Shown here: positions 1 through 64,000 of the stretch, in pieces
Layout of the letters: every line of letters starts with the position of its first letter
Numbering within the stretch: position 1 is the stretch's first letter
Source of the DNA: Candidatus Peregrinibacteria bacterium HGW-Peregrinibacteria-1
GTDB lineage: Bacteria > Patescibacteriota > Gracilibacteria > UBA1369 > LOWO2-01-FULL-3
DNA length: 64,000 nt
Reading direction: 5' to 3'
Assembly: GCA_002839505.1 (NCBI GenBank)
Contig: PGYE01000001.1
Location: 647,995 to 711,994, forward strand
The notes under the pieces: generated by a model
The model's input: the letters and a program-made list of their open reading frames with translations, nothing else
Told to the model about the DNA's origin: nothing
Database searches by the model: none
Translations under genes and position numbers: made by a program

Positions 1-1377
1 ACCCTTCTCAATGTCATGAAGGTCGAGTCCGAGCCGGTATTCAGCGAAAGCAAGCCCGATGGGGATCACTGGATACAAGACCCCGACACCCTGGACACCT
101 GGTTTTCATCAGCCCTCTGGACATTTTCCACGCTAGGCTGGCCGGAGAATACCGAAGACTTCAAAAACTTCCACCCCACCTCCGTCCTCGAGACCGGATA
201 TGACATTATATTTTTCTGGGTAGCCAGAATGATCCTAGCCTCCACCTACACCCTCCGACGCGAAGGAATTTCCGAGGAAAAATCCATCCCCTTTAAAAAC
301 ATTTACCTTCACGGACTCATTCGAGATCGACGAGGCAAAAAAATGAGCAAATCCCACCCTGAAACATGTATCGACCCGCTCGAAATGATTGAAAAATACG
401 GTACCGATGCTGTGCGTCTAAGTCTGATAATCGGCAACACTCCGGGTAATGACATGCGGCTCTATGAAGAGAAAATTAGCGGCTACCGCAACTTTGCCAA
501 CAAGCTCTGGAACGCCTCCCGATTTGCCCTAAGCAATATCGACGAAGCCGACCTTCAAAAGGAATTCACCGCCGACCTCATAACAAGCGACGCCGATCGC
601 TGGATAGTCTCAAAAACCCAGGAACTCATAACGGCAACCCAAGCCGACATCGAAAATTTCCGTTTCTCAGATGCCGGAAACCGCCTCTATGAATTCACTT
701 GGAACATATTTTGCGACTGGTATTTAGAAATATCAAAAACCCAGTTCAACCCATATGTCCTTGGATATGTCCTCAAAGCATTACTAAAAATGTTGCACCC
801 GTTCACTCCATTTGTCACCGAGACAATATGGTCACACCTACAGGAAAAAGAATTGTTGATCGCATCCCTTTGGCCAGAACAAAAAGAAGAATACACCTTC
901 CCCGCATCCGAAGAACTCCTCGAGACCGTCATTAACATAATATCTCTAATCAGAAGCAAGCGCGCCGAACTAAAAGTCCCTCCAGCAAAACTCATCAAAG
1001 CAAACATTGTCGCCACCCCAGGAAGTAAACTTCAAGAACAGAGCGAAATAATCATAAAACTCGCCCGCCTTTCCGCATTAGAATTCATCGCCTCAGACTC
1101 TACCACCACTGACGGTAGTGTCGTAATAATTGAAAACGGCATTGAAATAAGACTGCCAATGGAAGATCTTATCGACAAAGAAACTGAAATAAAACGCTTA
1201 ACCAAAGAAATAGCCAACAAAGAGCAGGCCATTAAAAGTCTTGAAGGAAAACTAGGCAACCCCGGATTCCTCGACAAAGCGCCACCAGAAGTAGTCGACG
1301 GCCAACGGGAAAAACTGAGAGAGGAACAAGAATCCTTAAGTGGACTAATACAAAACCTCGAAAAAATAAAAAACTAA
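1..1377 (+). CDS. valS: valyl-tRNA synthetase, C-terminal part (5' truncated by window edge)
   Basis: Frame open to position 1; DTWFSSALWTFSTLGWP, ETGYDIIFFWVARMI and KKMSKSH motifs; C-terminal coiled coil. Confidence 0.95.
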   Translation, partial: TLLNVMKVESEPVFSESKPDGDHWIQDPDTLDTWFSSALWTFSTLGWPENTEDFKNFHPTSVLETGYDIIFFWVARMILASTYTLRREGISEEKSIPFKNIYLHGLIRDRRGKKMSKSHPETCIDPLEMIEKYGTDAVRLSLIIGNTPGNDMRLYEEKISGYRNFANKLWNASRFALSNIDEADLQKEFTADLITSDADRWIVSKTQELITATQADIENFRFSDAGNRLYEFTWNIFCDWYLEISKTQFNPYVLGYVLKALLKMLHPFTPFVTETIWSHLQEKELLIASLWPEQKEEYTFPASEELLETVINIISLIRSKRAELKVPPAKLIKANIVATPGSKLQEQSEIIIKLARLSALEFIASDSTTTDGSVVIIENGIEIRLPMEDLIDKETEIKRLTKEIANKEQAIKSLEGKLGNPGFLDKAPPEVVDGQREKLREEQESLSGLIQNLEKIKN

Positions 1378-1378
1378 A

Positions 1379-2269
1379 ATGGACAAAAAGACCTACATCA
1401 AAGAAGCCTCCGAGCAGATCAAAGTGCTTATTGCCAACTCTGAATTCCAAAAAGCCAATATGCTTGCAATGAAAACACTTACATACTTTCCCGATAGCTC
1501 CAAAATCATCTCACTACGAAAGAGGATCATCAAAGAGGTCAAACAACGCAATAAAGATTTGGTTAAATTCAAAATCATCCAGTCCAAAAAGTTGAGCAAA
1601 GAAGAAAATTACCCAGAGGCCATCAAACTCCTCAAAGAAGCTCAGAAGCTCGATTTCACCAACAACAAAATATACCGTCTTCTCTTCAAGAACCAAGAAA
1701 AATACAAAAAATACCTAGAAGATTATTTTGAAACCCATTTTGCCCAGCAGGAACAGAGGCTTGCCCAATTAGCAAAAGAAAACCCCGAAACGATGATAGC
1801 AACCGTTAAAAAAATCGAGCTCAACTCACCTCCAAATAAAAAAATTCAAAAGCTAGTACAAGATTACCAGAATCAATATATCGATTACAAAATCAAACAA
1901 AACAAAGATCTTTTAGCATCTACCAAATACACTTCAATAGAAACATTGGTAAAAACCCTCAAAGGTAAAACCCGGGAAGACAACCTCAAAATCAGAGAAC
2001 TCGAATCCAAAATCAAACTCCGACAACTCCAGGATCAGAAACATGAAAAATATGATTTTATCTATGAAAGCAAAAAAAATCTTAACACACTGATTCAGCT
2101 CAAAAAATACCCCAAAGCCCTTCAGTTTATTGATGAAATATTAACCATAGCTCCAGAAGACCCCGAACTATTGAAGAAAAAAAAGCACATCAAGAAAAAA
2201 CTATTCAGCCTCAACCGAGACCAAATAGTTTTACAGATACTAGGAGAGAAAAAATCAAAATCTAAATAA
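1379..2269 (+). CDS. hypothetical TPR-like/coiled-coil protein
   Basis: Lys-rich helical ORF directly downstream of valS. Confidence 0.6.
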   Translation: MDKKTYIKEASEQIKVLIANSEFQKANMLAMKTLTYFPDSSKIISLRKRIIKEVKQRNKDLVKFKIIQSKKLSKEENYPEAIKLLKEAQKLDFTNNKIYRLLFKNQEKYKKYLEDYFETHFAQQEQRLAQLAKENPETMIATVKKIELNSPPNKKIQKLVQDYQNQYIDYKIKQNKDLLASTKYTSIETLVKTLKGKTREDNLKIRELESKIKLRQLQDQKHEKYDFIYESKKNLNTLIQLKKYPKALQFIDEILTIAPEDPELLKKKKHIKKKLFSLNRDQIVLQILGEKKSKSK

Positions 2270-3326
2270 GCTTATAGGCATTTCGTCCGATTCTCTCGAT
2301 CCGCTCGCTTGATTTCAAAGCTAGCATGATCGTAATTTTTTTCACCTGTCGCTGGCTCAAAACCTCCTTCACGATATCATCCACCATCATCTCGCCATTT
2401 TCCTTTAAAAGCTTCTCAACAACATCAAGAACCGTACCACTTTCATAACCCCATTCATCAAGGGCATAAATACCACGACCTATCAGGACAAAACTCTCAT
2501 TCCTAATCAGCTCGTTATGGACGGCCTGAATGTTCACCTTGCGTGCATTAAAACCATACTCCTCAATTTTCTTAGCAATATTTCTGAAGTACATTGGTTT
2601 TTTATTGTTTCTCAAAACATAAAGGATTTTATCGCGAAGAGTCTTTGGGTTCACATGTCTCCAAGACATCAGACCAACCATATCCTTGTTCACCAAAGTT
2701 AACCTCTTATCTATTCCAATCAACGACTCCAACTGCCTGGAATCAAACCCCACCTCCTTTAACTTAGGCTCCAAATCATTGTGCACCTTTGACAGAGGCT
2801 TGACATCACCGTATTGATTTAACTTATTGATAACCTGACCAGAGACAAGTTTGATCGCCTGATGAGGCAAGTTTTTGTTTTTAACATGCGGATAGAAATT
2901 TACCGTATTTCGCGTACAAGAAAATTCCTCATTGAGCACCAAAGCCAAATGAAGACCAGACTTCACACTCTTGCGGTCAGCACTAGCCAAAGAAACAAAC
3001 TCATCAATCAAATACTGTTCCCTCATAAGACCTCCATTTTTCTTCAGCAAATCATTGGCATGTTGGTGAAGATGTTTCAACTCAGTGTTAAACACATTCC
3101 TTTTCATCTTACTCAGTGCATTTTTTTCAATCTGACGCACTCTCTCCCGCGTAACCTGGAACTCCTGCCCAATGCTTTCAAGTGTATGCTTCCCGTATCC
3201 ATTGAGATTAAAACGCTTTTGAATCACATCTTTCTCTTTATCCGAGAGCAATAAAAGCAAATTATTAATAATCCCCCCCAACTCCCCGATAGTGTTCAAC
3301 ACTTCAACATTGGTTTCAGTTTTCAT
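2262..3326 (-). CDS. sigma-70 region 4-like HTH protein with HARE-HTH-like C-terminus
   Basis: TLESIGQEFQVTRERVRQIEKNALSKMKR is region-4-like; later RDKILYVLRNNKKPMYFRNIAKKIEE resembles HARE-HTH. ATG at 3326 preferred over the ORF-track start 3431. Confidence 0.75.
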   Translation of the reverse strand: MKTETNVEVLNTIGELGGIINNLLLLLSDKEKDVIQKRFNLNGYGKHTLESIGQEFQVTRERVRQIEKNALSKMKRNVFNTELKHLHQHANDLLKKNGGLMREQYLIDEFVSLASADRKSVKSGLHLALVLNEEFSCTRNTVNFYPHVKNKNLPHQAIKLVSGQVINKLNQYGDVKPLSKVHNDLEPKLKEVGFDSRQLESLIGIDKRLTLVNKDMVGLMSWRHVNPKTLRDKILYVLRNNKKPMYFRNIAKKIEEYGFNARKVNIQAVHNELIRNESFVLIGRGIYALDEWGYESGTVLDVVEKLLKENGEMMVDDIVKEVLSQRQVKKITIMLALKSSERIERIGRNAYKLI

Positions 3327-3474
3327 AGCAAATATATAAATGAGGTAATAATGAAATTCGTCAATAAAACAAAAGCAGTATATGAATTTTTGACAAATAC
3401 GCCAAAGAAATAAGATTGAATCTATTGCCAAAATGATTCCTTGTGTATTAACTCACTGTGCTTTCAAGCCAAAT

Positions 3475-3792
3475 CTAGTCGATTAACATATATCCAAAGC
3501 AATGGATTGTCTCAATGGGACACTTCATTGTCAGCATGCGAAGCTTTTTCCTCAGCGACCCGATATAGACATCAACTGTATTAGTTTTCACTAAATCATT
3601 CAGCCCCCAGACATTATTAAGAAGTTGCGAACGCGTCACTATACGCCCTTTGTTTTCGATCAGATACATCAGCAAATCATACTCTTTTCGTCTGAGACGG
3701 ACACCTTTGCCGCCAGCTGAACTGATAGTCTTCAGATTACAATCCAGCTGTACCGACGAACTTGGTACCGTTAAAACTTTCTGAAGATACAT
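3475..3792 (-). CDS. OmpR/PhoB-type winged-helix DNA-binding protein without receiver domain
   Basis: LRRKEYDLLMYLIENKGRIVTRSQLLNNVWG...TVDVYIGSLRKKL...IETIHCFGYML matches Trans_reg_C. Confidence 0.85.
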   Translation of the reverse strand: MYLQKVLTVPSSSVQLDCNLKTISSAGGKGVRLRRKEYDLLMYLIENKGRIVTRSQLLNNVWGLNDLVKTNTVDVYIGSLRKKLRMLTMKCPIETIHCFGYMLID

Positions 3793-3975
3793 AGAATAAA
3801 TTAAAGGAAATTAGGATAAGTGCATTCTAACAACCAAGACATGCGACTCAAAAATTGAATCGTCCAGATCAACCACTTAGACTAGAAACAAAGCCAAAAC
3901 TCCAGCTCCAAAGTGTTGTTGCTAATTAACCCACAGGACTTTAAAATTAAGCCAGTATTATTAACCCCCATAAAC

Positions 3976-4248
3976 ATGGCCGAATCGAATCAAAAACAAT
4001 ACCAAATCAAAATCAAAGAAGAAACAGAACAAGGCGTCTACGCCAATGCCGTCTCCGTACACATCAACAACAACGAGTGCGTCCTTGACATGGCATACCT
4101 CATACCAAACCCATCACCAGACGCCACTCCAACCCTAAAACTAGTCAGCCGTATCAACATGAACCACAAAACTGCAGAATCCTTCCTGAAAGCCCTTTCC
4201 AACGCCATCCTTGACTGGAAAAACAAGAACCAGGATCAACAGCAGTAA
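3976..4248 (+). CDS. small hypothetical protein
   Basis: ORF; ATG at 3976 (MAESNQKQYQ) likelier than 3913. Confidence 0.5.
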   Translation: MAESNQKQYQIKIKEETEQGVYANAVSVHINNNECVLDMAYLIPNPSPDATPTLKLVSRINMNHKTAESFLKALSNAILDWKNKNQDQQQ

Positions 4249-4287
4249 GACTATTGATAATCACTTTGTGTCATTCTGATTACGTCG

Positions 4288-4461
4288 AGCGATCATGTAT
4301 TACGGGTGTACAATCTTATTTTGTTTGGGCGTATCGGAACCTTTGCGGGCCGGTGCCGAAAGCAGTGAGGCGAGCAAAGGCGATATCTGAGGTGCAATTT
4401 CCCGCTGGGGAAATTGACGCCGTCCCAAGAAGAATAAGATTTCCACCCGCCCTTAATCGCT
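4288..4461 (+). ncRNA. candidate structured RNA / dispersed palindromic element, copy 1
   Basis: ~92% identical to 31849-32027 over the first 154 nt; closing helix agcgat/atcgct, helix aatcttatt/aataagatt, tggg/ccca, cctttgc/gcaaagg, perfect hairpin caatttccc-gctg-gggaaattg. Transcription and strand unproven. Confidence 0.6.
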
Positions 4462-4516
4462 GAAAGCAAAAAAATATAGTGAGGATTATTCCACCCCCTA
4501 AAACAGCCGACCAACA

Positions 4517-4550
4517 AAGTACCTAAAACCCCAATAGGTGCTTTATTTTG
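4517..4550 (+). terminator. possible intrinsic terminator downstream of copy 1
   Basis: aaagtacct / aggtgcttt hairpin followed by attttgg. Confidence 0.45.
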
Positions 4551-4570
4551 GCCTATAAATGTGCTATAAT
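4543..4570 (+). promoter_or_regulatory. extended -10 promoter for the VirD4/TraG-like gene
   Basis: TGcTATAAT at 4562-4570 with a weak -35, 28 nt before ATG 4598. Confidence 0.5.
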
Positions 4571-4597
4571 AAAAAGAAAACAAAATTAAACAAATCC

Positions 4598-7201
4598 ATG
4601 ACAGGATTCATCAACTCACCATTCATTCAGTTTCTGATCAACAACCCTATCAAGAGCCTACTGTACCTAGTTCTCATATTTGTCCTGCTCAAACTATCCC
4701 TGTGGCTTCTCAGGAACATATACAGATATAAAGACTCCAAGAATCTCGTATTCATGCAGATAACATTGCCTCGAGATGACTCCACCAAAGACCGCGAAAA
4801 AGAAAACGAAAAAGACTTTCGCGAGAAAATATCGGTCATGTCACAGCTATATCGAAGTTTAAATGAAACCAGGGAGTTAAATTTCGCCAACCTCCTAAAG
4901 GTTAAAATCCTAAAACACAACATATTTACTTTTGAGCTAGTTGCCGAAAAGGAGACAGTTAACTTCTATGTGACAACGCCAGCCTACTACCAAAGTATCG
5001 TAGAGAAGCAGATCACGACCTATTATTCGGGAGCCAATATCGACATTCTAAAGCAACCTTATGATTTTGCTCCAGACGGTAACAAATTCAAAGGCTTCTT
5101 TGGCTATCTGCAAAATGAAAACTTTTTCCCGATCAAGACCTACAAAATAGTGGAAAACGACCCGTTAAACAGTCTGACCAACATTTTTTCAAAACTCACC
5201 AAGGACGAAACCGCTGTCATTCAATTGGCAATAAGGCCCCAGAGTCCCAAATGGAGCAAAAAAGCCGAAAAATTTGGTGACACCTATTTCAAGGGTAAGA
5301 AGAACAGCCGCTTTAAAATCCCAGTACTGGGCCCTATTTTTAATGTTTTTAAAGGAGTGCTGCTGGGGTATGAAAAGATGGATAAACCCGAATCCTCGGA
5401 AGGAGGTGGCTTCGTCAGAATGCTCCAAGCTAAGGAAGAAGTTGCAAAGAGAATTGGTGAAAAGGCCTCTCAAGCCGGATTTGATACCGTCATCCGAATG
5501 GTGGCATCTGCCAAAACCGAACAGAGAGCAGAAGAAATTGTCAACAGCACCATCGTCTCCTTTGGGCTATTTAAGGACGAACTGTCAAATTGGATACAGA
5601 CCAAGCGTGTACTCCTAATAGATGCAACAAATGATAAATGGATGAAATTCGCATTCAAGCACCGCCTAATGGACAACAGAATGCTATTTATTGGAGAAAA
5701 AAAATCACTAATGGCGGAAGATGAACTATCAAGCATTTTCCATTTTCCACATAGCCGCTACAACTCTGCTCCGACAATCACATGGCTCGACTACAAAGTA
5801 CTGCCACCACCCGCCAACATGCCAAAAACCGGAATCTTATTAGGCAACAACACCTATCGCGGAGAAGAAACACAAGTACGCTTCATGAAACAAGATCGAT
5901 CTCGCCACCATTACATAATAGGTAAATCCGGAAGTGGTAAGTCTGCCCTTCTTTCATTTATGGCGAGACAAGATATCATTAACGGTGAAGGAGTCTGTGT
6001 GATTGACCCCCACGGAGACCTGGTGGACGACATTCTAAAATACATCCCAGCCTCACGAGCTAAAGATGTCATCATATTTGATCCTGCTGATACCGAAAGA
6101 CCAATGTCCATCAACATGCTGGAAGCCAAGACTTCCGCCCAACAAGACCTCGCATCCTCACAGGCAACTGAAATATTCATCAAGCTGTTTGGCGACGAAA
6201 TCTTCGGGCCCCGAATTCAGCACTATTTTAGAAACGCCTGCTTAACCCTAATGGAAGACCAAGAAGAAGGAGCAACCTTGATCGATGTCCCTCGTATATT
6301 CACGGACGACGCCTTCCTTAAATACAAAGTCAAAAAAGTCAGAAACCCCGTCGTCAAATCATTCTGGGAACATGAATATGCCAACACCGGAGATCGCGAA
6401 AGACAAGAAATGATCCCATACTTCAGCTCGAAGTTTGGTCCGTTTATTACGAATTCAATCATGCGTAATACCATAGGACAGGCCAAATCATCATTCAACT
6501 TCCGTGAAATCATGGACGAAGGCAAAATACTTCTCGTCAAATTATCAAAAGGAGTCGTCGGAGATCTCAACACACAACTCCTCGGTCTGGTAATGGTCGC
6601 CCGTATTCAAATGGCCGCCATGTCCCGTGCCGATATCCCGGAAGAACAACGACGCGACTTCTTCTTATATGTAGATGAATTCCAGAACTTTGCCACCGAC
6701 AGCTTCTCTTCAATCCTATCAGAAGCCCGAAAATACCGGTTGAACCTCATCATGGCCCACCAATACATCAACCAACTAGTTGTCAACAAATATGGCAACA
6801 CCTCTACTCAAATCCGCGACGCCGTATTCGGTAACGTTGGTACGATGTCCTCATTTAAAGTCGGAGCCGAAGATGCCGAATACCTCAGCAAAGAATACGC
6901 TCCACTACTCACTGAGCAAGACATCATCGGAATATCAAACTACAAAATGTACATGAAACTCAATATTAACAACACCACATCAAGACCATTCTCCGTCAAC
7001 ACCATCTGGGATACCACTGGTAAAAACGAAGAGCTCGCTAAAAAGATCAAACAATTATCACGAATCAGAAATGCGCGTAAGTCCGAATTTGTCGAACAAG
7101 AAATCACCAATAGAATCGGAATCGACATGGAGGAAGAATCAAAGAAAGAAGCAAACAATAAAAACCCAGACCCCACCCCAAACCCTCCGCCCCAAACCTA
7201 A
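4598..7201 (+). CDS. VirD4/TraG-family type IV secretion/conjugation ATPase, membrane anchored
   Basis: N-terminal TM; Walker A IIGKSGSGKSAL; VIDPHGDLVDDIL; Walker B FFLYVDEFQNF. Confidence 0.85.
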   Translation: MTGFINSPFIQFLINNPIKSLLYLVLIFVLLKLSLWLLRNIYRYKDSKNLVFMQITLPRDDSTKDREKENEKDFREKISVMSQLYRSLNETRELNFANLLKVKILKHNIFTFELVAEKETVNFYVTTPAYYQSIVEKQITTYYSGANIDILKQPYDFAPDGNKFKGFFGYLQNENFFPIKTYKIVENDPLNSLTNIFSKLTKDETAVIQLAIRPQSPKWSKKAEKFGDTYFKGKKNSRFKIPVLGPIFNVFKGVLLGYEKMDKPESSEGGGFVRMLQAKEEVAKRIGEKASQAGFDTVIRMVASAKTEQRAEEIVNSTIVSFGLFKDELSNWIQTKRVLLIDATNDKWMKFAFKHRLMDNRMLFIGEKKSLMAEDELSSIFHFPHSRYNSAPTITWLDYKVLPPPANMPKTGILLGNNTYRGEETQVRFMKQDRSRHHYIIGKSGSGKSALLSFMARQDIINGEGVCVIDPHGDLVDDILKYIPASRAKDVIIFDPADTERPMSINMLEAKTSAQQDLASSQATEIFIKLFGDEIFGPRIQHYFRNACLTLMEDQEEGATLIDVPRIFTDDAFLKYKVKKVRNPVVKSFWEHEYANTGDRERQEMIPYFSSKFGPFITNSIMRNTIGQAKSSFNFREIMDEGKILLVKLSKGVVGDLNTQLLGLVMVARIQMAAMSRADIPEEQRRDFFLYVDEFQNFATDSFSSILSEARKYRLNLIMAHQYINQLVVNKYGNTSTQIRDAVFGNVGTMSSFKVGAEDAEYLSKEYAPLLTEQDIIGISNYKMYMKLNINNTTSRPFSVNTIWDTTGKNEELAKKIKQLSRIRNARKSEFVEQEITNRIGIDMEEESKKEANNKNPDPTPNPPPQT

Positions 7202-7293
7202 CAAAACCATAAATAAAACATAAAACTTTAAACCTTAAAAAACTTTAAACCTTAAAAAACAAAAACCTAAAACAAAAAACTAAAACAAAAAAC
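7202..7293 (+). repeat. G-free, A-rich intergenic leader with tandem 17-mer (x2) and 13-mer (x2) repeats
   Basis: aactttaaaccttaaaa at 7224-7240 and 7241-7257; ctaaaacaaaaaa repeated downstream. Confidence 0.85.
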
Positions 7294-7294
7294 C

Positions 7295-9187
7295 ATGAAC
7301 AAAAGAACGATTAAAACACTCGCAGTCACAACTCTCTTGGCCACCCTCATCGGAGTCGGATATTGGACAATGACCAAAAATGAAACCGAAAGCCCGCCCA
7401 TGCTGACTCCTGAAAAGTCCGCCGGAAACTTCCAAGGCATGCTTGATAAGGACATTGGCAGCTACTACTTCCTTGGCTTTGACGAAGACGATCGCGAAAA
7501 ATTCACCGCCCTAAAAGGAAGCCGCAATGACCGACCAACCCCTCTCAACGGTGGGGGAGTAGTGCACTACGCCTACTCTGAGACCGACACCAACTTCGCC
7601 GAAATAGTATCCAAGATCAATCCCAGCGCCGAAGCCTTAGTCCTCGCCAAATACAACTCTGAGGATCGCAAATGGCACATAACAGATAATAATTATTACC
7701 CAGCATCGGCAACAACCAAATACGAAAACACCACGGAAGAATTGGCCAAAGTAGAGATAGATGCCGGCACAGCCTTTGCCATTATGACCCAAAGCAACAC
7801 TGAAATCTATGACATCAGACTTGCCAATCAAAAACCGGAAAAACCAACATCCTCGAGAATCCAAGAGACATGTAGTACCAAGACCGGATGGCACCAAGTG
7901 CTCTTTTCATCACATCAAGAACTCGCCGACAGCCTTCAAGCATGCCAGACCCGGGTAATTAGCATCTGGCCAGAAACCGCCACCGGCAACAGCGCAAAAT
8001 ACACACAGCACTATAGCTTTGATGAGATCAATGAAGATAATTATCTTAGTGAACAACCTCTTTCAACGCACCTAGCATGGCTAAACCTCAGAGATGCCCC
8101 ACAAGAAAACACCACCACCGACTCAGCATATCCAGACAGAAACCCTGCCATTCAGACATCAACACAACAACAAGAAATTGTCACCCCAGACAAATCAGCA
8201 TTACAACCAAGCATCGAAGCACCGGAGGCCACGACTCCTGAACCTACCACACCAGAACCCAATGATCAGAATTCGACAATACCTCCAATAGACAAAAGCG
8301 CCACAAACCCTAGCAGCAGCCCAATAATCAACAAAATTAATCAAGGCACCACAACTAAATCAGAAACCATAAATACTAGAATCGTTGCACCTGAAGGTGC
8401 CGCTCCCACAGAAAGCACGATCAATCCTCAAACCAACACCAACTTCACAAATTCTCCCCTAGATACAGTCCAGCCCACCAGCATAAATATCGAAGCACCG
8501 GAAGCATCCACAGTATGGAATCTTAAGTTTTCATTCAGGGAAGGCTCCCAAGCCGACGCCGACCTCCAAGTCACATGGGATTACAAGCTCGCATCAAACC
8601 TAAATGATGCCGATATCGAATGGAGGCTTGAAGAATCTAGCTTCATGCCCGATAGGGCTTATAATCGGCGAGTACTACCAATGGGGGAATCCTGCTCTAC
8701 AGCAGGCTCCAACAAGGAATGCCGCCTAGTATATCCACATACCGCATCAGAGTATGACATCATTACCAGCAGCACATATCACAACTTAGTGCTCATAATG
8801 ACTAACACCGCTACAGGACATGAAACATATTTTACCATCAGCGAAAAGCCACAACTCAGCATAAGATACTTCACACCAATATGCCAATTAACTGATTTAA
8901 CTGTGGGCGGGACGACATACGACAATGTTCTAAAAATAGAAACCATTCCTCCAACCTCTGGATCATCAATTCGTCAAATGAAAATCATAACCAAAACAGG
9001 AAGCGACCTATATGCAACACAAAACCTTAGTAATGCAATCGGATACCTCAATAGAATAGAAGACGGTAAACACTTCCTATACCTCAGCGGCCTATCTGAC
9101 AAGCTCGACAACCTCGAGGCAATACAAACTAACATCTCAACCAGCTCTGGCGAGACCAACATCCGCATGATCAAGTGCCAGGAATAA
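7295..9187 (+). CDS. predicted surface-anchored protein, paralog A
   Basis: N-terminal TM; shares SPPxLxP..FQG(M/L)LD, FLGF, NPSAEA, GWHQ blocks with the 9272 and 11183 products; Pro/Thr-rich linker. Confidence 0.7.
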   Translation: MNKRTIKTLAVTTLLATLIGVGYWTMTKNETESPPMLTPEKSAGNFQGMLDKDIGSYYFLGFDEDDREKFTALKGSRNDRPTPLNGGGVVHYAYSETDTNFAEIVSKINPSAEALVLAKYNSEDRKWHITDNNYYPASATTKYENTTEELAKVEIDAGTAFAIMTQSNTEIYDIRLANQKPEKPTSSRIQETCSTKTGWHQVLFSSHQELADSLQACQTRVISIWPETATGNSAKYTQHYSFDEINEDNYLSEQPLSTHLAWLNLRDAPQENTTTDSAYPDRNPAIQTSTQQQEIVTPDKSALQPSIEAPEATTPEPTTPEPNDQNSTIPPIDKSATNPSSSPIINKINQGTTTKSETINTRIVAPEGAAPTESTINPQTNTNFTNSPLDTVQPTSINIEAPEASTVWNLKFSFREGSQADADLQVTWDYKLASNLNDADIEWRLEESSFMPDRAYNRRVLPMGESCSTAGSNKECRLVYPHTASEYDIITSSTYHNLVLIMTNTATGHETYFTISEKPQLSIRYFTPICQLTDLTVGGTTYDNVLKIETIPPTSGSSIRQMKIITKTGSDLYATQNLSNAIGYLNRIEDGKHFLYLSGLSDKLDNLEAIQTNISTSSGETNIRMIKCQE

Positions 9188-9204
9188 GAAGTGCCGACTC
9201 AAAC

Positions 9205-9241
9205 AAAATGTGGCCGCCTCATTGCGAGGCGGCCACATTTT
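9205..9241. terminator. bidirectional intrinsic terminator between convergent paralogs
   Basis: Perfect 16-bp hairpin aaaatgtggccgcctc-attgc-gaggcggccacatttt. Confidence 0.9.
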
Positions 9242-9271
9242 CAAACCATAATTTAATTTGCAACTAATAAC

Positions 9272-11146
9272 TTATTTGCAATCCACCGCAGTCACCATCC
9301 CAACTGAGCCATTCCCGATCGTAGCCCTAACAGTTTTTACATCTTCCGTAAGAGCATTTGGCGGCAGAATAACATCAGTAAAGTAATTCTCTGGCGAACC
9401 AAACAACGGATAATTCATATAACTTTCAATATATAGAGAACCAGTCATAAAAGGCTTCAAATCACGCAAAGTCGTCATCGATTCACTCCAAAACTGCTCA
9501 TATGATAACCCTCTCTCAAATGCAGTTGACCAATCTATCCAATATGGAGCCGACACCGCTGTTCGAGGATCCTCACCGTCGTATATGAGGCTAATACCCG
9601 TGACAACACCCGTATTATTTGCAATACGAGGTATTTTCACATGAAGATATTCCATCCCATCAAATGACTTCACCTCACATGGCTTATACAGCAGTGCACT
9701 CAAAACATCAGGATTAATATTTGGCAGTGTGCTTTCCGGGAGCAGCACCTCCCCTTCAATAGGCAGCGTAAATATCGGCTCAATATCGGTCGGAATTAAA
9801 ACTTCAACCTCAACTGGCGCCAGCTCTAAAATAAAATCTAATGCTGCACTGAAATCCAATTCCACATCCACAACTTCAGTTTGTACCACATCTCCACTCT
9901 GGCCATGCAATAATTCGAGCTTAAAAGAATAGTATTTGCCACTTTCCCATGAATCATTAGACCTGATACACCAGTGTTTATCCTCCCCACAGCCCCCACC
10001 TGGGCCAGAAAAATTAACCCAAGTAATATTTGCATCGCTAACCAAGGTATATGGACTTGAAGAGGTTTTTTTCACGCTGAATCTCCATGAAGGACTTCCT
10101 GAAAAATTAGTCACAACACCATCCTGTAAGAGCTTTTGCTGATCAACATTCCAAGACGCATATAGTTTGTTACTACTATCTTTCTCAACGGTGAAATCAA
10201 AGAAATAATCTTCCTCCACTGCTACCTCCTCTTCAGGCTCATCAATCGGCTGATGTTCACTGCCACCCGGACGAGCATCACTAAGCTCAATCCACGCTAT
10301 ATGATAATTCTCCGTACTGGAATCATCGGCCCAATCATCAAGCAAACTCAAACTTCTATCCGAACGATATTTAACAACATACGGCTTTTCAGAGTCCATT
10401 GTTGACTGCTCCCAAAAGCTCATCACTTTATGGTCGCACGCCTTGATCTGATTTACAATTCCCTCCTTACTCTTAAACCCAAACTGATGCCATCCCGCAC
10501 CCGCCTCACAAATATCAAACTGACTGCCAGCACCATTCCATGACGGAACAACATTAGCCGCTTTGACATCGTAAGCCTCCGTATCCTTCATATGAATAAT
10601 TACGAAAGCCTTACCCGCCGGCACAACAACCTTCGACAAATCATCTTCATTGTTGTAATACCGTCTGACCACTCTTACACCATCCACAAACTCCCTATAA
10701 TAGGTATTATCCGACATCTTCCACAAATCCTCCGAAGCATCATAATATGCCAAGACTACCGCCTCCGCACTTGGATTCAATTTCTTTGCCACCTGTGCAA
10801 AGGAAGTTTCCGTCTCAACATAAACAAAATCCAGCCCTCTACTGCTTGGATTAAACGGCAGCGCCTGCAAATCACTATTACCCCTTTCAGCTTTCAATAT
10901 ATTCCAGGCTATAATATCAGGCCCATTAAAACCCAAAAAACTATAAGCCGAACTACCTCTCAAAATAACTTCACGATCCAGTAGCCCTTGAAAACTACTT
11001 CCAGACTCCGGCACCAACTCCGGCGGACTACTCTTGTCATTATCCGTCAGGAGCCAATAACCGAGCGCAAGTATTACAACCAAGCCCAGTAATGATATTC
11101 TCCACCCCCACGCCTTATCAGTCTTATTGCTTATTGTATCATTCAT
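9272..11146 (-). CDS. predicted surface-anchored protein, paralog B
   Basis: N-terminal TM; SPPELVPESGSSFQGLLDREV, SFLGF, NPSAEAVVLAYYDA, VPAGKA, GWHQFGF. Confidence 0.7.
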   Translation of the reverse strand: MNDTISNKTDKAWGWRISLLGLVVILALGYWLLTDNDKSSPPELVPESGSSFQGLLDREVILRGSSAYSFLGFNGPDIIAWNILKAERGNSDLQALPFNPSSRGLDFVYVETETSFAQVAKKLNPSAEAVVLAYYDASEDLWKMSDNTYYREFVDGVRVVRRYYNNEDDLSKVVVPAGKAFVIIHMKDTEAYDVKAANVVPSWNGAGSQFDICEAGAGWHQFGFKSKEGIVNQIKACDHKVMSFWEQSTMDSEKPYVVKYRSDRSLSLLDDWADDSSTENYHIAWIELSDARPGGSEHQPIDEPEEEVAVEEDYFFDFTVEKDSSNKLYASWNVDQQKLLQDGVVTNFSGSPSWRFSVKKTSSSPYTLVSDANITWVNFSGPGGGCGEDKHWCIRSNDSWESGKYYSFKLELLHGQSGDVVQTEVVDVELDFSAALDFILELAPVEVEVLIPTDIEPIFTLPIEGEVLLPESTLPNINPDVLSALLYKPCEVKSFDGMEYLHVKIPRIANNTGVVTGISLIYDGEDPRTAVSAPYWIDWSTAFERGLSYEQFWSESMTTLRDLKPFMTGSLYIESYMNYPLFGSPENYFTDVILPPNALTEDVKTVRATIGNGSVGMVTAVDCK

Positions 11147-11182
11147 ATACTTCTTCTTTTATTTTTATTTTTTTTGAAACGA

Positions 11183-13258
11183 CTAAAGCGGCAGGTCTCG
11201 TCCAGCACCAAAATCATTGAGTTCAAGATTGACGCTGGGCATATCTAACGAGGTGAAAATCTCATTTAATTCTTCAGTTGCAAGACCCAACTCTCCAATT
11301 TCCATGTCCGATAGCGCTCCACCACTAGCATCAATCTGCCCTACGACACTATTGATACTCGATAGCGCCCCCATCAAACTTGAAATTTCATCTTGTGTAA
11401 GATCATCCATGCTATTGGTTATAACAGTCGACACCTGCTCATCAAGCTGTGTCAAACCATCAATTACCCCAAATCGACTCTCCGGATAATAGTTAAGCGG
11501 CGAAATCACCTCTACCCACTCTCGATGAATTTCACCCTTATAATCAACAATATCTCTTATTGTCACATCAGGCTTCAGTAAATCATTAATATCAATACCA
11601 TCAACCGGCCTAACTGGATCAGTTAAACCTCCCGCGTCATTGTCAGGTCCCACAGAGTCTGTTCCACCATTGGCACCATCAGCTTCCGCCGCCACACACT
11701 TGACCAGCTTCACTACATAACTATTCCTGTCAAACATTGAAAACAAATTGTACTGCATCCCATCCATATCAAGCTTAATATCAGCTCGGGGATTAGCTAA
11801 TGACACCTTGTCACCTCCATCCCGAGCATTACTCACATCGGCTATATAGTCACGCCCCTCTGAATCTACTACATAAACAGAACTACCTAGATATGGTGAC
11901 TCCAAAGGGAAGAGACCACCCTCAATCAACTCCACCACACCATCAAATGTACTACAATAAGCCTCGTCTCTGATAATTTCTAACGAATTACCACTAGCAA
12001 GCATCTCATTAATATTCGCAAAAACTGTTTCCTCGCCATCAACCACAGCCTTCAACCTCAAATTATTATTGGCTTTTCCATATTTCACATCTTCACCCTC
12101 AAGGGCAAAATCCACGAAATAGCTTACAATACGAGGATCACTGTTGTTAGACCTTACGCCAAACGGTAGTGCCACCCAGCTGGTTCCAACTTTTTCTTCA
12201 AGTACCCATTCAACACTACTCAACTCCATTTCCTCAGGCGCCGTCAAGGTCCAAGTCGCATATGGATATTTGTTACCACTATATTCGAATTTGAAACTTG
12301 AAACACCAAATTCCTCCGGCTCCGGCAACACACCCCCGTCAACCGTTGACCCCAAATTAATCCACGCCACATAAAATCCGTCACCAACATCATCTTCAAT
12401 TGCCTTCTGTAAATCAGTAAATCTATACCCTTTCAAGTAAGGATTTTCAGAATCAACAGTAGTCTGAGGCCATACACTACGCACCCTAGTACTACAATCA
12501 CTCAAAGCATCATACAGTGAATCCAGACCAGAGTGACCTACCTGATACCACCCATCAACATTACTGGCATTACAAATATCAAACCGCAATGAGTCCTGTG
12601 ACGGAGACATCTTGGCGCTCTTCATGTCAAAAACCTGGGTATCCTTTAAATGAATGATTGCATAGGCCTTACCAGCCGGGACCACCACCTCATCAAGATC
12701 ATCATGCTGATATTTTTTTGCAACAACCTGATCTGTACCATTACTCAACCTCTTAGTTGTCGAATAATAATCGTTATCAGTCATTTTCCACAGCCCAAAC
12801 TTAGCTCCATTCGTTGCTGTTCCACCGGCTGCATCCCAATATGCCACTACCACCGCTTCCGCACTTGGATTCATGTTCTTGACTATCTCCTCAAAAGTCG
12901 TATCTCGTTCAACATAAAGAAAATCTATGCCCCGACTATTGCCATTATATGGCAACGGAATAGGAGAGACATTTGCGTCTCCTTTATCCTCAACAAGTTC
13001 CCTCCATGCATCCTTATCATCATTATCAAAACCCAAAAACACCTTGGTGCTACCACCTTGAAGCAAGACCTCTCGATCAAGCAGCCCCTGATATCCAGCG
13101 CTGTCAGCATCCGGAGCCAGAGATGGCGGAGAGTCCAATTTGTCGGGCATAAACAAGTACACCCCTCCTGCAACCAGGAAGAATGAGCCCAAGACAGTCA
13201 TTGCCCAGGCCGCCAAACGATCATGTTTCGATGGCTTTTTTATTGCGTTTTCATTCAT
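11183..13258 (-). CDS. predicted surface-anchored protein, paralog C
   Basis: N-terminal TM; SPPSLAPDADSAGYQGLLDREVLLQGGS, FLGFDNDDKDAW, NPSAEAVVVAYWDA, VPAGKAYAIIHLKDT. Confidence 0.7.
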   Translation of the reverse strand: MNENAIKKPSKHDRLAAWAMTVLGSFFLVAGGVYLFMPDKLDSPPSLAPDADSAGYQGLLDREVLLQGGSTKVFLGFDNDDKDAWRELVEDKGDANVSPIPLPYNGNSRGIDFLYVERDTTFEEIVKNMNPSAEAVVVAYWDAAGGTATNGAKFGLWKMTDNDYYSTTKRLSNGTDQVVAKKYQHDDLDEVVVPAGKAYAIIHLKDTQVFDMKSAKMSPSQDSLRFDICNASNVDGWYQVGHSGLDSLYDALSDCSTRVRSVWPQTTVDSENPYLKGYRFTDLQKAIEDDVGDGFYVAWINLGSTVDGGVLPEPEEFGVSSFKFEYSGNKYPYATWTLTAPEEMELSSVEWVLEEKVGTSWVALPFGVRSNNSDPRIVSYFVDFALEGEDVKYGKANNNLRLKAVVDGEETVFANINEMLASGNSLEIIRDEAYCSTFDGVVELIEGGLFPLESPYLGSSVYVVDSEGRDYIADVSNARDGGDKVSLANPRADIKLDMDGMQYNLFSMFDRNSYVVKLVKCVAAEADGANGGTDSVGPDNDAGGLTDPVRPVDGIDINDLLKPDVTIRDIVDYKGEIHREWVEVISPLNYYPESRFGVIDGLTQLDEQVSTVITNSMDDLTQDEISSLMGALSSINSVVGQIDASGGALSDMEIGELGLATEELNEIFTSLDMPSVNLELNDFGAGRDLPL

Positions 13259-13339
13259 TTTTGTTTTGATTAATGCATTAAATAATCATAGCATTGTAGC
13301 ACAAAAAGAAGAAAAACGCTAGCCTCAAAGACACAAAAA

Positions 13340-13363
13340 GAGCGCCATCATCAGATGACGCTC
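13340..13363 (-). terminator. intrinsic terminator-like hairpin after the Thr-repeat gene
   Basis: gagcgccatc-atca-gatgacgctc, 9 of 10 bp paired. Confidence 0.6.
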
Positions 13364-13385
13364 ACTAAAGATTCAATTCTCAAAC

Positions 13386-13718
13386 CTACCTCTTTCTCAT
13401 TGCACCAATCAAAACCGCACCACCTACCATCAAGGCCCACACGCCCGGTCCACTCACCGGCAAACTCGGAGGCGTTGTAGTTGTCGTGGTCGGAGTAGTT
13501 GTCGTGGTCGGAGTAGTTGTCGTGGTCGGAGTAGTTGTCGTAGTGGTAGTGGTTGTCGTCGGAGTCGTTGAAGGATCATCGTCCTCAGCACCGGTCAGAC
13601 TTGGGGGGCTACTATCAAAAGGCGATTCAATGTCAGGATTAGAGTCAACAGCAAACGCCATCGAAGCAAACATCACAGACACAAGCAAACTAAGACTGAA
13701 AAGTTTTATAAGTTTCAT
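13386..13718 (-). CDS. small secreted Thr-rich repeat protein with C-terminal sorting-signal-like tail
   Basis: Signal peptide MKLIKLFSLSLLVSVMFASMAFA; PTTTTT repeats; LPVSGPG + hydrophobic stretch + RKR terminus. Confidence 0.75.
   Translation of the reverse strand: MKLIKLFSLSLLVSVMFASMAFAVDSNPDIESPFDSSPPSLTGAEDDDPSTTPTTTTTTTTTTPTTTTTPTTTTTPTTTTTTPPSLPVSGPGVWALMVGGAVLIGAMRKR
13477..13545 (-). repeat. 18-bp in-frame tandem repeat encoding PTTTTT units
   Basis: gtagttgtcgtggtcgga at 13477, 13495 and 13513, then a degenerate copy. Confidence 0.9.
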
Positions 13719-13855
13719 AGGAAAGTTGAAAGATTACACAACAAATTTAACACATTCACCCCTGAATGCAAACGAAACTTGCACATTCACGGCATCGACA
13801 ATCACAATAACACTGGCGTAAATTTCTCTTTATTGTCTTGCTCCAGGGGGAATAC

Positions 13856-13884
13856 TTGACAATGACCGCAAGATTAATTACCTT
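13856..13884 (+). promoter_or_regulatory. promoter of tRNA pair
   Basis: TTGACA -17 nt- TACCTT, ~19 nt before the first tRNA. Confidence 0.6.
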
Positions 13885-13902
13885 AGCACAGCAATAATTT
13901 GA

Positions 13903-13977
13903 CGCGGGGTAGAGCAGTGGCAGCTCGTCGGGCTCATAACCCGGAGGTCGAAGGTTCGAATCCTTCCCCCGCAACCA
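13903..13977 (+). tRNA. tRNA-fMet (CAT), CCA encoded
   Basis: Cloverleaf; C1-A72 mismatch; GGG/CCC anticodon-stem pairs typical of initiators; GTTCGAAT; ACCA end. Confidence 0.9.
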
Positions 13978-13990
13978 ACAAACATCCTTC

Positions 13991-14067
13991 GTCAGGGTAG
14001 CTCAGTTGGTGAGAGCGCCGGATTCATAACCCGGAGGTCGGGAGTTCAAATCTCCCCCTTGACACCA
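13991..14067 (+). tRNA. tRNA with CAT anticodon (elongator Met or lysidine Ile2), CCA encoded
   Basis: GTCAGGG/CCTTGAC acceptor, ttCATaa loop, GTTCAAAT T-loop, CCA. Confidence 0.85.
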
Positions 14068-14080
14068 ACACATCGAGCAA

Positions 14081-14479
14081 CTATTCACCAAAGATAAAAT
14101 TCTTCCATTTTTTTGGGTTGCTATCATCTTGGTACCTAGCGACATTTACCTGTTCTTCAACGGGATCTATATAGTTTTGATCCGCCGCAACCACTATTAC
14201 CTCCTCTCCGGGATTGATAAGCCCAAAATTTTGTTTAGCAATTTTATCGGCATACTCCGTAGAGATATAATAAAGAAAATCCTCATTCTTTTGCTGATTC
14301 GCTTTTTCTAACAGCTGATTCTCCGCCTCAAACAAAGCAATATGCTTATCCACCTGATATCCTCGATATGCATTTAAGGACAGAGAATAAATCAAATAAG
14401 CCACAACGAAAAGCTCCACAATCATCAACAGTTTAGTCCCACCCGATATTTTAGTATCACTACTATGCATACAATTCAA
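14081..14479 (-). CDS. FtsB/DivIC-like septum formation protein
   Basis: Single TM followed by coiled coil and ...YADKIAKQNFGLINPGEEVIVV. Confidence 0.75.
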   Translation of the reverse strand: MNCMHSSDTKISGGTKLLMIVELFVVAYLIYSLSLNAYRGYQVDKHIALFEAENQLLEKANQQKNEDFLYYISTEYADKIAKQNFGLINPGEEVIVVAADQNYIDPVEEQVNVARYQDDSNPKKWKNFIFGE

Positions 14480-14540
14480 AATTTAAGCATTCAAAAAATA
14501 GCAAAAATCCTATAAACTCACCAGTATATTTATCAAATAC

Positions 14541-15833
14541 ATGTTTCCTCAAAATATACATTTCATCGGAATCGGCGGCATCGGCGTCTCAGCAATTGCC
14601 AAAATGCTTAAAGAACAGGGCGTCATTATATCCGGCTCCGACACCACCAAAAGCGCAATTACCGAAGAAATCGAACAACAAGGAGTACCGATCACTTATA
14701 GCCACAAATCCACAAACATACTTGATGCCCACGAGATGGTTATCTATTCCCCAGCCGTTCCTCCCGAAAACCCTGAGCTCCAAGAAGCCCAGAAAAGAAA
14801 TATTCCGACACTTTCATATCCCCAAGCCCTCGGAAAGCTGACCGAAAGCCATTTTACTGTCGCAATTGCCGGCACTCATGGGAAATCAACAACCACCGCA
14901 ATGCTATCGCTGATCGCCATCCAAGCCCAATTGGAGCCCAACATCATCATCGGCACCAAAATCCGAGAAATCGGCAACCAAAACTATAAAACGGGAGAAT
15001 CCAACCTCCTTATTATTGAAGCCTGCGAATACAAAGAATCATTTCAATATCTCCAACCTGACATCTTGGCAATCACCAACATCGAACCTGACCACCTCGA
15101 CTACTACCAGACAGCAGAAAACTACTATCGTGCCTTCAAAAAAATCATGATCCGTACCGCTGAAACCGGAAAAATCTTCTTAAGCCCCAACCAAAAATTA
15201 CCTAAAGAACTCAGCGACCTCGAAAAAATAATCCAACAGGCCCCAATAATTGACAATGAACTAGCCATCCCCGGAGAATTCAACCGCCACAACGCCTCAC
15301 TTGCGGCCGCCGTTGCGCTAAAACTCGGAGCAACCACCGAAGACATCGCCACGACCCTCAAGCAGTACAACGGGAGCTGGCGCCGCATGGAGTACCACGA
15401 CGAAATTTTTCCCGGTACAACCCTAATCGACGACTATGGTCACCACCCCACCGAAATTACTGCCACCATCAACGCCATCAGACAAAGGCATCCAGAAGGG
15501 GAGTTGTTATTGGTATTCCAACCCCACCAATACAGCAGAACCCACCACTTCCTCGAAGAGTTTGCAGAAGCCCTAAGTGCCGCCCCCGTCAGCAAAATCA
15601 TCATCCCCAATATCTATGAAGTCCGAGACAGTCAAAGCTCCATCAACTCTGTATCCGCCCAAACATTAGTCGACAAAATCAATCAAAAAGGAGGCCAGGC
15701 CGAATACGGCGGACCACTCGAACAAACCGCTCAGCACCTCATCAATAACCACCAGAATTATCAAACCATCGTCACCATGGGAGCAGGGGACATCGAAAAC
15801 ATCTACCACCTCCTCAAAGATAGCTCAAAATAA
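14541..15833 (+). CDS. murC: UDP-N-acetylmuramate--L-alanine ligase
   Basis: IHFIGIGGIGVSAIAKML, AGTHGKSTTTAML, DDYGHHPTEI. Confidence 0.95.
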   Translation: MFPQNIHFIGIGGIGVSAIAKMLKEQGVIISGSDTTKSAITEEIEQQGVPITYSHKSTNILDAHEMVIYSPAVPPENPELQEAQKRNIPTLSYPQALGKLTESHFTVAIAGTHGKSTTTAMLSLIAIQAQLEPNIIIGTKIREIGNQNYKTGESNLLIIEACEYKESFQYLQPDILAITNIEPDHLDYYQTAENYYRAFKKIMIRTAETGKIFLSPNQKLPKELSDLEKIIQQAPIIDNELAIPGEFNRHNASLAAAVALKLGATTEDIATTLKQYNGSWRRMEYHDEIFPGTTLIDDYGHHPTEITATINAIRQRHPEGELLLVFQPHQYSRTHHFLEEFAEALSAAPVSKIIIPNIYEVRDSQSSINSVSAQTLVDKINQKGGQAEYGGPLEQTAQHLINNHQNYQTIVTMGAGDIENIYHLLKDSSK

Positions 15834-15835
15834 CA

Positions 15836-17227
15836 CTAGGGATTGACTCTCCATATGGTACCATCCGGGCCGTCCTCGACCTCAACACCATGATTCCTCA
15901 ATTCCTCTCTAAGCTCGTCTGCAAGACTAAAATCTCGGTTTTTTCTCGCCTCTTCGCGCTTTTCAATCATCGCCAGCACCTCGGGTGAAACCTCCGACAC
16001 ATCCGAAACAATAAAGCCCATAACACTGTCGATATTACCCAATAAATCCAAGACGGCACCCGCATCCTCAGCCGTCATTTCATTATCGGAAATCATCACA
16101 TTAACCTTCTTAACCAGCTCAAACACCACCCCCAACGCCCCCGAACTATCGAAGTCATTATCCATACATTCCCTGAATTTCTCCTCAGCATTCCTCAAAA
16201 GATCATCCAGCTTTCCATTCATCACACCCTCACCCTTCACGCCTCGAAGTTTGGCCACAAAATTATCAATTCGCTCAATCGCCGACTTCGCCTGCTGCAA
16301 CAAATCCTCAGAAAAATTCAGAGGATTCCGATAATGAGTCTGCAGGTACATCAATCTTATAACCCTCCCGCTATACAACTCCAACATATCCGACAATGTC
16401 TTAAAATTATTCAAACTCTTGCTCATCTTCTCATTGTCCACATTAAGGAAACCATTGTGTAGCCAGTACTTTGGCGCAGCACCCTCTCCAAAAGCCGATA
16501 CCGACTGCGCCACCTCACATTCGTGATGAGGAAAAAGCAAATCATAACCGCCCGCATGAATATCAAAAGTGCTCCCAAGATGACAATAAGACATCGCGCT
16601 ACACTCAATATGCCAACCAGGCCTTCCCGCTCCCCACGGACTCGGCCAGCTCGGCTCTCCCTCCTTCTCAAATTTCCACAACACAAAATCTTGGGGACTT
16701 CGTTTCGCATCCTTCACCTCAACTCGGCTTCCCATCTGCAAAGAGTCCAAATCCTGCCCCGAAATTTCACCGTAATAAGGATATTTGGCCACATCAAAAT
16801 AAACGCCATCATCCAACACATAAGCAAAGCCTTTTTTATCAAGCTCCTTTATCATCATTATCATATCGTCAATATGCTCTGTCGCCTTCGGGCTAACATC
16901 AGGCGGCATAATGTTTAAAGCCTTATATTGTCTCTTATAATGAGGAATCACCTCATCCGCCAAAGCGGACACACTCACACCTTTTTCCTCAGCGCGTTTT
17001 ATCATTTTATCATCAATATCAGTATAATTACTGACATATTTCACAACATAACCACTATAAACCAGATAACGGCGGATCATATCAAAAACAGTCGCGCTCC
17101 TGCCATGCCCCAAATGCGGCACATCATAAACAGTCGGACCACATAAATACATCCCCACTTTACCCTTCTTCAGCGCCTCAAAATCCACAACTTTTTTATA
17201 CTGCGAACTGAAAATCCTAATACCCAT
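15836..17227 (-). CDS. cysS: cysteinyl-tRNA synthetase
   Basis: MYLCGPTVYDVPHLGHGRSATVFD, GWHIECSAMS, KMSKSLNN. Confidence 0.97.
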   Translation of the reverse strand: MGIRIFSSQYKKVVDFEALKKGKVGMYLCGPTVYDVPHLGHGRSATVFDMIRRYLVYSGYVVKYVSNYTDIDDKMIKRAEEKGVSVSALADEVIPHYKRQYKALNIMPPDVSPKATEHIDDMIMMIKELDKKGFAYVLDDGVYFDVAKYPYYGEISGQDLDSLQMGSRVEVKDAKRSPQDFVLWKFEKEGEPSWPSPWGAGRPGWHIECSAMSYCHLGSTFDIHAGGYDLLFPHHECEVAQSVSAFGEGAAPKYWLHNGFLNVDNEKMSKSLNNFKTLSDMLELYSGRVIRLMYLQTHYRNPLNFSEDLLQQAKSAIERIDNFVAKLRGVKGEGVMNGKLDDLLRNAEEKFRECMDNDFDSSGALGVVFELVKKVNVMISDNEMTAEDAGAVLDLLGNIDSVMGFIVSDVSEVSPEVLAMIEKREEARKNRDFSLADELREELRNHGVEVEDGPDGTIWRVNP

Positions 17228-17517
17228 TACAATATTTGTTTAATTAAATTGACAATAAGATCAATTACAATCAAAGCAATCAGCGGAGAAAGATCAAACA
17301 TTCCTATTCTATGCGGAAACATCTGAAAAAACCTCAAAACCGGCCCAACCACTGAATCCAAAAATGCCTCAATATTTGCATTAACATTTCTACCTCCCAT
17401 CCTCACCCAAGATAAAATTATCTTCGCTATGATCATCCAACTGACAATATTTGCCAAAGTGATCAAGAAAACCTTTAGATACTCCAAATACATAAGTAGT
17501 AAAATTAATACCCTCAA
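17227..17517 (-). CDS. YggT-family membrane protein
   Basis: Two hydrophobic segments; SWVRMGGRNVNANIEAFLDSVVGPVLRFFQ. Confidence 0.8.
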   Translation of the reverse strand: MRVLILLLMYLEYLKVFLITLANIVSWMIIAKIILSWVRMGGRNVNANIEAFLDSVVGPVLRFFQMFPHRIGMFDLSPLIALIVIDLIVNLIKQIL

Positions 17518-17537
17518 ATGCTACCACACCTCCAACT

Positions 17538-19667
17538 TTAAACGATAGCTTTTCTCACAAAAATGCGTCCTAGCACCAAGCTGACAAACATTAGCGCCAT
17601 AATACCTCCTGGCCCCGTATTGCTGACATCGCTCTCCAAATCTTTCAAGGCATCGCGCCCAGCTTCACCATTATCAACCTCCGGCACAACTTCTTGCTCA
17701 TCAACAGTCACTGTCGTCACGCCCCCACTGGAAGGAGTTGAAGACACCACCTCGCCCAATTGCGAACTAGTATTTCCACGATCATCAACCGCAACCACTG
17801 CAAAATAATAGGTTTGCCCGGCAGTAAGATTTGGGACATACCAAGTATTCGAAGAAGTAAAGGTTTCCACCGCATTTATCAACTCTGTCTGCGAAGTACC
17901 ATAGTACACACGATAATGAGTTACCGGATTACTGGGGGTAACAACATCATCCCAGCTCAAAATCACTCTCCCAGTACCCGAAGTGGCCTTGAGATTTTGA
18001 ACGGTCGGCACATCATTGCTCGTCACAACCGTCACCTTAAAATAATCATCATATTGCGAATCATTATTCAATTCATCTGTAAGCACTACATCAACACTAT
18101 ATTCTCCGACCTCAAGCGGGGCAGAAAACTTCCCCTCATAAATATCTTCACCAATACTAGTCATTTCAAAGAAATTTCCTTCAAAAACCATAACTGCCCT
18201 CGACAGAGGTTCAGAAGCCATCAGTCTGACAGTTATCAACTCACCAGGCTTAAGAGATTCCTTCGGCTCCACCGCAATATTACTTATTTTAGGTGCATCC
18301 GTATCGATAGTAACTCTCACCGTCGCACTGGACACTATCACCACACCACTTTCATTTACCTCGGCGACAGAAAATTCATGTACACCATCCACTAACTGAT
18401 TGGTGGTATAGGAAAAATTACCGCTTGATCCGGCTATGACCATTCCCAGTTCCACGCTGTTGTCAAAAACCTTCAATCTTGCTCCGGGACCAGCAGTCCC
18501 AGTAACGGCCACAACATTATTACTGTATGTACCTGCCGTCGGGTTTGTAATAACAGGAGCACCCTCCGATGAAGAATTCACAGCTGCAGCACCCGTGACA
18601 ACAAAAGTATGTCCACCAAAAACTGTTGGCGCCGCCAAATCTCGCACCTCAACTTCATAAACTCCCGGCGAGCTGAATGTAGTCCCTAAACTAAAAGTAT
18701 GCTCACCCAAATTCTCAGTAGTAAATGTATAATCGCCGGGCAAATTAGCACTAAGCGGACTACCATCAACAACTGAAAAACGCACTGTACCATCATAATC
18801 TGCCACCAAATCACCATTTGGATCCAGGGCACTCACCTTAAAACTAATATCCTCACCAACTTTGACCGAAAGAGGAACATCTGAAAACTCAAAACTATCC
18901 AGCTCCCCAACGCCGGTACCCATCGCCGCAAGACTCTCAAAATCCAAAACTGACGCCTTAAATAAACTCGATTGTATTCTACTTCCCAACAATGCCACTC
19001 TGGCACGACTCTCCAATATTGAATCTGAAGTCGAATCATAAGCCGTCAATGTCACCGCTCCCTCCTTCAACATCGTCACCTCAAAGGCAACCTCACCATT
19101 ACTGTTACTCAGATTACCACCGATCGCCTTAATGGTTGCCTCCCCATTTCCTGCGATCAGCCTGACATAGTGTCCCTCCACGGGATTACCCTTCGAGTCC
19201 ACAAGTCCCACCTTCACAACTCCACGATCCCCAACACCGGTCAGAACTTGATTTGCTGGCAACAGCGTGGACTTCCCGACATCAACAGAACCCACTCCCA
19301 CACTCACAGTTCCTTGCTTGACGGTCTTCAACGGAGAACCATATTTAACCTCATACAAATACTCTCCATTTTCGGACATCACCTCTGCCGGAATCTTAAA
19401 AATTGCCGATTTATCAACTTTAAAAACCTCCGAAAATTGATAACCTCCAGAATTATTTGCACCCATCGAAGGCGTCCAAAAATTCAATAAAACCGGCTTT
19501 CCATAAGCCCCACCATTAACCTTCAGATAATAGGGGACACCAGGAAGTGAATCTCCACCGGAAACCGAAATAGAACTACTGGCAAATACTTGAATATTTA
19601 AGAAAATACTGATAAAAAGTGCTGTCAGCATTTTTATAACAATCGATTTCGCAGATAATCTCGTCAT
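17538..19667 (-). CDS. secreted multi-domain Ig/fibronectin-III-like surface protein with C-terminal TGPG-TM-basic tail
   Basis: Signal peptide; Ig-like repeats; FnIII-like VPTVQNLKATSGTGRVILSWDDV...YYFAVVAVDDRGN; C-terminal NTGPGGIMALMFVSLVLGRIFVRK. Confidence 0.8.
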   Translation of the reverse strand: MTRLSAKSIVIKMLTALFISIFLNIQVFASSSISVSGGDSLPGVPYYLKVNGGAYGKPVLLNFWTPSMGANNSGGYQFSEVFKVDKSAIFKIPAEVMSENGEYLYEVKYGSPLKTVKQGTVSVGVGSVDVGKSTLLPANQVLTGVGDRGVVKVGLVDSKGNPVEGHYVRLIAGNGEATIKAIGGNLSNSNGEVAFEVTMLKEGAVTLTAYDSTSDSILESRARVALLGSRIQSSLFKASVLDFESLAAMGTGVGELDSFEFSDVPLSVKVGEDISFKVSALDPNGDLVADYDGTVRFSVVDGSPLSANLPGDYTFTTENLGEHTFSLGTTFSSPGVYEVEVRDLAAPTVFGGHTFVVTGAAAVNSSSEGAPVITNPTAGTYSNNVVAVTGTAGPGARLKVFDNSVELGMVIAGSSGNFSYTTNQLVDGVHEFSVAEVNESGVVIVSSATVRVTIDTDAPKISNIAVEPKESLKPGELITVRLMASEPLSRAVMVFEGNFFEMTSIGEDIYEGKFSAPLEVGEYSVDVVLTDELNNDSQYDDYFKVTVVTSNDVPTVQNLKATSGTGRVILSWDDVVTPSNPVTHYRVYYGTSQTELINAVETFTSSNTWYVPNLTAGQTYYFAVVAVDDRGNTSSQLGEVVSSTPSSGGVTTVTVDEQEVVPEVDNGEAGRDALKDLESDVSNTGPGGIMALMFVSLVLGRIFVRKAIV

Positions 19668-19754
19668 CTCATAAGTTAATTTATCTCATTATTATAGCAA
19701 TAAAAGCACAAAAATACAATTCCAAAAATGCCAAATATTTGCTACCATTAAACC

Positions 19755-21329
19755 ATGAAAAGTTTTAAAACAATACTGCTTGGACTCATAATTCTAATTC
19801 AAGCAGCTCTACCGACATTTGCCGCGCAACTAATAGAAAGTGAATTAACAGCTCCACCGAACGAAAACGCCGAGCTGGAAACAAACTTTCTTGAGGCCGT
19901 GATCAATATGGAAGACACCGTTGAGCTTGATAAAAGTGTCATTCTTGACGCATCTCAGTCATTTATCCCAAACCAAGAGGAGGCCACATACACCTGGGAT
20001 TTTGGCGATGGCAATAAAGACCAAGGAATAGAAGCTCTGCATGTCTATAAGGAACCGGGACACTACACAGTTTCACTCACAATCACCAACGGCGAAGCAT
20101 CAGAAACAGTAAGCAAAGAAATATTTGTCTACACACAGCTTAAGGTGCTGCTATCCGATCAACCTCAGGCCCAAAAATTCATCCAAATTTACCAGAATCT
20201 AGCGCAAGAACAAGGAATTTACCTCAAGGTAATTGACAGTTTTGGAAGCAGCACCGAATTTATCTCGGAAGAAGTACTTTCCAAAAAACTGATAGTTGAA
20301 TCTTCTACACTCAAAAAGGCCAACATCATTATCGTCTGGACAAAAGAAAACGCCGGGCTCAACGCTATATCTAGATACATCAGAAACGACGAAGGCAACA
20401 ATTCACTTAGCGACAAAAACCTCATTGTCATTACCAATAATATATCAACCGCCACCACCAGAATTCAGCGACAATTCAGCCTCATACAGCCCCAAAGCAT
20501 TGTAGTCACAAGAGAAGGAGCCGAACGCCCCCTCATACAGAGCCTCAATATCGATGATCTCATACAGGAGCTAGATGAAAATGGATATGTTTACGAGCTC
20601 ATCACCGAAAAAACTGGACGACTACAGGTATGGAATTTCATGTCCTACCTTGTAAACCTCCTTGTTAGCAACGGTATCCCTGACAACACCATAGCGCTTT
20701 TAATCCTCTTACCAGTAATTGCTACAATCATCGCTTTCATGAAACAAGTTGTCGGCATTAACACCTATGGAATCTACACACCATCAATAATAACACTATC
20801 GTTCCTCGTGATCGGCGTGTACGCCGGACTTCTCACCCTCGCAATATCCATCCTTGTCGCCGCACTATCGCGCCCCCTACTCGAGCGAATCCATATGCTA
20901 TTTATCCCTAAAATGGCCATCGTCATCACACTCGTCTCACTAACATTGACCTTCACCATTAGTGCCAGCATTTACCTTGGATTTTTTAGCGGCAGCTTCC
21001 TGTCAATCGCCATCTTCCCCATGCTTATCTTAAGCACACTGGTAGAAAAATTTGTCAGCACCAAAGGCAGCAAAGGACTACTGTCAGCGGCAACCTTGAT
21101 GCTCTCAACAGTAGTCGTTGCCATCATTGCCTACCTACTTACCGGTGGAGAAATCAATTTTGGCCCACTTGGAATCATCAAATTTAACTTTATTAAAAAC
21201 ATATTCATTGCCTTCCCAGAAACAGTCTTTCTCTTAGTGTTTGTTAACCTACTCCTTGGTAAATGGACAGGCCTCAGAATAGTTGAACGCATGAGGTTCA
21301 AAGAAGTGTTGAGGCACATTGAAGAATAA
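19755..21329 (+). CDS. PKD-domain protein with C-terminal 7TM region of the 7TM_transglut type
   Basis: Signal peptide; PKD YTWDFGDGNKDQG...HVYKEPGHYTVSLTITNG; VVGINTYGIYTPSIITLSF, LLERIHMLFIPKMA, FPETVFLLVFVNLLLGKWTGLRIVERMRF. Confidence 0.8.
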   Translation: MKSFKTILLGLIILIQAALPTFAAQLIESELTAPPNENAELETNFLEAVINMEDTVELDKSVILDASQSFIPNQEEATYTWDFGDGNKDQGIEALHVYKEPGHYTVSLTITNGEASETVSKEIFVYTQLKVLLSDQPQAQKFIQIYQNLAQEQGIYLKVIDSFGSSTEFISEEVLSKKLIVESSTLKKANIIIVWTKENAGLNAISRYIRNDEGNNSLSDKNLIVITNNISTATTRIQRQFSLIQPQSIVVTREGAERPLIQSLNIDDLIQELDENGYVYELITEKTGRLQVWNFMSYLVNLLVSNGIPDNTIALLILLPVIATIIAFMKQVVGINTYGIYTPSIITLSFLVIGVYAGLLTLAISILVAALSRPLLERIHMLFIPKMAIVITLVSLTLTFTISASIYLGFFSGSFLSIAIFPMLILSTLVEKFVSTKGSKGLLSAATLMLSTVVVAIIAYLLTGGEINFGPLGIIKFNFIKNIFIAFPETVFLLVFVNLLLGKWTGLRIVERMRFKEVLRHIEE

Positions 21330-21338
21330 TAACAAATT

Positions 21339-23735
21339 ATGTTTTTTAAATCCAAAGGGCTCCTCGGAATCAACGCTCGCAACCTCCTGTACATCCGACC
21401 ATACAACGCGAATAAAGCCATAAAACTAGCCGACGATAAGATTAAAACCAAGCAGTTTCTCTCTGCTCGCGGAATACCAGTCCCAAAACTATACAAAACT
21501 ATCAAGAAGAGCGAAGAGATCGAAACCTTTGATTTTGGCAAACTACCAACTAAATTTGTCATAAAACCAAATCACGGCTATGGCGGAGAAGGCATAATTC
21601 CAATCGTTGGAAGAAGCGCAGGCTCCTTCATCACCGCCAGTGGTAAAAAACTCGAAGAACACGACTTATTTGAACACCTCAACGACATTATTGACGGGCG
21701 ATTTTCGATATCAAACATCAGAGATACCGCCTTCTTTGAACAGCTCATCATTAGCGATGAAAGAGTCGCAAAGTACTCCTACGCCGGGCTTCCAGACATT
21801 CGTGTCGTTGTCCACAATCTAATTCCGGTCATGGCCATGTTAAGGCTTCCCACCCAAGAATCGGGCGGAAAAGCCAATCTCCACATGGGCGCAGTTGGAG
21901 TTGGTATCGACATATCAAAAGGGGAGTGCACCTACATCACCCACCACAACAAAATAGTCGAAGAAATCCCTGACAATTTAGGAAGCATCAGAGGCTTCAA
22001 AATCCCATACTGGGACGACATCCTCCACATCTCCTCTGAGGTCCAACTTCTCACAAATCTTGGATATATGGCAGTCGACTTATCAATCGATAAAAATGTT
22101 GGACCCGTATTACTTGAGATCAATGCCCGCGCCGGTCTTGGCGTGCAAGTTGCCAACCTTGCCCCACTGAGAAAAAGACTGGAGCGTATTGAAGGAGTAA
22201 AAGTAACCAGCCCTAAAAAAGGCGTTCGAATCGCAAAAGACATGTTTGGAAACACCGTAGAAAAGGAAATCGCCCAGCTTTCAGGAAAGCAAGTCATCAG
22301 CACTGAAGAAGAAGTCGAAATCATTCAAGAAGAAGGACTCCTTAAACTAGCTGCCAAAGTAAACACTGCCCGTGATCGCAGCGTCATGGACTATGAAACC
22401 GCCGAGAAATCCGGAATCCTGCTCAAAAACAAAAACTACGATCCCGAAAAGCACACACTAAAACTCAAACTAGTAATCAAAAAGCAAAGAATAAAAACAA
22501 TCGTCGACCTCAGAGATCGCAGCAACAAGAAGTTTAAATTTAGCATCGGGCGGCGAGACCTCAAAAACTTCCTTATCGACACCAGCGCAACTCGCATAGA
22601 ACCCGAAGCACCTAAATCAACGAAAAAGAGTGAAATCCTTCAAATACGGAAAAAAATGAACGCCAATGATGTCGACCAAAAAATCATGGATGTCGATCGA
22701 GACACGAAACTACTGTATTACCTGCATCCAATTAATCTCAAAGAAGAAACCGACAAATTCTTTAAAAACACAGACTACAACCCCCAATTCACCTATCGTC
22801 CACTAAAATTTTCACCTGAGGAGGCCCTAGCCAAACTCGAAAAAATCGAAACAGACGAGACCCCACTTGGCAAACTCCTAGCCAAAAAGAAACAAGCCGT
22901 CATCAATAAAATCAACCTATTGACCTCAATAGATAAACCGGGGTTCACCAAAATTTCCCAAAAGATTTACGGACGACCATCCAAAGAAGAATATGAAAAA
23001 GTTGTCAGCATTCTCAACAAGGTGAATGTTAGAGAAGTCCAGCGCGCCAGAACAAAACTCATTTACGATGATAAGGCCGCGCAAAATATCTTCATGCAAG
23101 TCTTCAAAAAGTACAAACTCAAACACTGGAAAGTTGTCATAAAGGAAAACATGGTTGCGCGTTGTCTTGCCAACAAAAACAACATTCTATTTATCCGCCG
23201 AGGCAGCAAGTTCTCAGAAGAAAGTATAAAAAATTTGATCATCCACGAAATAGAAACCCACATACTCACATCAGAAAACGGAAAATTCCAGCCCTACGAG
23301 ATCCTCAATCGAGGAACCGCCGACTATCTCACAACCCAAGAAGGACTGGCAATGTACAATGTCGAACAACAAAGCAATCAAATATTCAACGAAAACTATA
23401 ATGCCCACGGCCTCGTCATGGCCATCTACGAAAGCATGAAACACCCCTTTGTCACCGCTTACAACAACCTGCGCGCCCTCGGCATTCCGCGACTCACAGC
23501 ATATAAAATAGTACTAAAGGCCAAACGAGGATATTGTGACACATCAAAACCTGGGGCCTTCACCAAAGACTACATCTACTACAAAGGATATCACGAGATC
23601 AAAGAATTCGTAGCCCAAGGCGGAGAAATCAAAGACCTCTACATCGGAAAACTCAATCACCACGACCTAGACCTGATAAACCAAATTAGCAATATTCGCA
23701 CCCCAAACATACTCCCGCACTGGCTTAAAAAATAA
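21339..23735 (+). CDS. ATP-grasp alpha-L-glutamate-ligase-like domain + degenerate RimB-like retropepsin domain + DUF1704/MATCAP-like metallopeptidase
   Basis: TKFVIKPNHGYGGEGI, PDIRVVVHNLIPVMAMLRLPTQESGGKANLHMGAVGVGID, VLLEINARAGL; AKVNTARDRS...GRRDLKNFLIDTS; HEIETH (23244-23261) and TQEGLA. Confidence 0.85.
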   Translation: MFFKSKGLLGINARNLLYIRPYNANKAIKLADDKIKTKQFLSARGIPVPKLYKTIKKSEEIETFDFGKLPTKFVIKPNHGYGGEGIIPIVGRSAGSFITASGKKLEEHDLFEHLNDIIDGRFSISNIRDTAFFEQLIISDERVAKYSYAGLPDIRVVVHNLIPVMAMLRLPTQESGGKANLHMGAVGVGIDISKGECTYITHHNKIVEEIPDNLGSIRGFKIPYWDDILHISSEVQLLTNLGYMAVDLSIDKNVGPVLLEINARAGLGVQVANLAPLRKRLERIEGVKVTSPKKGVRIAKDMFGNTVEKEIAQLSGKQVISTEEEVEIIQEEGLLKLAAKVNTARDRSVMDYETAEKSGILLKNKNYDPEKHTLKLKLVIKKQRIKTIVDLRDRSNKKFKFSIGRRDLKNFLIDTSATRIEPEAPKSTKKSEILQIRKKMNANDVDQKIMDVDRDTKLLYYLHPINLKEETDKFFKNTDYNPQFTYRPLKFSPEEALAKLEKIETDETPLGKLLAKKKQAVINKINLLTSIDKPGFTKISQKIYGRPSKEEYEKVVSILNKVNVREVQRARTKLIYDDKAAQNIFMQVFKKYKLKHWKVVIKENMVARCLANKNNILFIRRGSKFSEESIKNLIIHEIETHILTSENGKFQPYEILNRGTADYLTTQEGLAMYNVEQQSNQIFNENYNAHGLVMAIYESMKHPFVTAYNNLRALGIPRLTAYKIVLKAKRGYCDTSKPGAFTKDYIYYKGYHEIKEFVAQGGEIKDLYIGKLNHHDLDLINQISNIRTPNILPHWLKK

Positions 23736-24729
23736 GCATCGCATCGCCAAAACTATAAAATCTATACCCCTCCTTCATCGCATCGCGATAGAGTGCCAAC
23801 AATTCATCAACAGGATCGACAAAACCTTTGTTTTCCAGAAAAGATGCCACTAACATCAAAAGAGTACTTTTCGGCAAATGAAAATTTGTAATAAGAGCAT
23901 CAACAGCCTTCCATCTATAATTTTGCGGGTAAATAAAAAGATTCGTTGAACCAGAGGACTCTGAAAACCTACCATCCACAAATGAGCTTTCCAGCACACG
24001 AACACTTGTCGTCCCTACTGCGACAATTTTACCACCATTTACCCTGGTGCCATTTAATTTTTCTGCTGAATCTGCCGACAAATAATAATCCTCACTATGC
24101 ATAAAGTGGTCCTTTAAATCATCTGCATAAACCGGTAAAAAAGTTCCCCTTCCGACATGAAGTACAACATCAATCACATTGACTCCAGCGCCCCTAATCC
24201 TATCGAGCAGGTCCTCAGTAAAATGCAACCCCGCAGTTGGAGCCGCAACACTTCCCTCGCTTTTGGCATAAACCGTCTGATAATCATCTGGGGATGCACC
24301 GACCCCCTTTATGTAAGGAGGAAAGGGGATTTGACCCAGCTCAAAAAGAACATCTTCATTCTCAAAAACTATGTTGCGCGTACCGTCTTCCAGAACCTTC
24401 ACCACCTCCCCGCAAACCCTTCCCATCTTAAATGAGCACCCCACTCTAAAAAAATTTCCTGGATAAACCATGCAATTCCATTCAGATTTACCTAAGCGCT
24501 TCAACAAGAAAATTTCCTTTCCCTCAACTAAAATACGAGATTTTATCACCTTTGATGAGTTGATCACAATTGAATCACCTGGCCTCAAATAATCCAGTAC
24601 ATCTCGAAAAATTCTATGCTCCACATTATCCTTCGAAACAACCATCATTCTCGATGAGTCCCTAGGAACAGCTGGAGACCTAGCAATCAACGCCTCATCT
24701 AGCAAATAATCGAAATCACTAGTTCTCAT
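23725..24729 (-). CDS. queA: tRNA preQ1(34) S-adenosylmethionine ribosyltransferase-isomerase
   Basis: FDYLLDEALIARSP, SVAAPTAGLHFTEDLL, VGTTSVRVLES, TNFHLPKSTLLMLVASF. Confidence 0.95.
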   Translation of the reverse strand: MRTSDFDYLLDEALIARSPAVPRDSSRMMVVSKDNVEHRIFRDVLDYLRPGDSIVINSSKVIKSRILVEGKEIFLLKRLGKSEWNCMVYPGNFFRVGCSFKMGRVCGEVVKVLEDGTRNIVFENEDVLFELGQIPFPPYIKGVGASPDDYQTVYAKSEGSVAAPTAGLHFTEDLLDRIRGAGVNVIDVVLHVGRGTFLPVYADDLKDHFMHSEDYYLSADSAEKLNGTRVNGGKIVAVGTTSVRVLESSFVDGRFSESSGSTNLFIYPQNYRWKAVDALITNFHLPKSTLLMLVASFLENKGFVDPVDELLALYRDAMKEGYRFYSFGDAMLIF

Positions 24730-24735
24730 TTTAGT

Positions 24736-25887
24736 TTAAGCAAAATTATCAACCCACTTGGTGCTACTGAAGTTTATGTCCGACTTTTCTTCCGGCGTCG
24801 GCTCACCTTTCTGTATCACAATAAGAGTCATATCATCTTCTTGCGCAGTATTTCCCATAAAAACGGCAACATCTCTCGCCACCTGATGATTCAAACCGGC
24901 CGCCTGATAGTTTTGCGCATATTCCTTCACCGCCATTTTCAAACGGTCCAACCCATAAAGATCACCAGCAGTATTTTTCGCATCAACTATCCCATCAGAA
25001 TAAAGAATAATAAAATCACCATCCTCCAAATCAACATTAATCTCCTTAATCAAATTGGAATTATCCGGCACCATCCCAAGCGCTATCCCCCCCGACATCA
25101 TAACCTCGCACTCCCCATACTTTTTGCGGTAAATAATAATATTCTCATGACCTGCACCTGCATAACTAATCTTCCCCGTAGCATAATCATAACTAAGAAG
25201 AACCAGTGTCATAAACATCGCCCGCTTCACATAAGTCTTGATATACCTGTTTACATCCACCAAAACCTTATACGGAGAATCATTAATATCAACAAAGACA
25301 CCGATCAATGTATTAACCATCGCCATTATCAACGCCGCCGCCGCCCCATGTCCCGTCACATCACCTATATAGACAAACACTCTCTCCTTAGTCCTAAACA
25401 CATTAAAACTATCGCCCCCCAGCTCATTAAGAGGCTTACTTTTAGCCACAATCGTCAACCCCTCAACCTCCGGATTTTGCGCCGGCAAAATCTCTTTTTG
25501 CAACTGCGAAGCCACGGAAAGTTCATCAAGCATTCTGTCATGCTCCTTTAGATCCCCGCTAATCTTCCCAATACTCTTCGTAACCTGATTGAAAAAGTAC
25601 GCCACCACCCCGATCTCATCCATCCGATAACTCATTACCTCCTTATAGGACTGTCCCAATAATAAAGCCTGCATTTGTTCAACCACCTTCCTAAGTGGCC
25701 TGATCACATTCAAATAATAGAACACAAGAACAGAAAACATGACCAGCCCAAAATAACCCACCAACCAATAAACTGCGTCAACCGATAACAACAAAGACAA
25801 ATGATAAACCATCACACCGAGAACAACAGCAAATATCAAAAACAAAAATACAACCTTCCTAGCTAAACTTTTTCGTACTACACGCAT
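24736..25887 (-). CDS. membrane-anchored HAMP-SpoIIE/RsbU-type serine phosphatase
   Basis: Two TMs, HAMP-like segment, IGDVTGHGAAAALIMAMV, YAGAGHEN, ILYSDGIVDAKN. Confidence 0.9.
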   Translation of the reverse strand: MRVVRKSLARKVVFLFLIFAVVLGVMVYHLSLLLSVDAVYWLVGYFGLVMFSVLVFYYLNVIRPLRKVVEQMQALLLGQSYKEVMSYRMDEIGVVAYFFNQVTKSIGKISGDLKEHDRMLDELSVASQLQKEILPAQNPEVEGLTIVAKSKPLNELGGDSFNVFRTKERVFVYIGDVTGHGAAAALIMAMVNTLIGVFVDINDSPYKVLVDVNRYIKTYVKRAMFMTLVLLSYDYATGKISYAGAGHENIIIYRKKYGECEVMMSGGIALGMVPDNSNLIKEINVDLEDGDFIILYSDGIVDAKNTAGDLYGLDRLKMAVKEYAQNYQAAGLNHQVARDVAVFMGNTAQEDDMTLIVIQKGEPTPEEKSDINFSSTKWVDNFA

Positions 25888-25891
25888 TAGA

Positions 25892-26251
25892 TTAAGTTGT
25901 TATAGACACCTTGAAAGCATCTAGTGAAGGATAAAACGCTATCAATTCAAATACACCAGTTGTCTGCAGGACATCCTTAACCAAACCGTCCGCCCCGACC
26001 AAAACCAGTTTTCTATTGGACTCCTGAAGAAAATTCATAGCTTCGATCAAAAAACCTACCGCACGACTATTTATAAAAGTTAATTTCCCAAAATCAAACA
26101 CCAAATACTCACTGTCATGCTCCTCCAAAACCGCCTGCAGTAGAGTGAAATTATGCTTAAACCCAACACTATCAAAACTCCCCGTGAATTCAAAAGCCGC
26201 GAATCTCTCATCATCGATACCAAGCCTACTTATAGATAAATAATTTTTCAT
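25892..26251 (-). CDS. STAS-domain anti-anti-sigma-like protein
   Basis: LVFDFGKLTFINSRAVGFLIEAM; downstream neighbour is the phosphatase gene. Confidence 0.85.
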   Translation of the reverse strand: MKNYLSISRLGIDDERFAAFEFTGSFDSVGFKHNFTLLQAVLEEHDSEYLVFDFGKLTFINSRAVGFLIEAMNFLQESNRKLVLVGADGLVKDVLQTTGVFELIAFYPSLDAFKVSITT

Positions 26252-26301
26252 ATGTATTTTATTACACGCTGAATTTTGCCACTAAAAGGATTAATTTTCA
26301 A

Positions 26302-28503
26302 TCAAATGCCACCAAGTTTCACCGAAGCATGGATCAGCCTCAGATAATAACCATCCAGCTCATACATTTGCAAATGCAATTCCTTCAAATTCTTGTGCTT
26401 TATTAGTCTTTCCACTAACCAAATCAAACCTTCCTCGCATTCCATTTTTAATAATGCAATTGCCGCCGCCAAGCCCACCTCAACATCATCATCTCCCAAC
26501 AGCTCCTTACACACACCCATGTATTCCCGCATTTTCAGATCACCAATCAGACCCAAAGCAGCAATCTTGTCAGACTTCGAACCAGCAATGCTCTCTTCCA
26601 CAAAACTCACTCCCAAAAGCACATCACCCTTTAAGTTCACCAAACCAAATATTGCCGCCGCCCTCACCATCCTATCCTTAGACTTATAACTCTTCTCAAA
26701 AAGATTCACGAATGAAACATCCTTGAACTCCGCTAAAATTTTTAACACATACGGTCGCAAAGGATCCTTTGTATCCCCAGATAAATCCATCAACCAATCC
26801 AGCATCACAATCGAATTCATATTTCTTACAACCGTCAGAACCTTCTTTCTTTCCAAAATATCAGAATGTCTCTTATAATATTTTTTCAAAGTCAAAGCAC
26901 TTGAGGCAATACCCGCAGTATTTTTTTTGAAGTAACCCCCCAGATTGCTAAATTTCGAAACAACATCCAAAGCCACACTTCCCAGCTTTCCAGGAGCAGA
27001 TATCAATTCAAAAATCTGAGGAATAAAACGCTTACTATCTGAGATCAAAATTGCATTCAAAAGCTGTATCCTGAAGTCTGCATCGTCCGAATTCATCAAC
27101 TCATCGATGACAACATCATCCCCACTAGCATGCCCCCTCTGAATAAGTATCTCCGCCGCATGCAGCTTATCCTCAAGACTCTTAGACGACTTCATCTCCT
27201 TAATTGCCAAGTTAGTATAATCAAATTGCTGATTGTAAAGCAGCACCACAAGAACAGTCGCAAAAGCTACTAATAGAGCATTGACCACAGCAACTTCAAC
27301 TTCGCTATCTATGAATATTCGTTGAGCTAAAATAAGAATACAGGTACCTACCAGAGCACCAATCGGTTGCACCACACCCTCAAGAGTTTCCCGTAAATAT
27401 TTATCTTTAAAAGCATAAAAAGCCGTATGATAAGCATTCTTATTCAAAACATTTGTCAGCACATAATTATTCATCACCAACACCGCTACGCCAAAAGTAA
27501 AATTAAAAGCTAATAAAACCACACTAAACAAAAACACTACGCCATGAACCAAAAAAGCCCCAAATGTCCCCAAATATCTTAGAAATCTACTTCCAAGTAT
27601 CACCTGCATCATAATCGCCGATACACTAAACAACATAGTCAGCGATCCCAAGTCGTGGAAAAAAGCATGCTGAAAACCGCTTCCCGTATCAACCACAGAA
27701 GCCTCCGTATTAACAAAAACTGCCTTCGTATACTGAAACTCCAACAGACTATAACTAATCCACTGAACCATAAACATCACCGCAAAACTCTTGAAAAAAG
27801 TCGAAGCCCAATATCCACTCCAATAACTATGAAACACCGTCTTAATTGACCGCTTTGGCACCACCTTAACCCTTCTGGCTACAACGGCCTTACCCTGATG
27901 CTCATAGCGCAAAAGATGATAGATCAGAGGAGTCGACAGCACCACAGCAATTGCCAAAAATATAATCCAGACCCCAAAGCCCAGCCCCGAAGCCAAAACA
28001 ATCAGTAAACCCGCAGCCAACATTCCCACAGTATCGGCACTTTCAATCAACGGGAAAACCCTTTGAGCCTCAAGTGGATTAAATATCCTCTCAACAAACG
28101 AATCGAAAATTATTTTAAACTGTCTCAACACAACCCCCACCGCAAAAGCACAAATTATCAGCAACCAAAACAAATTTTCAATAAAAGCAAAAGCAAAGAG
28201 CATCAACAGGGTATTCACCCCAATCCAGAAAAAGAGCAAAAATCGATCACTCCAATTTTTTGAGAGCAAATAATAAAAAACACTACCGCAAATCACAAAG
28301 AATGCATTCAACATAAACAAGTAGGGGAGCGCCATTATCCCAAATCTATCCACAAAATTACCCAGCACTAAAGTCCACCCCAAAACAAAGGCAAATCTAT
28401 AAAAAAACACCACACCCCAACAATTAGCGACCCTCAGCCACTCTCCCTCCTGAATATTGAAGATTCTGTTTATTAATTTTATATCGCGAAGGCCGGCAAG
28501 CAT
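26302..28503 (-). CDS. MFS/nucleotide-transporter-like membrane protein with C-terminal HEAT-like repeats
   Basis: About 12 hydrophobic segments; FVERIFNPLEAQRVFPLIESADTVGMLAAGLL; helical repeat C-terminus. Confidence 0.7.
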   Translation of the reverse strand: MLAGLRDIKLINRIFNIQEGEWLRVANCWGVVFFYRFAFVLGWTLVLGNFVDRFGIMALPYLFMLNAFFVICGSVFYYLLSKNWSDRFLLFFWIGVNTLLMLFAFAFIENLFWLLIICAFAVGVVLRQFKIIFDSFVERIFNPLEAQRVFPLIESADTVGMLAAGLLIVLASGLGFGVWIIFLAIAVVLSTPLIYHLLRYEHQGKAVVARRVKVVPKRSIKTVFHSYWSGYWASTFFKSFAVMFMVQWISYSLLEFQYTKAVFVNTEASVVDTGSGFQHAFFHDLGSLTMLFSVSAIMMQVILGSRFLRYLGTFGAFLVHGVVFLFSVVLLAFNFTFGVAVLVMNNYVLTNVLNKNAYHTAFYAFKDKYLRETLEGVVQPIGALVGTCILILAQRIFIDSEVEVAVVNALLVAFATVLVVLLYNQQFDYTNLAIKEMKSSKSLEDKLHAAEILIQRGHASGDDVVIDELMNSDDADFRIQLLNAILISDSKRFIPQIFELISAPGKLGSVALDVVSKFSNLGGYFKKNTAGIASSALTLKKYYKRHSDILERKKVLTVVRNMNSIVMLDWLMDLSGDTKDPLRPYVLKILAEFKDVSFVNLFEKSYKSKDRMVRAAAIFGLVNLKGDVLLGVSFVEESIAGSKSDKIAALGLIGDLKMREYMGVCKELLGDDDVEVGLAAAIALLKMECEEGLIWLVERLIKHKNLKELHLQMYELDGYYLRLIHASVKLGGI

Positions 28504-28597
28504 AAATTATTTTTAAAACACACCATTATACCATTAAATCAAGCATAAAAACATAGCATTCCTACCAAATTTTCGTCCTCTGGTGTATTACACATAC

Positions 28598-30151
28598 ATG
28601 ATTAGCAAAATATTTAAACCGGCAACAATAGGGAGGGCCACCTTCTTTATCTCGGCAACATCGCTAGTCAGCTACATACTTGGCTTTCTAAGGGACAGAA
28701 CGATTGCCACCACCTTTGGCGCCAGCAACTTAAGCGACGCCTATTATTCAGCCTCAAAAATTCCCGAGTTTCTGGTAAATGTATTCATTGCCGGCGCACT
28801 TGCTGCAGCATTTCTACCGTTTTTCAGCCAACAAATAACAAAAGACAAGCAAAGAGCTCACGAACTCGCCAACACACTTCTTACAGTAGCCGGCATAACA
28901 ATTGGGATAGTGGCAACCATGACCTTCATATTCGCCCCACAAATCACCAGCATAGCATTCAAAGACAGTAACCCCGAAACACGCCTCGCCATTATCGACA
29001 TGATCAGAATAATGGCTCCATCAGCTCTATTGTTCGCCATCAGCAACACCCTTGGTAACATCTTAAACAGCTACCGACACTTTTATGCCTACTCACTATC
29101 CGCAATATTTTACTCACTGGGAATCATAGTCGGAGTAGTTCTCCTAAAAGAACACATTGGCATCTATTCAGCCGCAGTAGGAGCGTTGATCGGAGCCTTT
29201 GCCCACCTAACGATTCGCATTCTTGACCTGCACCATACCGGCTACAAATACAAACCCGCCTGGAAAATACGCAATCCGGACTTCATAAAGATATTAAAAC
29301 TAATGGCCCCCAAGGCCTTAAGCCTCGCCAGCTGGCAGATCAACCTCATCCTCTTCGCCAACTATGGACAGAAAATAATCGAAGGTGGCACCACTGGCTT
29401 CGACCTGGCCAGAAATGTCCAAAGCGCACCAGTAACACTTTTTGCAATCGCCTTTGCAACAGCAACCTACCCGCTACTCAGTACTGCCGCAATGAATAAA
29501 GACAAAACTCATTTTACGCGCACCCTGCAAACCACCATCCAAAACATTTTGTTCTACACTATACCGGCAATGGTCGGATTAGCCATTTTGGCCACACCAA
29601 TAACTTATCTCATATTTGCCGGCGGAGAATTTGACCAGCAAGCCGTCATCACCACCTCCCTGATATTAACATTTTTTGCGTTCAGCATTCCTCTCGAAGG
29701 CGTATCACACGTCCTATCCCGTGCCTACTATGCCTTCAACAACACCCTAACCCCAACCATATTCAATGTCATCGGCATGACCATCATCGCTGCCTGTACC
29801 ATCTTCATTGCTCCCAAATACGGAATACAATGGTTTTCGATCGGCTTTACTATCGGTTTCCTCGTATATGTCACATTGCTCAGCATCGGACTTAAAAACA
29901 AGACCCACAACTTTCAATACGCCAACTTCATGACCAGCACAATGAAAACGCTGGCCGCCAGCATGTTCATGGCGGGAATTATCCTGCTAATTGGAAAGCT
30001 TACCATCCACATCGAAATGCAACCTCGCCTGATAACCATCATCCAAGTAACACTAGGTGGCATCGCCTACTTCACAATGGCAACCCTCTTAAAATCACCA
30101 GAAATAGCATCCCTCAGACTAATCACCAATAAGGTTTTCAAGAAACAATAA
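28598..30151 (+). CDS. murJ: MurJ/MviN lipid II flippase
   Basis: SLVSYILGFLRDRTIATTFGAS, SDAYYSASKIPEFLVNVFIAGALAAAFLPFFS. Track start 28583 is GTG; ATG 28598 preferred. Confidence 0.93.
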   Translation: MISKIFKPATIGRATFFISATSLVSYILGFLRDRTIATTFGASNLSDAYYSASKIPEFLVNVFIAGALAAAFLPFFSQQITKDKQRAHELANTLLTVAGITIGIVATMTFIFAPQITSIAFKDSNPETRLAIIDMIRIMAPSALLFAISNTLGNILNSYRHFYAYSLSAIFYSLGIIVGVVLLKEHIGIYSAAVGALIGAFAHLTIRILDLHHTGYKYKPAWKIRNPDFIKILKLMAPKALSLASWQINLILFANYGQKIIEGGTTGFDLARNVQSAPVTLFAIAFATATYPLLSTAAMNKDKTHFTRTLQTTIQNILFYTIPAMVGLAILATPITYLIFAGGEFDQQAVITTSLILTFFAFSIPLEGVSHVLSRAYYAFNNTLTPTIFNVIGMTIIAACTIFIAPKYGIQWFSIGFTIGFLVYVTLLSIGLKNKTHNFQYANFMTSTMKTLAASMFMAGIILLIGKLTIHIEMQPRLITIIQVTLGGIAYFTMATLLKSPEIASLRLITNKVFKKQ

Positions 30152-30153
30152 AA

Positions 30154-30178
30154 AAAGCGCCTTATAAAAAGGCGCTTT
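30154..30178. terminator. bidirectional terminator between murJ and tsf
   Basis: Perfect 10-bp stem aaagcgcctt-ataaa-aaggcgcttt. Confidence 0.85.
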
Positions 30179-30191
30179 CAAACAAATACAT

Positions 30192-30965
30192 TTATACCGA
30201 CATACGAACAAAAGATCTTACAGATGCACCCGCAGATGACAACAATTGCTCAATTGTCTGATCAGGATTCTTAACAAAAGGCTGCTTAACCAATGCATTT
30301 TCCTCTCTGAACTTCTTCTCTTTCCCCACCATAATTTTATCAATCATCTCTGCCGGTTTCCCCTCATTTGCAAGCTGTTCCTTCCAGATAGCCTTCTCAC
30401 TCTCCACCAACTCAGAGCTAATCTCATCTGGTGAAACTACAACCGGATTAGTTGCAGCAGCGTGCATAGCAATATCCTTGGCCAATTCCTCATTTCCTCC
30501 ATCTAAAACTATAACCACGCCAATACGCTTATTGGAATGAACATAAGATCCGATCGTCGCACCTTCAAGTAAAGACATCTCACCAATTCTTACATTTTCA
30601 CCAAGCCTCAACCCGGCATCATTCAAAAGCTCCAACTCTCTGTCTTCAGCACTAATTTCTCCTGCCAACAACTTCTTAGCAACATCTCTTGCCACATTCT
30701 CAAAATCATCCCCCATTGAAACGAAATCAGTCTCGCATTGCAATGAAACAATTGCCGCCTTGCCACCATCTGATTCAATCACGATAGCTCCATTACTAGT
30801 CTCACGCCCAGCTCTGTCTGCAGCTTTAGCCTCACCTTTCTTTCGCAGCAAAGATATAGCCTCCTCAAAATCACCATTCGCTTCCTCTAGTGAACTCTTA
30901 CACGCCATCATTGAAACACCTGTTGCTTCACGCAATTTTTTGATCAACTCGATTGATATTGTCAT
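30192..30965 (-). CDS. tsf: translation elongation factor Ts
   Basis: IKKLREATGVSMMACKSSLEEANGDFEEAISLLRKKG; directly follows rpsB. Start 30974 or 30965. Confidence 0.95.
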   Translation of the reverse strand: MTISIELIKKLREATGVSMMACKSSLEEANGDFEEAISLLRKKGEAKAADRAGRETSNGAIVIESDGGKAAIVSLQCETDFVSMGDDFENVARDVAKKLLAGEISAEDRELELLNDAGLRLGENVRIGEMSLLEGATIGSYVHSNKRIGVVIVLDGGNEELAKDIAMHAAATNPVVVSPDEISSELVESEKAIWKEQLANEGKPAEMIDKIMVGKEKKFREENALVKQPFVKNPDQTIEQLLSSAGASVRSFVRMSV

Positions 30966-30994
30966 AAATCTCAAAAATTATAAAATAATAAACC

Positions 30995-31666
30995 TTACTT
31001 ACAAGCGCTGGAAACCTTCTCTGTCATATAAGACAAAGACTTCAACGCATCATCATTAGCCGGTATTGGATAAGCTATTCCAGAAGGATCAGCATTTGAA
31101 TCCACCAATGCTACCACCGGAATTTTCATTTTAATAGACTCTTGAACGGCAATTTTATCACGCACCACATCAACAACAAATACCGCATCCGGAAGGTCTG
31201 ATAAATTCTGCACACCCCCAAGAGAAGCCTTAAGCTTAACTATCTGCTTTTTCAAAGTATTAGCCTCCTTTTTTGTGAATTTTTCGAATTCACCGGACGC
31301 CTCTTGCTCTTCTAGATCTGTTAAATACTTAACACGAGCCTTGATAGTCTTAAAGTTAGTCAAAAGCCCAGGTATCCAGCGGGAAACCACATAAGGCATA
31401 TTAGCGCTTTTAGCCGCTTCCTCAACTAGCTTCAAAGATTGAGGCTTAGTACTAATAAACAAAACTTTTTTTCCTTCCTTTGACAGTTTACTCAAAAACT
31501 GCAAAGCATCTTCAAGCATCGTCACGGTATGCTCTAGATTAATAACATGGACACCACTTTTTTCACCAAAAAGGTATTTTTTCATTCGTGGATTCCACTT
31601 CTGCGTACGATGCCCGACATGCACTGCATTCTCGAACATTTCTTTGATTGAGCTTTTTGTAGCCAT
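30995..31666 (-). CDS. rpsB: 30S ribosomal protein S2 (uS2)
   Basis: VHVGHRTQKWNPRMKKYLFGEKSGVHVINLEHT, RWIPGLLTNF. Confidence 0.97.
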   Translation of the reverse strand: MATKSSIKEMFENAVHVGHRTQKWNPRMKKYLFGEKSGVHVINLEHTVTMLEDALQFLSKLSKEGKKVLFISTKPQSLKLVEEAAKSANMPYVVSRWIPGLLTNFKTIKARVKYLTDLEEQEASGEFEKFTKKEANTLKKQIVKLKASLGGVQNLSDLPDAVFVVDVVRDKIAVQESIKMKIPVVALVDSNADPSGIAYPIPANDDALKSLSYMTEKVSSACK

Positions 31667-31848
31667 AATCCTTGTGTTTTACATCCCTCCCATATTGATT
31701 TGCGTCATTCTTTAAACCATATAAATATAATTCAAAGCAGGATTCCGCAAGCTAAGGAAAGAACTGAAATATAAAGTGCGAAAAATCTATATCAAAAAAA
31801 CACCTAAAGCAAGGGAAAAGTTATCCCGAAGCCATCACGATTAAGCCG

Positions 31849-32027
31849 AGCGATCATGTATTACGGGTGTGCAATCTTATTCTGCCTGGGCGTATCGGAG
31901 CCTTTGCGGGCCGGTGCCGAACAAAGTGAGGCGAGCAAAGGCGAGATCTGAGGTGCAATTTCCCGCTGGGGAAATTGACACCGTCCCAAATAGAATAAGA
32001 TTGCACACCAAAGCCCACTTAATCGCT
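31849..32027 (+). ncRNA. candidate structured RNA / dispersed palindromic element, copy 2
   Basis: Second copy of 4288-4461; perfect 18-bp helix ggtgtgcaatcttattct (31866-31883)/agaataagattgcacacc (31992-32009); cctttgc/gcaaagg; caatttccc-gctg-gggaaattg. Confidence 0.65.
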
Positions 32028-32091
32028 GAGAGCAAAATTAAGTATGGGGAAAATTACCTCAGGGCGAGAATTACCTTTAACATTAAAATGC

Positions 32092-32120
32092 TTGCTACAA
32101 ACAGATAAAAACATTATAAT
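32092..32120 (+). promoter_or_regulatory. promoter of the RsbW-like/STAS/PrsW operon
   Basis: TTGCTA -17 nt- TATAAT, 23 nt before ATG 32143. Confidence 0.7.
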
Positions 32121-32142
32121 ACTATGAAATAAATAAAAACAA

Positions 32143-32616
32143 ATGAGCCCTCAGGACGGGACCACAAAAATAACGATTACACTGCCCACAAACGCCTATT
32201 TTATATCGGGTATTCGTGATTTTACTATCAACATGATCAGACACTCTACCAATTTTCCGCCTAAATGGGCCTTTAGATTTCAATCCGTAGTTGATGAACT
32301 CTGCAACAACGCCATTGAACACGGTTCCAGCAACGGGAGTGAAATACGAATAATTTTTGCACATAAAAAAGATGAATACCTAGAGATATCCGTCGAGGAT
32401 ACCGGCACCGGGACCAGCAAAATCAGCGCTGAAGAACTAAAAGAGATCTACGAGAAGAAAAAATCAGTCACCCAACCCTTCGCCGGAATCCGCGGCAGAG
32501 GACTGTCCAAAATAGTAGGGGAGTGGACCGACGAGGTACACTTTGCCAACCGACCAGAAGGAGGATTAAAGGTCACTGTTCGGAAATACATTGGGAAAAC
32601 CACCGAAAACAAATAA
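32143..32616 (+). CDS. RsbW/SpoIIAB-like HATPase (anti-sigma kinase family)
   Basis: VVDELCNNAIEHGSSNGSEIRI, ISVEDTGTGTSK, GRGLSKIVGEWTDEV. Confidence 0.85.
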   Translation: MSPQDGTTKITITLPTNAYFISGIRDFTINMIRHSTNFPPKWAFRFQSVVDELCNNAIEHGSSNGSEIRIIFAHKKDEYLEISVEDTGTGTSKISAEELKEIYEKKKSVTQPFAGIRGRGLSKIVGEWTDEVHFANRPEGGLKVTVRKYIGKTTENK

Positions 32617-32645
32617 AAACAATTTAAACAACTAACAAAAAAATC

Positions 32646-33371
32646 ATGACTGAAGCACTAATTTTAATTGAAAATATCAGCAACAACCTGAAAGTCATCC
32701 AAATTGATGGCCAACTTGATGAAAGTAATGTTGATGAAAAAATTACAACCATTTATCAAGACCTCGAAACTAGTCAACCAGGCACCAATTACATATTGGA
32801 TTTCACAAACCTAAACTACATTAATAGTAAAACAATAGGTTACCTGACCGACATATATGGAAAAATAACTCAAAATGGCGGTAAAATTGTAATTGCCGGA
32901 GCAAAACCCAACATAACAGACATATTACAAGTTGTGGGACTGACTCAATTATTGGAAACCTATGCCACCTTTGAAGACGCCAAGACAGCCATGAGCGTCC
33001 TTACAAGCACCGCAGGCACTACGCCAACAGCCACACCAGCCACCCCAGAGCCAAGTCCTCAGCAAGCAAGCCCTGTGGCCTCACCCGAGCCAACCGTCCC
33101 TACTCCACCCCCTGAAGCTCCACAAGCAGTTGAACTTGCCACTCCACCCCTAGAGACTACGGTAGAACCAAAACCAGAAGCACAGCCAGCTCCAACTCCA
33201 GCCACCCCACCGACTTTTCCTGCCCCACAACCCGAGGTACAACCACCAGTCACACCCCCGACCCCGCAACCCACTCCTACCCCAGAAAACACTCCCCAAG
33301 AAGCTGAAGGGGAATTTGACATTCCCGAAATAAATTTTGCCTCACCCGAAGACACCACCACACAACAGTAG
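32646..33371 (+). CDS. STAS-domain protein with long Pro/Thr-rich tail ending in an acidic segment
   Basis: YILDFTNLNYINSKTIGYL...ITDILQVVGLTQLLETYATFEDA; PTPATPEP-rich C-terminus. Confidence 0.85.
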   Translation: MTEALILIENISNNLKVIQIDGQLDESNVDEKITTIYQDLETSQPGTNYILDFTNLNYINSKTIGYLTDIYGKITQNGGKIVIAGAKPNITDILQVVGLTQLLETYATFEDAKTAMSVLTSTAGTTPTATPATPEPSPQQASPVASPEPTVPTPPPEAPQAVELATPPLETTVEPKPEAQPAPTPATPPTFPAPQPEVQPPVTPPTPQPTPTPENTPQEAEGEFDIPEINFASPEDTTTQQ

Positions 33372-33407
33372 AGTTGTGAAACAAATTGACTCATAAACAA
33401 CCAATAA

Positions 33408-34673
33408 ATGCTTGATTGCGTAGCTCAATCCTTCTCTTTCCTATCCGGAGCACCAACTCGGCATTTATTGATTGCCGCATTATTAGCCATACCACCAATA
33501 CTAGTATGGTTATATCTAATATTTTCAAAACAAGAGAAACACAAAGGATTCATCGTGGCGGTATTCTTCCTCGGATGTCTGACTGCCCCCTTTTTCCTTC
33601 TTCTGCAAGGAGCATGGGGGTGTGTATTTAGTCCCGATTCCGTTCTCTCCCAATTCAATCCGCTAAAATTTTTCTCGGAGCAGTTCAACAACACCCCAAT
33701 CCTAATTGGCTTACAGCTACTACTTTTTGCCGCAATCGAAGAAATCTTAAAAATGGCGGTTATCGTCAAAATAGACAAGAAAAAAGCACTCATCAACACA
33801 GTCGGCCAAGCCATGAGATACAGCATTGCATCCGCACTCGGCTTTTCATTCATTGAAAACATAATATACCTCTATGTTTACATGGACATCAGCACAACCA
33901 AGGAAATTGCCACCCTCTTCATATTCCGAAGCATCTTCACAACCTGCGCCCACATTATCTATTCCGGAATATTCGGCTACTACTACGGACTAGGGAAATA
34001 CTCAATGGTTATGCGCAAAACCGAAGAAGCAATTGGTAAACGCAAGCCTATCATCAGGACTCTCGCCAAAATATTTAGACTGCCCCCCAGCCATGTTTAC
34101 CAACAGGAATTCATAATCACGGGACTATTTATTGCCATCGGCTTTCATACCGTCAACAACTACATACTTGGAGTCAACAACCTAGTTTTAAGCGTAATGA
34201 TGGTAATCATTGGCTTCATTTACCTCAAATACCTGCTAAATCGAAAAACCGGACATCTGGTTTTAACAAGCGACATCACGCAAGTAACCAAAAGCAAATT
34301 CGCTGCCAATGACGAAGAAGTAGTACTTGAACTACTAGCAATGTGGTTCGAAGAATCAAAATATGTTGATGTTCTTCACATCTGCCAGCGCCTACTTAAA
34401 CGCGATCCACACAACAAAGTTGTCCAAATGTTTCAAGCCAAAGCCATGGACAAGCTCGACAACAACAACGTCTATAAAAAAATCATCGGCACCGTACTCA
34501 ATGCCAACCAAGAAGATCAAAGCGTTATCAGCGAATACATAAAAAACAAAAACGAAGAATCCCCAAAGAATATCGCTCCGCTACCAACTCAAAGCCCCCA
34601 GCAACCCGCTCCCAGAAAAGAGTACGAAAACCCAATCGACAAATATACCGACGGCAACAGTTTCCGAATTTAA
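33408..34673 (+). CDS. PrsW-family intramembrane metalloprotease
   Basis: Multi-TM; AAIEEILKMAVI, ALGFSFIENIIYL, CAHIIYSGIFGYYYG, IAIGFHTVNNYI. Confidence 0.8.
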   Translation: MLDCVAQSFSFLSGAPTRHLLIAALLAIPPILVWLYLIFSKQEKHKGFIVAVFFLGCLTAPFFLLLQGAWGCVFSPDSVLSQFNPLKFFSEQFNNTPILIGLQLLLFAAIEEILKMAVIVKIDKKKALINTVGQAMRYSIASALGFSFIENIIYLYVYMDISTTKEIATLFIFRSIFTTCAHIIYSGIFGYYYGLGKYSMVMRKTEEAIGKRKPIIRTLAKIFRLPPSHVYQQEFIITGLFIAIGFHTVNNYILGVNNLVLSVMMVIIGFIYLKYLLNRKTGHLVLTSDITQVTKSKFAANDEEVVLELLAMWFEESKYVDVLHICQRLLKRDPHNKVVQMFQAKAMDKLDNNNVYKKIIGTVLNANQEDQSVISEYIKNKNEESPKNIAPLPTQSPQQPAPRKEYENPIDKYTDGNSFRI

Positions 34674-34732
34674 AAATCAAATTAAATTGCCCCTAAAGGA
34701 AAAAACCAATAGGATAAACAAAAATATATCCT

Positions 34733-35860
34733 ATGAGTACAAACAACCCCAAAATAGCATTAGTCTTCGACTGGATGACAACATATGGCGGAGCTGAAAA
34801 GGTCAATCTGCAACTCCACCGGATGTTTCCCGAAGCCCCCATATTCACATCAATCTACAATCCTAAAAAAATAAAAGGTTTTGAAAAAGCAAAAATCTAC
34901 ACCTCCTTCATCAACAAATTGCCACTAGCTAAAAACCGTCATCAAATATATCTGTCGCTAATGCCTCAGGCTTACGAGAATTTTGACCTAAGCAACTTTG
35001 ACATAGTCATTTCAAGCTCGCACTCCTGCGCCAAAGGCATTATCACCAAACCTGAAACCCTACACATCTCCTACTGCCACGCACCAATGCGCTACGCCTG
35101 GGGCGAATGGACCAAATATATCACCGACTACAAAATGAACCCCCTCCTCAAATACTTTGGGAAAAAACAAATTCACAAAATACGCATCTGGGACAGGCTT
35201 TCAGCCGAAAGAGTTGACTCATTCATCTCCAACTCCACCACAACCCAAAGAAGAATCAATAAATACTACAAAAAGCAATCAACCGTCATTTTTCCATCAA
35301 TCAATGCCAATGAATATGAAATAAACGAAGACATCGGAGATTATTACCTGGCAGTCGGCAGACTCATCCCCTATAAAAAGTTCGACCTACTGATAGAAAG
35401 TTTCAAAAAAAACAAACTTCCCCTAAAAATTGTTGGCACCGGAATCAGCGAAAACGATCTTAGGGAACAAGCCGCCGGTCACAAGAATATCGAATTTCTA
35501 GGACACACCAGCAACAGCCAACTAATAAAACTATACTCTCAGGCCAAAGCCCTAATATTTCCACAGCTGGAAGATTTTGGAATTACCCCTCTAGAATCCA
35601 TGGCATCCGGACGCCCGGTCATTGCCTATGGAGCCGGTGGCGCCCTAGACACCATCATTGACGGCGAAACTGGCTACTACTTCAAGCAACAAACCCCAGG
35701 AGCGCTCAACGAGACGATCCAACTTTTTGAAAAAGACATCGAAAACTTTTCAGCAACTAAAATCCGCCAACACAGCCTCAAGTTTCACCACGACCAATTT
35801 GAAAAGAAATTTAGAGACCACCTTCACACTGAATGGGAAAAATGGAACGCCAATCGCTAG
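34733..35860 (+). CDS. GT4-type glycosyltransferase
   Basis: FDWMTTYGGAEKV; YLAVGRLIPYKKFDLLIESF; PQLEDFGITPLESMASGRPVIAYGAGG. Confidence 0.9.
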   Translation: MSTNNPKIALVFDWMTTYGGAEKVNLQLHRMFPEAPIFTSIYNPKKIKGFEKAKIYTSFINKLPLAKNRHQIYLSLMPQAYENFDLSNFDIVISSSHSCAKGIITKPETLHISYCHAPMRYAWGEWTKYITDYKMNPLLKYFGKKQIHKIRIWDRLSAERVDSFISNSTTTQRRINKYYKKQSTVIFPSINANEYEINEDIGDYYLAVGRLIPYKKFDLLIESFKKNKLPLKIVGTGISENDLREQAAGHKNIEFLGHTSNSQLIKLYSQAKALIFPQLEDFGITPLESMASGRPVIAYGAGGALDTIIDGETGYYFKQQTPGALNETIQLFEKDIENFSATKIRQHSLKFHHDQFEKKFRDHLHTEWEKWNANR

Positions 35861-36495
35861 AATGAGCTGACCAACTGCACCACAACTGAAACAATTCCCC
35901 AAGCCAACAAACTGATAACCATACCAATCAGGCCATTTCTGATCGCCACCTTTCCCGCATCCTTATTCTCCGAAAGACCAGCAAATAAATATAGAAAGCC
36001 ACCATACACAATGAACCCTACCGCCAATAATCCTGCCAATCCAATAACGAATTCCAGTATAAATCTGATAAAGAACGGCACCATCCAAAGCTTAATATCA
36101 CCAGTCTTAATAGCACAAGCCAATAAATCACTATATTCGACCTGAGGGGCCGTAAAATTACCCACCTTCAAACTAAAAACACTCCTATCAGCAATTATCT
36201 GCCTAGCAGTCACTGGATTCATCCCTACCCACAACATATATTGCAGACACTCGTCTACAGTAGCTTCCGTTCCAGGAAGCAATGTACCAGAATTATCCCC
36301 AGTAATTGGCGCGCCCATCGTCGGATCATCCTCATCCGCAAGGGGATCCCTCAGCCCCGGATCCATCTGAAATTGAAACTCATCATCCAGCCCCGCATCC
36401 AACTGAACCCCAGCCGCCATTACACTGCCGCCCATGAACACCGCCAGACAAAGCGCTACGCCGATATAATTAACAAGTTTTTTTACAAATGACAT
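35857..36495 (-). CDS. TrbC/VirB2-like T4SS pilin-family membrane protein
   Basis: Signal peptide; two C-terminal TMs: IGLAGLLAVGFIVYGGFLYLFAG...KDAGKVAIRNGLIGMVISLLAWGIVSVV. Confidence 0.7.
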   Translation of the reverse strand: MSFVKKLVNYIGVALCLAVFMGGSVMAAGVQLDAGLDDEFQFQMDPGLRDPLADEDDPTMGAPITGDNSGTLLPGTEATVDECLQYMLWVGMNPVTARQIIADRSVFSLKVGNFTAPQVEYSDLLACAIKTGDIKLWMVPFFIRFILEFVIGLAGLLAVGFIVYGGFLYLFAGLSENKDAGKVAIRNGLIGMVISLLAWGIVSVVVQLVSSF

Positions 36496-36607
36496 CTAGG
36501 TTCTATTAATCTCCAGATTATAGCATAAAAAAAGAAAAACCTCAACTTTCTCTTTTCCCAAAACAAAAACTGCACTACAATAACTTACCAATAAATAAAA
36601 CAAGCCA

Positions 36608-37951
36608 ATGTCCACCCCAACGATTGCCATTGTCGGCCGTCCCAATGTCGGGAAATCCACACTATTCAACCGAATAACCCGTAAACGCAAAGCCATAACC
36701 AGCGACATCGCCGGAACCACTCGCGACCGAATCACCCAACTCACCGATATCGAAGGATACCGAGCCCTACTTGTCGACACCGGGGGACTTGAAGATGCCC
36801 AGGGACGAGACATCGAGGAAGACATTCAAACCCAGGCCAACATCGCAATTGCTGAAGCCGACTTGGTCATTTTCACACTCGATATCTCCAACGAACTCAC
36901 CCCTGACGACTACGCCGCAACTGACATCCTCAGAAAATCAAAAAAACCAATCATCCTAGTCGCCAACAAATGCGACAACCCTCAGCTCGAGGAACGCGTC
37001 TATGGGCTCTATGAGCTCGGATTTGGTGAAGCCATCAAAGTCTCCGCCATCCATAAATTGGGGATAGAAACCCTCTTAACCGAAATAGCCGACAACCTCA
37101 AAAAACTTTCATTTAAAAAGGCCGACAACGAAGAAGAACACACCAGCACCCCGGAAATAGGACTCTGTATTCTTGGAAAACCCAACGCCGGCAAATCATC
37201 CCTCATCAACGGACTTCTCGGATCAGATAGATTAATAGTCTCAGATATAGCCGGAACCACTCGCGACAGCATCGACTCTCACATCAGCTACCAAGACAAA
37301 AACTTCAACTTAATCGACACCGCCGGCCTGAGACGCCGAGGCAAAATAGAAAGAGGCATTGAAAAATACAGCGCCCTCCGAGCAATGCAAGGAATCGAAA
37401 GATCCGACATCGTCATATTACTAATGGACGGTAATCTCGGAATCACCAGCCAAGACACCCACATTGTCTCCCACGCCCTTGAAGCTCAAAAAGGAATCAT
37501 CCTTGCCGTCAACAAGCTCGATCTCTTCGAAGAAGGAGAAGAAGACCGAGAACGCGTCCTACGCCAACTACAAAAAAAATTCCCATTCATACCATGGGCA
37601 CCAGTAGTCTTCATCTCAGCAAAGAACAAAAAAAACATCTTCAAAATTCTCGACCTCAGCATCGAAATCAAACAAGAACGCGAAAAACGCATCAAAACAG
37701 CTCAACTCAATACCTTCTTCCAAAAAATCACCTTCAAACACATGCCGGCAAGCTCAAAAGTGCGTAAACCCAAATTCATGTACGCCACACAAGTGGCAAT
37801 CGACCCACCAACATTCACCCTATTCTTCAAAAACCCCGGTGACCTCCACTTCTCATACCCCCGATATCTGGAAAACCAAATCCGCAGTGAATATGGCTTC
37901 ACCGGCACATCAATCAATCTTAAGTTCAAGAACAGAGCTCAACAGCCCTAG
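36608..37951 (+). CDS. der: ribosome biogenesis GTPase Der (EngA)
   Basis: Two tandem G domains (GRPNVGKSTLFN and GKPNAGKSSLIN), DTAGLRRRGKIERGIEKYS, KH-like C-terminus. Confidence 0.96.
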   Translation: MSTPTIAIVGRPNVGKSTLFNRITRKRKAITSDIAGTTRDRITQLTDIEGYRALLVDTGGLEDAQGRDIEEDIQTQANIAIAEADLVIFTLDISNELTPDDYAATDILRKSKKPIILVANKCDNPQLEERVYGLYELGFGEAIKVSAIHKLGIETLLTEIADNLKKLSFKKADNEEEHTSTPEIGLCILGKPNAGKSSLINGLLGSDRLIVSDIAGTTRDSIDSHISYQDKNFNLIDTAGLRRRGKIERGIEKYSALRAMQGIERSDIVILLMDGNLGITSQDTHIVSHALEAQKGIILAVNKLDLFEEGEEDRERVLRQLQKKFPFIPWAPVVFISAKNKKNIFKILDLSIEIKQEREKRIKTAQLNTFFQKITFKHMPASSKVRKPKFMYATQVAIDPPTFTLFFKNPGDLHFSYPRYLENQIRSEYGFTGTSINLKFKNRAQQP

Positions 37952-37953
37952 TG

Positions 37954-38002
37954 TTTACACACTACCCTGAAAATGGTATAATGCTGCAATGTAATCATTG
38001 CA
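37954..38002 (+). promoter_or_regulatory. promoter with overlapping palindromic operator-like site
   Basis: TTTACA (37954-37959) -17- TATAAT (37977-37982); TGCAATG-TAAT-CATTGCA at 37985-38002 abuts ATG 38003. Confidence 0.7.
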
Positions 38003-40516
38003 ATGGAAAGCCTCGGGCCAAAACCACCTCACAAAAAAATTTCAACACCCCATACGCAAAATTCCGCGGAATTGCAGCTCTTTAGTAGCGCCATCAATCA
38101 CCAAGTCCAAGTATCCCTCACGCCCGATGACGCCATCATCACCGAAATCCACACCACCCTAGACCGCATCAGCGAAGCCATCACCTGGCTGCCACTCCTC
38201 AGCAAAGAGCTCCTAACCAACGACAAGGACAACAAAAAAATTGCCCATATCCATCACAAACTCCAAACCCTGGAAAAAATGGCTCTGGCTGTTGAGAAAA
38301 TGATTAACAGCCACAGCAATCCATCCCAAAAATCCTCAATCTCCTTTCGCGACATCATCAGAAGCCAACATTGGAAAAACCTCACTCAGCTCTTCAACGA
38401 AGTCGAAGCCGCTATCCGCAACCAAGATCTCCAAAAACTTCTCATCCACCCAAACACTGAAATCTCATCCACCCCCAAAGCCCCCATGCCTCCCGCCGAA
38501 TTCGACCCCACCCACTGCAAACTCCAAGAAATCAGACTCGCCAACCAGCTCGTCCTTGCAGACATACACGAAGAAATTGCCAAATGGGAAACCGATCCTA
38601 CAATCCTAAAAGACCTCGACATCATCATGGACTTCCTCTTGGACGAACAAGCCCTCAAATACCTCGTTGACAGAAAAGGAAAAAGCAATCTTGTCGTCGA
38701 CCTTCCTCCCAGCCTTCAATGGATCAAAACAAAACGCCCCGAAGTCTGGGAATCCCTCGCCAGACTCACATCTCACCCTGCCCACGGCGACCGCCTACTC
38801 AGAATTGTCACCGGACTCAACCAAACCCACGACAACGGCTTTGATCCCGACCAGCACTACCTCCAACAAGAAGAAATCTGCCTCAAACTCCCAAACAACC
38901 TCGCAATCGCCATCACCCTCTCAAGAGACCGCCTCAGCCACCCCAAAGACATCGTCCGCACCGAAGAAAAAGAAAATCTCGAAGCCCTATACGGCAACAT
39001 CGATCACCAACTGAAATCCAGTGAAAACGACATGATCTTCGAAATCATGATGGAAAAAGTCGTCAAAACCCTCAACGGTCAACGCCCCAAAGAAATCATC
39101 ACCCAGGGAACCCAACTCCTAAAAAATCCCACCAGAGAATCAACAATTTTCTGGGAAGACTGGCCGATGTTCTTCCACTACATGAAGGAAATCGCCGAAA
39201 GCCAAAAAGAGGAAAACAGAATAGATGGTGAACAATGGAACGATCTTTTCGCAAGGTTGCAACAACTAAGTGAGGGCGCAAGAAGTCTCCACGCAGCCCT
39301 GACAAAAGAAAGCGACAAAATAGCTCAAGAAAATCCTAAAATCCAAGCAAGACTCAACGGCTCCCCCTCTCTCCTATCTAAAATTCCTCTTCTTAAAAAA
39401 TTTTCCCCGGAAAATAAACTCTCAACTAACGAAGAAAGATCGCAAGAAATCGCAACCAAACTCACCACCCTCAAGCAACGAATCAAAGAAATAAACCACG
39501 GGATATTACGGCTAGCGGCCTCCAATTCCACCTTTAGTATTCCTGAAATCATTAGATATACTAATCAAGAACTGCTTTCAAGCCCATGGTCAAGCCAATG
39601 GGTTGGGCGGTTAATTAGAGGACAACAAAAAATAGTTCCACAATGCCTATACACCCTCCTCAATCACACCTCCGGCGACAATCCCGACGACACCAAATTT
39701 CGCGACTTTTCTAACCTCGATTTCTATCGCTTTGTCTTTGTAGGCGTCGATTTATCTGGCCAAGATCTCAGAAATTGCAACTTTGCCAATAGTAATTTAA
39801 AGGACGCAAATTTCAATCAGGCTCAATTGGAAGGCTCCAACTTTGAAAATGCCAAATACCCAGGGCGCGAGCTATTACCAATAATGGAAGAACAATATCC
39901 CACCATGAAGTCCGTCCTGGAACACTACGAAATGCCAATGACCGGCTGCCCAAGCTGGGAACAAATTAAAAAAGGGCTAACACCAGAAGTTCTCGCCAAA
40001 GCCACAAAGCTCAAGGAACCAACCCTCCTACTAGTCCCTCCAAACAGTCGACAAGACAAATTCGCCGCCATAAACACTCCACTAACAGGAGACACCACTA
40101 TCTACGACCCCGAAAACAATTACTTATGGAGCAATGGAGTACCGGAAACAAAAGACTGGGAAGTCCTGATAGTCGACGGGGCACAAAACATCGAACAAGA
40201 TCCGGCAATTGATGTAGGCAAGAAAAAGCAATGTCAGATATTGAAAGAATGGGCCCAGAAACTAAGAAACGAAGGCCTCGAACCATTAACTGGTGCTAAC
40301 TCCTACCTGACCCTACAGATGGCAAAACTTCAAACAAATGAAGTGGTTGATGACAACTCATACTCAGTACTTAACGTAGACGCATTGATAGAAAACTGGT
40401 TAGTTGCTTGCGGTAATTACCATCATCACATCCGCTTGTGGAGCTACTACGGCGACTTTTTGCTTCATTATGGCGATCTTGCGCGTTTGCGTGCCGCGGT
40501 CAGGGTAAAAATCTAA
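38003..40516 (+). CDS. large hypothetical protein with pentapeptide-repeat segment
   Basis: VGVDLSGQDLRNCNFANSNLKDANFNQAQLEGSNFENAKY is pentapeptide-like; unrecognised N- and C-terminal regions. Confidence 0.75.
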   Translation: MESLGPKPPHKKISTPHTQNSAELQLFSSAINHQVQVSLTPDDAIITEIHTTLDRISEAITWLPLLSKELLTNDKDNKKIAHIHHKLQTLEKMALAVEKMINSHSNPSQKSSISFRDIIRSQHWKNLTQLFNEVEAAIRNQDLQKLLIHPNTEISSTPKAPMPPAEFDPTHCKLQEIRLANQLVLADIHEEIAKWETDPTILKDLDIIMDFLLDEQALKYLVDRKGKSNLVVDLPPSLQWIKTKRPEVWESLARLTSHPAHGDRLLRIVTGLNQTHDNGFDPDQHYLQQEEICLKLPNNLAIAITLSRDRLSHPKDIVRTEEKENLEALYGNIDHQLKSSENDMIFEIMMEKVVKTLNGQRPKEIITQGTQLLKNPTRESTIFWEDWPMFFHYMKEIAESQKEENRIDGEQWNDLFARLQQLSEGARSLHAALTKESDKIAQENPKIQARLNGSPSLLSKIPLLKKFSPENKLSTNEERSQEIATKLTTLKQRIKEINHGILRLAASNSTFSIPEIIRYTNQELLSSPWSSQWVGRLIRGQQKIVPQCLYTLLNHTSGDNPDDTKFRDFSNLDFYRFVFVGVDLSGQDLRNCNFANSNLKDANFNQAQLEGSNFENAKYPGRELLPIMEEQYPTMKSVLEHYEMPMTGCPSWEQIKKGLTPEVLAKATKLKEPTLLLVPPNSRQDKFAAINTPLTGDTTIYDPENNYLWSNGVPETKDWEVLIVDGAQNIEQDPAIDVGKKKQCQILKEWAQKLRNEGLEPLTGANSYLTLQMAKLQTNEVVDDNSYSVLNVDALIENWLVACGNYHHHIRLWSYYGDFLLHYGDLARLRAAVRVKI

Positions 40517-41193
40517 GCCCCATCCCGATACTCCCTCCGCCGATCCTTTTCATGAAACTTCAGCATCAACTCATTCACAATCACCCCATCCTTATTTTCC
40601 GCCGTCGGCACAAATTTTTTCTCAAATCTCCTAATCTGCCACCCTCTCATCCGTTTTTCCACCCAATTCCCAAGCCTCCCCCCCAAAATCCACTCCAACC
40701 CCGACCTCACCTTCGCTCCAATTCCGCCAACTTTTAGCAGCCTCCTGCGATTCAACCCCCTACGCCCCTTAACTAGCCCCTGATAAACCCACTCATTTTC
40801 ACGCACAAAAACATCTCCATACCGCTCCTCTTCAATTACCGGCCACAAGCTCACCACCCACCTCGCCAGATAAATATCATCCTGAATCGCAATTTTTTCC
40901 AAATTCGCCGCTCTCTCATCCACAAAAAAACTCAGACAAAATCTACCCTTCACCTTCTCCCCATGCCGCCTCACACCCGACAAATGCATAATCATCGTAA
41001 TCAAAAACCGCACCACAAAAAGCCGCCCGCGCCTCGCCACCACAAAAAGATCAATATCGCTATCTTCATCAAAATCTCCCATCGCCAAACTATTACAAAC
41101 CGCCACCATTTTAACAAAAGGAACAACTCGAAGCCGCTTGCAGTACTTAGCAACTCTCTGCCAATAGACATCTTCCAACTCCGACATCATCAA
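40513..41193 (-). CDS. Pol-beta superfamily nucleotidyltransferase-domain protein
   Basis: VCNSLAMGDFDEDSDIDLFVVA motif. Confidence 0.75.
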   Translation of the reverse strand: MMMSELEDVYWQRVAKYCKRLRVVPFVKMVAVCNSLAMGDFDEDSDIDLFVVARRGRLFVVRFLITMIMHLSGVRRHGEKVKGRFCLSFFVDERAANLEKIAIQDDIYLARWVVSLWPVIEEERYGDVFVRENEWVYQGLVKGRRGLNRRRLLKVGGIGAKVRSGLEWILGGRLGNWVEKRMRGWQIRRFEKKFVPTAENKDGVIVNELMLKFHEKDRRREYRDGA

Positions 41194-41272
41194 TATTTAT
41201 AAAATTTCACCCAAAAATAATAACAGCAAACCCCAACATGACAAAAAAGTAAAATAAATATAAACTCAGCCC

Positions 41273-43423
41273 ATGCTAGATAAAAAACAAATCAAGGAAC
41301 TCGTCAGTAAGGCCCCACACGCCCCCGGAATCTACAAAATGATAGATCAAGAAAACCTCGTAATCTACATAGGAAAGGCCAAAGACCTCAAAAAAAGACT
41401 CACCCAATATTTCAAGCCGGGCTACGAACACTCCACTCGCACAAAAAAACTCCTCGAAAAAATGAAACGCGTCGACATCACCGAAGTCGACAGCGAGCTT
41501 GAATCAATCATCCTCGAAAGCAACCTCATCAAACAATTCCGCCCCAAATACAACATCCTCCTAAAAGACGATAAAAGTTTCGTTTACATCCGCATCAGCA
41601 AAGAACAATTTCCCCGCATCCATGTCGTCAGAAATCCCAAAAAAGACAAAGCAAAATACATCGGCCCCAAAACGCAAGCTGGCACCGTAAAAGACACCTT
41701 GAAATTTCTCAAAAAAATATTTCCGTATCGCCACTGCGCCCTCGGAATCGAGCTGATCGAAGACGCAACCCCCGGTAAAAACAAAGTCATAGTAACCAAT
41801 AAAGTCATCAAATATCCCTGCTTAGACTACTACATCAAAAGATGCGTCGGCCCATGCACCGGCAACACCACCATCCAAGAATACCAAACAATCGTCGCCG
41901 GAGTCGAAAACTTCCTTCTCGGAAAACCAGGCGACATAATTGCCGTCCTAGAAAAACAAATGCTCGCCGAAGCCACCAACAAACAGTTTGAAAAAGCCGC
42001 TAAAACACGTGACAAAATCACAAAAATACGCGACATCACCGAAAAACAGAAAGTCGAAACCTTCAACGACGAAAATCAAGACATCATCAATTATTGCATC
42101 ATCCAAAACAAAGCCTACTTCAACCTCTTTCAAATCCGCAGCGGCAAACTCATCGGCCAAGACAACTTTATACTCACCGCCGAAGAAATTGAGGAAAACA
42201 CAGAAAGCCCCGAAGTCCTTGAAGCCTTTATCACTCAATACTACGAGCTTTCAGACAGCATTCCCTCAGAAATTATCATCCCGCACCCCCTTGAAAACCA
42301 GAAACAAATCATCGAGAAAATGACACTATCAGCAGATTATAAAGTCAGCATCACCGTCCCCCAAATGGGCAAGAAATCCAAACTTCTCGACATGAGCCTG
42401 AAAAATGCTCAAATATACGCCGACCGCAAAAAATTCAACTGGCAAGAAGAAAGCCAACTAACCGAAAAAGCCGCCGACAGCCTCCAAAAAATACTAAACA
42501 TCAAAACCAAACTAAAACGCATCGAATGCTATGACATCTCACACCTCAGCGGCACCGACACCGTCGCCTCCATGGTCGTCTTCATAAATGGCGTCCCCGC
42601 CAAAGAACATTACCGCCAGTTCAAGCTACGCACAGTCAAAAACAAGCCTGACGACTTCAAATCCATGGAAGAAGTGTTATACCGGCGCCTCCTAAAGATC
42701 GCCTCAACCCAACACCTGAAAAACCTAAAACTCGGAAAAGCCCTGAAAAGAGATACCCCCACCTTAATCGAAAACGGCTTCAAAATAGACCAAGACGGCT
42801 ACACCCAACTCACATACAAAGACACCACCGCCGAAAATAAAATTGTTGCCATTATCGAATTCAAAAACATCTCCGAAAAAAACTCGCAAATCACAAAGCT
42901 CTGGAGCACGCCCGAAAACGCCCTTCAACTCCAAGCAGACCTCATCAGAAACGCCACCAAAAAGAGCAAAAGCAACCGCTTCTACATCCAGTTCACCCCA
43001 AAAGAAAAAGAACACCTCCTCAAGATCGGCTTCGAAGAGATCAAAAAATTCTCACCACATATCTCTGACAAACTCGAAGACTCCGACAACACCGACCCAA
43101 CAAATTATTTAGTTTACGACAAGGTCAAGCACAGGGAAGACGCCTCATTTTCTCAAAACCCCGACCTCATCGTCATTGACGGCGGTAAAGGACAACTCAA
43201 ATCAGCCACAACAGTCCTCAACCAACTCAAACTTCACGACATACCTCACATATCTCTGGCCAAAAGACTCGAAGAAATCTTCATACCAAATGAATCCGCC
43301 TCGATCATCCTCCCAAAATCCGAAGAAGCCCTACAACTACTTCAAAGAGCCCGCGATGAAGCGCACCGATTTGCCATTACCTTCAACCGCAAACTTCGCA
43401 GCAAAAGAATAACCGAAGGATAA
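41273..43423 (+). CDS. uvrC: excinuclease ABC subunit C
   Basis: GIY-YIG: APGIYKMIDQENLVIYIGKAKDLKKRL; YDISHLSGTDTVASMVVF; VIDGGKGQL. Confidence 0.97.
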   Translation: MLDKKQIKELVSKAPHAPGIYKMIDQENLVIYIGKAKDLKKRLTQYFKPGYEHSTRTKKLLEKMKRVDITEVDSELESIILESNLIKQFRPKYNILLKDDKSFVYIRISKEQFPRIHVVRNPKKDKAKYIGPKTQAGTVKDTLKFLKKIFPYRHCALGIELIEDATPGKNKVIVTNKVIKYPCLDYYIKRCVGPCTGNTTIQEYQTIVAGVENFLLGKPGDIIAVLEKQMLAEATNKQFEKAAKTRDKITKIRDITEKQKVETFNDENQDIINYCIIQNKAYFNLFQIRSGKLIGQDNFILTAEEIEENTESPEVLEAFITQYYELSDSIPSEIIIPHPLENQKQIIEKMTLSADYKVSITVPQMGKKSKLLDMSLKNAQIYADRKKFNWQEESQLTEKAADSLQKILNIKTKLKRIECYDISHLSGTDTVASMVVFINGVPAKEHYRQFKLRTVKNKPDDFKSMEEVLYRRLLKIASTQHLKNLKLGKALKRDTPTLIENGFKIDQDGYTQLTYKDTTAENKIVAIIEFKNISEKNSQITKLWSTPENALQLQADLIRNATKKSKSNRFYIQFTPKEKEHLLKIGFEEIKKFSPHISDKLEDSDNTDPTNYLVYDKVKHREDASFSQNPDLIVIDGGKGQLKSATTVLNQLKLHDIPHISLAKRLEEIFIPNESASIILPKSEEALQLLQRARDEAHRFAITFNRKLRSKRITEG

Positions 43424-43430
43424 TTCCAGG

Positions 43431-44096
43431 CTAAACCTTCTTCTCTGCCCTAATCCCTCTGATAAAAACCCATATTCTACTTTTGAAAACCCACAACACA
43501 ACTACTGAAACCAACAACAACACCGCCCATATCCAATTGCTCTCAATCCACTCTCCTATAACATCTCCATACTTCCCCAAATACCATCCCTGAACCGCCA
43601 AAACCGTCACCCATAAACCGGCACCCAAAGCCGTAAAAAACACAAAACTACCAACCTTCATTTTAGCCAGCCCCGCCGGCAAAGATATCAACTGCCTAAC
43701 CCCGGGAATAAGCCGCCCCACAAAAGTAGTCATTTCACCATTCTTGCGAAAATAAGCTTCGGCCTTCTCCAATTTTTCACGATCCAAAAACATAAACCTC
43801 GCCATCCTACTATCTACAAATCGATAAAGCACCTTTCGCCCGACATAAAGAGAAAAATAATAGTTTACCAACGCCCCGACCACACTTCCCAATGTTCCAA
43901 GAAATATTACAACAAAAATATTCATCTCACCCCTGTAAGCTAGCACTCCCGCCGGAACAATCACCACCTCGGAAGGGAAAGGAACAAATGCACAACTCTC
44001 AATCACCATCAAAAAGAAAACCCCAAAATATCCCCAGGTCGCAGTAAGATCCAGAATAAAATTTACAAGCGATTCAAACATAAAAAAATAATACAA
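43431..44096 (-). CDS. DedA-family membrane protein
   Basis: FFLMVIESCAFVPFPSEVVIVPAG, FVGRLIPGVRQLISLPAGLAKM. Confidence 0.92.
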   Translation of the reverse strand: MYYFFMFESLVNFILDLTATWGYFGVFFLMVIESCAFVPFPSEVVIVPAGVLAYRGEMNIFVVIFLGTLGSVVGALVNYYFSLYVGRKVLYRFVDSRMARFMFLDREKLEKAEAYFRKNGEMTTFVGRLIPGVRQLISLPAGLAKMKVGSFVFFTALGAGLWVTVLAVQGWYLGKYGDVIGEWIESNWIWAVLLLVSVVVLWVFKSRIWVFIRGIRAEKKV

Positions 44097-44098
44097 CT

Positions 44099-44185
44099 TG
44101 GTGCCCAGGGAGGGAATCGAACCCTCACTCTATTGCTAGAACGAGATTTTGAGTCTCGCGTGTCTACCAATTCCACCACCTGGGC
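44099..44185 (-). tRNA. tRNA-Leu (CAA), CCA encoded
   Basis: GCCCAGG/CCTGGGC acceptor, ctCAAaa loop, long variable arm, GTTCGATTC, ACCA. Confidence 0.93.
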
Positions 44186-44313
44186 ATAAACGCTTCGCCA
44201 ATCTACCAAACTTAAAGCTCCAAATCCATAGAAATTTATTAAAACAATCACTAAATCTCTAGAAAAAAAATCAAAACCAGTCTACCCTGAGTTCAAACTT
44301 AAAAAATAATCAC

Positions 44314-45600
44314 ATGTTCTCAGACGAAGTACAGATCAAAGTAATTGCCGGCAAGGGTGGAAACGGATGCGCCAGTTTTCGTCGAGAAAAATTTGTGCCC
44401 AAAGGAGGGCCCGATGGGGGAGATGGCGGAAGGGGCGGAAGCGTTATCATCAAGGTCAATCCCCATATTAACACCCTCAGCTACTACACTAACAAAAAAG
44501 CCTACAATGCCGAAAATGGCACCCCCGGAAAGGGAAAAAAAATGCATGGACGCAATGGTGAACACCTCATCTTAGAAGTACCACCGGGAACCATGGTCTT
44601 CAATAAACAAAAAACTGAAATGTACGCCGACCTCAATCATGACGGCGATCAAGTAATAATCACCAAAGGCGGACTCGGAGGAAAAGGAAATGTCCACTTT
44701 GTCAGCTCCACCCATCAAGCTCCAAAGTTTGCCGAAAAAGGAGAACCGGGAGAAGAAAGAGACATCATCCTCGAACTTAAACTGGTTGCCGATGTTGGAA
44801 TTATTGGACTGCCCTCAGCCGGAAAATCCACACTAATATCAGTAATCAGTAATGCAAAACCCAAAATAGCCGCCTATCATTTCACCACAATCGTACCGAA
44901 TCTCGGAGTTGTTGACATGAAAAAATTTGGTGGCAGTAGCGAAGAATCATTTGTTGTCGCCGACATTCCAGGATTAATCGAAGGCGCCAGCGAAGGAAAA
45001 GGACTTGGACACCAATTCCTCAAACACATCTCACGAAACAACATTCTCGTACATCTCCTTGACGGCACATCTTCCGATATCAAAAAAGACCACCAAACAG
45101 TGAGGAAAGAACTCAAAAAATACGACGCCGACCTTTACAAAAAACCAGAAATCATCGCAATCAACAAATCCGACCTCCTAACTCCGGAGGAAATCACTGA
45201 AAAATCAAAACTCTTCAGCCCCAAAGCTCTTGTTGTATCAGCCGCCACAACCGACGGAATAAAACAACTCGTTTACAAAATACTTGAAAAACTACAGGTT
45301 GAACGCAGCAAGCCAAAACCTCAACCGATTATCAAAACTCCGGTACTAAGGCCACACCTTGAAAAAGGAAAATACCAGCTTAGCGAAATTCTCAAAGAAG
45401 GCGACCACAATGTCTTCATGATCACCGGACACCGCATTGAGCAAATAATGGTCATGACAGATCTCGGTAACCCCGAAGGACTCGAAAGAATGTATCACTA
45501 CATATCAAGACTTGGAATCCAAGATGCCATTGAAAAAAAAGGCGCCAACTACGGCGACATCATTCGTATTAAAGGATTTAACATTCCCTATCGCAAATGA
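44314..45600 (+). CDS. obgE: GTPase Obg/CgtA
   Basis: VIAGKGGNGCASFRREKFVPKGGPDGGDGGRGG, GLPSAGKSTLISVISNAKPKIAAYHFTT. Confidence 0.97.
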   Translation: MFSDEVQIKVIAGKGGNGCASFRREKFVPKGGPDGGDGGRGGSVIIKVNPHINTLSYYTNKKAYNAENGTPGKGKKMHGRNGEHLILEVPPGTMVFNKQKTEMYADLNHDGDQVIITKGGLGGKGNVHFVSSTHQAPKFAEKGEPGEERDIILELKLVADVGIIGLPSAGKSTLISVISNAKPKIAAYHFTTIVPNLGVVDMKKFGGSSEESFVVADIPGLIEGASEGKGLGHQFLKHISRNNILVHLLDGTSSDIKKDHQTVRKELKKYDADLYKKPEIIAINKSDLLTPEEITEKSKLFSPKALVVSAATTDGIKQLVYKILEKLQVERSKPKPQPIIKTPVLRPHLEKGKYQLSEILKEGDHNVFMITGHRIEQIMVMTDLGNPEGLERMYHYISRLGIQDAIEKKGANYGDIIRIKGFNIPYRK

Positions 45601-46148
45601 AAATATTAATTGGATTAGGCAACCCTGGGCCCGAATACCAACTTACGCGTCACAATGTTGGCTTTATGTTCCTAGATTTCATGCTCGAGAAACTGCAAAT
45701 CACACCCGAATGGAAATTTGAAAAAAAATTTAAAGCTTGGATTCAAAACATAACACTAGGGGACACACCCCTACTTCTCGTAAAACCCAAGACCTACATG
45801 AACTTATCCGGACACGCCGCAAACAGCGTTGTCGCATTTTATAAAACCGAGCCAGCCGACACCATCATTGTATTTGACGACATCGACCTCCCACTAGGGA
45901 CCATTAGAATTAAGAACTCCGGCACCGCCGGCACCCACAATGGCATGAAATCAATCATTCAGGAATTAGGAAGCACCGCTTTCCCTAGATTAAAAATAGG
46001 CATTGAAAGCCGAGGAATCCACGCCCCTGAAAAACAAGACCTATCCTCATTCGTACTCCACAATTTCACCCCCCCAGAACTACAAGAACTGGAAGCGATA
46101 TTCAACGAAGCATTCACAAAACTTCAAGAACACATTACTTTAGCTTGA
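45597..46148 (+). CDS. pth: peptidyl-tRNA hydrolase
   Basis: IGLGNPGPEYQLTRHNVGFMFLD, LVKPKTYMNLSG, GTAGTHNGMKSI. Confidence 0.96.
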   Translation: MKILIGLGNPGPEYQLTRHNVGFMFLDFMLEKLQITPEWKFEKKFKAWIQNITLGDTPLLLVKPKTYMNLSGHAANSVVAFYKTEPADTIIVFDDIDLPLGTIRIKNSGTAGTHNGMKSIIQELGSTAFPRLKIGIESRGIHAPEKQDLSSFVLHNFTPPELQELEAIFNEAFTKLQEHITLA

Positions 46149-46199
46149 CTAGCAATTCACCTTTCCATAAAATCACCAAGCCTATAACAACAACTAAAC

Positions 46200-46514
46200 A
46201 TGTTCGCAATCGTACAAACTGGAGGAAAACAGTATAAAGTACAGCCCGGAGATCACATCGAGATTGAAAGACTTGAAGCATCCGAAGGTGACACCGTAAT
46301 CCTTGATAAAGTCCTGCTCGTCGGTGAAAAAACCGAAACCCACGTAGGTACACCTCTCTTAGATTATAAAGTGGAAGCCAAAGTTGTCGACAATTTCCGT
46401 GGTGAAAAAATCAGAGTTTTCAAAATGAAAGCCAAAAAGCGTTACCAGAAAACACAAGGACACCGTCAAGAGATCACCAAGCTAGAAATCACAGGAATCA
46501 AAGCAGTCAAATAA
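46200..46514 (+). CDS. rplU: 50S ribosomal protein L21 (bL21)
   Basis: MFAIVQTGGKQYKVQPGD...KKRYQKTQGHRQEITKLEI. Confidence 0.96.
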   Translation: MFAIVQTGGKQYKVQPGDHIEIERLEASEGDTVILDKVLLVGEKTETHVGTPLLDYKVEAKVVDNFRGEKIRVFKMKAKKRYQKTQGHRQEITKLEITGIKAVK

Positions 46515-46540
46515 GGCGTCCTACAAAAAACACTCCACAT

Positions 46541-46571
46541 AAAAAACCATCACGCAAAATGATGGTTTTTT
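46541..46571. terminator. bidirectional terminator between rplU and the rluD-like gene
   Basis: Perfect 12-bp stem aaaaaaccatca-cgcaaaa-tgatggtttttt. Confidence 0.88.
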
Positions 46572-46597
46572 CAAAAACAATTACGCCTCATCTACCA

Positions 46598-47560
46598 TCA
46601 CGCCTCGTTTACCTTTGATATAATCCCACTAAGGTCATCAGGAAGTGCGCTTTCAAAAAGCTGCTTCTTACCATCACAATCCGTAAAGGCCAACCTAAAA
46701 GCATGCAGAAATTGCCTCTCAAGTCCTAGCTCCTTTTTCACCTTTCTCACAAACCCAGCACTCCCATACACCCTATCACCAACAACAGCGTGACCAATTG
46801 CCGCCAGATGGACTCTTATTTGATGCGTCCGACCAGTTTCAATTTTAACCTCAAGCATAGTTAGTGAATTTTGTGCCCAGCTGTAAGACTCCAGAATTCG
46901 ATATTTAGTTAAAGCATTTTTCCCATCCTCCTCGTTCACAACCGCCATCTTTTTCCTATCAGCACCACTTCTCCCGATCGGCGAATCAACCCATCCCTCC
47001 TTATAATTTGGCACCCCCTGCACCAGCGCCAAATAAAATTTATCAATTTTCCTCTTTTTAAAAACATCCACAAAAAACTTATACCCCTTCATTGTCTTAG
47101 CTATAATCAAAAGCCCTGAAGTGTCTTTGTCCAAGCGATGCACGATACCGGGCCTCAGCTGATTAAAAGCCTTAAGATCATCACCAATTTCATCCCAAAA
47201 CAAATTCACCAGCGAATCCTCACCACCCCTTTCACTTGGATGCACAAGAATACCACTTGGCTTATCCACAACCATATAATCTTCGGCCTCATAAATTTTC
47301 CTCACCCCGCTGACGGTACTTTCCTCCATCCGACGACCACCCTCGTCACCTTCATCCTCCTTAGCAAAAAGAATCTCCGGCACCACCACCATATCCCCAG
47401 ACCTTAAAATATAATTACTCTTCACCACCACTCCATTCACAAAAACCTCGGACTTCTTAATAACGCCCTGAATTTTATTCCGCGACACACCATCAAGCCG
47501 CTCCGTCAAAAACGAATCGATCCTCACCCCACTATCCAAATCACTGATAATAAAGTCCAT
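46598..47560 (-). CDS. RluD-family rRNA pseudouridine synthase
   Basis: S4 domain; RPGIVHRLDKDTSGLLIIAKT; KIETGRTHQIRVHLAAIGHAVVGD. Confidence 0.93.
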   Translation of the reverse strand: MDFIISDLDSGVRIDSFLTERLDGVSRNKIQGVIKKSEVFVNGVVVKSNYILRSGDMVVVPEILFAKEDEGDEGGRRMEESTVSGVRKIYEAEDYMVVDKPSGILVHPSERGGEDSLVNLFWDEIGDDLKAFNQLRPGIVHRLDKDTSGLLIIAKTMKGYKFFVDVFKKRKIDKFYLALVQGVPNYKEGWVDSPIGRSGADRKKMAVVNEEDGKNALTKYRILESYSWAQNSLTMLEVKIETGRTHQIRVHLAAIGHAVVGDRVYGSAGFVRKVKKELGLERQFLHAFRLAFTDCDGKKQLFESALPDDLSGIISKVNEA

Positions 47561-47689
47561 TTGTTTCCAATATTAGTAATAATAATTCATCCCTCTCCCT
47601 TTAAAGCTACGCAAAACCGACAAAAAAGTAAAATATAATGGAGAAGTTTTTTCATTAATGTTAATTTAATGACAACCTAACCCCAGCCT

Positions 47690-48655
47690 ATGATCAACCA
47701 TGACATTATCAAAAGCCAACTTTCACACACGCTTCAGAGTACCGATTTTCCGGGCCTAGGAAAGGAATACAAAGGCAAAGTACGGGACAATTACAGCAAA
47801 GATGGACGACGAATAATCATCGTTACCGACAAACTCTCCGCATTTGACAAAAATATCACTACTATTCCTTTCAAAGGACAAGTTTTAAACCAACTTGCTA
47901 AATTTTGGTTTGAAAACACCTCTGACATCATCGGCAACCATGTCATAGAATATCCCGACCCCAATGTCGTTGTTGCCAAGGAATGCACTCCGCTACCCGT
48001 AGAGATGATAGTCCGCGGTTATATCACCGGAGTGACCAGCACTAGCGCCTGGACCCACTACCAAAAAGGAGTCCGCAACTTCTGCGGCAACATCCTTCCC
48101 GAAGGCCTCAAAAGAGATCAAAAATTTGAAAAACCAATAGTCACCCCCTCCACCAAAGCGGCACATGGCGACCATGATGAATCCGTTTCCGGTCAAGAAT
48201 TAATAGAACGACAGCTGCTAACAGCCGATGAATTCAACCATCTATCAAACATATCACTAGCACTTTACCAACGCGGCGTCGAAATAACCGCGAAACAAGG
48301 AATAATTCTCGTTGACACAAAATATGAATTTGGGAAAACAAGCAGTGGCGAAATAGTCCTAATAGATGAAATCCACACACCGGACTCCTCACGCTTCTGG
48401 TTTGCCGATGAATACGCCGAGAGATTTCACAAGGAAGAACCCCAGAAAAAAATAGACAAAGAATATTTACGAGAATGGCTAGCCCAAAACAATTTTACCG
48501 GAGAAGGGGAAGTGCCGGAAATACCTGATGATATCAAAATTGAAACAGCAAGAAGATACATCGAAGCCTACGAATTAATCACCGGGCAAAATTTCAACGC
48601 CGAAAGCGGCAACATCCTTGAACGCATCACTAAAAACCTTAATAAATATCTGTAA
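47690..48655 (+). CDS. purC: phosphoribosylaminoimidazole-succinocarboxamide synthase
   Basis: YKGKVRDNY, IIVTDKLSAFD, EMIVRGYITGVTSTSAW, DTKYEFGK. Confidence 0.96.
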   Translation: MINHDIIKSQLSHTLQSTDFPGLGKEYKGKVRDNYSKDGRRIIIVTDKLSAFDKNITTIPFKGQVLNQLAKFWFENTSDIIGNHVIEYPDPNVVVAKECTPLPVEMIVRGYITGVTSTSAWTHYQKGVRNFCGNILPEGLKRDQKFEKPIVTPSTKAAHGDHDESVSGQELIERQLLTADEFNHLSNISLALYQRGVEITAKQGIILVDTKYEFGKTSSGEIVLIDEIHTPDSSRFWFADEYAERFHKEEPQKKIDKEYLREWLAQNNFTGEGEVPEIPDDIKIETARRYIEAYELITGQNFNAESGNILERITKNLNKYL

Positions 48656-48657
48656 AC

Positions 48658-49110
48658 ATGAAAATACAATTTCTTCTCGGCTCAAAAACAGACCTCGATT
48701 TTACAAAAAAAATCACCCAACACCTTGATGAGTGGGGGATTGATTATCAAATCAAAGTGGCCTCCGCACATAAAGTTCCCGAATTGGTCTACAACATAGT
48801 CACACAAAACAATAAAGACATTGAAAACCTCGTCTACATAACACTAGCTGGAAGATCCAACGGCCTATCTGGCGTAGTCGCCGCCAATAGCATTCATCCA
48901 GTCATAGCCTGCCCACCCCACAGCGACAAATCTGACTTCATGGTGAACATCAACAGCACCCTGCAAATGCCAAGCGACACCCCTGTATTAACAGTGATTG
49001 ACCCTCAAAATGCTGCAATGGCAGCAATCCGAATCCTCGCACTTCGCGACCAAGACCTGCAACACAAAGTCACTGCTCATATTCAAAAAATAAAACAATC
49101 ATTTAATTGA
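48658..49110 (+). CDS. purE: PurE-family AIR carboxylase, class II-like
   Basis: GSKTDLDF, VASAHKVPE, ITLAGRSNGLSGVVAANSIHPVIACPP. Confidence 0.88.
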   Translation: MKIQFLLGSKTDLDFTKKITQHLDEWGIDYQIKVASAHKVPELVYNIVTQNNKDIENLVYITLAGRSNGLSGVVAANSIHPVIACPPHSDKSDFMVNINSTLQMPSDTPVLTVIDPQNAAMAAIRILALRDQDLQHKVTAHIQKIKQSFN

Positions 49111-49117
49111 TACCTTA

Positions 49118-50542
49118 ATGCTATTCAACATATCGCCACTTGATGGGCGCTACAAAGAACGCCTCAACTCTTTATCCAACTATTTTTCAGAAGCCGCACT
49201 AATGAAATACCGAGTGCTGATCGAGATAGAATGGCTAATCTACTTATTCAACGACCTCCAACTCAAAGGTACAAAAAAGTTCATCCCTCAAGACCTCCGA
49301 CTATTAAGACAAATATACGAAAAGTTCGACGAGAAATCAGCCACCGAAGTGAAAACAATTGAAGGTGAAACCAATCACGACGTTAAAGCCATCGAATATT
49401 TCATAAAAGAGAAAATCAAAGGAACCGAAATCGAAGAATATGACGAGTTTGTACATTTTGGTTGCACCTCCGAAGACATCAACAATCTTGCCTATGCTCT
49501 CATGGTCAAGGATTTTACCTCCATGGAGTACCTCCCCACACTAAAAACCATACTACAAGAACTCTTCGATCTGGCACAAAGCAACAAAGATGTTCCCATG
49601 ATATCTCGTACCCACGGACAACCAGCCTCCCCGACGACACTTGGCAAAGAAGTAATCAATTTTGTCTCCCGTATTGAAAACCAGCTGAAAAATTTCGAAA
49701 TGAAAAATGTTTTTATGGGCAAAATGAATGGAGCAGTAGGCAATTTCAACGCCCACCTCATAGCCTACCCCGAGATAGACTGGTCCAAGGCCACCAACAT
49801 ATTTGTCCAAGCAATGGGCCTAAAAGCCAATAGTTACACAACACAAATTGAACCACACGACTCCCAAGCCGAGCTCTACCACCTCTTCATCAGAATCAAC
49901 AACATCCTTCTCGACCTATCGCGAGATTTTTGGACATACATCAGCCTCGGATACTTCAATCAAAAAACCAATAAAGGAGAAATCGGATCCTCCACCATGC
50001 CCCACAAAATAAACCCAATCGATTTCGAAAACGCCGAAGGAAATATTGGAATTTCCAATGCACTTTTTCAGCATTTAGCAAACAAACTCCCCATATCACG
50101 ACTTCAGCGAGACCTGTCCGACTCTACTGCCCAACGAAATATTGGCAGCGCCTGTGCTCACACCATTCTCTCATTTAAGTCAATACTCAAAGGGATTAAC
50201 AAGCTCGAAGTCAACCACGACAAAATCAGCCAAGACCTCCAAGACCACTGGGAATTATTAGCCGAACCGATCCAGACCGTCATGAGAAAAAACCACATTC
50301 CTAAAGCCTACGAAAAGCTAAAGGACCTGACCAGAGGAGAAAAGATTGACCAAGAAGCCGTACAAACATTCATTGAAACCCTCTCCATACCTAACGAAGA
50401 CAAAGAGCAACTACTTAGCCTCACCCCCGAAAAGTACATCGGCATGGCCTCAAAACTAGTCTCTGACTATAAACTGAAATACTCATCCGGCGAGCAAGGC
50501 TGCGGACCAAAAGGCTGTGGCACCTGCAACGGATGCGGATAG
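49118..50542 (+). CDS. purB: adenylosuccinate lyase with Cys-rich C-terminal tail
   Basis: SPLDGRYKERL, RTHGQPASPTTLGKE, GSSTMPHKINPIDFENAEGN; tail SSGEQGCGPKGCGTCNGCG. Confidence 0.95.
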   Translation: MLFNISPLDGRYKERLNSLSNYFSEAALMKYRVLIEIEWLIYLFNDLQLKGTKKFIPQDLRLLRQIYEKFDEKSATEVKTIEGETNHDVKAIEYFIKEKIKGTEIEEYDEFVHFGCTSEDINNLAYALMVKDFTSMEYLPTLKTILQELFDLAQSNKDVPMISRTHGQPASPTTLGKEVINFVSRIENQLKNFEMKNVFMGKMNGAVGNFNAHLIAYPEIDWSKATNIFVQAMGLKANSYTTQIEPHDSQAELYHLFIRINNILLDLSRDFWTYISLGYFNQKTNKGEIGSSTMPHKINPIDFENAEGNIGISNALFQHLANKLPISRLQRDLSDSTAQRNIGSACAHTILSFKSILKGINKLEVNHDKISQDLQDHWELLAEPIQTVMRKNHIPKAYEKLKDLTRGEKIDQEAVQTFIETLSIPNEDKEQLLSLTPEKYIGMASKLVSDYKLKYSSGEQGCGPKGCGTCNGCG

Positions 50543-50648
50543 GACTTCCCCAAAAAGCAAAACACCCTAGATATAAAGTGTTTTCAATTAGAGCTATAAA
50601 TAGTAATATTCCAATCACAGAATTTAAGACAGTAAGAAAATCAAAAAA

Positions 50649-53600
50649 ATGTTTAAACCAGTAGACCCAAAAACACCTCTTCCCTCCGTTGAAAAAAAAC
50701 TCCTCGAATATTGGAAAAAGGAAAACATATTTCAGCAATCAATAGACAATCGCCCAGCCGACAAACGCTACACCTTCTATGATGGCCCGCCTTTTGCGAC
50801 TGGATTACCACACTATGGACACATTCTTGCCGGCACAATTAAAGATGTCATCCCACGATACCAAACAATGCGAGGGTATCGAGTAGACCGACGCTTTGGA
50901 TGGGACTGTCACGGACTTCCCGTTGAAAATGTTGTCGAAAAAAAATTCAACCTCACCAGTAAAAAAGAAATAGAAGAAAAATTTGGCATCGCTGCATTCA
51001 ACGAACAATGCCGCGCCGATGTCCTGCAATATACCGCTGAGTGGGAAGCCACCGTTGAACGCATGGGACGCTGGGTAGATTTCAAAAACGACTACAAAAC
51101 AATGGACCCCGAATACATGGAATCAATATGGTGGGTTTTCCGACAACTATGGGACAAAGACCTCATATATCGCGGACACAAAGTAATGTGGGTCTCTCCT
51201 CCCTTAGCAACTCCCTTATCAAACTTTGAGGTCAGCTTGGGTTACAAAGAAGTCAAGGACTCCGCCGTCACCTGGAAGTTTCAACTGAAAGACGAACCCG
51301 ACACCTACCTTCTAGCCTGGACCACAACCCCATGGAGCACTCTCAGCACAATGGGATTAGCAATTGGCGACGACCACACCTACTTAAAAGTGCAAGTCGG
51401 AGATGAAAAAATAGTTTTCGTCAAAGAACAACTCGAAACAATCCTCAGCGGAATCGAAGAATACGAAATTCTCGAAGAATTCAAAGGCGAAAAACTGGTC
51501 AACAAAAGCTATCACCCCATCGTCGACTACTACAAAGACCTCCCTGAAGTTAAAAACAACCAAAATGCCTACAAAGTACACGCCACCGATTATGTAGAAA
51601 CCAGCAGCGGTACCGGAATAGTAACCATTAATGGATCCTACGGTGAAGTTGATATGGAAGCCGTACAGAAAATTGGACTACCCTTCATTCTCGACCTGGA
51701 AATGAGCGGACACTTCAACGACTTGGCACAGAATTACTCAGGAATGCACTTCAAAGAAGCCGAACGCAAAATCATTGAATACGGCCAAGAAAACAATCAA
51801 ATCTGGAAAGTCGAAAAATACAAACACTCATACCCTCACTGCTGGAGAACCGACGCGCCACTCATCAACTACGCCACCAGTTCATGGTTTGTAAATGTCG
51901 AAAAAATAAAGGAACAAATGCTTTTAGCCAATCAGGATACCCACTGGGTACCCGACGACATTAAAAATGGACGCTTTGGACAATGGCTCGAAAACGCTCG
52001 CGATTGGTGCATAAGCCGTAACCGCTTTTGGGGGGCACCACTCCCAGTTTGGATCGCCGAAGATGACGAAAACGACATGATCTGCATCGGAAGCATCAAA
52101 GAGCTTGAAGACTTTACAGAGCAAAAAGTTACCGACCTTCATAAGCACTTCGTCGACAACATCATCATCATTAAAAATGGCAAAAAATATCACCGGATCC
52201 CAGAAGTATTAGACTGCTGGTTTGAATCGGGGGCCATGCCATATGCCCAAAATCATTACCCCTTCGAAAATCAAGAAATGTTTGACGCCAATTTTCCGGC
52301 CGAATTTATTGCCGAAGGGCTTGATCAGACACGCGGCTGGTTCTACACACTTGTCGTCTTAGGTACGGCACTTTTCAACAAAGCACCATTTAAGAATGTA
52401 ATAGTCAACGGATTGATACTGGCTGAAGATGGTAAAAAAATGAGTAAAAGACTCCAAAATTACCCTGATCCAAATAAGGTATTTGAAGATTACGGCGCTG
52501 ACGCCCTCAGGCTCTACCTTATGAACTCACCTGTAGTCAGAGCGCAAGCCCTAAGGTTTTCAGAACGCGGCGTCGAAGAAGTTGTCCGCAAAATACTTCT
52601 CCCACTATGGAACTCCTATTCCTTCTTTGTAACCTACGCCAACATTGACAACTGGGAGCCAAAAGACAGCAACCGCACAAATCCTCCAGAAGTATCACAC
52701 TCTCTCGACCGCTTTATCATTTCAGAATTGGAAGCTCTCACTCAGCACCTAACCACCGAGCTCGACCAATACCACCTTCAAAAAGCCGCCGAACCAATCG
52801 TCAACTTCATTGACTCACTGACAAACTGGTACATCCGAAGAAGCCGCCGCCGTTTCTGGAAATCTGAAAACGACACCGACAAAGACCAAGCCTACCAAAC
52901 ACTCTACTATGTTCTGACAAAACTATCTAAAATCATAGCGCCCTTCACACCATTTATTGCCGAAGAAATTTTCAGAAACCTCACCGACTCAAAATCTGTT
53001 CACCTCGAAGATTGGCCAGAGGCACACGCCAACTTCATCGACCATGAATTCAATCGAACGACCGCCATCGTCCGCAAAATAATCAACCTCGGACACAGCA
53101 TAAGAGCACAGGAGAAAATAAAAGTCCGGCAACCTCTGTCCAACGCCGAAATAATACTCGAAGAAGATGACTTTCACCGCATCACTAAATCTGAAATTGA
53201 AGTTATCAAAGAAGAACTCAATATCAAAGAAGTAGAAATCACAACCAATGCTCACGACCTAATCTGTAAAACCATATCGATTAACGCATCGATCATTGGC
53301 CCCAAGCTTGGCAGTGAAGTACAAAAAATCATTCAAGATGCTCGAGACGGCAAATACGAGCTCACCCTAGACGGAAAAGTCCAAATCGGCGGACACCTAT
53401 TGGAAGAAGGGGAGTTTGAACTAAAAATACAAGGTAAAGAAGGAGTGAACCTCGCACACGATGATGGAGTCGCCATAACACTCAATACGGTTATTACCCC
53501 GGATCTTGAAGCCGAAGGTTATGCTCGCGACATAATCAGGCACATACAGGACACCCGCAAGGAAGAAAATTTCAATGTTGATGATCGAATAATCATAATT

Positions 53601-53765
53601 GCTCATACCGACAACGACGACCTCAGAAGCATCATCAACTCTCACCAAGACTACATAAAAACTGAAACCCTTGCCAAGGAATTACACCTATCCGACATAC
53701 AACAAGCCAAACCAATCAAATTATCACCATATTCCATGTCAGTAAGCATAGTAATTTCCAAATAA
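50649..53765 (+). CDS. ileS: isoleucyl-tRNA synthetase (IleS2/eukaryote-like type)
   Basis: YDGPPFATGLPHYGHILAGTIKDVIPRYQTMRGYRVDRRFGWDCHGLPVE; GKKMSKRLQNYPDP. Confidence 0.96.
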   Translation: MFKPVDPKTPLPSVEKKLLEYWKKENIFQQSIDNRPADKRYTFYDGPPFATGLPHYGHILAGTIKDVIPRYQTMRGYRVDRRFGWDCHGLPVENVVEKKFNLTSKKEIEEKFGIAAFNEQCRADVLQYTAEWEATVERMGRWVDFKNDYKTMDPEYMESIWWVFRQLWDKDLIYRGHKVMWVSPPLATPLSNFEVSLGYKEVKDSAVTWKFQLKDEPDTYLLAWTTTPWSTLSTMGLAIGDDHTYLKVQVGDEKIVFVKEQLETILSGIEEYEILEEFKGEKLVNKSYHPIVDYYKDLPEVKNNQNAYKVHATDYVETSSGTGIVTINGSYGEVDMEAVQKIGLPFILDLEMSGHFNDLAQNYSGMHFKEAERKIIEYGQENNQIWKVEKYKHSYPHCWRTDAPLINYATSSWFVNVEKIKEQMLLANQDTHWVPDDIKNGRFGQWLENARDWCISRNRFWGAPLPVWIAEDDENDMICIGSIKELEDFTEQKVTDLHKHFVDNIIIIKNGKKYHRIPEVLDCWFESGAMPYAQNHYPFENQEMFDANFPAEFIAEGLDQTRGWFYTLVVLGTALFNKAPFKNVIVNGLILAEDGKKMSKRLQNYPDPNKVFEDYGADALRLYLMNSPVVRAQALRFSERGVEEVVRKILLPLWNSYSFFVTYANIDNWEPKDSNRTNPPEVSHSLDRFIISELEALTQHLTTELDQYHLQKAAEPIVNFIDSLTNWYIRRSRRRFWKSENDTDKDQAYQTLYYVLTKLSKIIAPFTPFIAEEIFRNLTDSKSVHLEDWPEAHANFIDHEFNRTTAIVRKIINLGHSIRAQEKIKVRQPLSNAEIILEEDDFHRITKSEIEVIKEELNIKEVEITTNAHDLICKTISINASIIGPKLGSEVQKIIQDARDGKYELTLDGKVQIGGHLLEEGEFELKIQGKEGVNLAHDDGVAITLNTVITPDLEAEGYARDIIRHIQDTRKEENFNVDDRIIIIAHTDNDDLRSIINSHQDYIKTETLAKELHLSDIQQAKPIKLSPYSMSVSIVISK

Positions 53766-53782
53766 AAATAACCCACAAAAAA

Positions 53783-54154
53783 ATGTCTATTATCCTTGCA
53801 CCAATCATCTCCATAATGGCAAATGGAATTGCCCTATACTTCCTAACCAAGCTTGTCTCCGGCATCAGCTACACCGGCGGCCTCACATTTTTCATCATAG
53901 CAGCCATTATAGTAGGGATACTAAACTCCTTTGTTAAACCAGCACTAAAAATATTTTCATTACCCCTCATAGCCCTAAGTGGTGGACTTATGCTTATAGT
54001 GATCAACGCCTTCATCCTATGGCTTTTAAACTACATTATCACTATAATTCAATTCCAAGATGTCACTTTGAGCTTCCAAGATACCACAACCTATGTTATA
54101 GGTGCTCTAGTCTTCGGATTAATCAACTGGATAATAAATTTAGTAATCAAATAA
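53783..54154 (+). CDS. 4-TM membrane protein, phage-holin-IV/DUF (PF04020-like) family
   Basis: IVGILNSFVKPALKIFSLPLIALSGGLMLIVINAFILWLL. Confidence 0.75.
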   Translation: MSIILAPIISIMANGIALYFLTKLVSGISYTGGLTFFIIAAIIVGILNSFVKPALKIFSLPLIALSGGLMLIVINAFILWLLNYIITIIQFQDVTLSFQDTTTYVIGALVFGLINWIINLVIK

Positions 54155-54158
54155 CAAA

Positions 54159-54380
54159 ATGGAATCACTCTTAATTACAATTCAGGTCGTAGTAGCAATA
54201 CTACTTACACTTGCAGTTCTTACCCAAAACAAAGGAGGCGGATTCTCGGCCGCGATCGGTGGGGGAGGAGCTAGCAATTTCGTCCCTAGCAAGCGTGGCG
54301 CAGAAAAAGTTTTATTCAATGCCACAATCGTCCTAGCAATAATCTTTGTTGCCAACTCTATTGCCTTTTTCTTTATTTAA
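54159..54380 (+). CDS. secG: preprotein translocase subunit SecG
   Basis: IQVVVAILLTLAVLTQNKGGGFSAAIGGGGASNF...RGAEKVLFNATIVLAIIFV. Confidence 0.92.
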   Translation: MESLLITIQVVVAILLTLAVLTQNKGGGFSAAIGGGGASNFVPSKRGAEKVLFNATIVLAIIFVANSIAFFFI

Positions 54381-54381
54381 A

Positions 54382-56061
54382 ATGTTTTCAATCATTGCGA
54401 AAACAATTAAGTCTTACGACCAAAGAGACAAACTCATTAGTCTCTTTGGCATTGTCTTACTACTTCTAATGGTAGTAAAAATCACCGTATTCCCATATGG
54501 TCTGTTTAATTTTGGCCAACCAAACATCTACACCGAAGGAATTGTCAGCGAAGCCGGATTTCAAAACATCAATCCTCTTTTCATAGAATATAACGAGGCC
54601 GATCGCGAAGCATCAAGGCTCGTATTTTCTGGCTTAATGAAATACGACAAGGAAAAGCGCAACATCGTTGACGACCTCGCGACACTTAGTATCAACGAAG
54701 AAAAAACAGAATATACCTTCACCATAAGAGACGGCATCTTCTGGCATGATGACGCGCCATTTACCGTAGATGATGTCTATTTTACATACCAAGATGTTAT
54801 CGGATCACCAGCCTTTCAGAACGAAATACTAAAGGCTAACTTATCCGAGGTAAAAATTGAAAAAACCGATAATAGAACGATTAAATTCATCCTCGAGAAA
54901 CCAAACACCTTCTTTATCGCCAATTTCACAACCGGAATCCTTCCAAAACACATACTCGGCAACATACCAATAGAGGAAATTCTCGTTAACGAATTCAATA
55001 AAAAACCAATCGGCACCGGCCCCTATAGAATGGAAGAGCCAGTACAGAGCTATCCTGACGGAAGAATGCAGGTAGTCTTGCAACAAAACAAAAAATACTA
55101 CGGACCAATATCTGAAATAGAAACAGTAAGACTCATATCCTACCCCACTAGCGCTCAACTCATCGCAGAAGACAATGTCGTCAACGGTATAGTTAAGGTA
55201 ACCGAAGAGTTTATCGATCAAGTGAAAGAGAACGAACGATTTTCCCTTCAACAATACGAATTACCACAATACACCGCAGTATTTTTCAACCTCGAAAGTG
55301 AAGCACTCAAAGATAAGCAGAAAGTAAGGCTAGCACTGCAAAAAGCCATTGATAAGGAAGACCTCATGTCCAATCTACCCAATAAAATAGCCGTCGACAC
55401 TCCCCTCATGCAACTCAACCAAGATGAATGGCTATATCAGCCCAACAAGACTGAAGCAGAAGGTGCCCTCAAGGACTCCGGATATTCATACAAGGCTGAA
55501 GATACCGACAACACCGGGTATCGCTACGACTCACAAGGCAACGCCCTCGAATTCACCTTAATTGCCCGTTCCTACCCTGACGGCACCCGCCAACTTCAAG
55601 AGTCAACTGAAGTAATAAAATACTTAAAAGAGTCATGGGAATCCATCGGCGTAAAAATCAACCTCGAATTTTTAGACCAAAACACCTTTAAAGAAAGAAT
55701 TAAAAACAGAAGCTACGATATGCTTCTTGTAGGCCAAAGCCTCGGCTACAACCTCGACACATACTCATATTGGCACTCCAGCCAGGCAAGTCCACTAGGA
55801 CAAAACCTCTCGAACTACAAAAGCTTCCGAGTTGACAGCCTGATTGAGGACATCCGGTCCACCCTCGACAGCGAAAGACAAAATGAAAAATTATTAGAAC
55901 TTGCCGCTCAAATCCAGCAAGACATCCCAGCAATTTTCCTATACCGACCAGTATACTACTACGCCAGCGATAAGAAAGTCGGCAACCTCACCATGAATGG
56001 TGTTGTTTTCGCCAGCGATCGCTACTCTGATATCAGCAATTGGAAATTCACCAATAGATAA
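54382..56061 (+). CDS. ABC-type extracellular solute-binding protein, family 5-like, TM anchored
   Basis: YTFTIRDGIFWHDDAPFTVDDVYFTYQDV, GTGPYRM; ATG 54382 preferred over 54346. Confidence 0.88.
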   Translation: MFSIIAKTIKSYDQRDKLISLFGIVLLLLMVVKITVFPYGLFNFGQPNIYTEGIVSEAGFQNINPLFIEYNEADREASRLVFSGLMKYDKEKRNIVDDLATLSINEEKTEYTFTIRDGIFWHDDAPFTVDDVYFTYQDVIGSPAFQNEILKANLSEVKIEKTDNRTIKFILEKPNTFFIANFTTGILPKHILGNIPIEEILVNEFNKKPIGTGPYRMEEPVQSYPDGRMQVVLQQNKKYYGPISEIETVRLISYPTSAQLIAEDNVVNGIVKVTEEFIDQVKENERFSLQQYELPQYTAVFFNLESEALKDKQKVRLALQKAIDKEDLMSNLPNKIAVDTPLMQLNQDEWLYQPNKTEAEGALKDSGYSYKAEDTDNTGYRYDSQGNALEFTLIARSYPDGTRQLQESTEVIKYLKESWESIGVKINLEFLDQNTFKERIKNRSYDMLLVGQSLGYNLDTYSYWHSSQASPLGQNLSNYKSFRVDSLIEDIRSTLDSERQNEKLLELAAQIQQDIPAIFLYRPVYYYASDKKVGNLTMNGVVFASDRYSDISNWKFTNR

Positions 56062-56123
56062 AAATTTTCTTTACAAGCAATATAAAAATCTGTATCAATA
56101 TATGGCTTTAACCCTAAAATCAA

Positions 56124-56576
56124 ATGCAAATAGAAGTAGTACTTAACAAGAATGTTGCTAACCTTGGACGAAGAGGAGAACTCGTAAGAGTCCGAAGAGG
56201 ATATTTCCGAAACTATTTATATCCGCAAGGTGATGCCGTAATGGCCACCCCAAGCATCAAGAAAGTTGCGTTAAAAAGACAAGAAAACCAAGTAGAAAAA
56301 GTCCAAGCCACTAAGAAAAACGCTGATAAAATCGTCAAGCAGCTAGCTGGAATCACAATTAAATTCACAGAAAAAGCCTCAAAAAATGGCAAGCTATATG
56401 CTGGAATATCCGAAGATCAAATAATTGAGGCCGTAAAAAAAGAATCTGGAGTCGAGCTACATAGCGAATTCATCAAAATGGAAACAATTAAGGAAATTGG
56501 AGAACACAAGATTTCCGTTTCATTTGGAGGTGAAGCAAACACCGAAATCACCGTAACAGTAGACGCAAGCAAATGA
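56124..56576 (+). CDS. rplI: 50S ribosomal protein L9 (bL9)
   Basis: MQIEVVLNKNVANLGRRGELVRVRRGYFRNYLYPQGDAVMAT. Confidence 0.96.
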   Translation: MQIEVVLNKNVANLGRRGELVRVRRGYFRNYLYPQGDAVMATPSIKKVALKRQENQVEKVQATKKNADKIVKQLAGITIKFTEKASKNGKLYAGISEDQIIEAVKKESGVELHSEFIKMETIKEIGEHKISVSFGGEANTEITVTVDASK

Positions 56577-56992
56577 TTCTCGCCTTAGACTACGGAAGCA
56601 AGAGAATAGGACTAGCCACTGGAGAAGAAGAATTAAAAATAGCATTTCCCAGAAGCGTACTGACAAACACATCAACAAAAGAAGCCGCGCAATCAATTGC
56701 GGCTTTTTGTCTTGATCATCAAATCACAAAAATTGTCATTGGACTGCCTTTAAACAACCCCAACTATCCCGACAACCCAATTATGAATGACCTCAAAAAA
56801 TTTCAACAAGAGCTTCTTCAAACCCTACCACAACTTGAGATCATTGAGGTAGATGAACGATACACCTCCTATCAGGCCGACACCCTAATACAAGACATCA
56901 GCATAAAATCAAAAAAACAAAAAACCAACCACTTAGGCCGAGACGCCTACGCCGCACAGGCAATACTTCAACACTACTTTGACCAAACCTAA
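56573..56992 (+). CDS. ruvX: YqgF/RuvX-family nuclease
   Basis: LALDYGSKRIGLATGEEE, IVIGLPLN, EVDERYTSYQAD. Confidence 0.93.
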   Translation: MILALDYGSKRIGLATGEEELKIAFPRSVLTNTSTKEAAQSIAAFCLDHQITKIVIGLPLNNPNYPDNPIMNDLKKFQQELLQTLPQLEIIEVDERYTSYQADTLIQDISIKSKKQKTNHLGRDAYAAQAILQHYFDQT

Positions 56993-58188
56993 CGACACAA
57001 AACTTTAAGCCCCGGAAGTTCAAGGCCACTCAAATACTCCAAGCACGCTCCTCCACCCGTCGAAACATGCGTGAAATCGCTAGATTCAAATCCTGCAGCT
57101 TTCATACAGTCAATAGTATCTCCACCACCTAGAATACTGACACCCTCAAACTCAACTAATGAATTCAGCACAAAATCTGAACCTTTTCTGAAAATCTCAT
57201 ACTTATTTACACCAAGTGGCCCATTCCAAATCACTGTCTGTGAAGAACTCACAATCGACTTAAAGTTTTCCGCAGTATTTAGACCAATATCAAATATCTG
57301 CCTATCACCAACCTCCTCAACACCAACACAGTCAGTACCCACATCCTCACCCAAGGAATCAGCTACCACCACATCAACTGGCAAAATAATTTTAGTTTTT
57401 GACCCCTCGCACGCCTCCATAATTTTAATAGCAGTCGCGACCTCATTTGGCTCATACAGAGACCTGCCGACATTGACACCCTTCGCCGCCAAAAAAGTAT
57501 TGGCCAAAGCACCACCTACCAAAAAAGTATCGGCCACACCAACAAAATTCTTCATCACACCAATTTTTGTATCCATCTTTGCTCCGCCAAAAATCATGGC
57601 AAGAGGAGATCTATATTTTCCTTCAACGATAGGGGACAACGCCCTAACCTCTTTATCGATAAGAAAGCCGGAATAAGCCGGAAGATACGATGCCACACCA
57701 TGCACAGAAGAATGTTCCCTATGAACCACCCCAAAGCCATCACTCACAAAAATATCAGCTAATCGAGCCAACTCAGCACTGAAACTACTATCATTACTTT
57801 CTTCTCCCGAGTAAAATCTAATATTTTCCAGCAAGGCAACAGAACCAGGCTTAAGCCCACCAAGAGCGGCCTCAACCTCAACACCAATCGCCTCATCCAA
57901 TTTTAAAACATCCCGTTTCAGCCTCGCCTCCAATACTTTTGCCACCGGCCCCAATCTTAGCTCCTCAACCACCTTACCCCCTGGCCTGCCCAAATGCGTC
58001 ACAATAATTACAATAGCTCCTGCAGCAATCAAGTAATTGATAGTATCCAAAGATTCAACAATTCTAGTGTCATCCACCACCTCCAAACTATCTGACAAAG
58101 GAACATTCAAATCACATCTCAACAAGACCCTTTTTCCTTCTAAATCGTTTACATCACTAATAGATCGCAATTTTTTTTGATCAGCCAT
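56989..58188 (-). CDS. pgk: phosphoglycerate kinase
   Basis: KRVLLRCDLNVPLSD, VTHLGRPGGKV, ALLENIRFYSGEE, WNGPLGVNKYEIF. Confidence 0.96.
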   Translation of the reverse strand: MADQKKLRSISDVNDLEGKRVLLRCDLNVPLSDSLEVVDDTRIVESLDTINYLIAAGAIVIIVTHLGRPGGKVVEELRLGPVAKVLEARLKRDVLKLDEAIGVEVEAALGGLKPGSVALLENIRFYSGEESNDSSFSAELARLADIFVSDGFGVVHREHSSVHGVASYLPAYSGFLIDKEVRALSPIVEGKYRSPLAMIFGGAKMDTKIGVMKNFVGVADTFLVGGALANTFLAAKGVNVGRSLYEPNEVATAIKIMEACEGSKTKIILPVDVVVADSLGEDVGTDCVGVEEVGDRQIFDIGLNTAENFKSIVSSSQTVIWNGPLGVNKYEIFRKGSDFVLNSLVEFEGVSILGGGDTIDCMKAAGFESSDFTHVSTGGGACLEYLSGLELPGLKVLCR

Positions 58189-58198
58189 AATAATGATA

Positions 58199-58663
58199 TT
58201 ATTTCAAATTCGCCTGCAAAATTGCTGTCACAGCAAACTCCGCACCTTTATTTTGTCCTTCAGAGCTAACTCGATCCTCGACTTGCTCAAAATTTTCGCA
58301 AGTCAACACACCAAAGATCACTGGAATGTCACCATTCAACTGCACCTGCATCAAACCTTGATAAGTTATTTCACTGACCAAATCATAATGTGTCGTTTCA
58401 CCTCTGACGACAACCCCCAAGGCAATTACAACATCCGGTTTAATTTCAGCAGCCACCACCTTTACCGCATAAGGAAGCTCAAGTGAACCACCAACATGTT
58501 TTATTACGACATCATCTTCAGACACGCCCTTAGCCAGCAACTCCGTGATACAATTGGTAACCATCGCATCCACATATTCACCGTTAAACCTCGATGCCAA
58601 AACAACCACCTTTAACCCCTTACCAGCAACATCTGACACCGCTGCCTTATCATCTACATTCAT
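58199..58663 (-). CDS. ribH: 6,7-dimethyl-8-ribityllumazine synthase
   Basis: VVLASRFNGEYVDAM, VVIKHVGGSLELPYAVKVVA, VIALGVVVRGETTHYDLV. Confidence 0.95.
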   Translation of the reverse strand: MNVDDKAAVSDVAGKGLKVVVLASRFNGEYVDAMVTNCITELLAKGVSEDDVVIKHVGGSLELPYAVKVVAAEIKPDVVIALGVVVRGETTHYDLVSEITYQGLMQVQLNGDIPVIFGVLTCENFEQVEDRVSSEGQNKGAEFAVTAILQANLK

Positions 58664-58675
58664 AATAATAATAAA

Positions 58676-59263
58676 TTACTTAATAATTAAACGATCCAAG
58701 TATCTGGCAAGCATATCGACCTCCAAATTCACAAAATCTCCCACAGCTAGCTGCCCCAGATTTGTAATCTCCAGAGTATGGGGAATTAGCGAAACGCCAA
58801 TTCTGTCACCCTCAATTCCAGCCACCGTTAAACTCACTCCATTCAAACAAACCGACCCCTTATATGCTATAAATCTCTCAATCTCGGTCGGCACCGACAC
58901 CCACAACCAAGTCGCTCCCTCCACAACTGAAAATTTTTCCACCTTCGCCACACAATCCACATGCCCTTGCACCAAATGCCCATCAATCGTATCCGCCAAC
59001 CTTAAGGAAGTCTCCATGTTAACCCTTCCTCCAACAGACAAATACTTCAAATTAGTTAGATCAATAGTCTCCTTTATCACATCAAAACTCAAACAACCAT
59101 CAGCAATTTCAACAACCGTCAAACACACCCCATTAATAGCAACCGAATCACCAATTTTTCTTCCTTCCAATAATTTTTCACACTCCACAACAAATCGCAG
59201 AAGATTATCACTTCTGTTGATTTCTTTTACGACCCCCGTCTCAACAACAATTCCTGAAAACAT
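58676..59263 (-). CDS. ribE: riboflavin synthase alpha chain
   Basis: MFSGIVVETGVV, DSVAINGVCLTVVEI, GHLVQGHVDCVA, VCLNGVSLTV. Confidence 0.95.
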   Translation of the reverse strand: MFSGIVVETGVVKEINRSDNLLRFVVECEKLLEGRKIGDSVAINGVCLTVVEIADGCLSFDVIKETIDLTNLKYLSVGGRVNMETSLRLADTIDGHLVQGHVDCVAKVEKFSVVEGATWLWVSVPTEIERFIAYKGSVCLNGVSLTVAGIEGDRIGVSLIPHTLEITNLGQLAVGDFVNLEVDMLARYLDRLIIK

Positions 59264-59397
59264 AAAACTAGATCATTTATACTGCCCAATCCTACTATCT
59301 CAAACGGCATCAATCAAATGATAATTTTAATGAAAACTTAGATTTTGTTTAAAAGCGAGTGATAAAAATAAGACAATAACATTTAACCCAACAAAAA

Positions 59398-59778
59398 ATG
59401 AAAAGTATCAACAGGGTAATTCTAATGGGACATCTCGCGGCAGATCCCACGAGTTACACTACCACTACAGGTAAAAACATTGTGACATTTCCAGTAGCAA
59501 CAAATCGCTACAGTAAAGATAAAAAAGACTCCAAATACGAACTCGTCGATTTTCATCGTGTCGTAGCCTGGAACGGACTCGCTGAAATCTCAATGAAACA
59601 TCTCGCAAAAGGATCGGCCGTATATCTCGAAGGAAGACTAAAAAACGACTCCTACAAAGATAAGGATGGTAACAATAGATACCGAACTGAAATCGTCTCA
59701 GATACACTCAATATCATCAGCTGGAAAAACAACACCCAAGGAAAAGAGGAAGCTCAACTTCAAGAACTAAACGCTTAA
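59398..59778 (+). CDS. ssb: single-stranded DNA-binding protein
   Basis: INRVILMGHLAADPTSYTTTTGKNIVTFPVATNR, DFHRVVAWNGLAEI, VYLEGRLKNDSYKDKDGN. Confidence 0.93.
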   Translation: MKSINRVILMGHLAADPTSYTTTTGKNIVTFPVATNRYSKDKKDSKYELVDFHRVVAWNGLAEISMKHLAKGSAVYLEGRLKNDSYKDKDGNNRYRTEIVSDTLNIISWKNNTQGKEEAQLQELNA

Positions 59779-59860
59779 AAAATAGTCTTTACGATACACA
59801 TTAAGGTTTTCCTCAAAAAAAAATATGATACAATCCCAAAGTCTCATATAAAAACACAGA

Positions 59861-61267
59861 ATGAATAAAAAAGTTTTACTAGTCACCTTAATAATATCAT
59901 CCCTACTTATCATACCGGCATGCCGGACAAAAGCTCCTGGCACCCCACTGCAAGACTACACCGGGGTCGAGTTAACCTACTATAAACTCCACGACAACAG
60001 TGAAGTAATCAGCCCCTACATTGATGAATTTATCAAAACTCACCCCGGCCTAAAAATAAACTATCGCAAATTCACCGATCAAGAAAACTACGAAACGACA
60101 ATACTAAATGAAATGGCAGCCGGTAAAGGCCCTGACATCATATCAATGCCAAATACTTGGTTCGCCTCCAACTACCAAAAGACTACACCGCTACCACAAG
60201 AATTTGCCTCGATAGATCAATATGATCAAACATTTGTGTCCATCGCCTCAAAAGATCTCATATTTGAAGATTATGCCCCCTCCACCGACCAAGAAGAAAC
60301 CAGAAGAATCTACGGAATCCCACTACACGTAAACACCTTGGCACTATTTTACAACAAGCAACACTTCGAAGAGAAATTACCTCAGCGCGGAAGGCCCGCC
60401 GGCAACTGGAACCAGATTCGAGAAGAAACACCACAACTAACCCTAAAAAACACATCATTCACCGGACTGCAAAGATCGGCAATAGCCCTGGGAACCGCCA
60501 ACAATATATCCCTGGCTACCGATATAATATATCTACTACTGCTTCAAGGAGAAATTAGCTTCTACAATCAGTCCTTGACCGCAGCAATATTTTCAAGCGA
60601 TGGCGCAGCCGCAGCTGACAATAAAGCATTCAATATCATTGATTTCTATACGAGCTTCGCCTCTGAAAGCAAACCAAACTACACCTGGAACAAATTTGTA
60701 ACAAGCGACGCTCCCGGCCAAGAAATACAAGCGTTTGCAAAAGGTGAGGTGTCTATGATCATTGGCTACCCCGAAACATACCAACAAATACTAGGGCAGA
60801 TTGAAGTATTAAAAAACCAAGGAGAACAAACAATAGTCAAGGACAACATCAGAATCTCTCCAATTCCACAAATCACAACTGAAGAATCCGGCAGCAAAAA
60901 GTCAACATATGCCAAATATTACGCCGAGACCGTATCTAGGAATTCTCAACATTCCGAACTTGCATGGGAATTCATAGTATTTATGGCACAACAAGAAAAC
61001 GCTAAAAAGTACTTCGAAGCCACAAAAAAACCAACCAGCCGTCGAGACCTTATTGAAGAACAGAGTAAACACCCTATATATGGAGTGTTTGTATCACAAA
61101 TTGGCTATGCCGAAAGCATTCCAATGGTCAACGCCGAAAAATACCGCGAGATAATCACAACCTTAATCAACAAAATCAATACCAGTGGACTACAGCAGAC
61201 AGACATCAAGTTGGCTCAATACCAAATCAACCAACTGATCCCTACGGAGGGAGTGATAAACAAATAA
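59861..61267 (+). CDS. ABC-type extracellular solute-binding lipoprotein, family 1
   Basis: Lipobox IIPAC; GPDIISMPNTW; EVSMIIGYPETYQQ. Confidence 0.88.
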   Translation: MNKKVLLVTLIISSLLIIPACRTKAPGTPLQDYTGVELTYYKLHDNSEVISPYIDEFIKTHPGLKINYRKFTDQENYETTILNEMAAGKGPDIISMPNTWFASNYQKTTPLPQEFASIDQYDQTFVSIASKDLIFEDYAPSTDQEETRRIYGIPLHVNTLALFYNKQHFEEKLPQRGRPAGNWNQIREETPQLTLKNTSFTGLQRSAIALGTANNISLATDIIYLLLLQGEISFYNQSLTAAIFSSDGAAAADNKAFNIIDFYTSFASESKPNYTWNKFVTSDAPGQEIQAFAKGEVSMIIGYPETYQQILGQIEVLKNQGEQTIVKDNIRISPIPQITTEESGSKKSTYAKYYAETVSRNSQHSELAWEFIVFMAQQENAKKYFEATKKPTSRRDLIEEQSKHPIYGVFVSQIGYAESIPMVNAEKYREIITTLINKINTSGLQQTDIKLAQYQINQLIPTEGVINK

Positions 61268-61278
61268 CAGGCCCACAC

Positions 61279-62175
61279 CTAGAGGTTTCTTGCAAATTCT
61301 TGCCCAGATATCTTTCCTTTACCCTCAATCTGAAGAAGATTCACCTTTATTGCCCCATCATTAAGCGACAAATATAAGTCGCCCACATCATCCTTGTGAA
61401 ATCCTCGCTTCTCAAACGACAATTCTGAATCCTCCAAATCAAATAACTTCACACGCTTACCATCCAAGAAAAAATACACCCCTGGCCAAGAACTATACGC
61501 TCTATACATAGATAAAACCCTTTCCTTTTTATCTTTTTCTAGGTTCAATTCTCCATCTGTTCTTGAAATTTTTCTGCAATAGCTAGCAAGATTATCATTT
61601 TGAGCAATAGGGGATAGTAAGCCACCACTAACATCTTCCAACACATTAGGAAGTATTGCCCCGGCCAACATCGCCATCCTCACCATCAACGAATCGGCCG
61701 TCTCATTTGGCTCAATCAGCATCCTCTTCAGCAAATAAACTGGCCCGCTATCCAACCCCTCCTCCATTTTCATAATTGAAACCCCGGTCTCGCTATCATT
61801 ATTCAAAATAGCCTCATGAATAGGGGACGCACCTCGATAACGAGGTAAAAGAGAACCATGTACATTAATACAATCTATCTTCGGTAACTTCAAAATTCTT
61901 TGCTCTAAAATCATTCCATATGCAACCACCACAAAAAAGTCCGCACTAACATCCTTTACCATATCATAAAGCTCCTGCCTCGACGCAGGCTGCAAAACCT
62001 TTAATCCTACACTTTCAGCCACCTCCTTGACTACCGGAGCGGTCAAAACCTGCTTTCTACCGACCTTTCTATCCGGCTGCGTAACAACAGCCACAATTTC
62101 AAACCTACTATCGTCAACCAAAGCCTCTAGGCATGTTGCGGCAAACTGCGGGGTTCCAAAGAAAACAACTTTCAT
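61279..62175 (-). CDS. fmt: methionyl-tRNA formyltransferase
   Basis: VVFFGTPQFAATCLEAL, CINVHGSLLPRYRGASPIHEAILN. Confidence 0.95.
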   Translation of the reverse strand: MKVVFFGTPQFAATCLEALVDDSRFEIVAVVTQPDRKVGRKQVLTAPVVKEVAESVGLKVLQPASRQELYDMVKDVSADFFVVVAYGMILEQRILKLPKIDCINVHGSLLPRYRGASPIHEAILNNDSETGVSIMKMEEGLDSGPVYLLKRMLIEPNETADSLMVRMAMLAGAILPNVLEDVSGGLLSPIAQNDNLASYCRKISRTDGELNLEKDKKERVLSMYRAYSSWPGVYFFLDGKRVKLFDLEDSELSFEKRGFHKDDVGDLYLSLNDGAIKVNLLQIEGKGKISGQEFARNL

Positions 62176-62241
62176 ATTAATATCTATAAACTTTAAGTCA
62201 CCCTAAATGTAGAACTTTCCATACCACATATCAAATAGTTT

Positions 62242-63219
62242 ATGCTAAAATCAGCCACGATCCTAAAACAAAACCCCTTGCAAACAATACTATCAAAAAT
62301 ATTAGCTGGAATTGCCATAACATTATCAATTCCCCTGATATTGATCATCACAATCACAGGTAAAAACAGTACCGATTTTTTTAACAATCAATTGCCTGAT
62401 AAAATCAGAGAACATGTCATATCGATCGGTCCAAAATACATAATAGAATCACAGCAATTTCAGAATTTCCCACAATTCATAAGAGATAATCTCTCCCACG
62501 AAGAAATCATCGACATCCTAAACGCAATACTCACCCAAGAAGTTTTCACACAAATATCATCATCCACTAAAAGTCAGCTGCTTGAACTAATCGAAGGAGC
62601 TCCATCAGGGGGAAATATCTCGATACCCTTGGATTTCATAAAGCAAAATAGACAACAAGTCTCATCAATGATAACCCAGGCAATACTACCTGACCTTGAC
62701 CAATGTGAACCCGACCAAGAGTACAGCCCTACAACAGGCTGCATAGGCAACGACACCACTGAAAGCCTAATCGCGGAAGGCATTGAAATACGACATATCA
62801 ATACGCTACCAAATGACATAAAAATAGATCTCGAAATACCGGAAGCACAAAGACTAATAATAAAACAAGCCACCTCCATTAACGAGAAAGCAAATCAGCA
62901 GATAACAAAACTGATTATAGGGTACCTCTTGTTTATGATAGCTTCCATCCTTATTGAATACACATCGCTAAAAAAAGCTACCAGAAAGGGCCTAAGTATA
63001 ATCTCAAAGAGTGCCATCACAAACGCAATTCTATACGGAACGCTCTTTGCTACCATCAATATGACCACTAGCGAAGGAGCAATGAAAGAGATCATCACAG
63101 CATTCCTCAATGCAGTATTAGCACCAATCATCGTAACACTAATAATAATTATTGTGGTAACTACCATTGCAACAATAATCTTACCTAAAACCCAAATAAC
63201 ACAAACTCTTGAATCCTAA
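62242..63219 (+). CDS. hypothetical membrane protein
   Basis: Multiple hydrophobic segments flanking a soluble region. Confidence 0.6.
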   Translation: MLKSATILKQNPLQTILSKILAGIAITLSIPLILIITITGKNSTDFFNNQLPDKIREHVISIGPKYIIESQQFQNFPQFIRDNLSHEEIIDILNAILTQEVFTQISSSTKSQLLELIEGAPSGGNISIPLDFIKQNRQQVSSMITQAILPDLDQCEPDQEYSPTTGCIGNDTTESLIAEGIEIRHINTLPNDIKIDLEIPEAQRLIIKQATSINEKANQQITKLIIGYLLFMIASILIEYTSLKKATRKGLSIISKSAITNAILYGTLFATINMTTSEGAMKEIITAFLNAVLAPIIVTLIIIIVVTTIATIILPKTQITQTLES

Positions 63220-63580
63220 TAAATACATATACAGCATCGCAATCGCTGCAATAATTTCCTGGATTGGATGGACACTAATCCTAATAAAAATAAACCCCGA
63301 AAGCCACATCGCAATCGGACTCCCTCTCTTCCTTTTAACACTATTCATTGCATCCAGCTCAACCCTGACCCTAATAGGCTACTATTTACGCTCATGGCTA
63401 TATAAAGACGAAGAGTTTCACATAAAAATCAACACTTCATTTAGACAGGGTATACTCCTATCCCTTGTCATAATATTTTGCACAATATTTGAAATACTAA
63501 AAGTACTTAACTGGCTATCAGCAATCATACTATTGTTCATCGCTCTCCTAATAGAATTCTATCTCGCATCCAAGGAGTAG
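63209..63580 (+). CDS. hypothetical membrane protein
   Basis: Hydrophobic ORF overlapping the preceding gene; TTG start likely. Confidence 0.55.
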   Translation: MNPNKYIYSIAIAAIISWIGWTLILIKINPESHIAIGLPLFLLTLFIASSSTLTLIGYYLRSWLYKDEEFHIKINTSFRQGILLSLVIIFCTIFEILKVLNWLSAIILLFIALLIEFYLASKE

Positions 63581-63583
63581 TCC

Positions 63584-64000
63584 TCAATACCCCGGACTCG
63601 AGATGAACCTAAAATTACTTAGTGGCCAATAAATAAACCAAGCTTTGCCTCTCAATGCATCCTTGGGAATAAAAGCGCGCTCAGGATTAGCCGCACACCC
63701 CTCACTCATGGACAAAGCAAAACAACTCCTCGAATCCGTACTGTGGTTTCTATTGTCGCCCAACAAGAAATATTTTCCATCGGGCACCTCAAATCTAAAC
63801 AAGTCCGAATAATAAATTGGTGTATTATCCTTATTTTCATCATTTAAATAATCCTCCTGCAGCTCCTTCTTCACGCCATCAACCCCGGTTACATAAACTT
63901 TACCATTAGCTATCTCTACTACCTCATTCGGCAGCCCAATAACACGCTTAATGTAATACTTATCGAAATCTTCAGTCGGCTTAAAAACAACAATATCACC
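63584..64000 (-). CDS. lepB: signal peptidase I, C-terminal part (truncated by window edge)
   Basis: Frame open to 64000: GDIVVFKPTEDFDKYYIKRVIGLPNE; then FLLGDNRNHSTDSR. Confidence 0.92.
   Translation of the reverse strand, partial: GDIVVFKPTEDFDKYYIKRVIGLPNEVVEIANGKVYVTGVDGVKKELQEDYLNDENKDNTPIYYSDLFRFEVPDGKYFLLGDNRNHSTDSRSCFALSMSEGCAANPERAFIPKDALRGKAWFIYWPLSNFRFISSPGY

Follow-up and report, generated by a model that had tools for sequence, protein, structure and literature searches.

A family of pseudoknotted palindromic elements, probably mobile, scattered across Patescibacteria and other bacterial phyla

Two segments of the 64,000-nt stretch of Peregrinibacteria DNA analysed here (the window) resemble each other closely, and a preliminary description had proposed that they are copies of a structured RNA of no recognisable class. 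We asked what kind of element these segments represent, how widely it occurs and whether it behaves as an RNA gene or leader, as a mobile element or as a site in DNA.

Fold, pseudoknot and folded strand

Positions 4278-4441 and 31839-32002 of the window align over 164 nt without gaps at 91% identity, in agreement with the ungapped near-identity reported before. The two copies have folding-energy z scores of -5.10 and -7.30, and 0 of 200 shuffles folded as well. Covariance-model matches place the element proper, which we call element A, at 4304-4448 (copy 1) and 31865-32009 (copy 2), a length of ~145 nt, with the following parts.

4304..4448, + strand: element A copy 1, a P1 closing stem with P2 and P3 hairpins in a three-way junction (model matches R1/R2/R3; genome 652298-652442)
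4304..4329, + strand: P1 5' arm gggtgtacaatcttattttgtttggg, partner 4424-4448 (fold, pair counts)
4340..4346, + strand: P2 5' arm cctttgc, partner 4374-4380 (fold, pair counts, alignment)
4347..4350, + strand: GGGC motif in the internal loop of P2, first side of the pseudoknot (alignment A5, columns 53-56)
4374..4380, + strand: P2 3' arm gcaaagg (fold, pair counts, alignment)
4391..4421, + strand: P3 hairpin ggtgcaatttccc-gctg-gggaaattg-a-cgcc, with a single bulged A (fold, pair counts, alignment)
4403..4408, + strand: CGCTGG motif at the apex of P3, second side of the pseudoknot (alignment A5, columns 135-140)
4424..4448, + strand: P1 3' arm cccaagaagaataagatttccaccc (fold, pair counts)
31865..32009, + strand: element A copy 2 (model matches)

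The helices listed in the preliminary description can be mapped onto this fold in part. Its cctttgc/gcaaagg and caatttccc-gctg-gggaaattg stems are P2 and P3, respectively; tggg/ccca and aatcttatt/aataagatt are both present but lie inside the one long P1 instead of forming separate helices, and agcgat/atcgct belongs to a second element, described below. The invariance that it noted in the inner stems holds between the two window copies only, as P2 and P3 change almost everywhere across the family, with compensation. Elsewhere in the window, we observed in-register short repeats of 18 bases (TCGTGGTCGGAGTAGTTG) at 13466-13575, in a stretch that is open on both strands and lies upstream of two adjacent tRNA genes (13903-14064).

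An alignment of ten copies from the same genome, made with MAFFT and not fitted to the model, contained two-sided changes at 12 pairs (23 cells, compared with 8.9 in shuffles). Among these copies P2 (mean difference 0.008) and the unpaired core (0.038) were nearly invariant, the latter as expected from the earlier remark that putatively unpaired stretches hardly change, and the stems of P1 and P3 differed more, with compensating changes (mean difference ~0.2). A covariance model built from these ten copies only (R1) recovered full-length homologs in other genera, out of sample, with a best E value of 6.7e-18. In two larger alignments, which were fitted to the model and so are biased towards the fold, though the matches themselves were found out of sample, two-sided changes occurred at 44 of 48 pairs in 20 sequences from this genome and its relatives (253 cells; shuffles, 72) and at 46 of 48 pairs in 55 sequences (779 cells; shuffles, 227). 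Sliding the partner columns by one to three positions in the 20-sequence alignment destroyed the covariation signal. Across the family the fold has been retained through change at almost every position; the proposal of a conserved structured nucleic acid thus stands, and the objection that covariation might be lacking does not. We found no conserved reading frame in element A. A scan of the window and of the relatives' loci against Rfam (release 15) gave no score at or near a gathering threshold at element A, consistent with the earlier failure to match it to a known RNA class; a match to Gut-1 (E 0.68) was at chance level.

The internal loop of P2 (G-R-S-C) covaries with the loop of P3 (C-G-S-N-G-G). 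At column pair 55-137 of alignment A5 (the 55-sequence set), we counted 40 G-C, 10 C-G and 4 other combinations, and column pair 56-136 was C-G or U-G wherever readable. The C-G class at 55-137 occurs in one genome (G017), and alongside the G-C class in two others (G067 and G077). In a larger set, part of which was selected by a pattern that already contained the motif, the same pair was G-C in 125 cases, C-G in 8 and C-C in 2.

The P1 arms also carry information about which strand is folded. We aligned the two arms in 156 elements, scoring Watson-Crick pairs alone as matches, which puts G-U and A-C on an equal footing as mismatches; isolated mismatches were G-U in 135 cases and A-C in 47, where composition predicts a ratio of ~1.2:1. 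The plus strand as named is therefore the selected folded strand. RNA fits this strand best; single-stranded DNA would give the same bias, because in DNA, too, G-T is the less disruptive mismatch. On model columns, which include poorly aligned pairs, the G-U to A-C ratio in P2 and P3 was about 1:1. With P3 anchored on its loop, G-U accounted for just 2 pairs beside 877 Watson-Crick pairs, so P3 is uninformative on this point.

Copies, nesting and distribution

The source genome is a single 998,424-bp contig, in which BLASTN returned 28 pieces at ~16 places, all on the plus strand. A reverse-strand query recovered these places again, still on the plus strand, except for two short palindromic cross-matches. 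The final model found 15 good element A matches and one 31-nt fragment (E 0.03), again all on the plus strand, so that the element recurs as the preliminary description held, in many more than its two copies. The BLAST pieces derive from two interleaved palindromic elements, A and B. Element B is a second three-way-junction palindrome of ~140 nt with outer arms AATCTTCACC...TTATTTTGC / GCAAAATAAGTATGGTGAAGATT, and its parts in the window are as follows.

4264..4303, + strand: degenerate 5' arm of element B, with A nested inside (genome 652258-652291, 5 errors against the B motif)
4449..4487, + strand: element B, 3' arm ttaatcgctgaaagcaaaaaaatatagtgaggatt (genome 652447-652481, 4 errors against the B motif)
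32013..32055, + strand: element B, 3' arm of the one that surrounds copy 2 (B motif match; genome 680013-680049)

In both window copies, A sits within B in place of its tip, which is why agcgat/atcgct had appeared as an outer pair of A. The reverse arrangement, with B taking the place of the P2 tip of A, was found in the copies at 257k, 338k, 420k and 886k. Other sites of element B are at locus L027 (3141-3281) and at genome positions 138633, 257037, 338469, 493541, 885856 and 906259, and B shows two-sided changes at 5 pairs. We rejected a distant relationship of B to A (only 3.1 bits under the A model with filters off), an origin of B in 23S rRNA (alignment score 29, not above shuffles with a mean of 27.4 and a maximum of 38) and an Rfam match of B to RT-3 (E 0.19, chance level). 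In the Peregrinibacteria genomes G024 and G014 (flanks of L094, L096 and L099), A also seems to lie within a further, longer palindrome, ttatcaagctaaaaacggctgtgctatacggttt / accgcatagcgtagccgtttttagctcgataa, whose sequence is unlike B. At six loci from several distant genomes (L203, L204, L212, L213, L214 and L221), P1 is shorter and an outer motif, aagcga / gagcga, recurs; this motif is perhaps part of element A there.

An order-wide model search recovered element A in 12 of 90 genomes from several families (16, 16, 8, 7, 5, 5, 4 and fewer matches per genome, one of them weak). In a sample of the phylum it was present in 31 of 384 genomes. Because no more than 8 candidates were scored in any one genome, these counts are lower bounds; the 353 matchless genomes serve as a negative control. 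The element is missing from most relatives, including those of the same family. A core-pattern scan of GTDB genomes returned more than 120 stretches; 80 of these were checked, and most were confirmed by the model. Carriers within the Patescibacteria include Peregrini-, Berkel-, Nealson-, Sungi-, Uhr-, Jorgensen-, Magasanik- and Azambacteria, and carriers elsewhere include Omnitrophota (one of them a 1.1-Mb chromosome record), metagenome-assembled genomes (MAGs) of Deltaproteobacteria and Actinobacteria, WOR-3, Stahlbacteria and Bipolaricaulota. The core of Deltaproteobacteria copies is up to 86% identical to that of Patescibacteria copies, and mis-binned groundwater MAGs may contribute to some of the cross-phylum cases. 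Pattern matches in cultured high-GC actinomycetes were not confirmed by the model, and searches of plasmids, phages and IMG/VR gave no element A match. An exact-pattern GTDB scan with the core of the source genome was empty because the motif differs in other genomes, where the model and a wider pattern succeeded. BLASTN against 40 relatives also gave no match, so sequence search alone would have suggested a genome-specific element.

Most copies are intergenic, and some lie inside protein genes. In the isoleucyl-tRNA synthetase (IleRS) of a Berkelbacteria genome (G581; L218:4990-7971), the element is in frame and accounts for residues 662-711 (~50 residues), between the catalytic part, which aligns to residue 648, and the anticodon-binding domain, which begins at 713-715. 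In genome G014 it lies in frame between the N-terminal and chorismate-binding domains of PabB, and the other two in-frame hosts, both glycosyltransferases, are a GT2 enzyme, with the element antisense, and a PMT-like protein; the in-frame status of these insertions is partly a detection effect, because an open frame was required for detection. Patchy multicopy presence, nesting and insertions in genes together argue for movement of the element.

We looked for the machinery and the marks of such movement. The source genome was searched for two protein families, Y1 transposase (PF01797) and reverse transcriptase (PF00078), and has neither. Nothing in the analysis connected element A to an insertion sequence. 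The ends of the element, compared by eye, differ from copy to copy, with no shared terminal motif and no target duplication seen. As candidates for an autonomous version with a gene between inverted pairs, the open reading frames in that position were rejected, since their inspected translations are housekeeping proteins (ClpP, L7/L12, L10, TrmD) or hypotheticals; none of the genes in those inverted pairs that we examined looks like a transposase. Copies, inverted or direct, enclose one gene or a pair of genes at L198:7398-10052, L200:7198-8145 and L201:7030-7742, and the genes so flanked are ClpP-like, L10 with L7/L12-like and pterin dehydratase-like.

Orientation and explanations

The plus strand of the source chromosome is C-rich throughout, with a GC skew of -0.09 to -0.44 in 31 samples and no change of sign. 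One-sided skew over the whole length has been described for Microgenomates, where replication mostly in one direction was suggested (PMC7143001); here, we observe skew like that of some Microgenomates (PMC7143001) in a Peregrinibacteria-related genome. Among relatives from the order, in stretches with a skew above 0.1, 30 copies lie on the C-rich strand and 0 on the G-rich strand, and orientation is concordant within contigs that carry at least 2 copies. The flanking genes in these relatives are balanced in orientation (++ 11, -- 11, +- 11, -+ 13). Together, these counts indicate that orientation in this order tracks the replication strand, as judged from skew, and not transcription. Beyond the order the C-rich bias is weaker (21:5 and 32:9), and some genomes, such as G297 and G579, are unbiased, with copies on mixed strands. 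In the source genome, 0 of 18 copies lie between two minus-strand genes, compared with ~20% of gaps, and orientation there may have a transcriptional component.

From these data, we propose with moderate confidence that element A represents a new family of mobile palindromic elements, resembling Rickettsia palindromic elements (RPEs) and miniature elements of the MITE type, that act as a folded single strand with a putative trans-acting factor and are inserted or retained in a manner coupled to fork polarity. Under this proposal, the folded strand (RNA or single-stranded DNA) would be recognised by the trans-acting factor, recognition would lead to copying and insertion of element A, and insertion or retention would be coupled to the polarity of the replication fork. 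Once inserted, copies would survive mostly in intergenic DNA, frequently right behind stop codons, or in protein linkers that tolerate them. Preservation of P1 pairing in far-diverged copies would also fit a host function, and we count it against a mobile element. No transposase, reverse transcriptase or other trans-acting factor could be linked to element A, and its strand bias weakens beyond the order; both points also weigh against the proposal. A bolder version, which we consider doubtful, is a protein-free mobile element with a folded, pseudoknotted single-strand intermediate and fork-timed insertion, passed between phyla and forming a class apart from known transposase, reverse transcriptase and ribozyme systems.

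It is unlikely, in our judgement, that element A is instead a structured RNA family with a cellular function in trans or in cis (a small RNA or a leader or 3'-UTR RNA), multicopy in the manner of a riboswitch class. The fold, the pseudoknot and the near-invariant unpaired core are what such a family would show, as are the excess of G-U over A-C on the named strand of P1 and the absence of source-genome copies between two minus-strand genes. However, orientation in relatives is independent of transcription, most relatives lack the element even within the family, and there are copies that sit within coding genes and copies nested with B. We found no plus-strand promoter-like site upstream of either window copy. 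Copy 2 lies outside both predicted transcripts, between divergent promoter-like sites (minus-strand 31795-31768 and plus-strand 32092-32120, the latter downstream of it), although consensus sites of this kind are weak evidence. A leader would lie in sense orientation upstream of a regulated gene and inside its transcript, and neither the flank orientations nor the promoter-like sites place the copies in this way. A simple non-coding RNA gene or leader is therefore at odds with an element that is multicopy, patchy, nested with a second palindrome, in frame in protein genes and oriented by replication strand.

An ordinary double-stranded DNA MITE, in which the arms are complementary only through quasi-palindrome correction during replication and the folded strand is under no selection, would account for a multicopy, mostly intergenic element whose P1 is long, almost perfectly palindromic and different from copy to copy. 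Palindrome correction, however, cannot produce the G-C to C-G swap that links the P2 internal loop to the P3 loop, and it would erase conserved asymmetries, yet the unpaired core differs by 0.038 compared with ~0.2 in the P1 and P3 stems. The excess of G-U over A-C and the lack of conserved termini also oppose it. We regard this explanation as improbable and as largely refuted by the pseudoknot. Very improbable is a strand-specific DNA site, comparable to KOPS, chi or single-strand origins, that serves replication, segregation or recombination and has its orientation under selection, as the 30:0 count in the order and the uniform plus-strand matches in the source genome are offset by copies that are few, irregular, missing from most relatives, on mixed strands in several genomes (e.g. 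G297 and G579) and inserted inside genes.

Comparison with known systems

Element A, a structured element absent from Rfam, is carried by only a minority of Patescibacteria, though by diverse ones, and by members of several other phyla that are mostly uncultured. A genome can contain up to ~16 copies, and their sites include the inside of IleRS and the vicinity of ribosomal-protein genes. Its covariance model can be used for annotation, and the element provides a strand marker for one-sided chromosomes in some of these bacteria (for the Microgenomates case, see PMC7143001) and a test case for small palindromes that move without an obvious enzyme.

Rickettsia palindromic elements are palindromic, ~150 bp long, multicopy and patchy, and occur in frame inside unrelated protein genes (PMC10969869). 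Compared by description and not by sequence, element A is likewise a short palindromic repeat at many unrelated loci and is in frame in IleRS, PabB, GT2 and PMT-like genes, with most copies intergenic. RPEs are described by the peptide that they encode and are reported from Rickettsia, whereas element A is defined by a pseudoknotted fold, occurs in several phyla, is mostly intergenic and is strand-biased. With ERIC, BOX, RUP, Correia and other MITEs, it shares the form of short intergenic palindromes that are modular or nested, non-autonomous and often near gene ends; it differs in having a conserved interior and an outer stem free in sequence, with neither a conserved terminal inverted repeat nor a target duplication seen by eye, and no linked transposase was found for it in the searches described above.

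Integron attC sites are imperfect palindromes that conserve structure over sequence, act strand-specifically and lie just after stop codons, and element A resembles them in all of these respects. The conserved parts of attC are its ends (the R and L boxes), whereas the ends of element A vary and its interior is conserved; by inspection, the listed ends do not share the RYYYAAC / GTTRRRY ends of attC, and the neighbours of element A are housekeeping genes instead of cassettes. IS200/IS605 and REP/RAYT systems involve recognition of single-strand hairpins and a preference for one replication strand, but their fold and length differ from those of element A, whose source genome has no Y1 transposase. 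A retron or group II intron origin is likewise disfavoured, given the lack of a reverse transcriptase in that genome. Riboswitches and other Rfam classes share the three-way junction, the pseudoknot, a variable P1 and a conserved core; element A, unlike them, has no Rfam match and is not positioned as a leader. By analogy, and with membership claimed in neither group, element A most likely functions like RPEs and MITEs.

Follow-up and report, generated by a model that had tools for sequence, protein, structure and literature searches.

Small palindromic repeats occur widely among bacteria, and to our knowledge little is known about how they move. The ERIC and bcr1 repeats are short, non-coding, dispersed intergenic sequences with long inverted ends and a strong predicted fold, and group IIC introns target hairpins or terminators at the ends of genes. 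REP and REPIN sequences are intergenic palindromes that lie mostly between unidirectional and convergent genes and tolerate G-T pairs; the REP units measure 20-40 bp, recognition as a single strand has been demonstrated for a GTAG REP, and the CGTC-tagged REPs, with stems of 5-13 bp and loops of 4-5 nt, are without a known transposase (PMC3733652). The BOX, RUP and SPRITE repeats of Streptococcus pneumoniae insert into one another and cluster (PMC3049150; PMC10969869). Such composite small repeats and the REP-type palindromes are the nearest kinds to the two elements described here, termed A and B.

The window, the whole 64,000-nucleotide stretch analyzed here, corresponds to positions 647995-711994 of the chromosome (G000:C1) and contains two composite copies of A and B. 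A tandem pair of adjacent tRNA-Met genes with the anticodon CAT is also present at 13903-14067. The features of both copies and their surroundings are as follows, in window coordinates unless marked as genome positions.

30995-31666, minus strand: rpsB, the divergent upstream neighbor of copy 2, as context (PF00318, E 9.4e-81).
31838-31861 (genome 679832-679855), plus strand: partial 5' half of element B, enclosing A of copy 2 (92% to positions 35-58 of B5).
31866-32009, plus strand: element A, copy 2 (P1 31866-31884/31991-32009, P2 31895-31951, P3 31952-31982; covariance model R1, 173.8 bits).
31866-31883, plus strand: 5' arm of the perfect 18-bp helix of copy 2.
31992-32009, plus strand: 3' arm of the perfect 18-bp helix of copy 2.
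32012-32059 (genome 680006-680053), plus strand: 3' half of element B, enclosing A of copy 2 (92% to B3).
32115-32120, plus strand: TATAAT, -10-like box of the operon downstream of copy 2, outside the element.
32143-32616, plus strand: gene for an RsbW-like ATPase, downstream context of copy 2 (PF13581, E 4.5e-11).
4265-4300 (genome 652259-652294), plus strand: 5' half of element B, around copy 1.
4305-4447 (genome 652299-652441), plus strand: element A, copy 1 (covariance model R1, 149.1 bits).
4452-4488 (genome 652446-652482), plus strand: 3' half of element B, around copy 1.
4559-7201, plus strand: TraG/VirD4-like gene, downstream context of copy 1 (PF10412, E 1.2e-10).

The perfect 18-bp helix that an earlier, sequence-only reading had reported for copy 2 is present with exact coordinates, ggtgtgcaatcttattct at 31866-31883 pairing with agaataagattgcacacc at 31992-32009. 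The predicted RNA fold of 31849-32027 reached -85 kcal/mol, compared to -52.7 ± 4.3 kcal/mol for 200 shuffles, none of which was as low (z -7.5). Copy 1 had rightly been recognized as a relative in the same orientation, sharing 91% identity over 164 nt (4278-4441). The TATAAT box at 32115 lies 105 nt beyond the 3' arm of copy 2, and the one at 4565 about 118 nt beyond copy 1. Element A has a long stem, P1, leading to a three-way junction with an arm, P2, and a hairpin, P3. The reported hairpin is real but forms only the inner part of an A+B composite, as the homology continues into B; the earlier reading had overlooked this second element, the way the two are nested and the single orientation shared by all copies. 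Intact B, found elsewhere in this genome, likewise consists of a long stem leading to a three-way junction with two hairpins. The A and B units comprise 130-160 nt each.

A genome-wide search yielded about 18 A/B loci, including the two in the window, which are irregularly spaced between 77 and 948 kb of the 998-kb chromosome. The flanking DNA is unrelated among these loci, with the exception of one pair of neighboring paralogous genes, in line with the initial impression of a multi-copy, mobile-looking element. That the two copies arose from one segmental duplication, as the presence of just two within the window could suggest, is refuted by the number of loci and their unrelated flanks, and we assign this origin practically no probability.

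To describe the arrangement of the copies, A and B were each split into a 5' half, a core and a 3' half. The two elements alternate strictly at all loci, up to B(A(B(A))). Both window copies have the order B5-A5-core-A3-B3, and the other orders observed were A5-B5-core-B3-A3, B5-A5-B5-core-B3-A3-B3 and B5-A5-B5-A5-core-A3-B3-A3, with some halves absent through decay. The insertions of B in A form one junction class of 10 copies, where the left junction follows GGTGCC and the right junction precedes AAGGCGAG wherever the 3' half is intact. The insertions of A in B fall into three junction classes, indicating that nesting occurred at least three times. Two B-only loci, at 77280 and 770685, contain short A remnants and look like B(A) composites from which A has been mostly deleted.

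Based on published descriptions, A and B resemble BOX, RUP and SPRITE in being small, intergenic, composite modular repeats with RNA-like folds, and as in this class their modules are combined in orders that vary between scattered intergenic sites. In contrast to the tandem modules of BOX (A-Bn-C), A and B are complete elements nested in each other's tips. They differ further from all three repeats in an orientation locked to the chromosome strand, and in a fold and loops that are kept across the order while the stem sequences are fully turned over. The likeness to the CGTC REPs consists in a GCGTC motif around the junction of A in the relatives and in the shared lack of a known transposase. 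Nevertheless, A and B do not belong to the REP/REPIN sequences, the CGTC type included, as they form three-way junctions of 130-160 nt, the GCGTC motifs flanking the A junction on both sides are direct and not inverted repeats, and the genome contains no RAYT (Y1) gene (no PF01797 match). With insertion-sequence-derived MITEs, ERIC and bcr1 they share short length, non-coding character, dispersed intergenic positions, long inverted ends and a strong predicted fold, and long outer arms, as terminal inverted repeats, are present in all intact A/B copies. They differ in having no terminal inverted repeat sequence conserved across genera; the searches for Y1_Tnp and RVT_1 revealed no parent insertion sequence, and the two comparison sites in the relatives no clear target-site duplication, so that A and B may or may not belong to the MITEs. 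A preference for hairpins at gene ends is shared with the group IIC introns. A group II intron or retroelement was rejected, as the genome has no reverse transcriptase, there is no Rfam intron match, and A and B are far too short.

No Rfam family matched the element at gathering score, and the sub-threshold matches to RT-3 (15.7 bits, cut-off 40.5), MIR8007 (38.3 bits, cut-off 195) and snoRNAs were dropped as far below their cut-offs. A DNA-level search of 59 relatives returned nothing outside the genome of origin, and the exact 22-nt A core had no match beyond this genome in a scan of genome_contigs and viral_contigs; the relatives were reached by covariance models alone. Counting the genome of origin, these models detected A in 7 genomes from 4 genera and B in 19 genomes of the order, and a broader B model detected it in 26 of the 353 genomes of the class, all belonging to one order. 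Copy numbers in the relatives are at least the figures given, as 8 candidates per genome were scored in the large scans. A two-loop B pattern run against 85,000 genomes matched 15 stretches, all named Peregrinibacteria, Peribacteria or Gracilibacteria, and gave 0 matches in viral contigs. The named hosts of the family are Peregrinibacteria/Peribacteria. A and B are a previously unlisted family across one order of tiny uncultured bacteria.

Across 24 diverse copies of B, 49 of 49 pairs had changed on both sides and 94.7% of the cells were paired, compared to 38-45% for slid controls, and for A in the relatives 46 of 53 pairs had changed on both sides; these counts are inflated by fitting the alignments to the structure of the model, but the effect is still far above both controls. 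The stem sequences of B are not conserved, whereas its loops are, with GTACANGYTA present in 64 of 71 copies and a first loop of the CATG type in the majority. Across the relatives, conservation is lowest in the outer arms. Structural variants were also observed: an A copy with an additional hairpin next to the junction (L081:8955-9135, G014), and B copies of two genera with a two-hairpin insertion within the first hairpin (L098, L099 and L101; G086/G087).

We asked which strand folds by Watson-Crick-only folding, counting the isolated mismatches on the element strand. For B in the relatives, 65 G.T mismatches were observed versus 18 A.C mismatches, with G.T in excess in 7 genera, in deficit in 1 and equal in 4 (p 0.02); the asymmetry was not significant for A, nor for the copies of the window's own genome alone. 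Because the C-rich, A-rich composition would favor A.C, this excess suggests that the element strand of B is under selection as a folded single strand, either RNA or single-stranded DNA. Arm-to-arm copying during replication may also explain the matched changes of the arms without any RNA, though on its own it would not account for the G.T excess.

These properties could reflect a structured small RNA family, trans-acting or protein-binding, that is made from the element strand and was expanded by duplication. The conserved hairpin loops, the total covariation of the stems and the G.U-like tolerance on the element strand would all be expected of it. Yet the position of the elements is independent of the direction of transcription, no conserved promoter of their own was found, the outer stems are tolerated at any sequence and length, nested and truncated copies are frequent, and for an RNA the standard pairs include few G-U, making this origin unlikely.

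A special tie to the promoters of accessory operons, as proposed from the two window copies, found no support. The A/B contexts in this genome (++ 9, -+ 7, +- 3) are close to those of background gaps with a length of at least 100 nt (++ 9, -+ 12, +- 2, -- 3). The missing -- contexts were considered as a sign of coupling to transcription and dropped, as such contexts make up just 3 of 26 in the background. At 7 loci the elements begin 0-17 nt past the upstream stop codon, and they usually end 43-84 nt ahead of the next start codon, thus occupying the gap from the stop codon to the next promoter. Because the contexts resemble the background, the promoter proximity would be the leftover of neutral DNA packed between genes. 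In the relatives, B lies at gene 3' ends adjoining stop codons, in 24 convergent, 36 tandem and 5 divergent gaps, compared to 25, 90 and 71 empty gaps no shorter than 100 nt (p 5e-7); divergent promoters are underrepresented among its positions. Apart from synteny, different A/B loci have no neighboring genes in common.

A cis-acting leader, attenuator or terminator for the adjoining genes would be consistent with this adjacency to stop codons in the relatives and with the location of copies 1 and 2 upstream of promoters. This same location, however, places the window element outside the leader, and with an orientation independent of gene direction, contexts equal to the background and no shared neighbors beyond synteny we regard a cis-regulator as very doubtful.

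We compared occupied sites in the genus g3 among four species with common synteny (G002, G020, G025 and G028). The site upstream of recA is occupied by one B type in G002 and G028 and by a different type in G025; in G020 there are 14 nt in its place. In G028 the 3' half of the second type is retained behind the first type, so that one B copy has replaced another. This replacement took place inside an older flanking inverted repeat, TTTTTTCTAAAAT...ATTTTTAGAAAAAA. At a second site, G020 contains a 91% copy of the first recA-site type where G002 has an apparent remnant of a B 3' arm, and at a third site both G020 and G028 have a copy, the arms of which changed in concert. Together, these sites indicate that B copies persist for a time, move or convert, and then decay. 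The MITE scenario raised at the outset is neither established nor dismissed by these sites: copies move, but no clear target-site duplication was seen at the two comparison sites. Both of these 'empty' sites are scarred or carry remnants, neither being clean, so loss and ectopic conversion could account for part of the turnover. The retention of some B copies at orthologous sites between species, with co-changed arms, argues against a mobile element and also fits a host function.

In the genome of origin, every match to A or B is on the plus strand, apart from short self-palindromic echoes, and this strand is C-rich in 27 of 27 stretches sampled across the 998 kb (skew -0.06 to -0.42). A one-signed skew is known for some members of the Microgenomates, where it was interpreted as mostly one-directional replication (PMC7143001), and a normal skew was reported for complete Peribacteria genomes (PMC4736985); in the literature examined we found no report of Peregrinibacteria with a one-signed GC skew over the whole chromosome. 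In the relatives, 53 of 71 B copies are on the C-rich strand, rising to 28 of 34 where the absolute skew is at least 0.1. The genus means of orientation versus skew are negative in 10 of 13 cases (p 0.03), and orientation is independent of transcription (++ 18, -- 21). One exception to the orientation rule consists of two oppositely oriented B copies 1.8 kb apart (L135:8985-10954, G025:C30). The 16S gene of the genome of origin is on the opposite, G-rich strand.

An orientation that is fixed on a chromosome of one-signed skew, and that in the relatives tracks skew and not transcription, could also mark a functional chromosomal site whose element strand folds as single-stranded DNA in replication, such as a site of lagging-strand initiation, a fork site or a segregation site. 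The single-strand asymmetry of B and the copies maintained at orthologous sites would agree with such a role. Against it, no copy is detectable in the majority of genomes in the order and class (B in 26 of 353), sister species differ by the loss and replacement of copies, and the spacing in the genome of origin is irregular; furthermore, with the 16S gene on the other, G-rich strand, the element strand would be the lagging strand and not its template. We therefore consider a functional site of this kind improbable.

The reading we favor, and hold to be moderately probable, is a non-autonomous composite mobile family, in which A and B settle at hairpin tips with an orientation set by the direction of replication. 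Each element would fold as one single strand, with the long stem leading to the three-way junction and its two hairpins, and a new copy would settle at the tip of a pre-existing hairpin, replacing the old tip. The tips targeted would be those of A for B, those of B for A or, again for B, that of an older intergenic hairpin, and repeated settling would build Russian-doll composites, which would spread and then decay by loop deletions. The location on one strand would follow from an effect of replication direction on either insertion or survival, and the intergenic location from this being the space tolerated by selection. The folded strand may serve as the transposition substrate, presumably moved by an enzyme acting in trans.

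As candidates for this mobilizer, a Y1 transposase and a reverse transcriptase were both rejected, since neither has a match in the genome of origin (PF01797 and PF00078, respectively) and neither tracks the element in the order. Two genes near B copies in the relatives were observed along the way: a XerC-like tyrosine recombinase gene 76 nt upstream of one copy, a single case (L084:3243-4224, G020:C4), and a fragment of a reverse-transcriptase gene (PF00078) about 5 kb from another (L090:16722-17309, G028:C7).

More tentatively, A and B might represent a single-strand mobile class whose machinery recognizes the three-way-junction fold and not terminal sequences. Insertion into existing hairpin tips would then be repeatable without limit, the fork would set the orientation on a chromosome apparently replicated mostly one way, and the mobilizer would be neither a Y1 transposase nor a reverse transcriptase.

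The A/B family joins features that are open to testing, namely the repeated nesting at hairpin tips, the strand-fixed orientation and a branched fold found order-wide despite the turnover of its stems. If the proposed mechanism is true, the family would be a hairpin-targeting single-strand mobile element that uses an enzyme not yet known, and the orientation of A and B would allow the direction of replication in Peregrinibacteria to be read independently.
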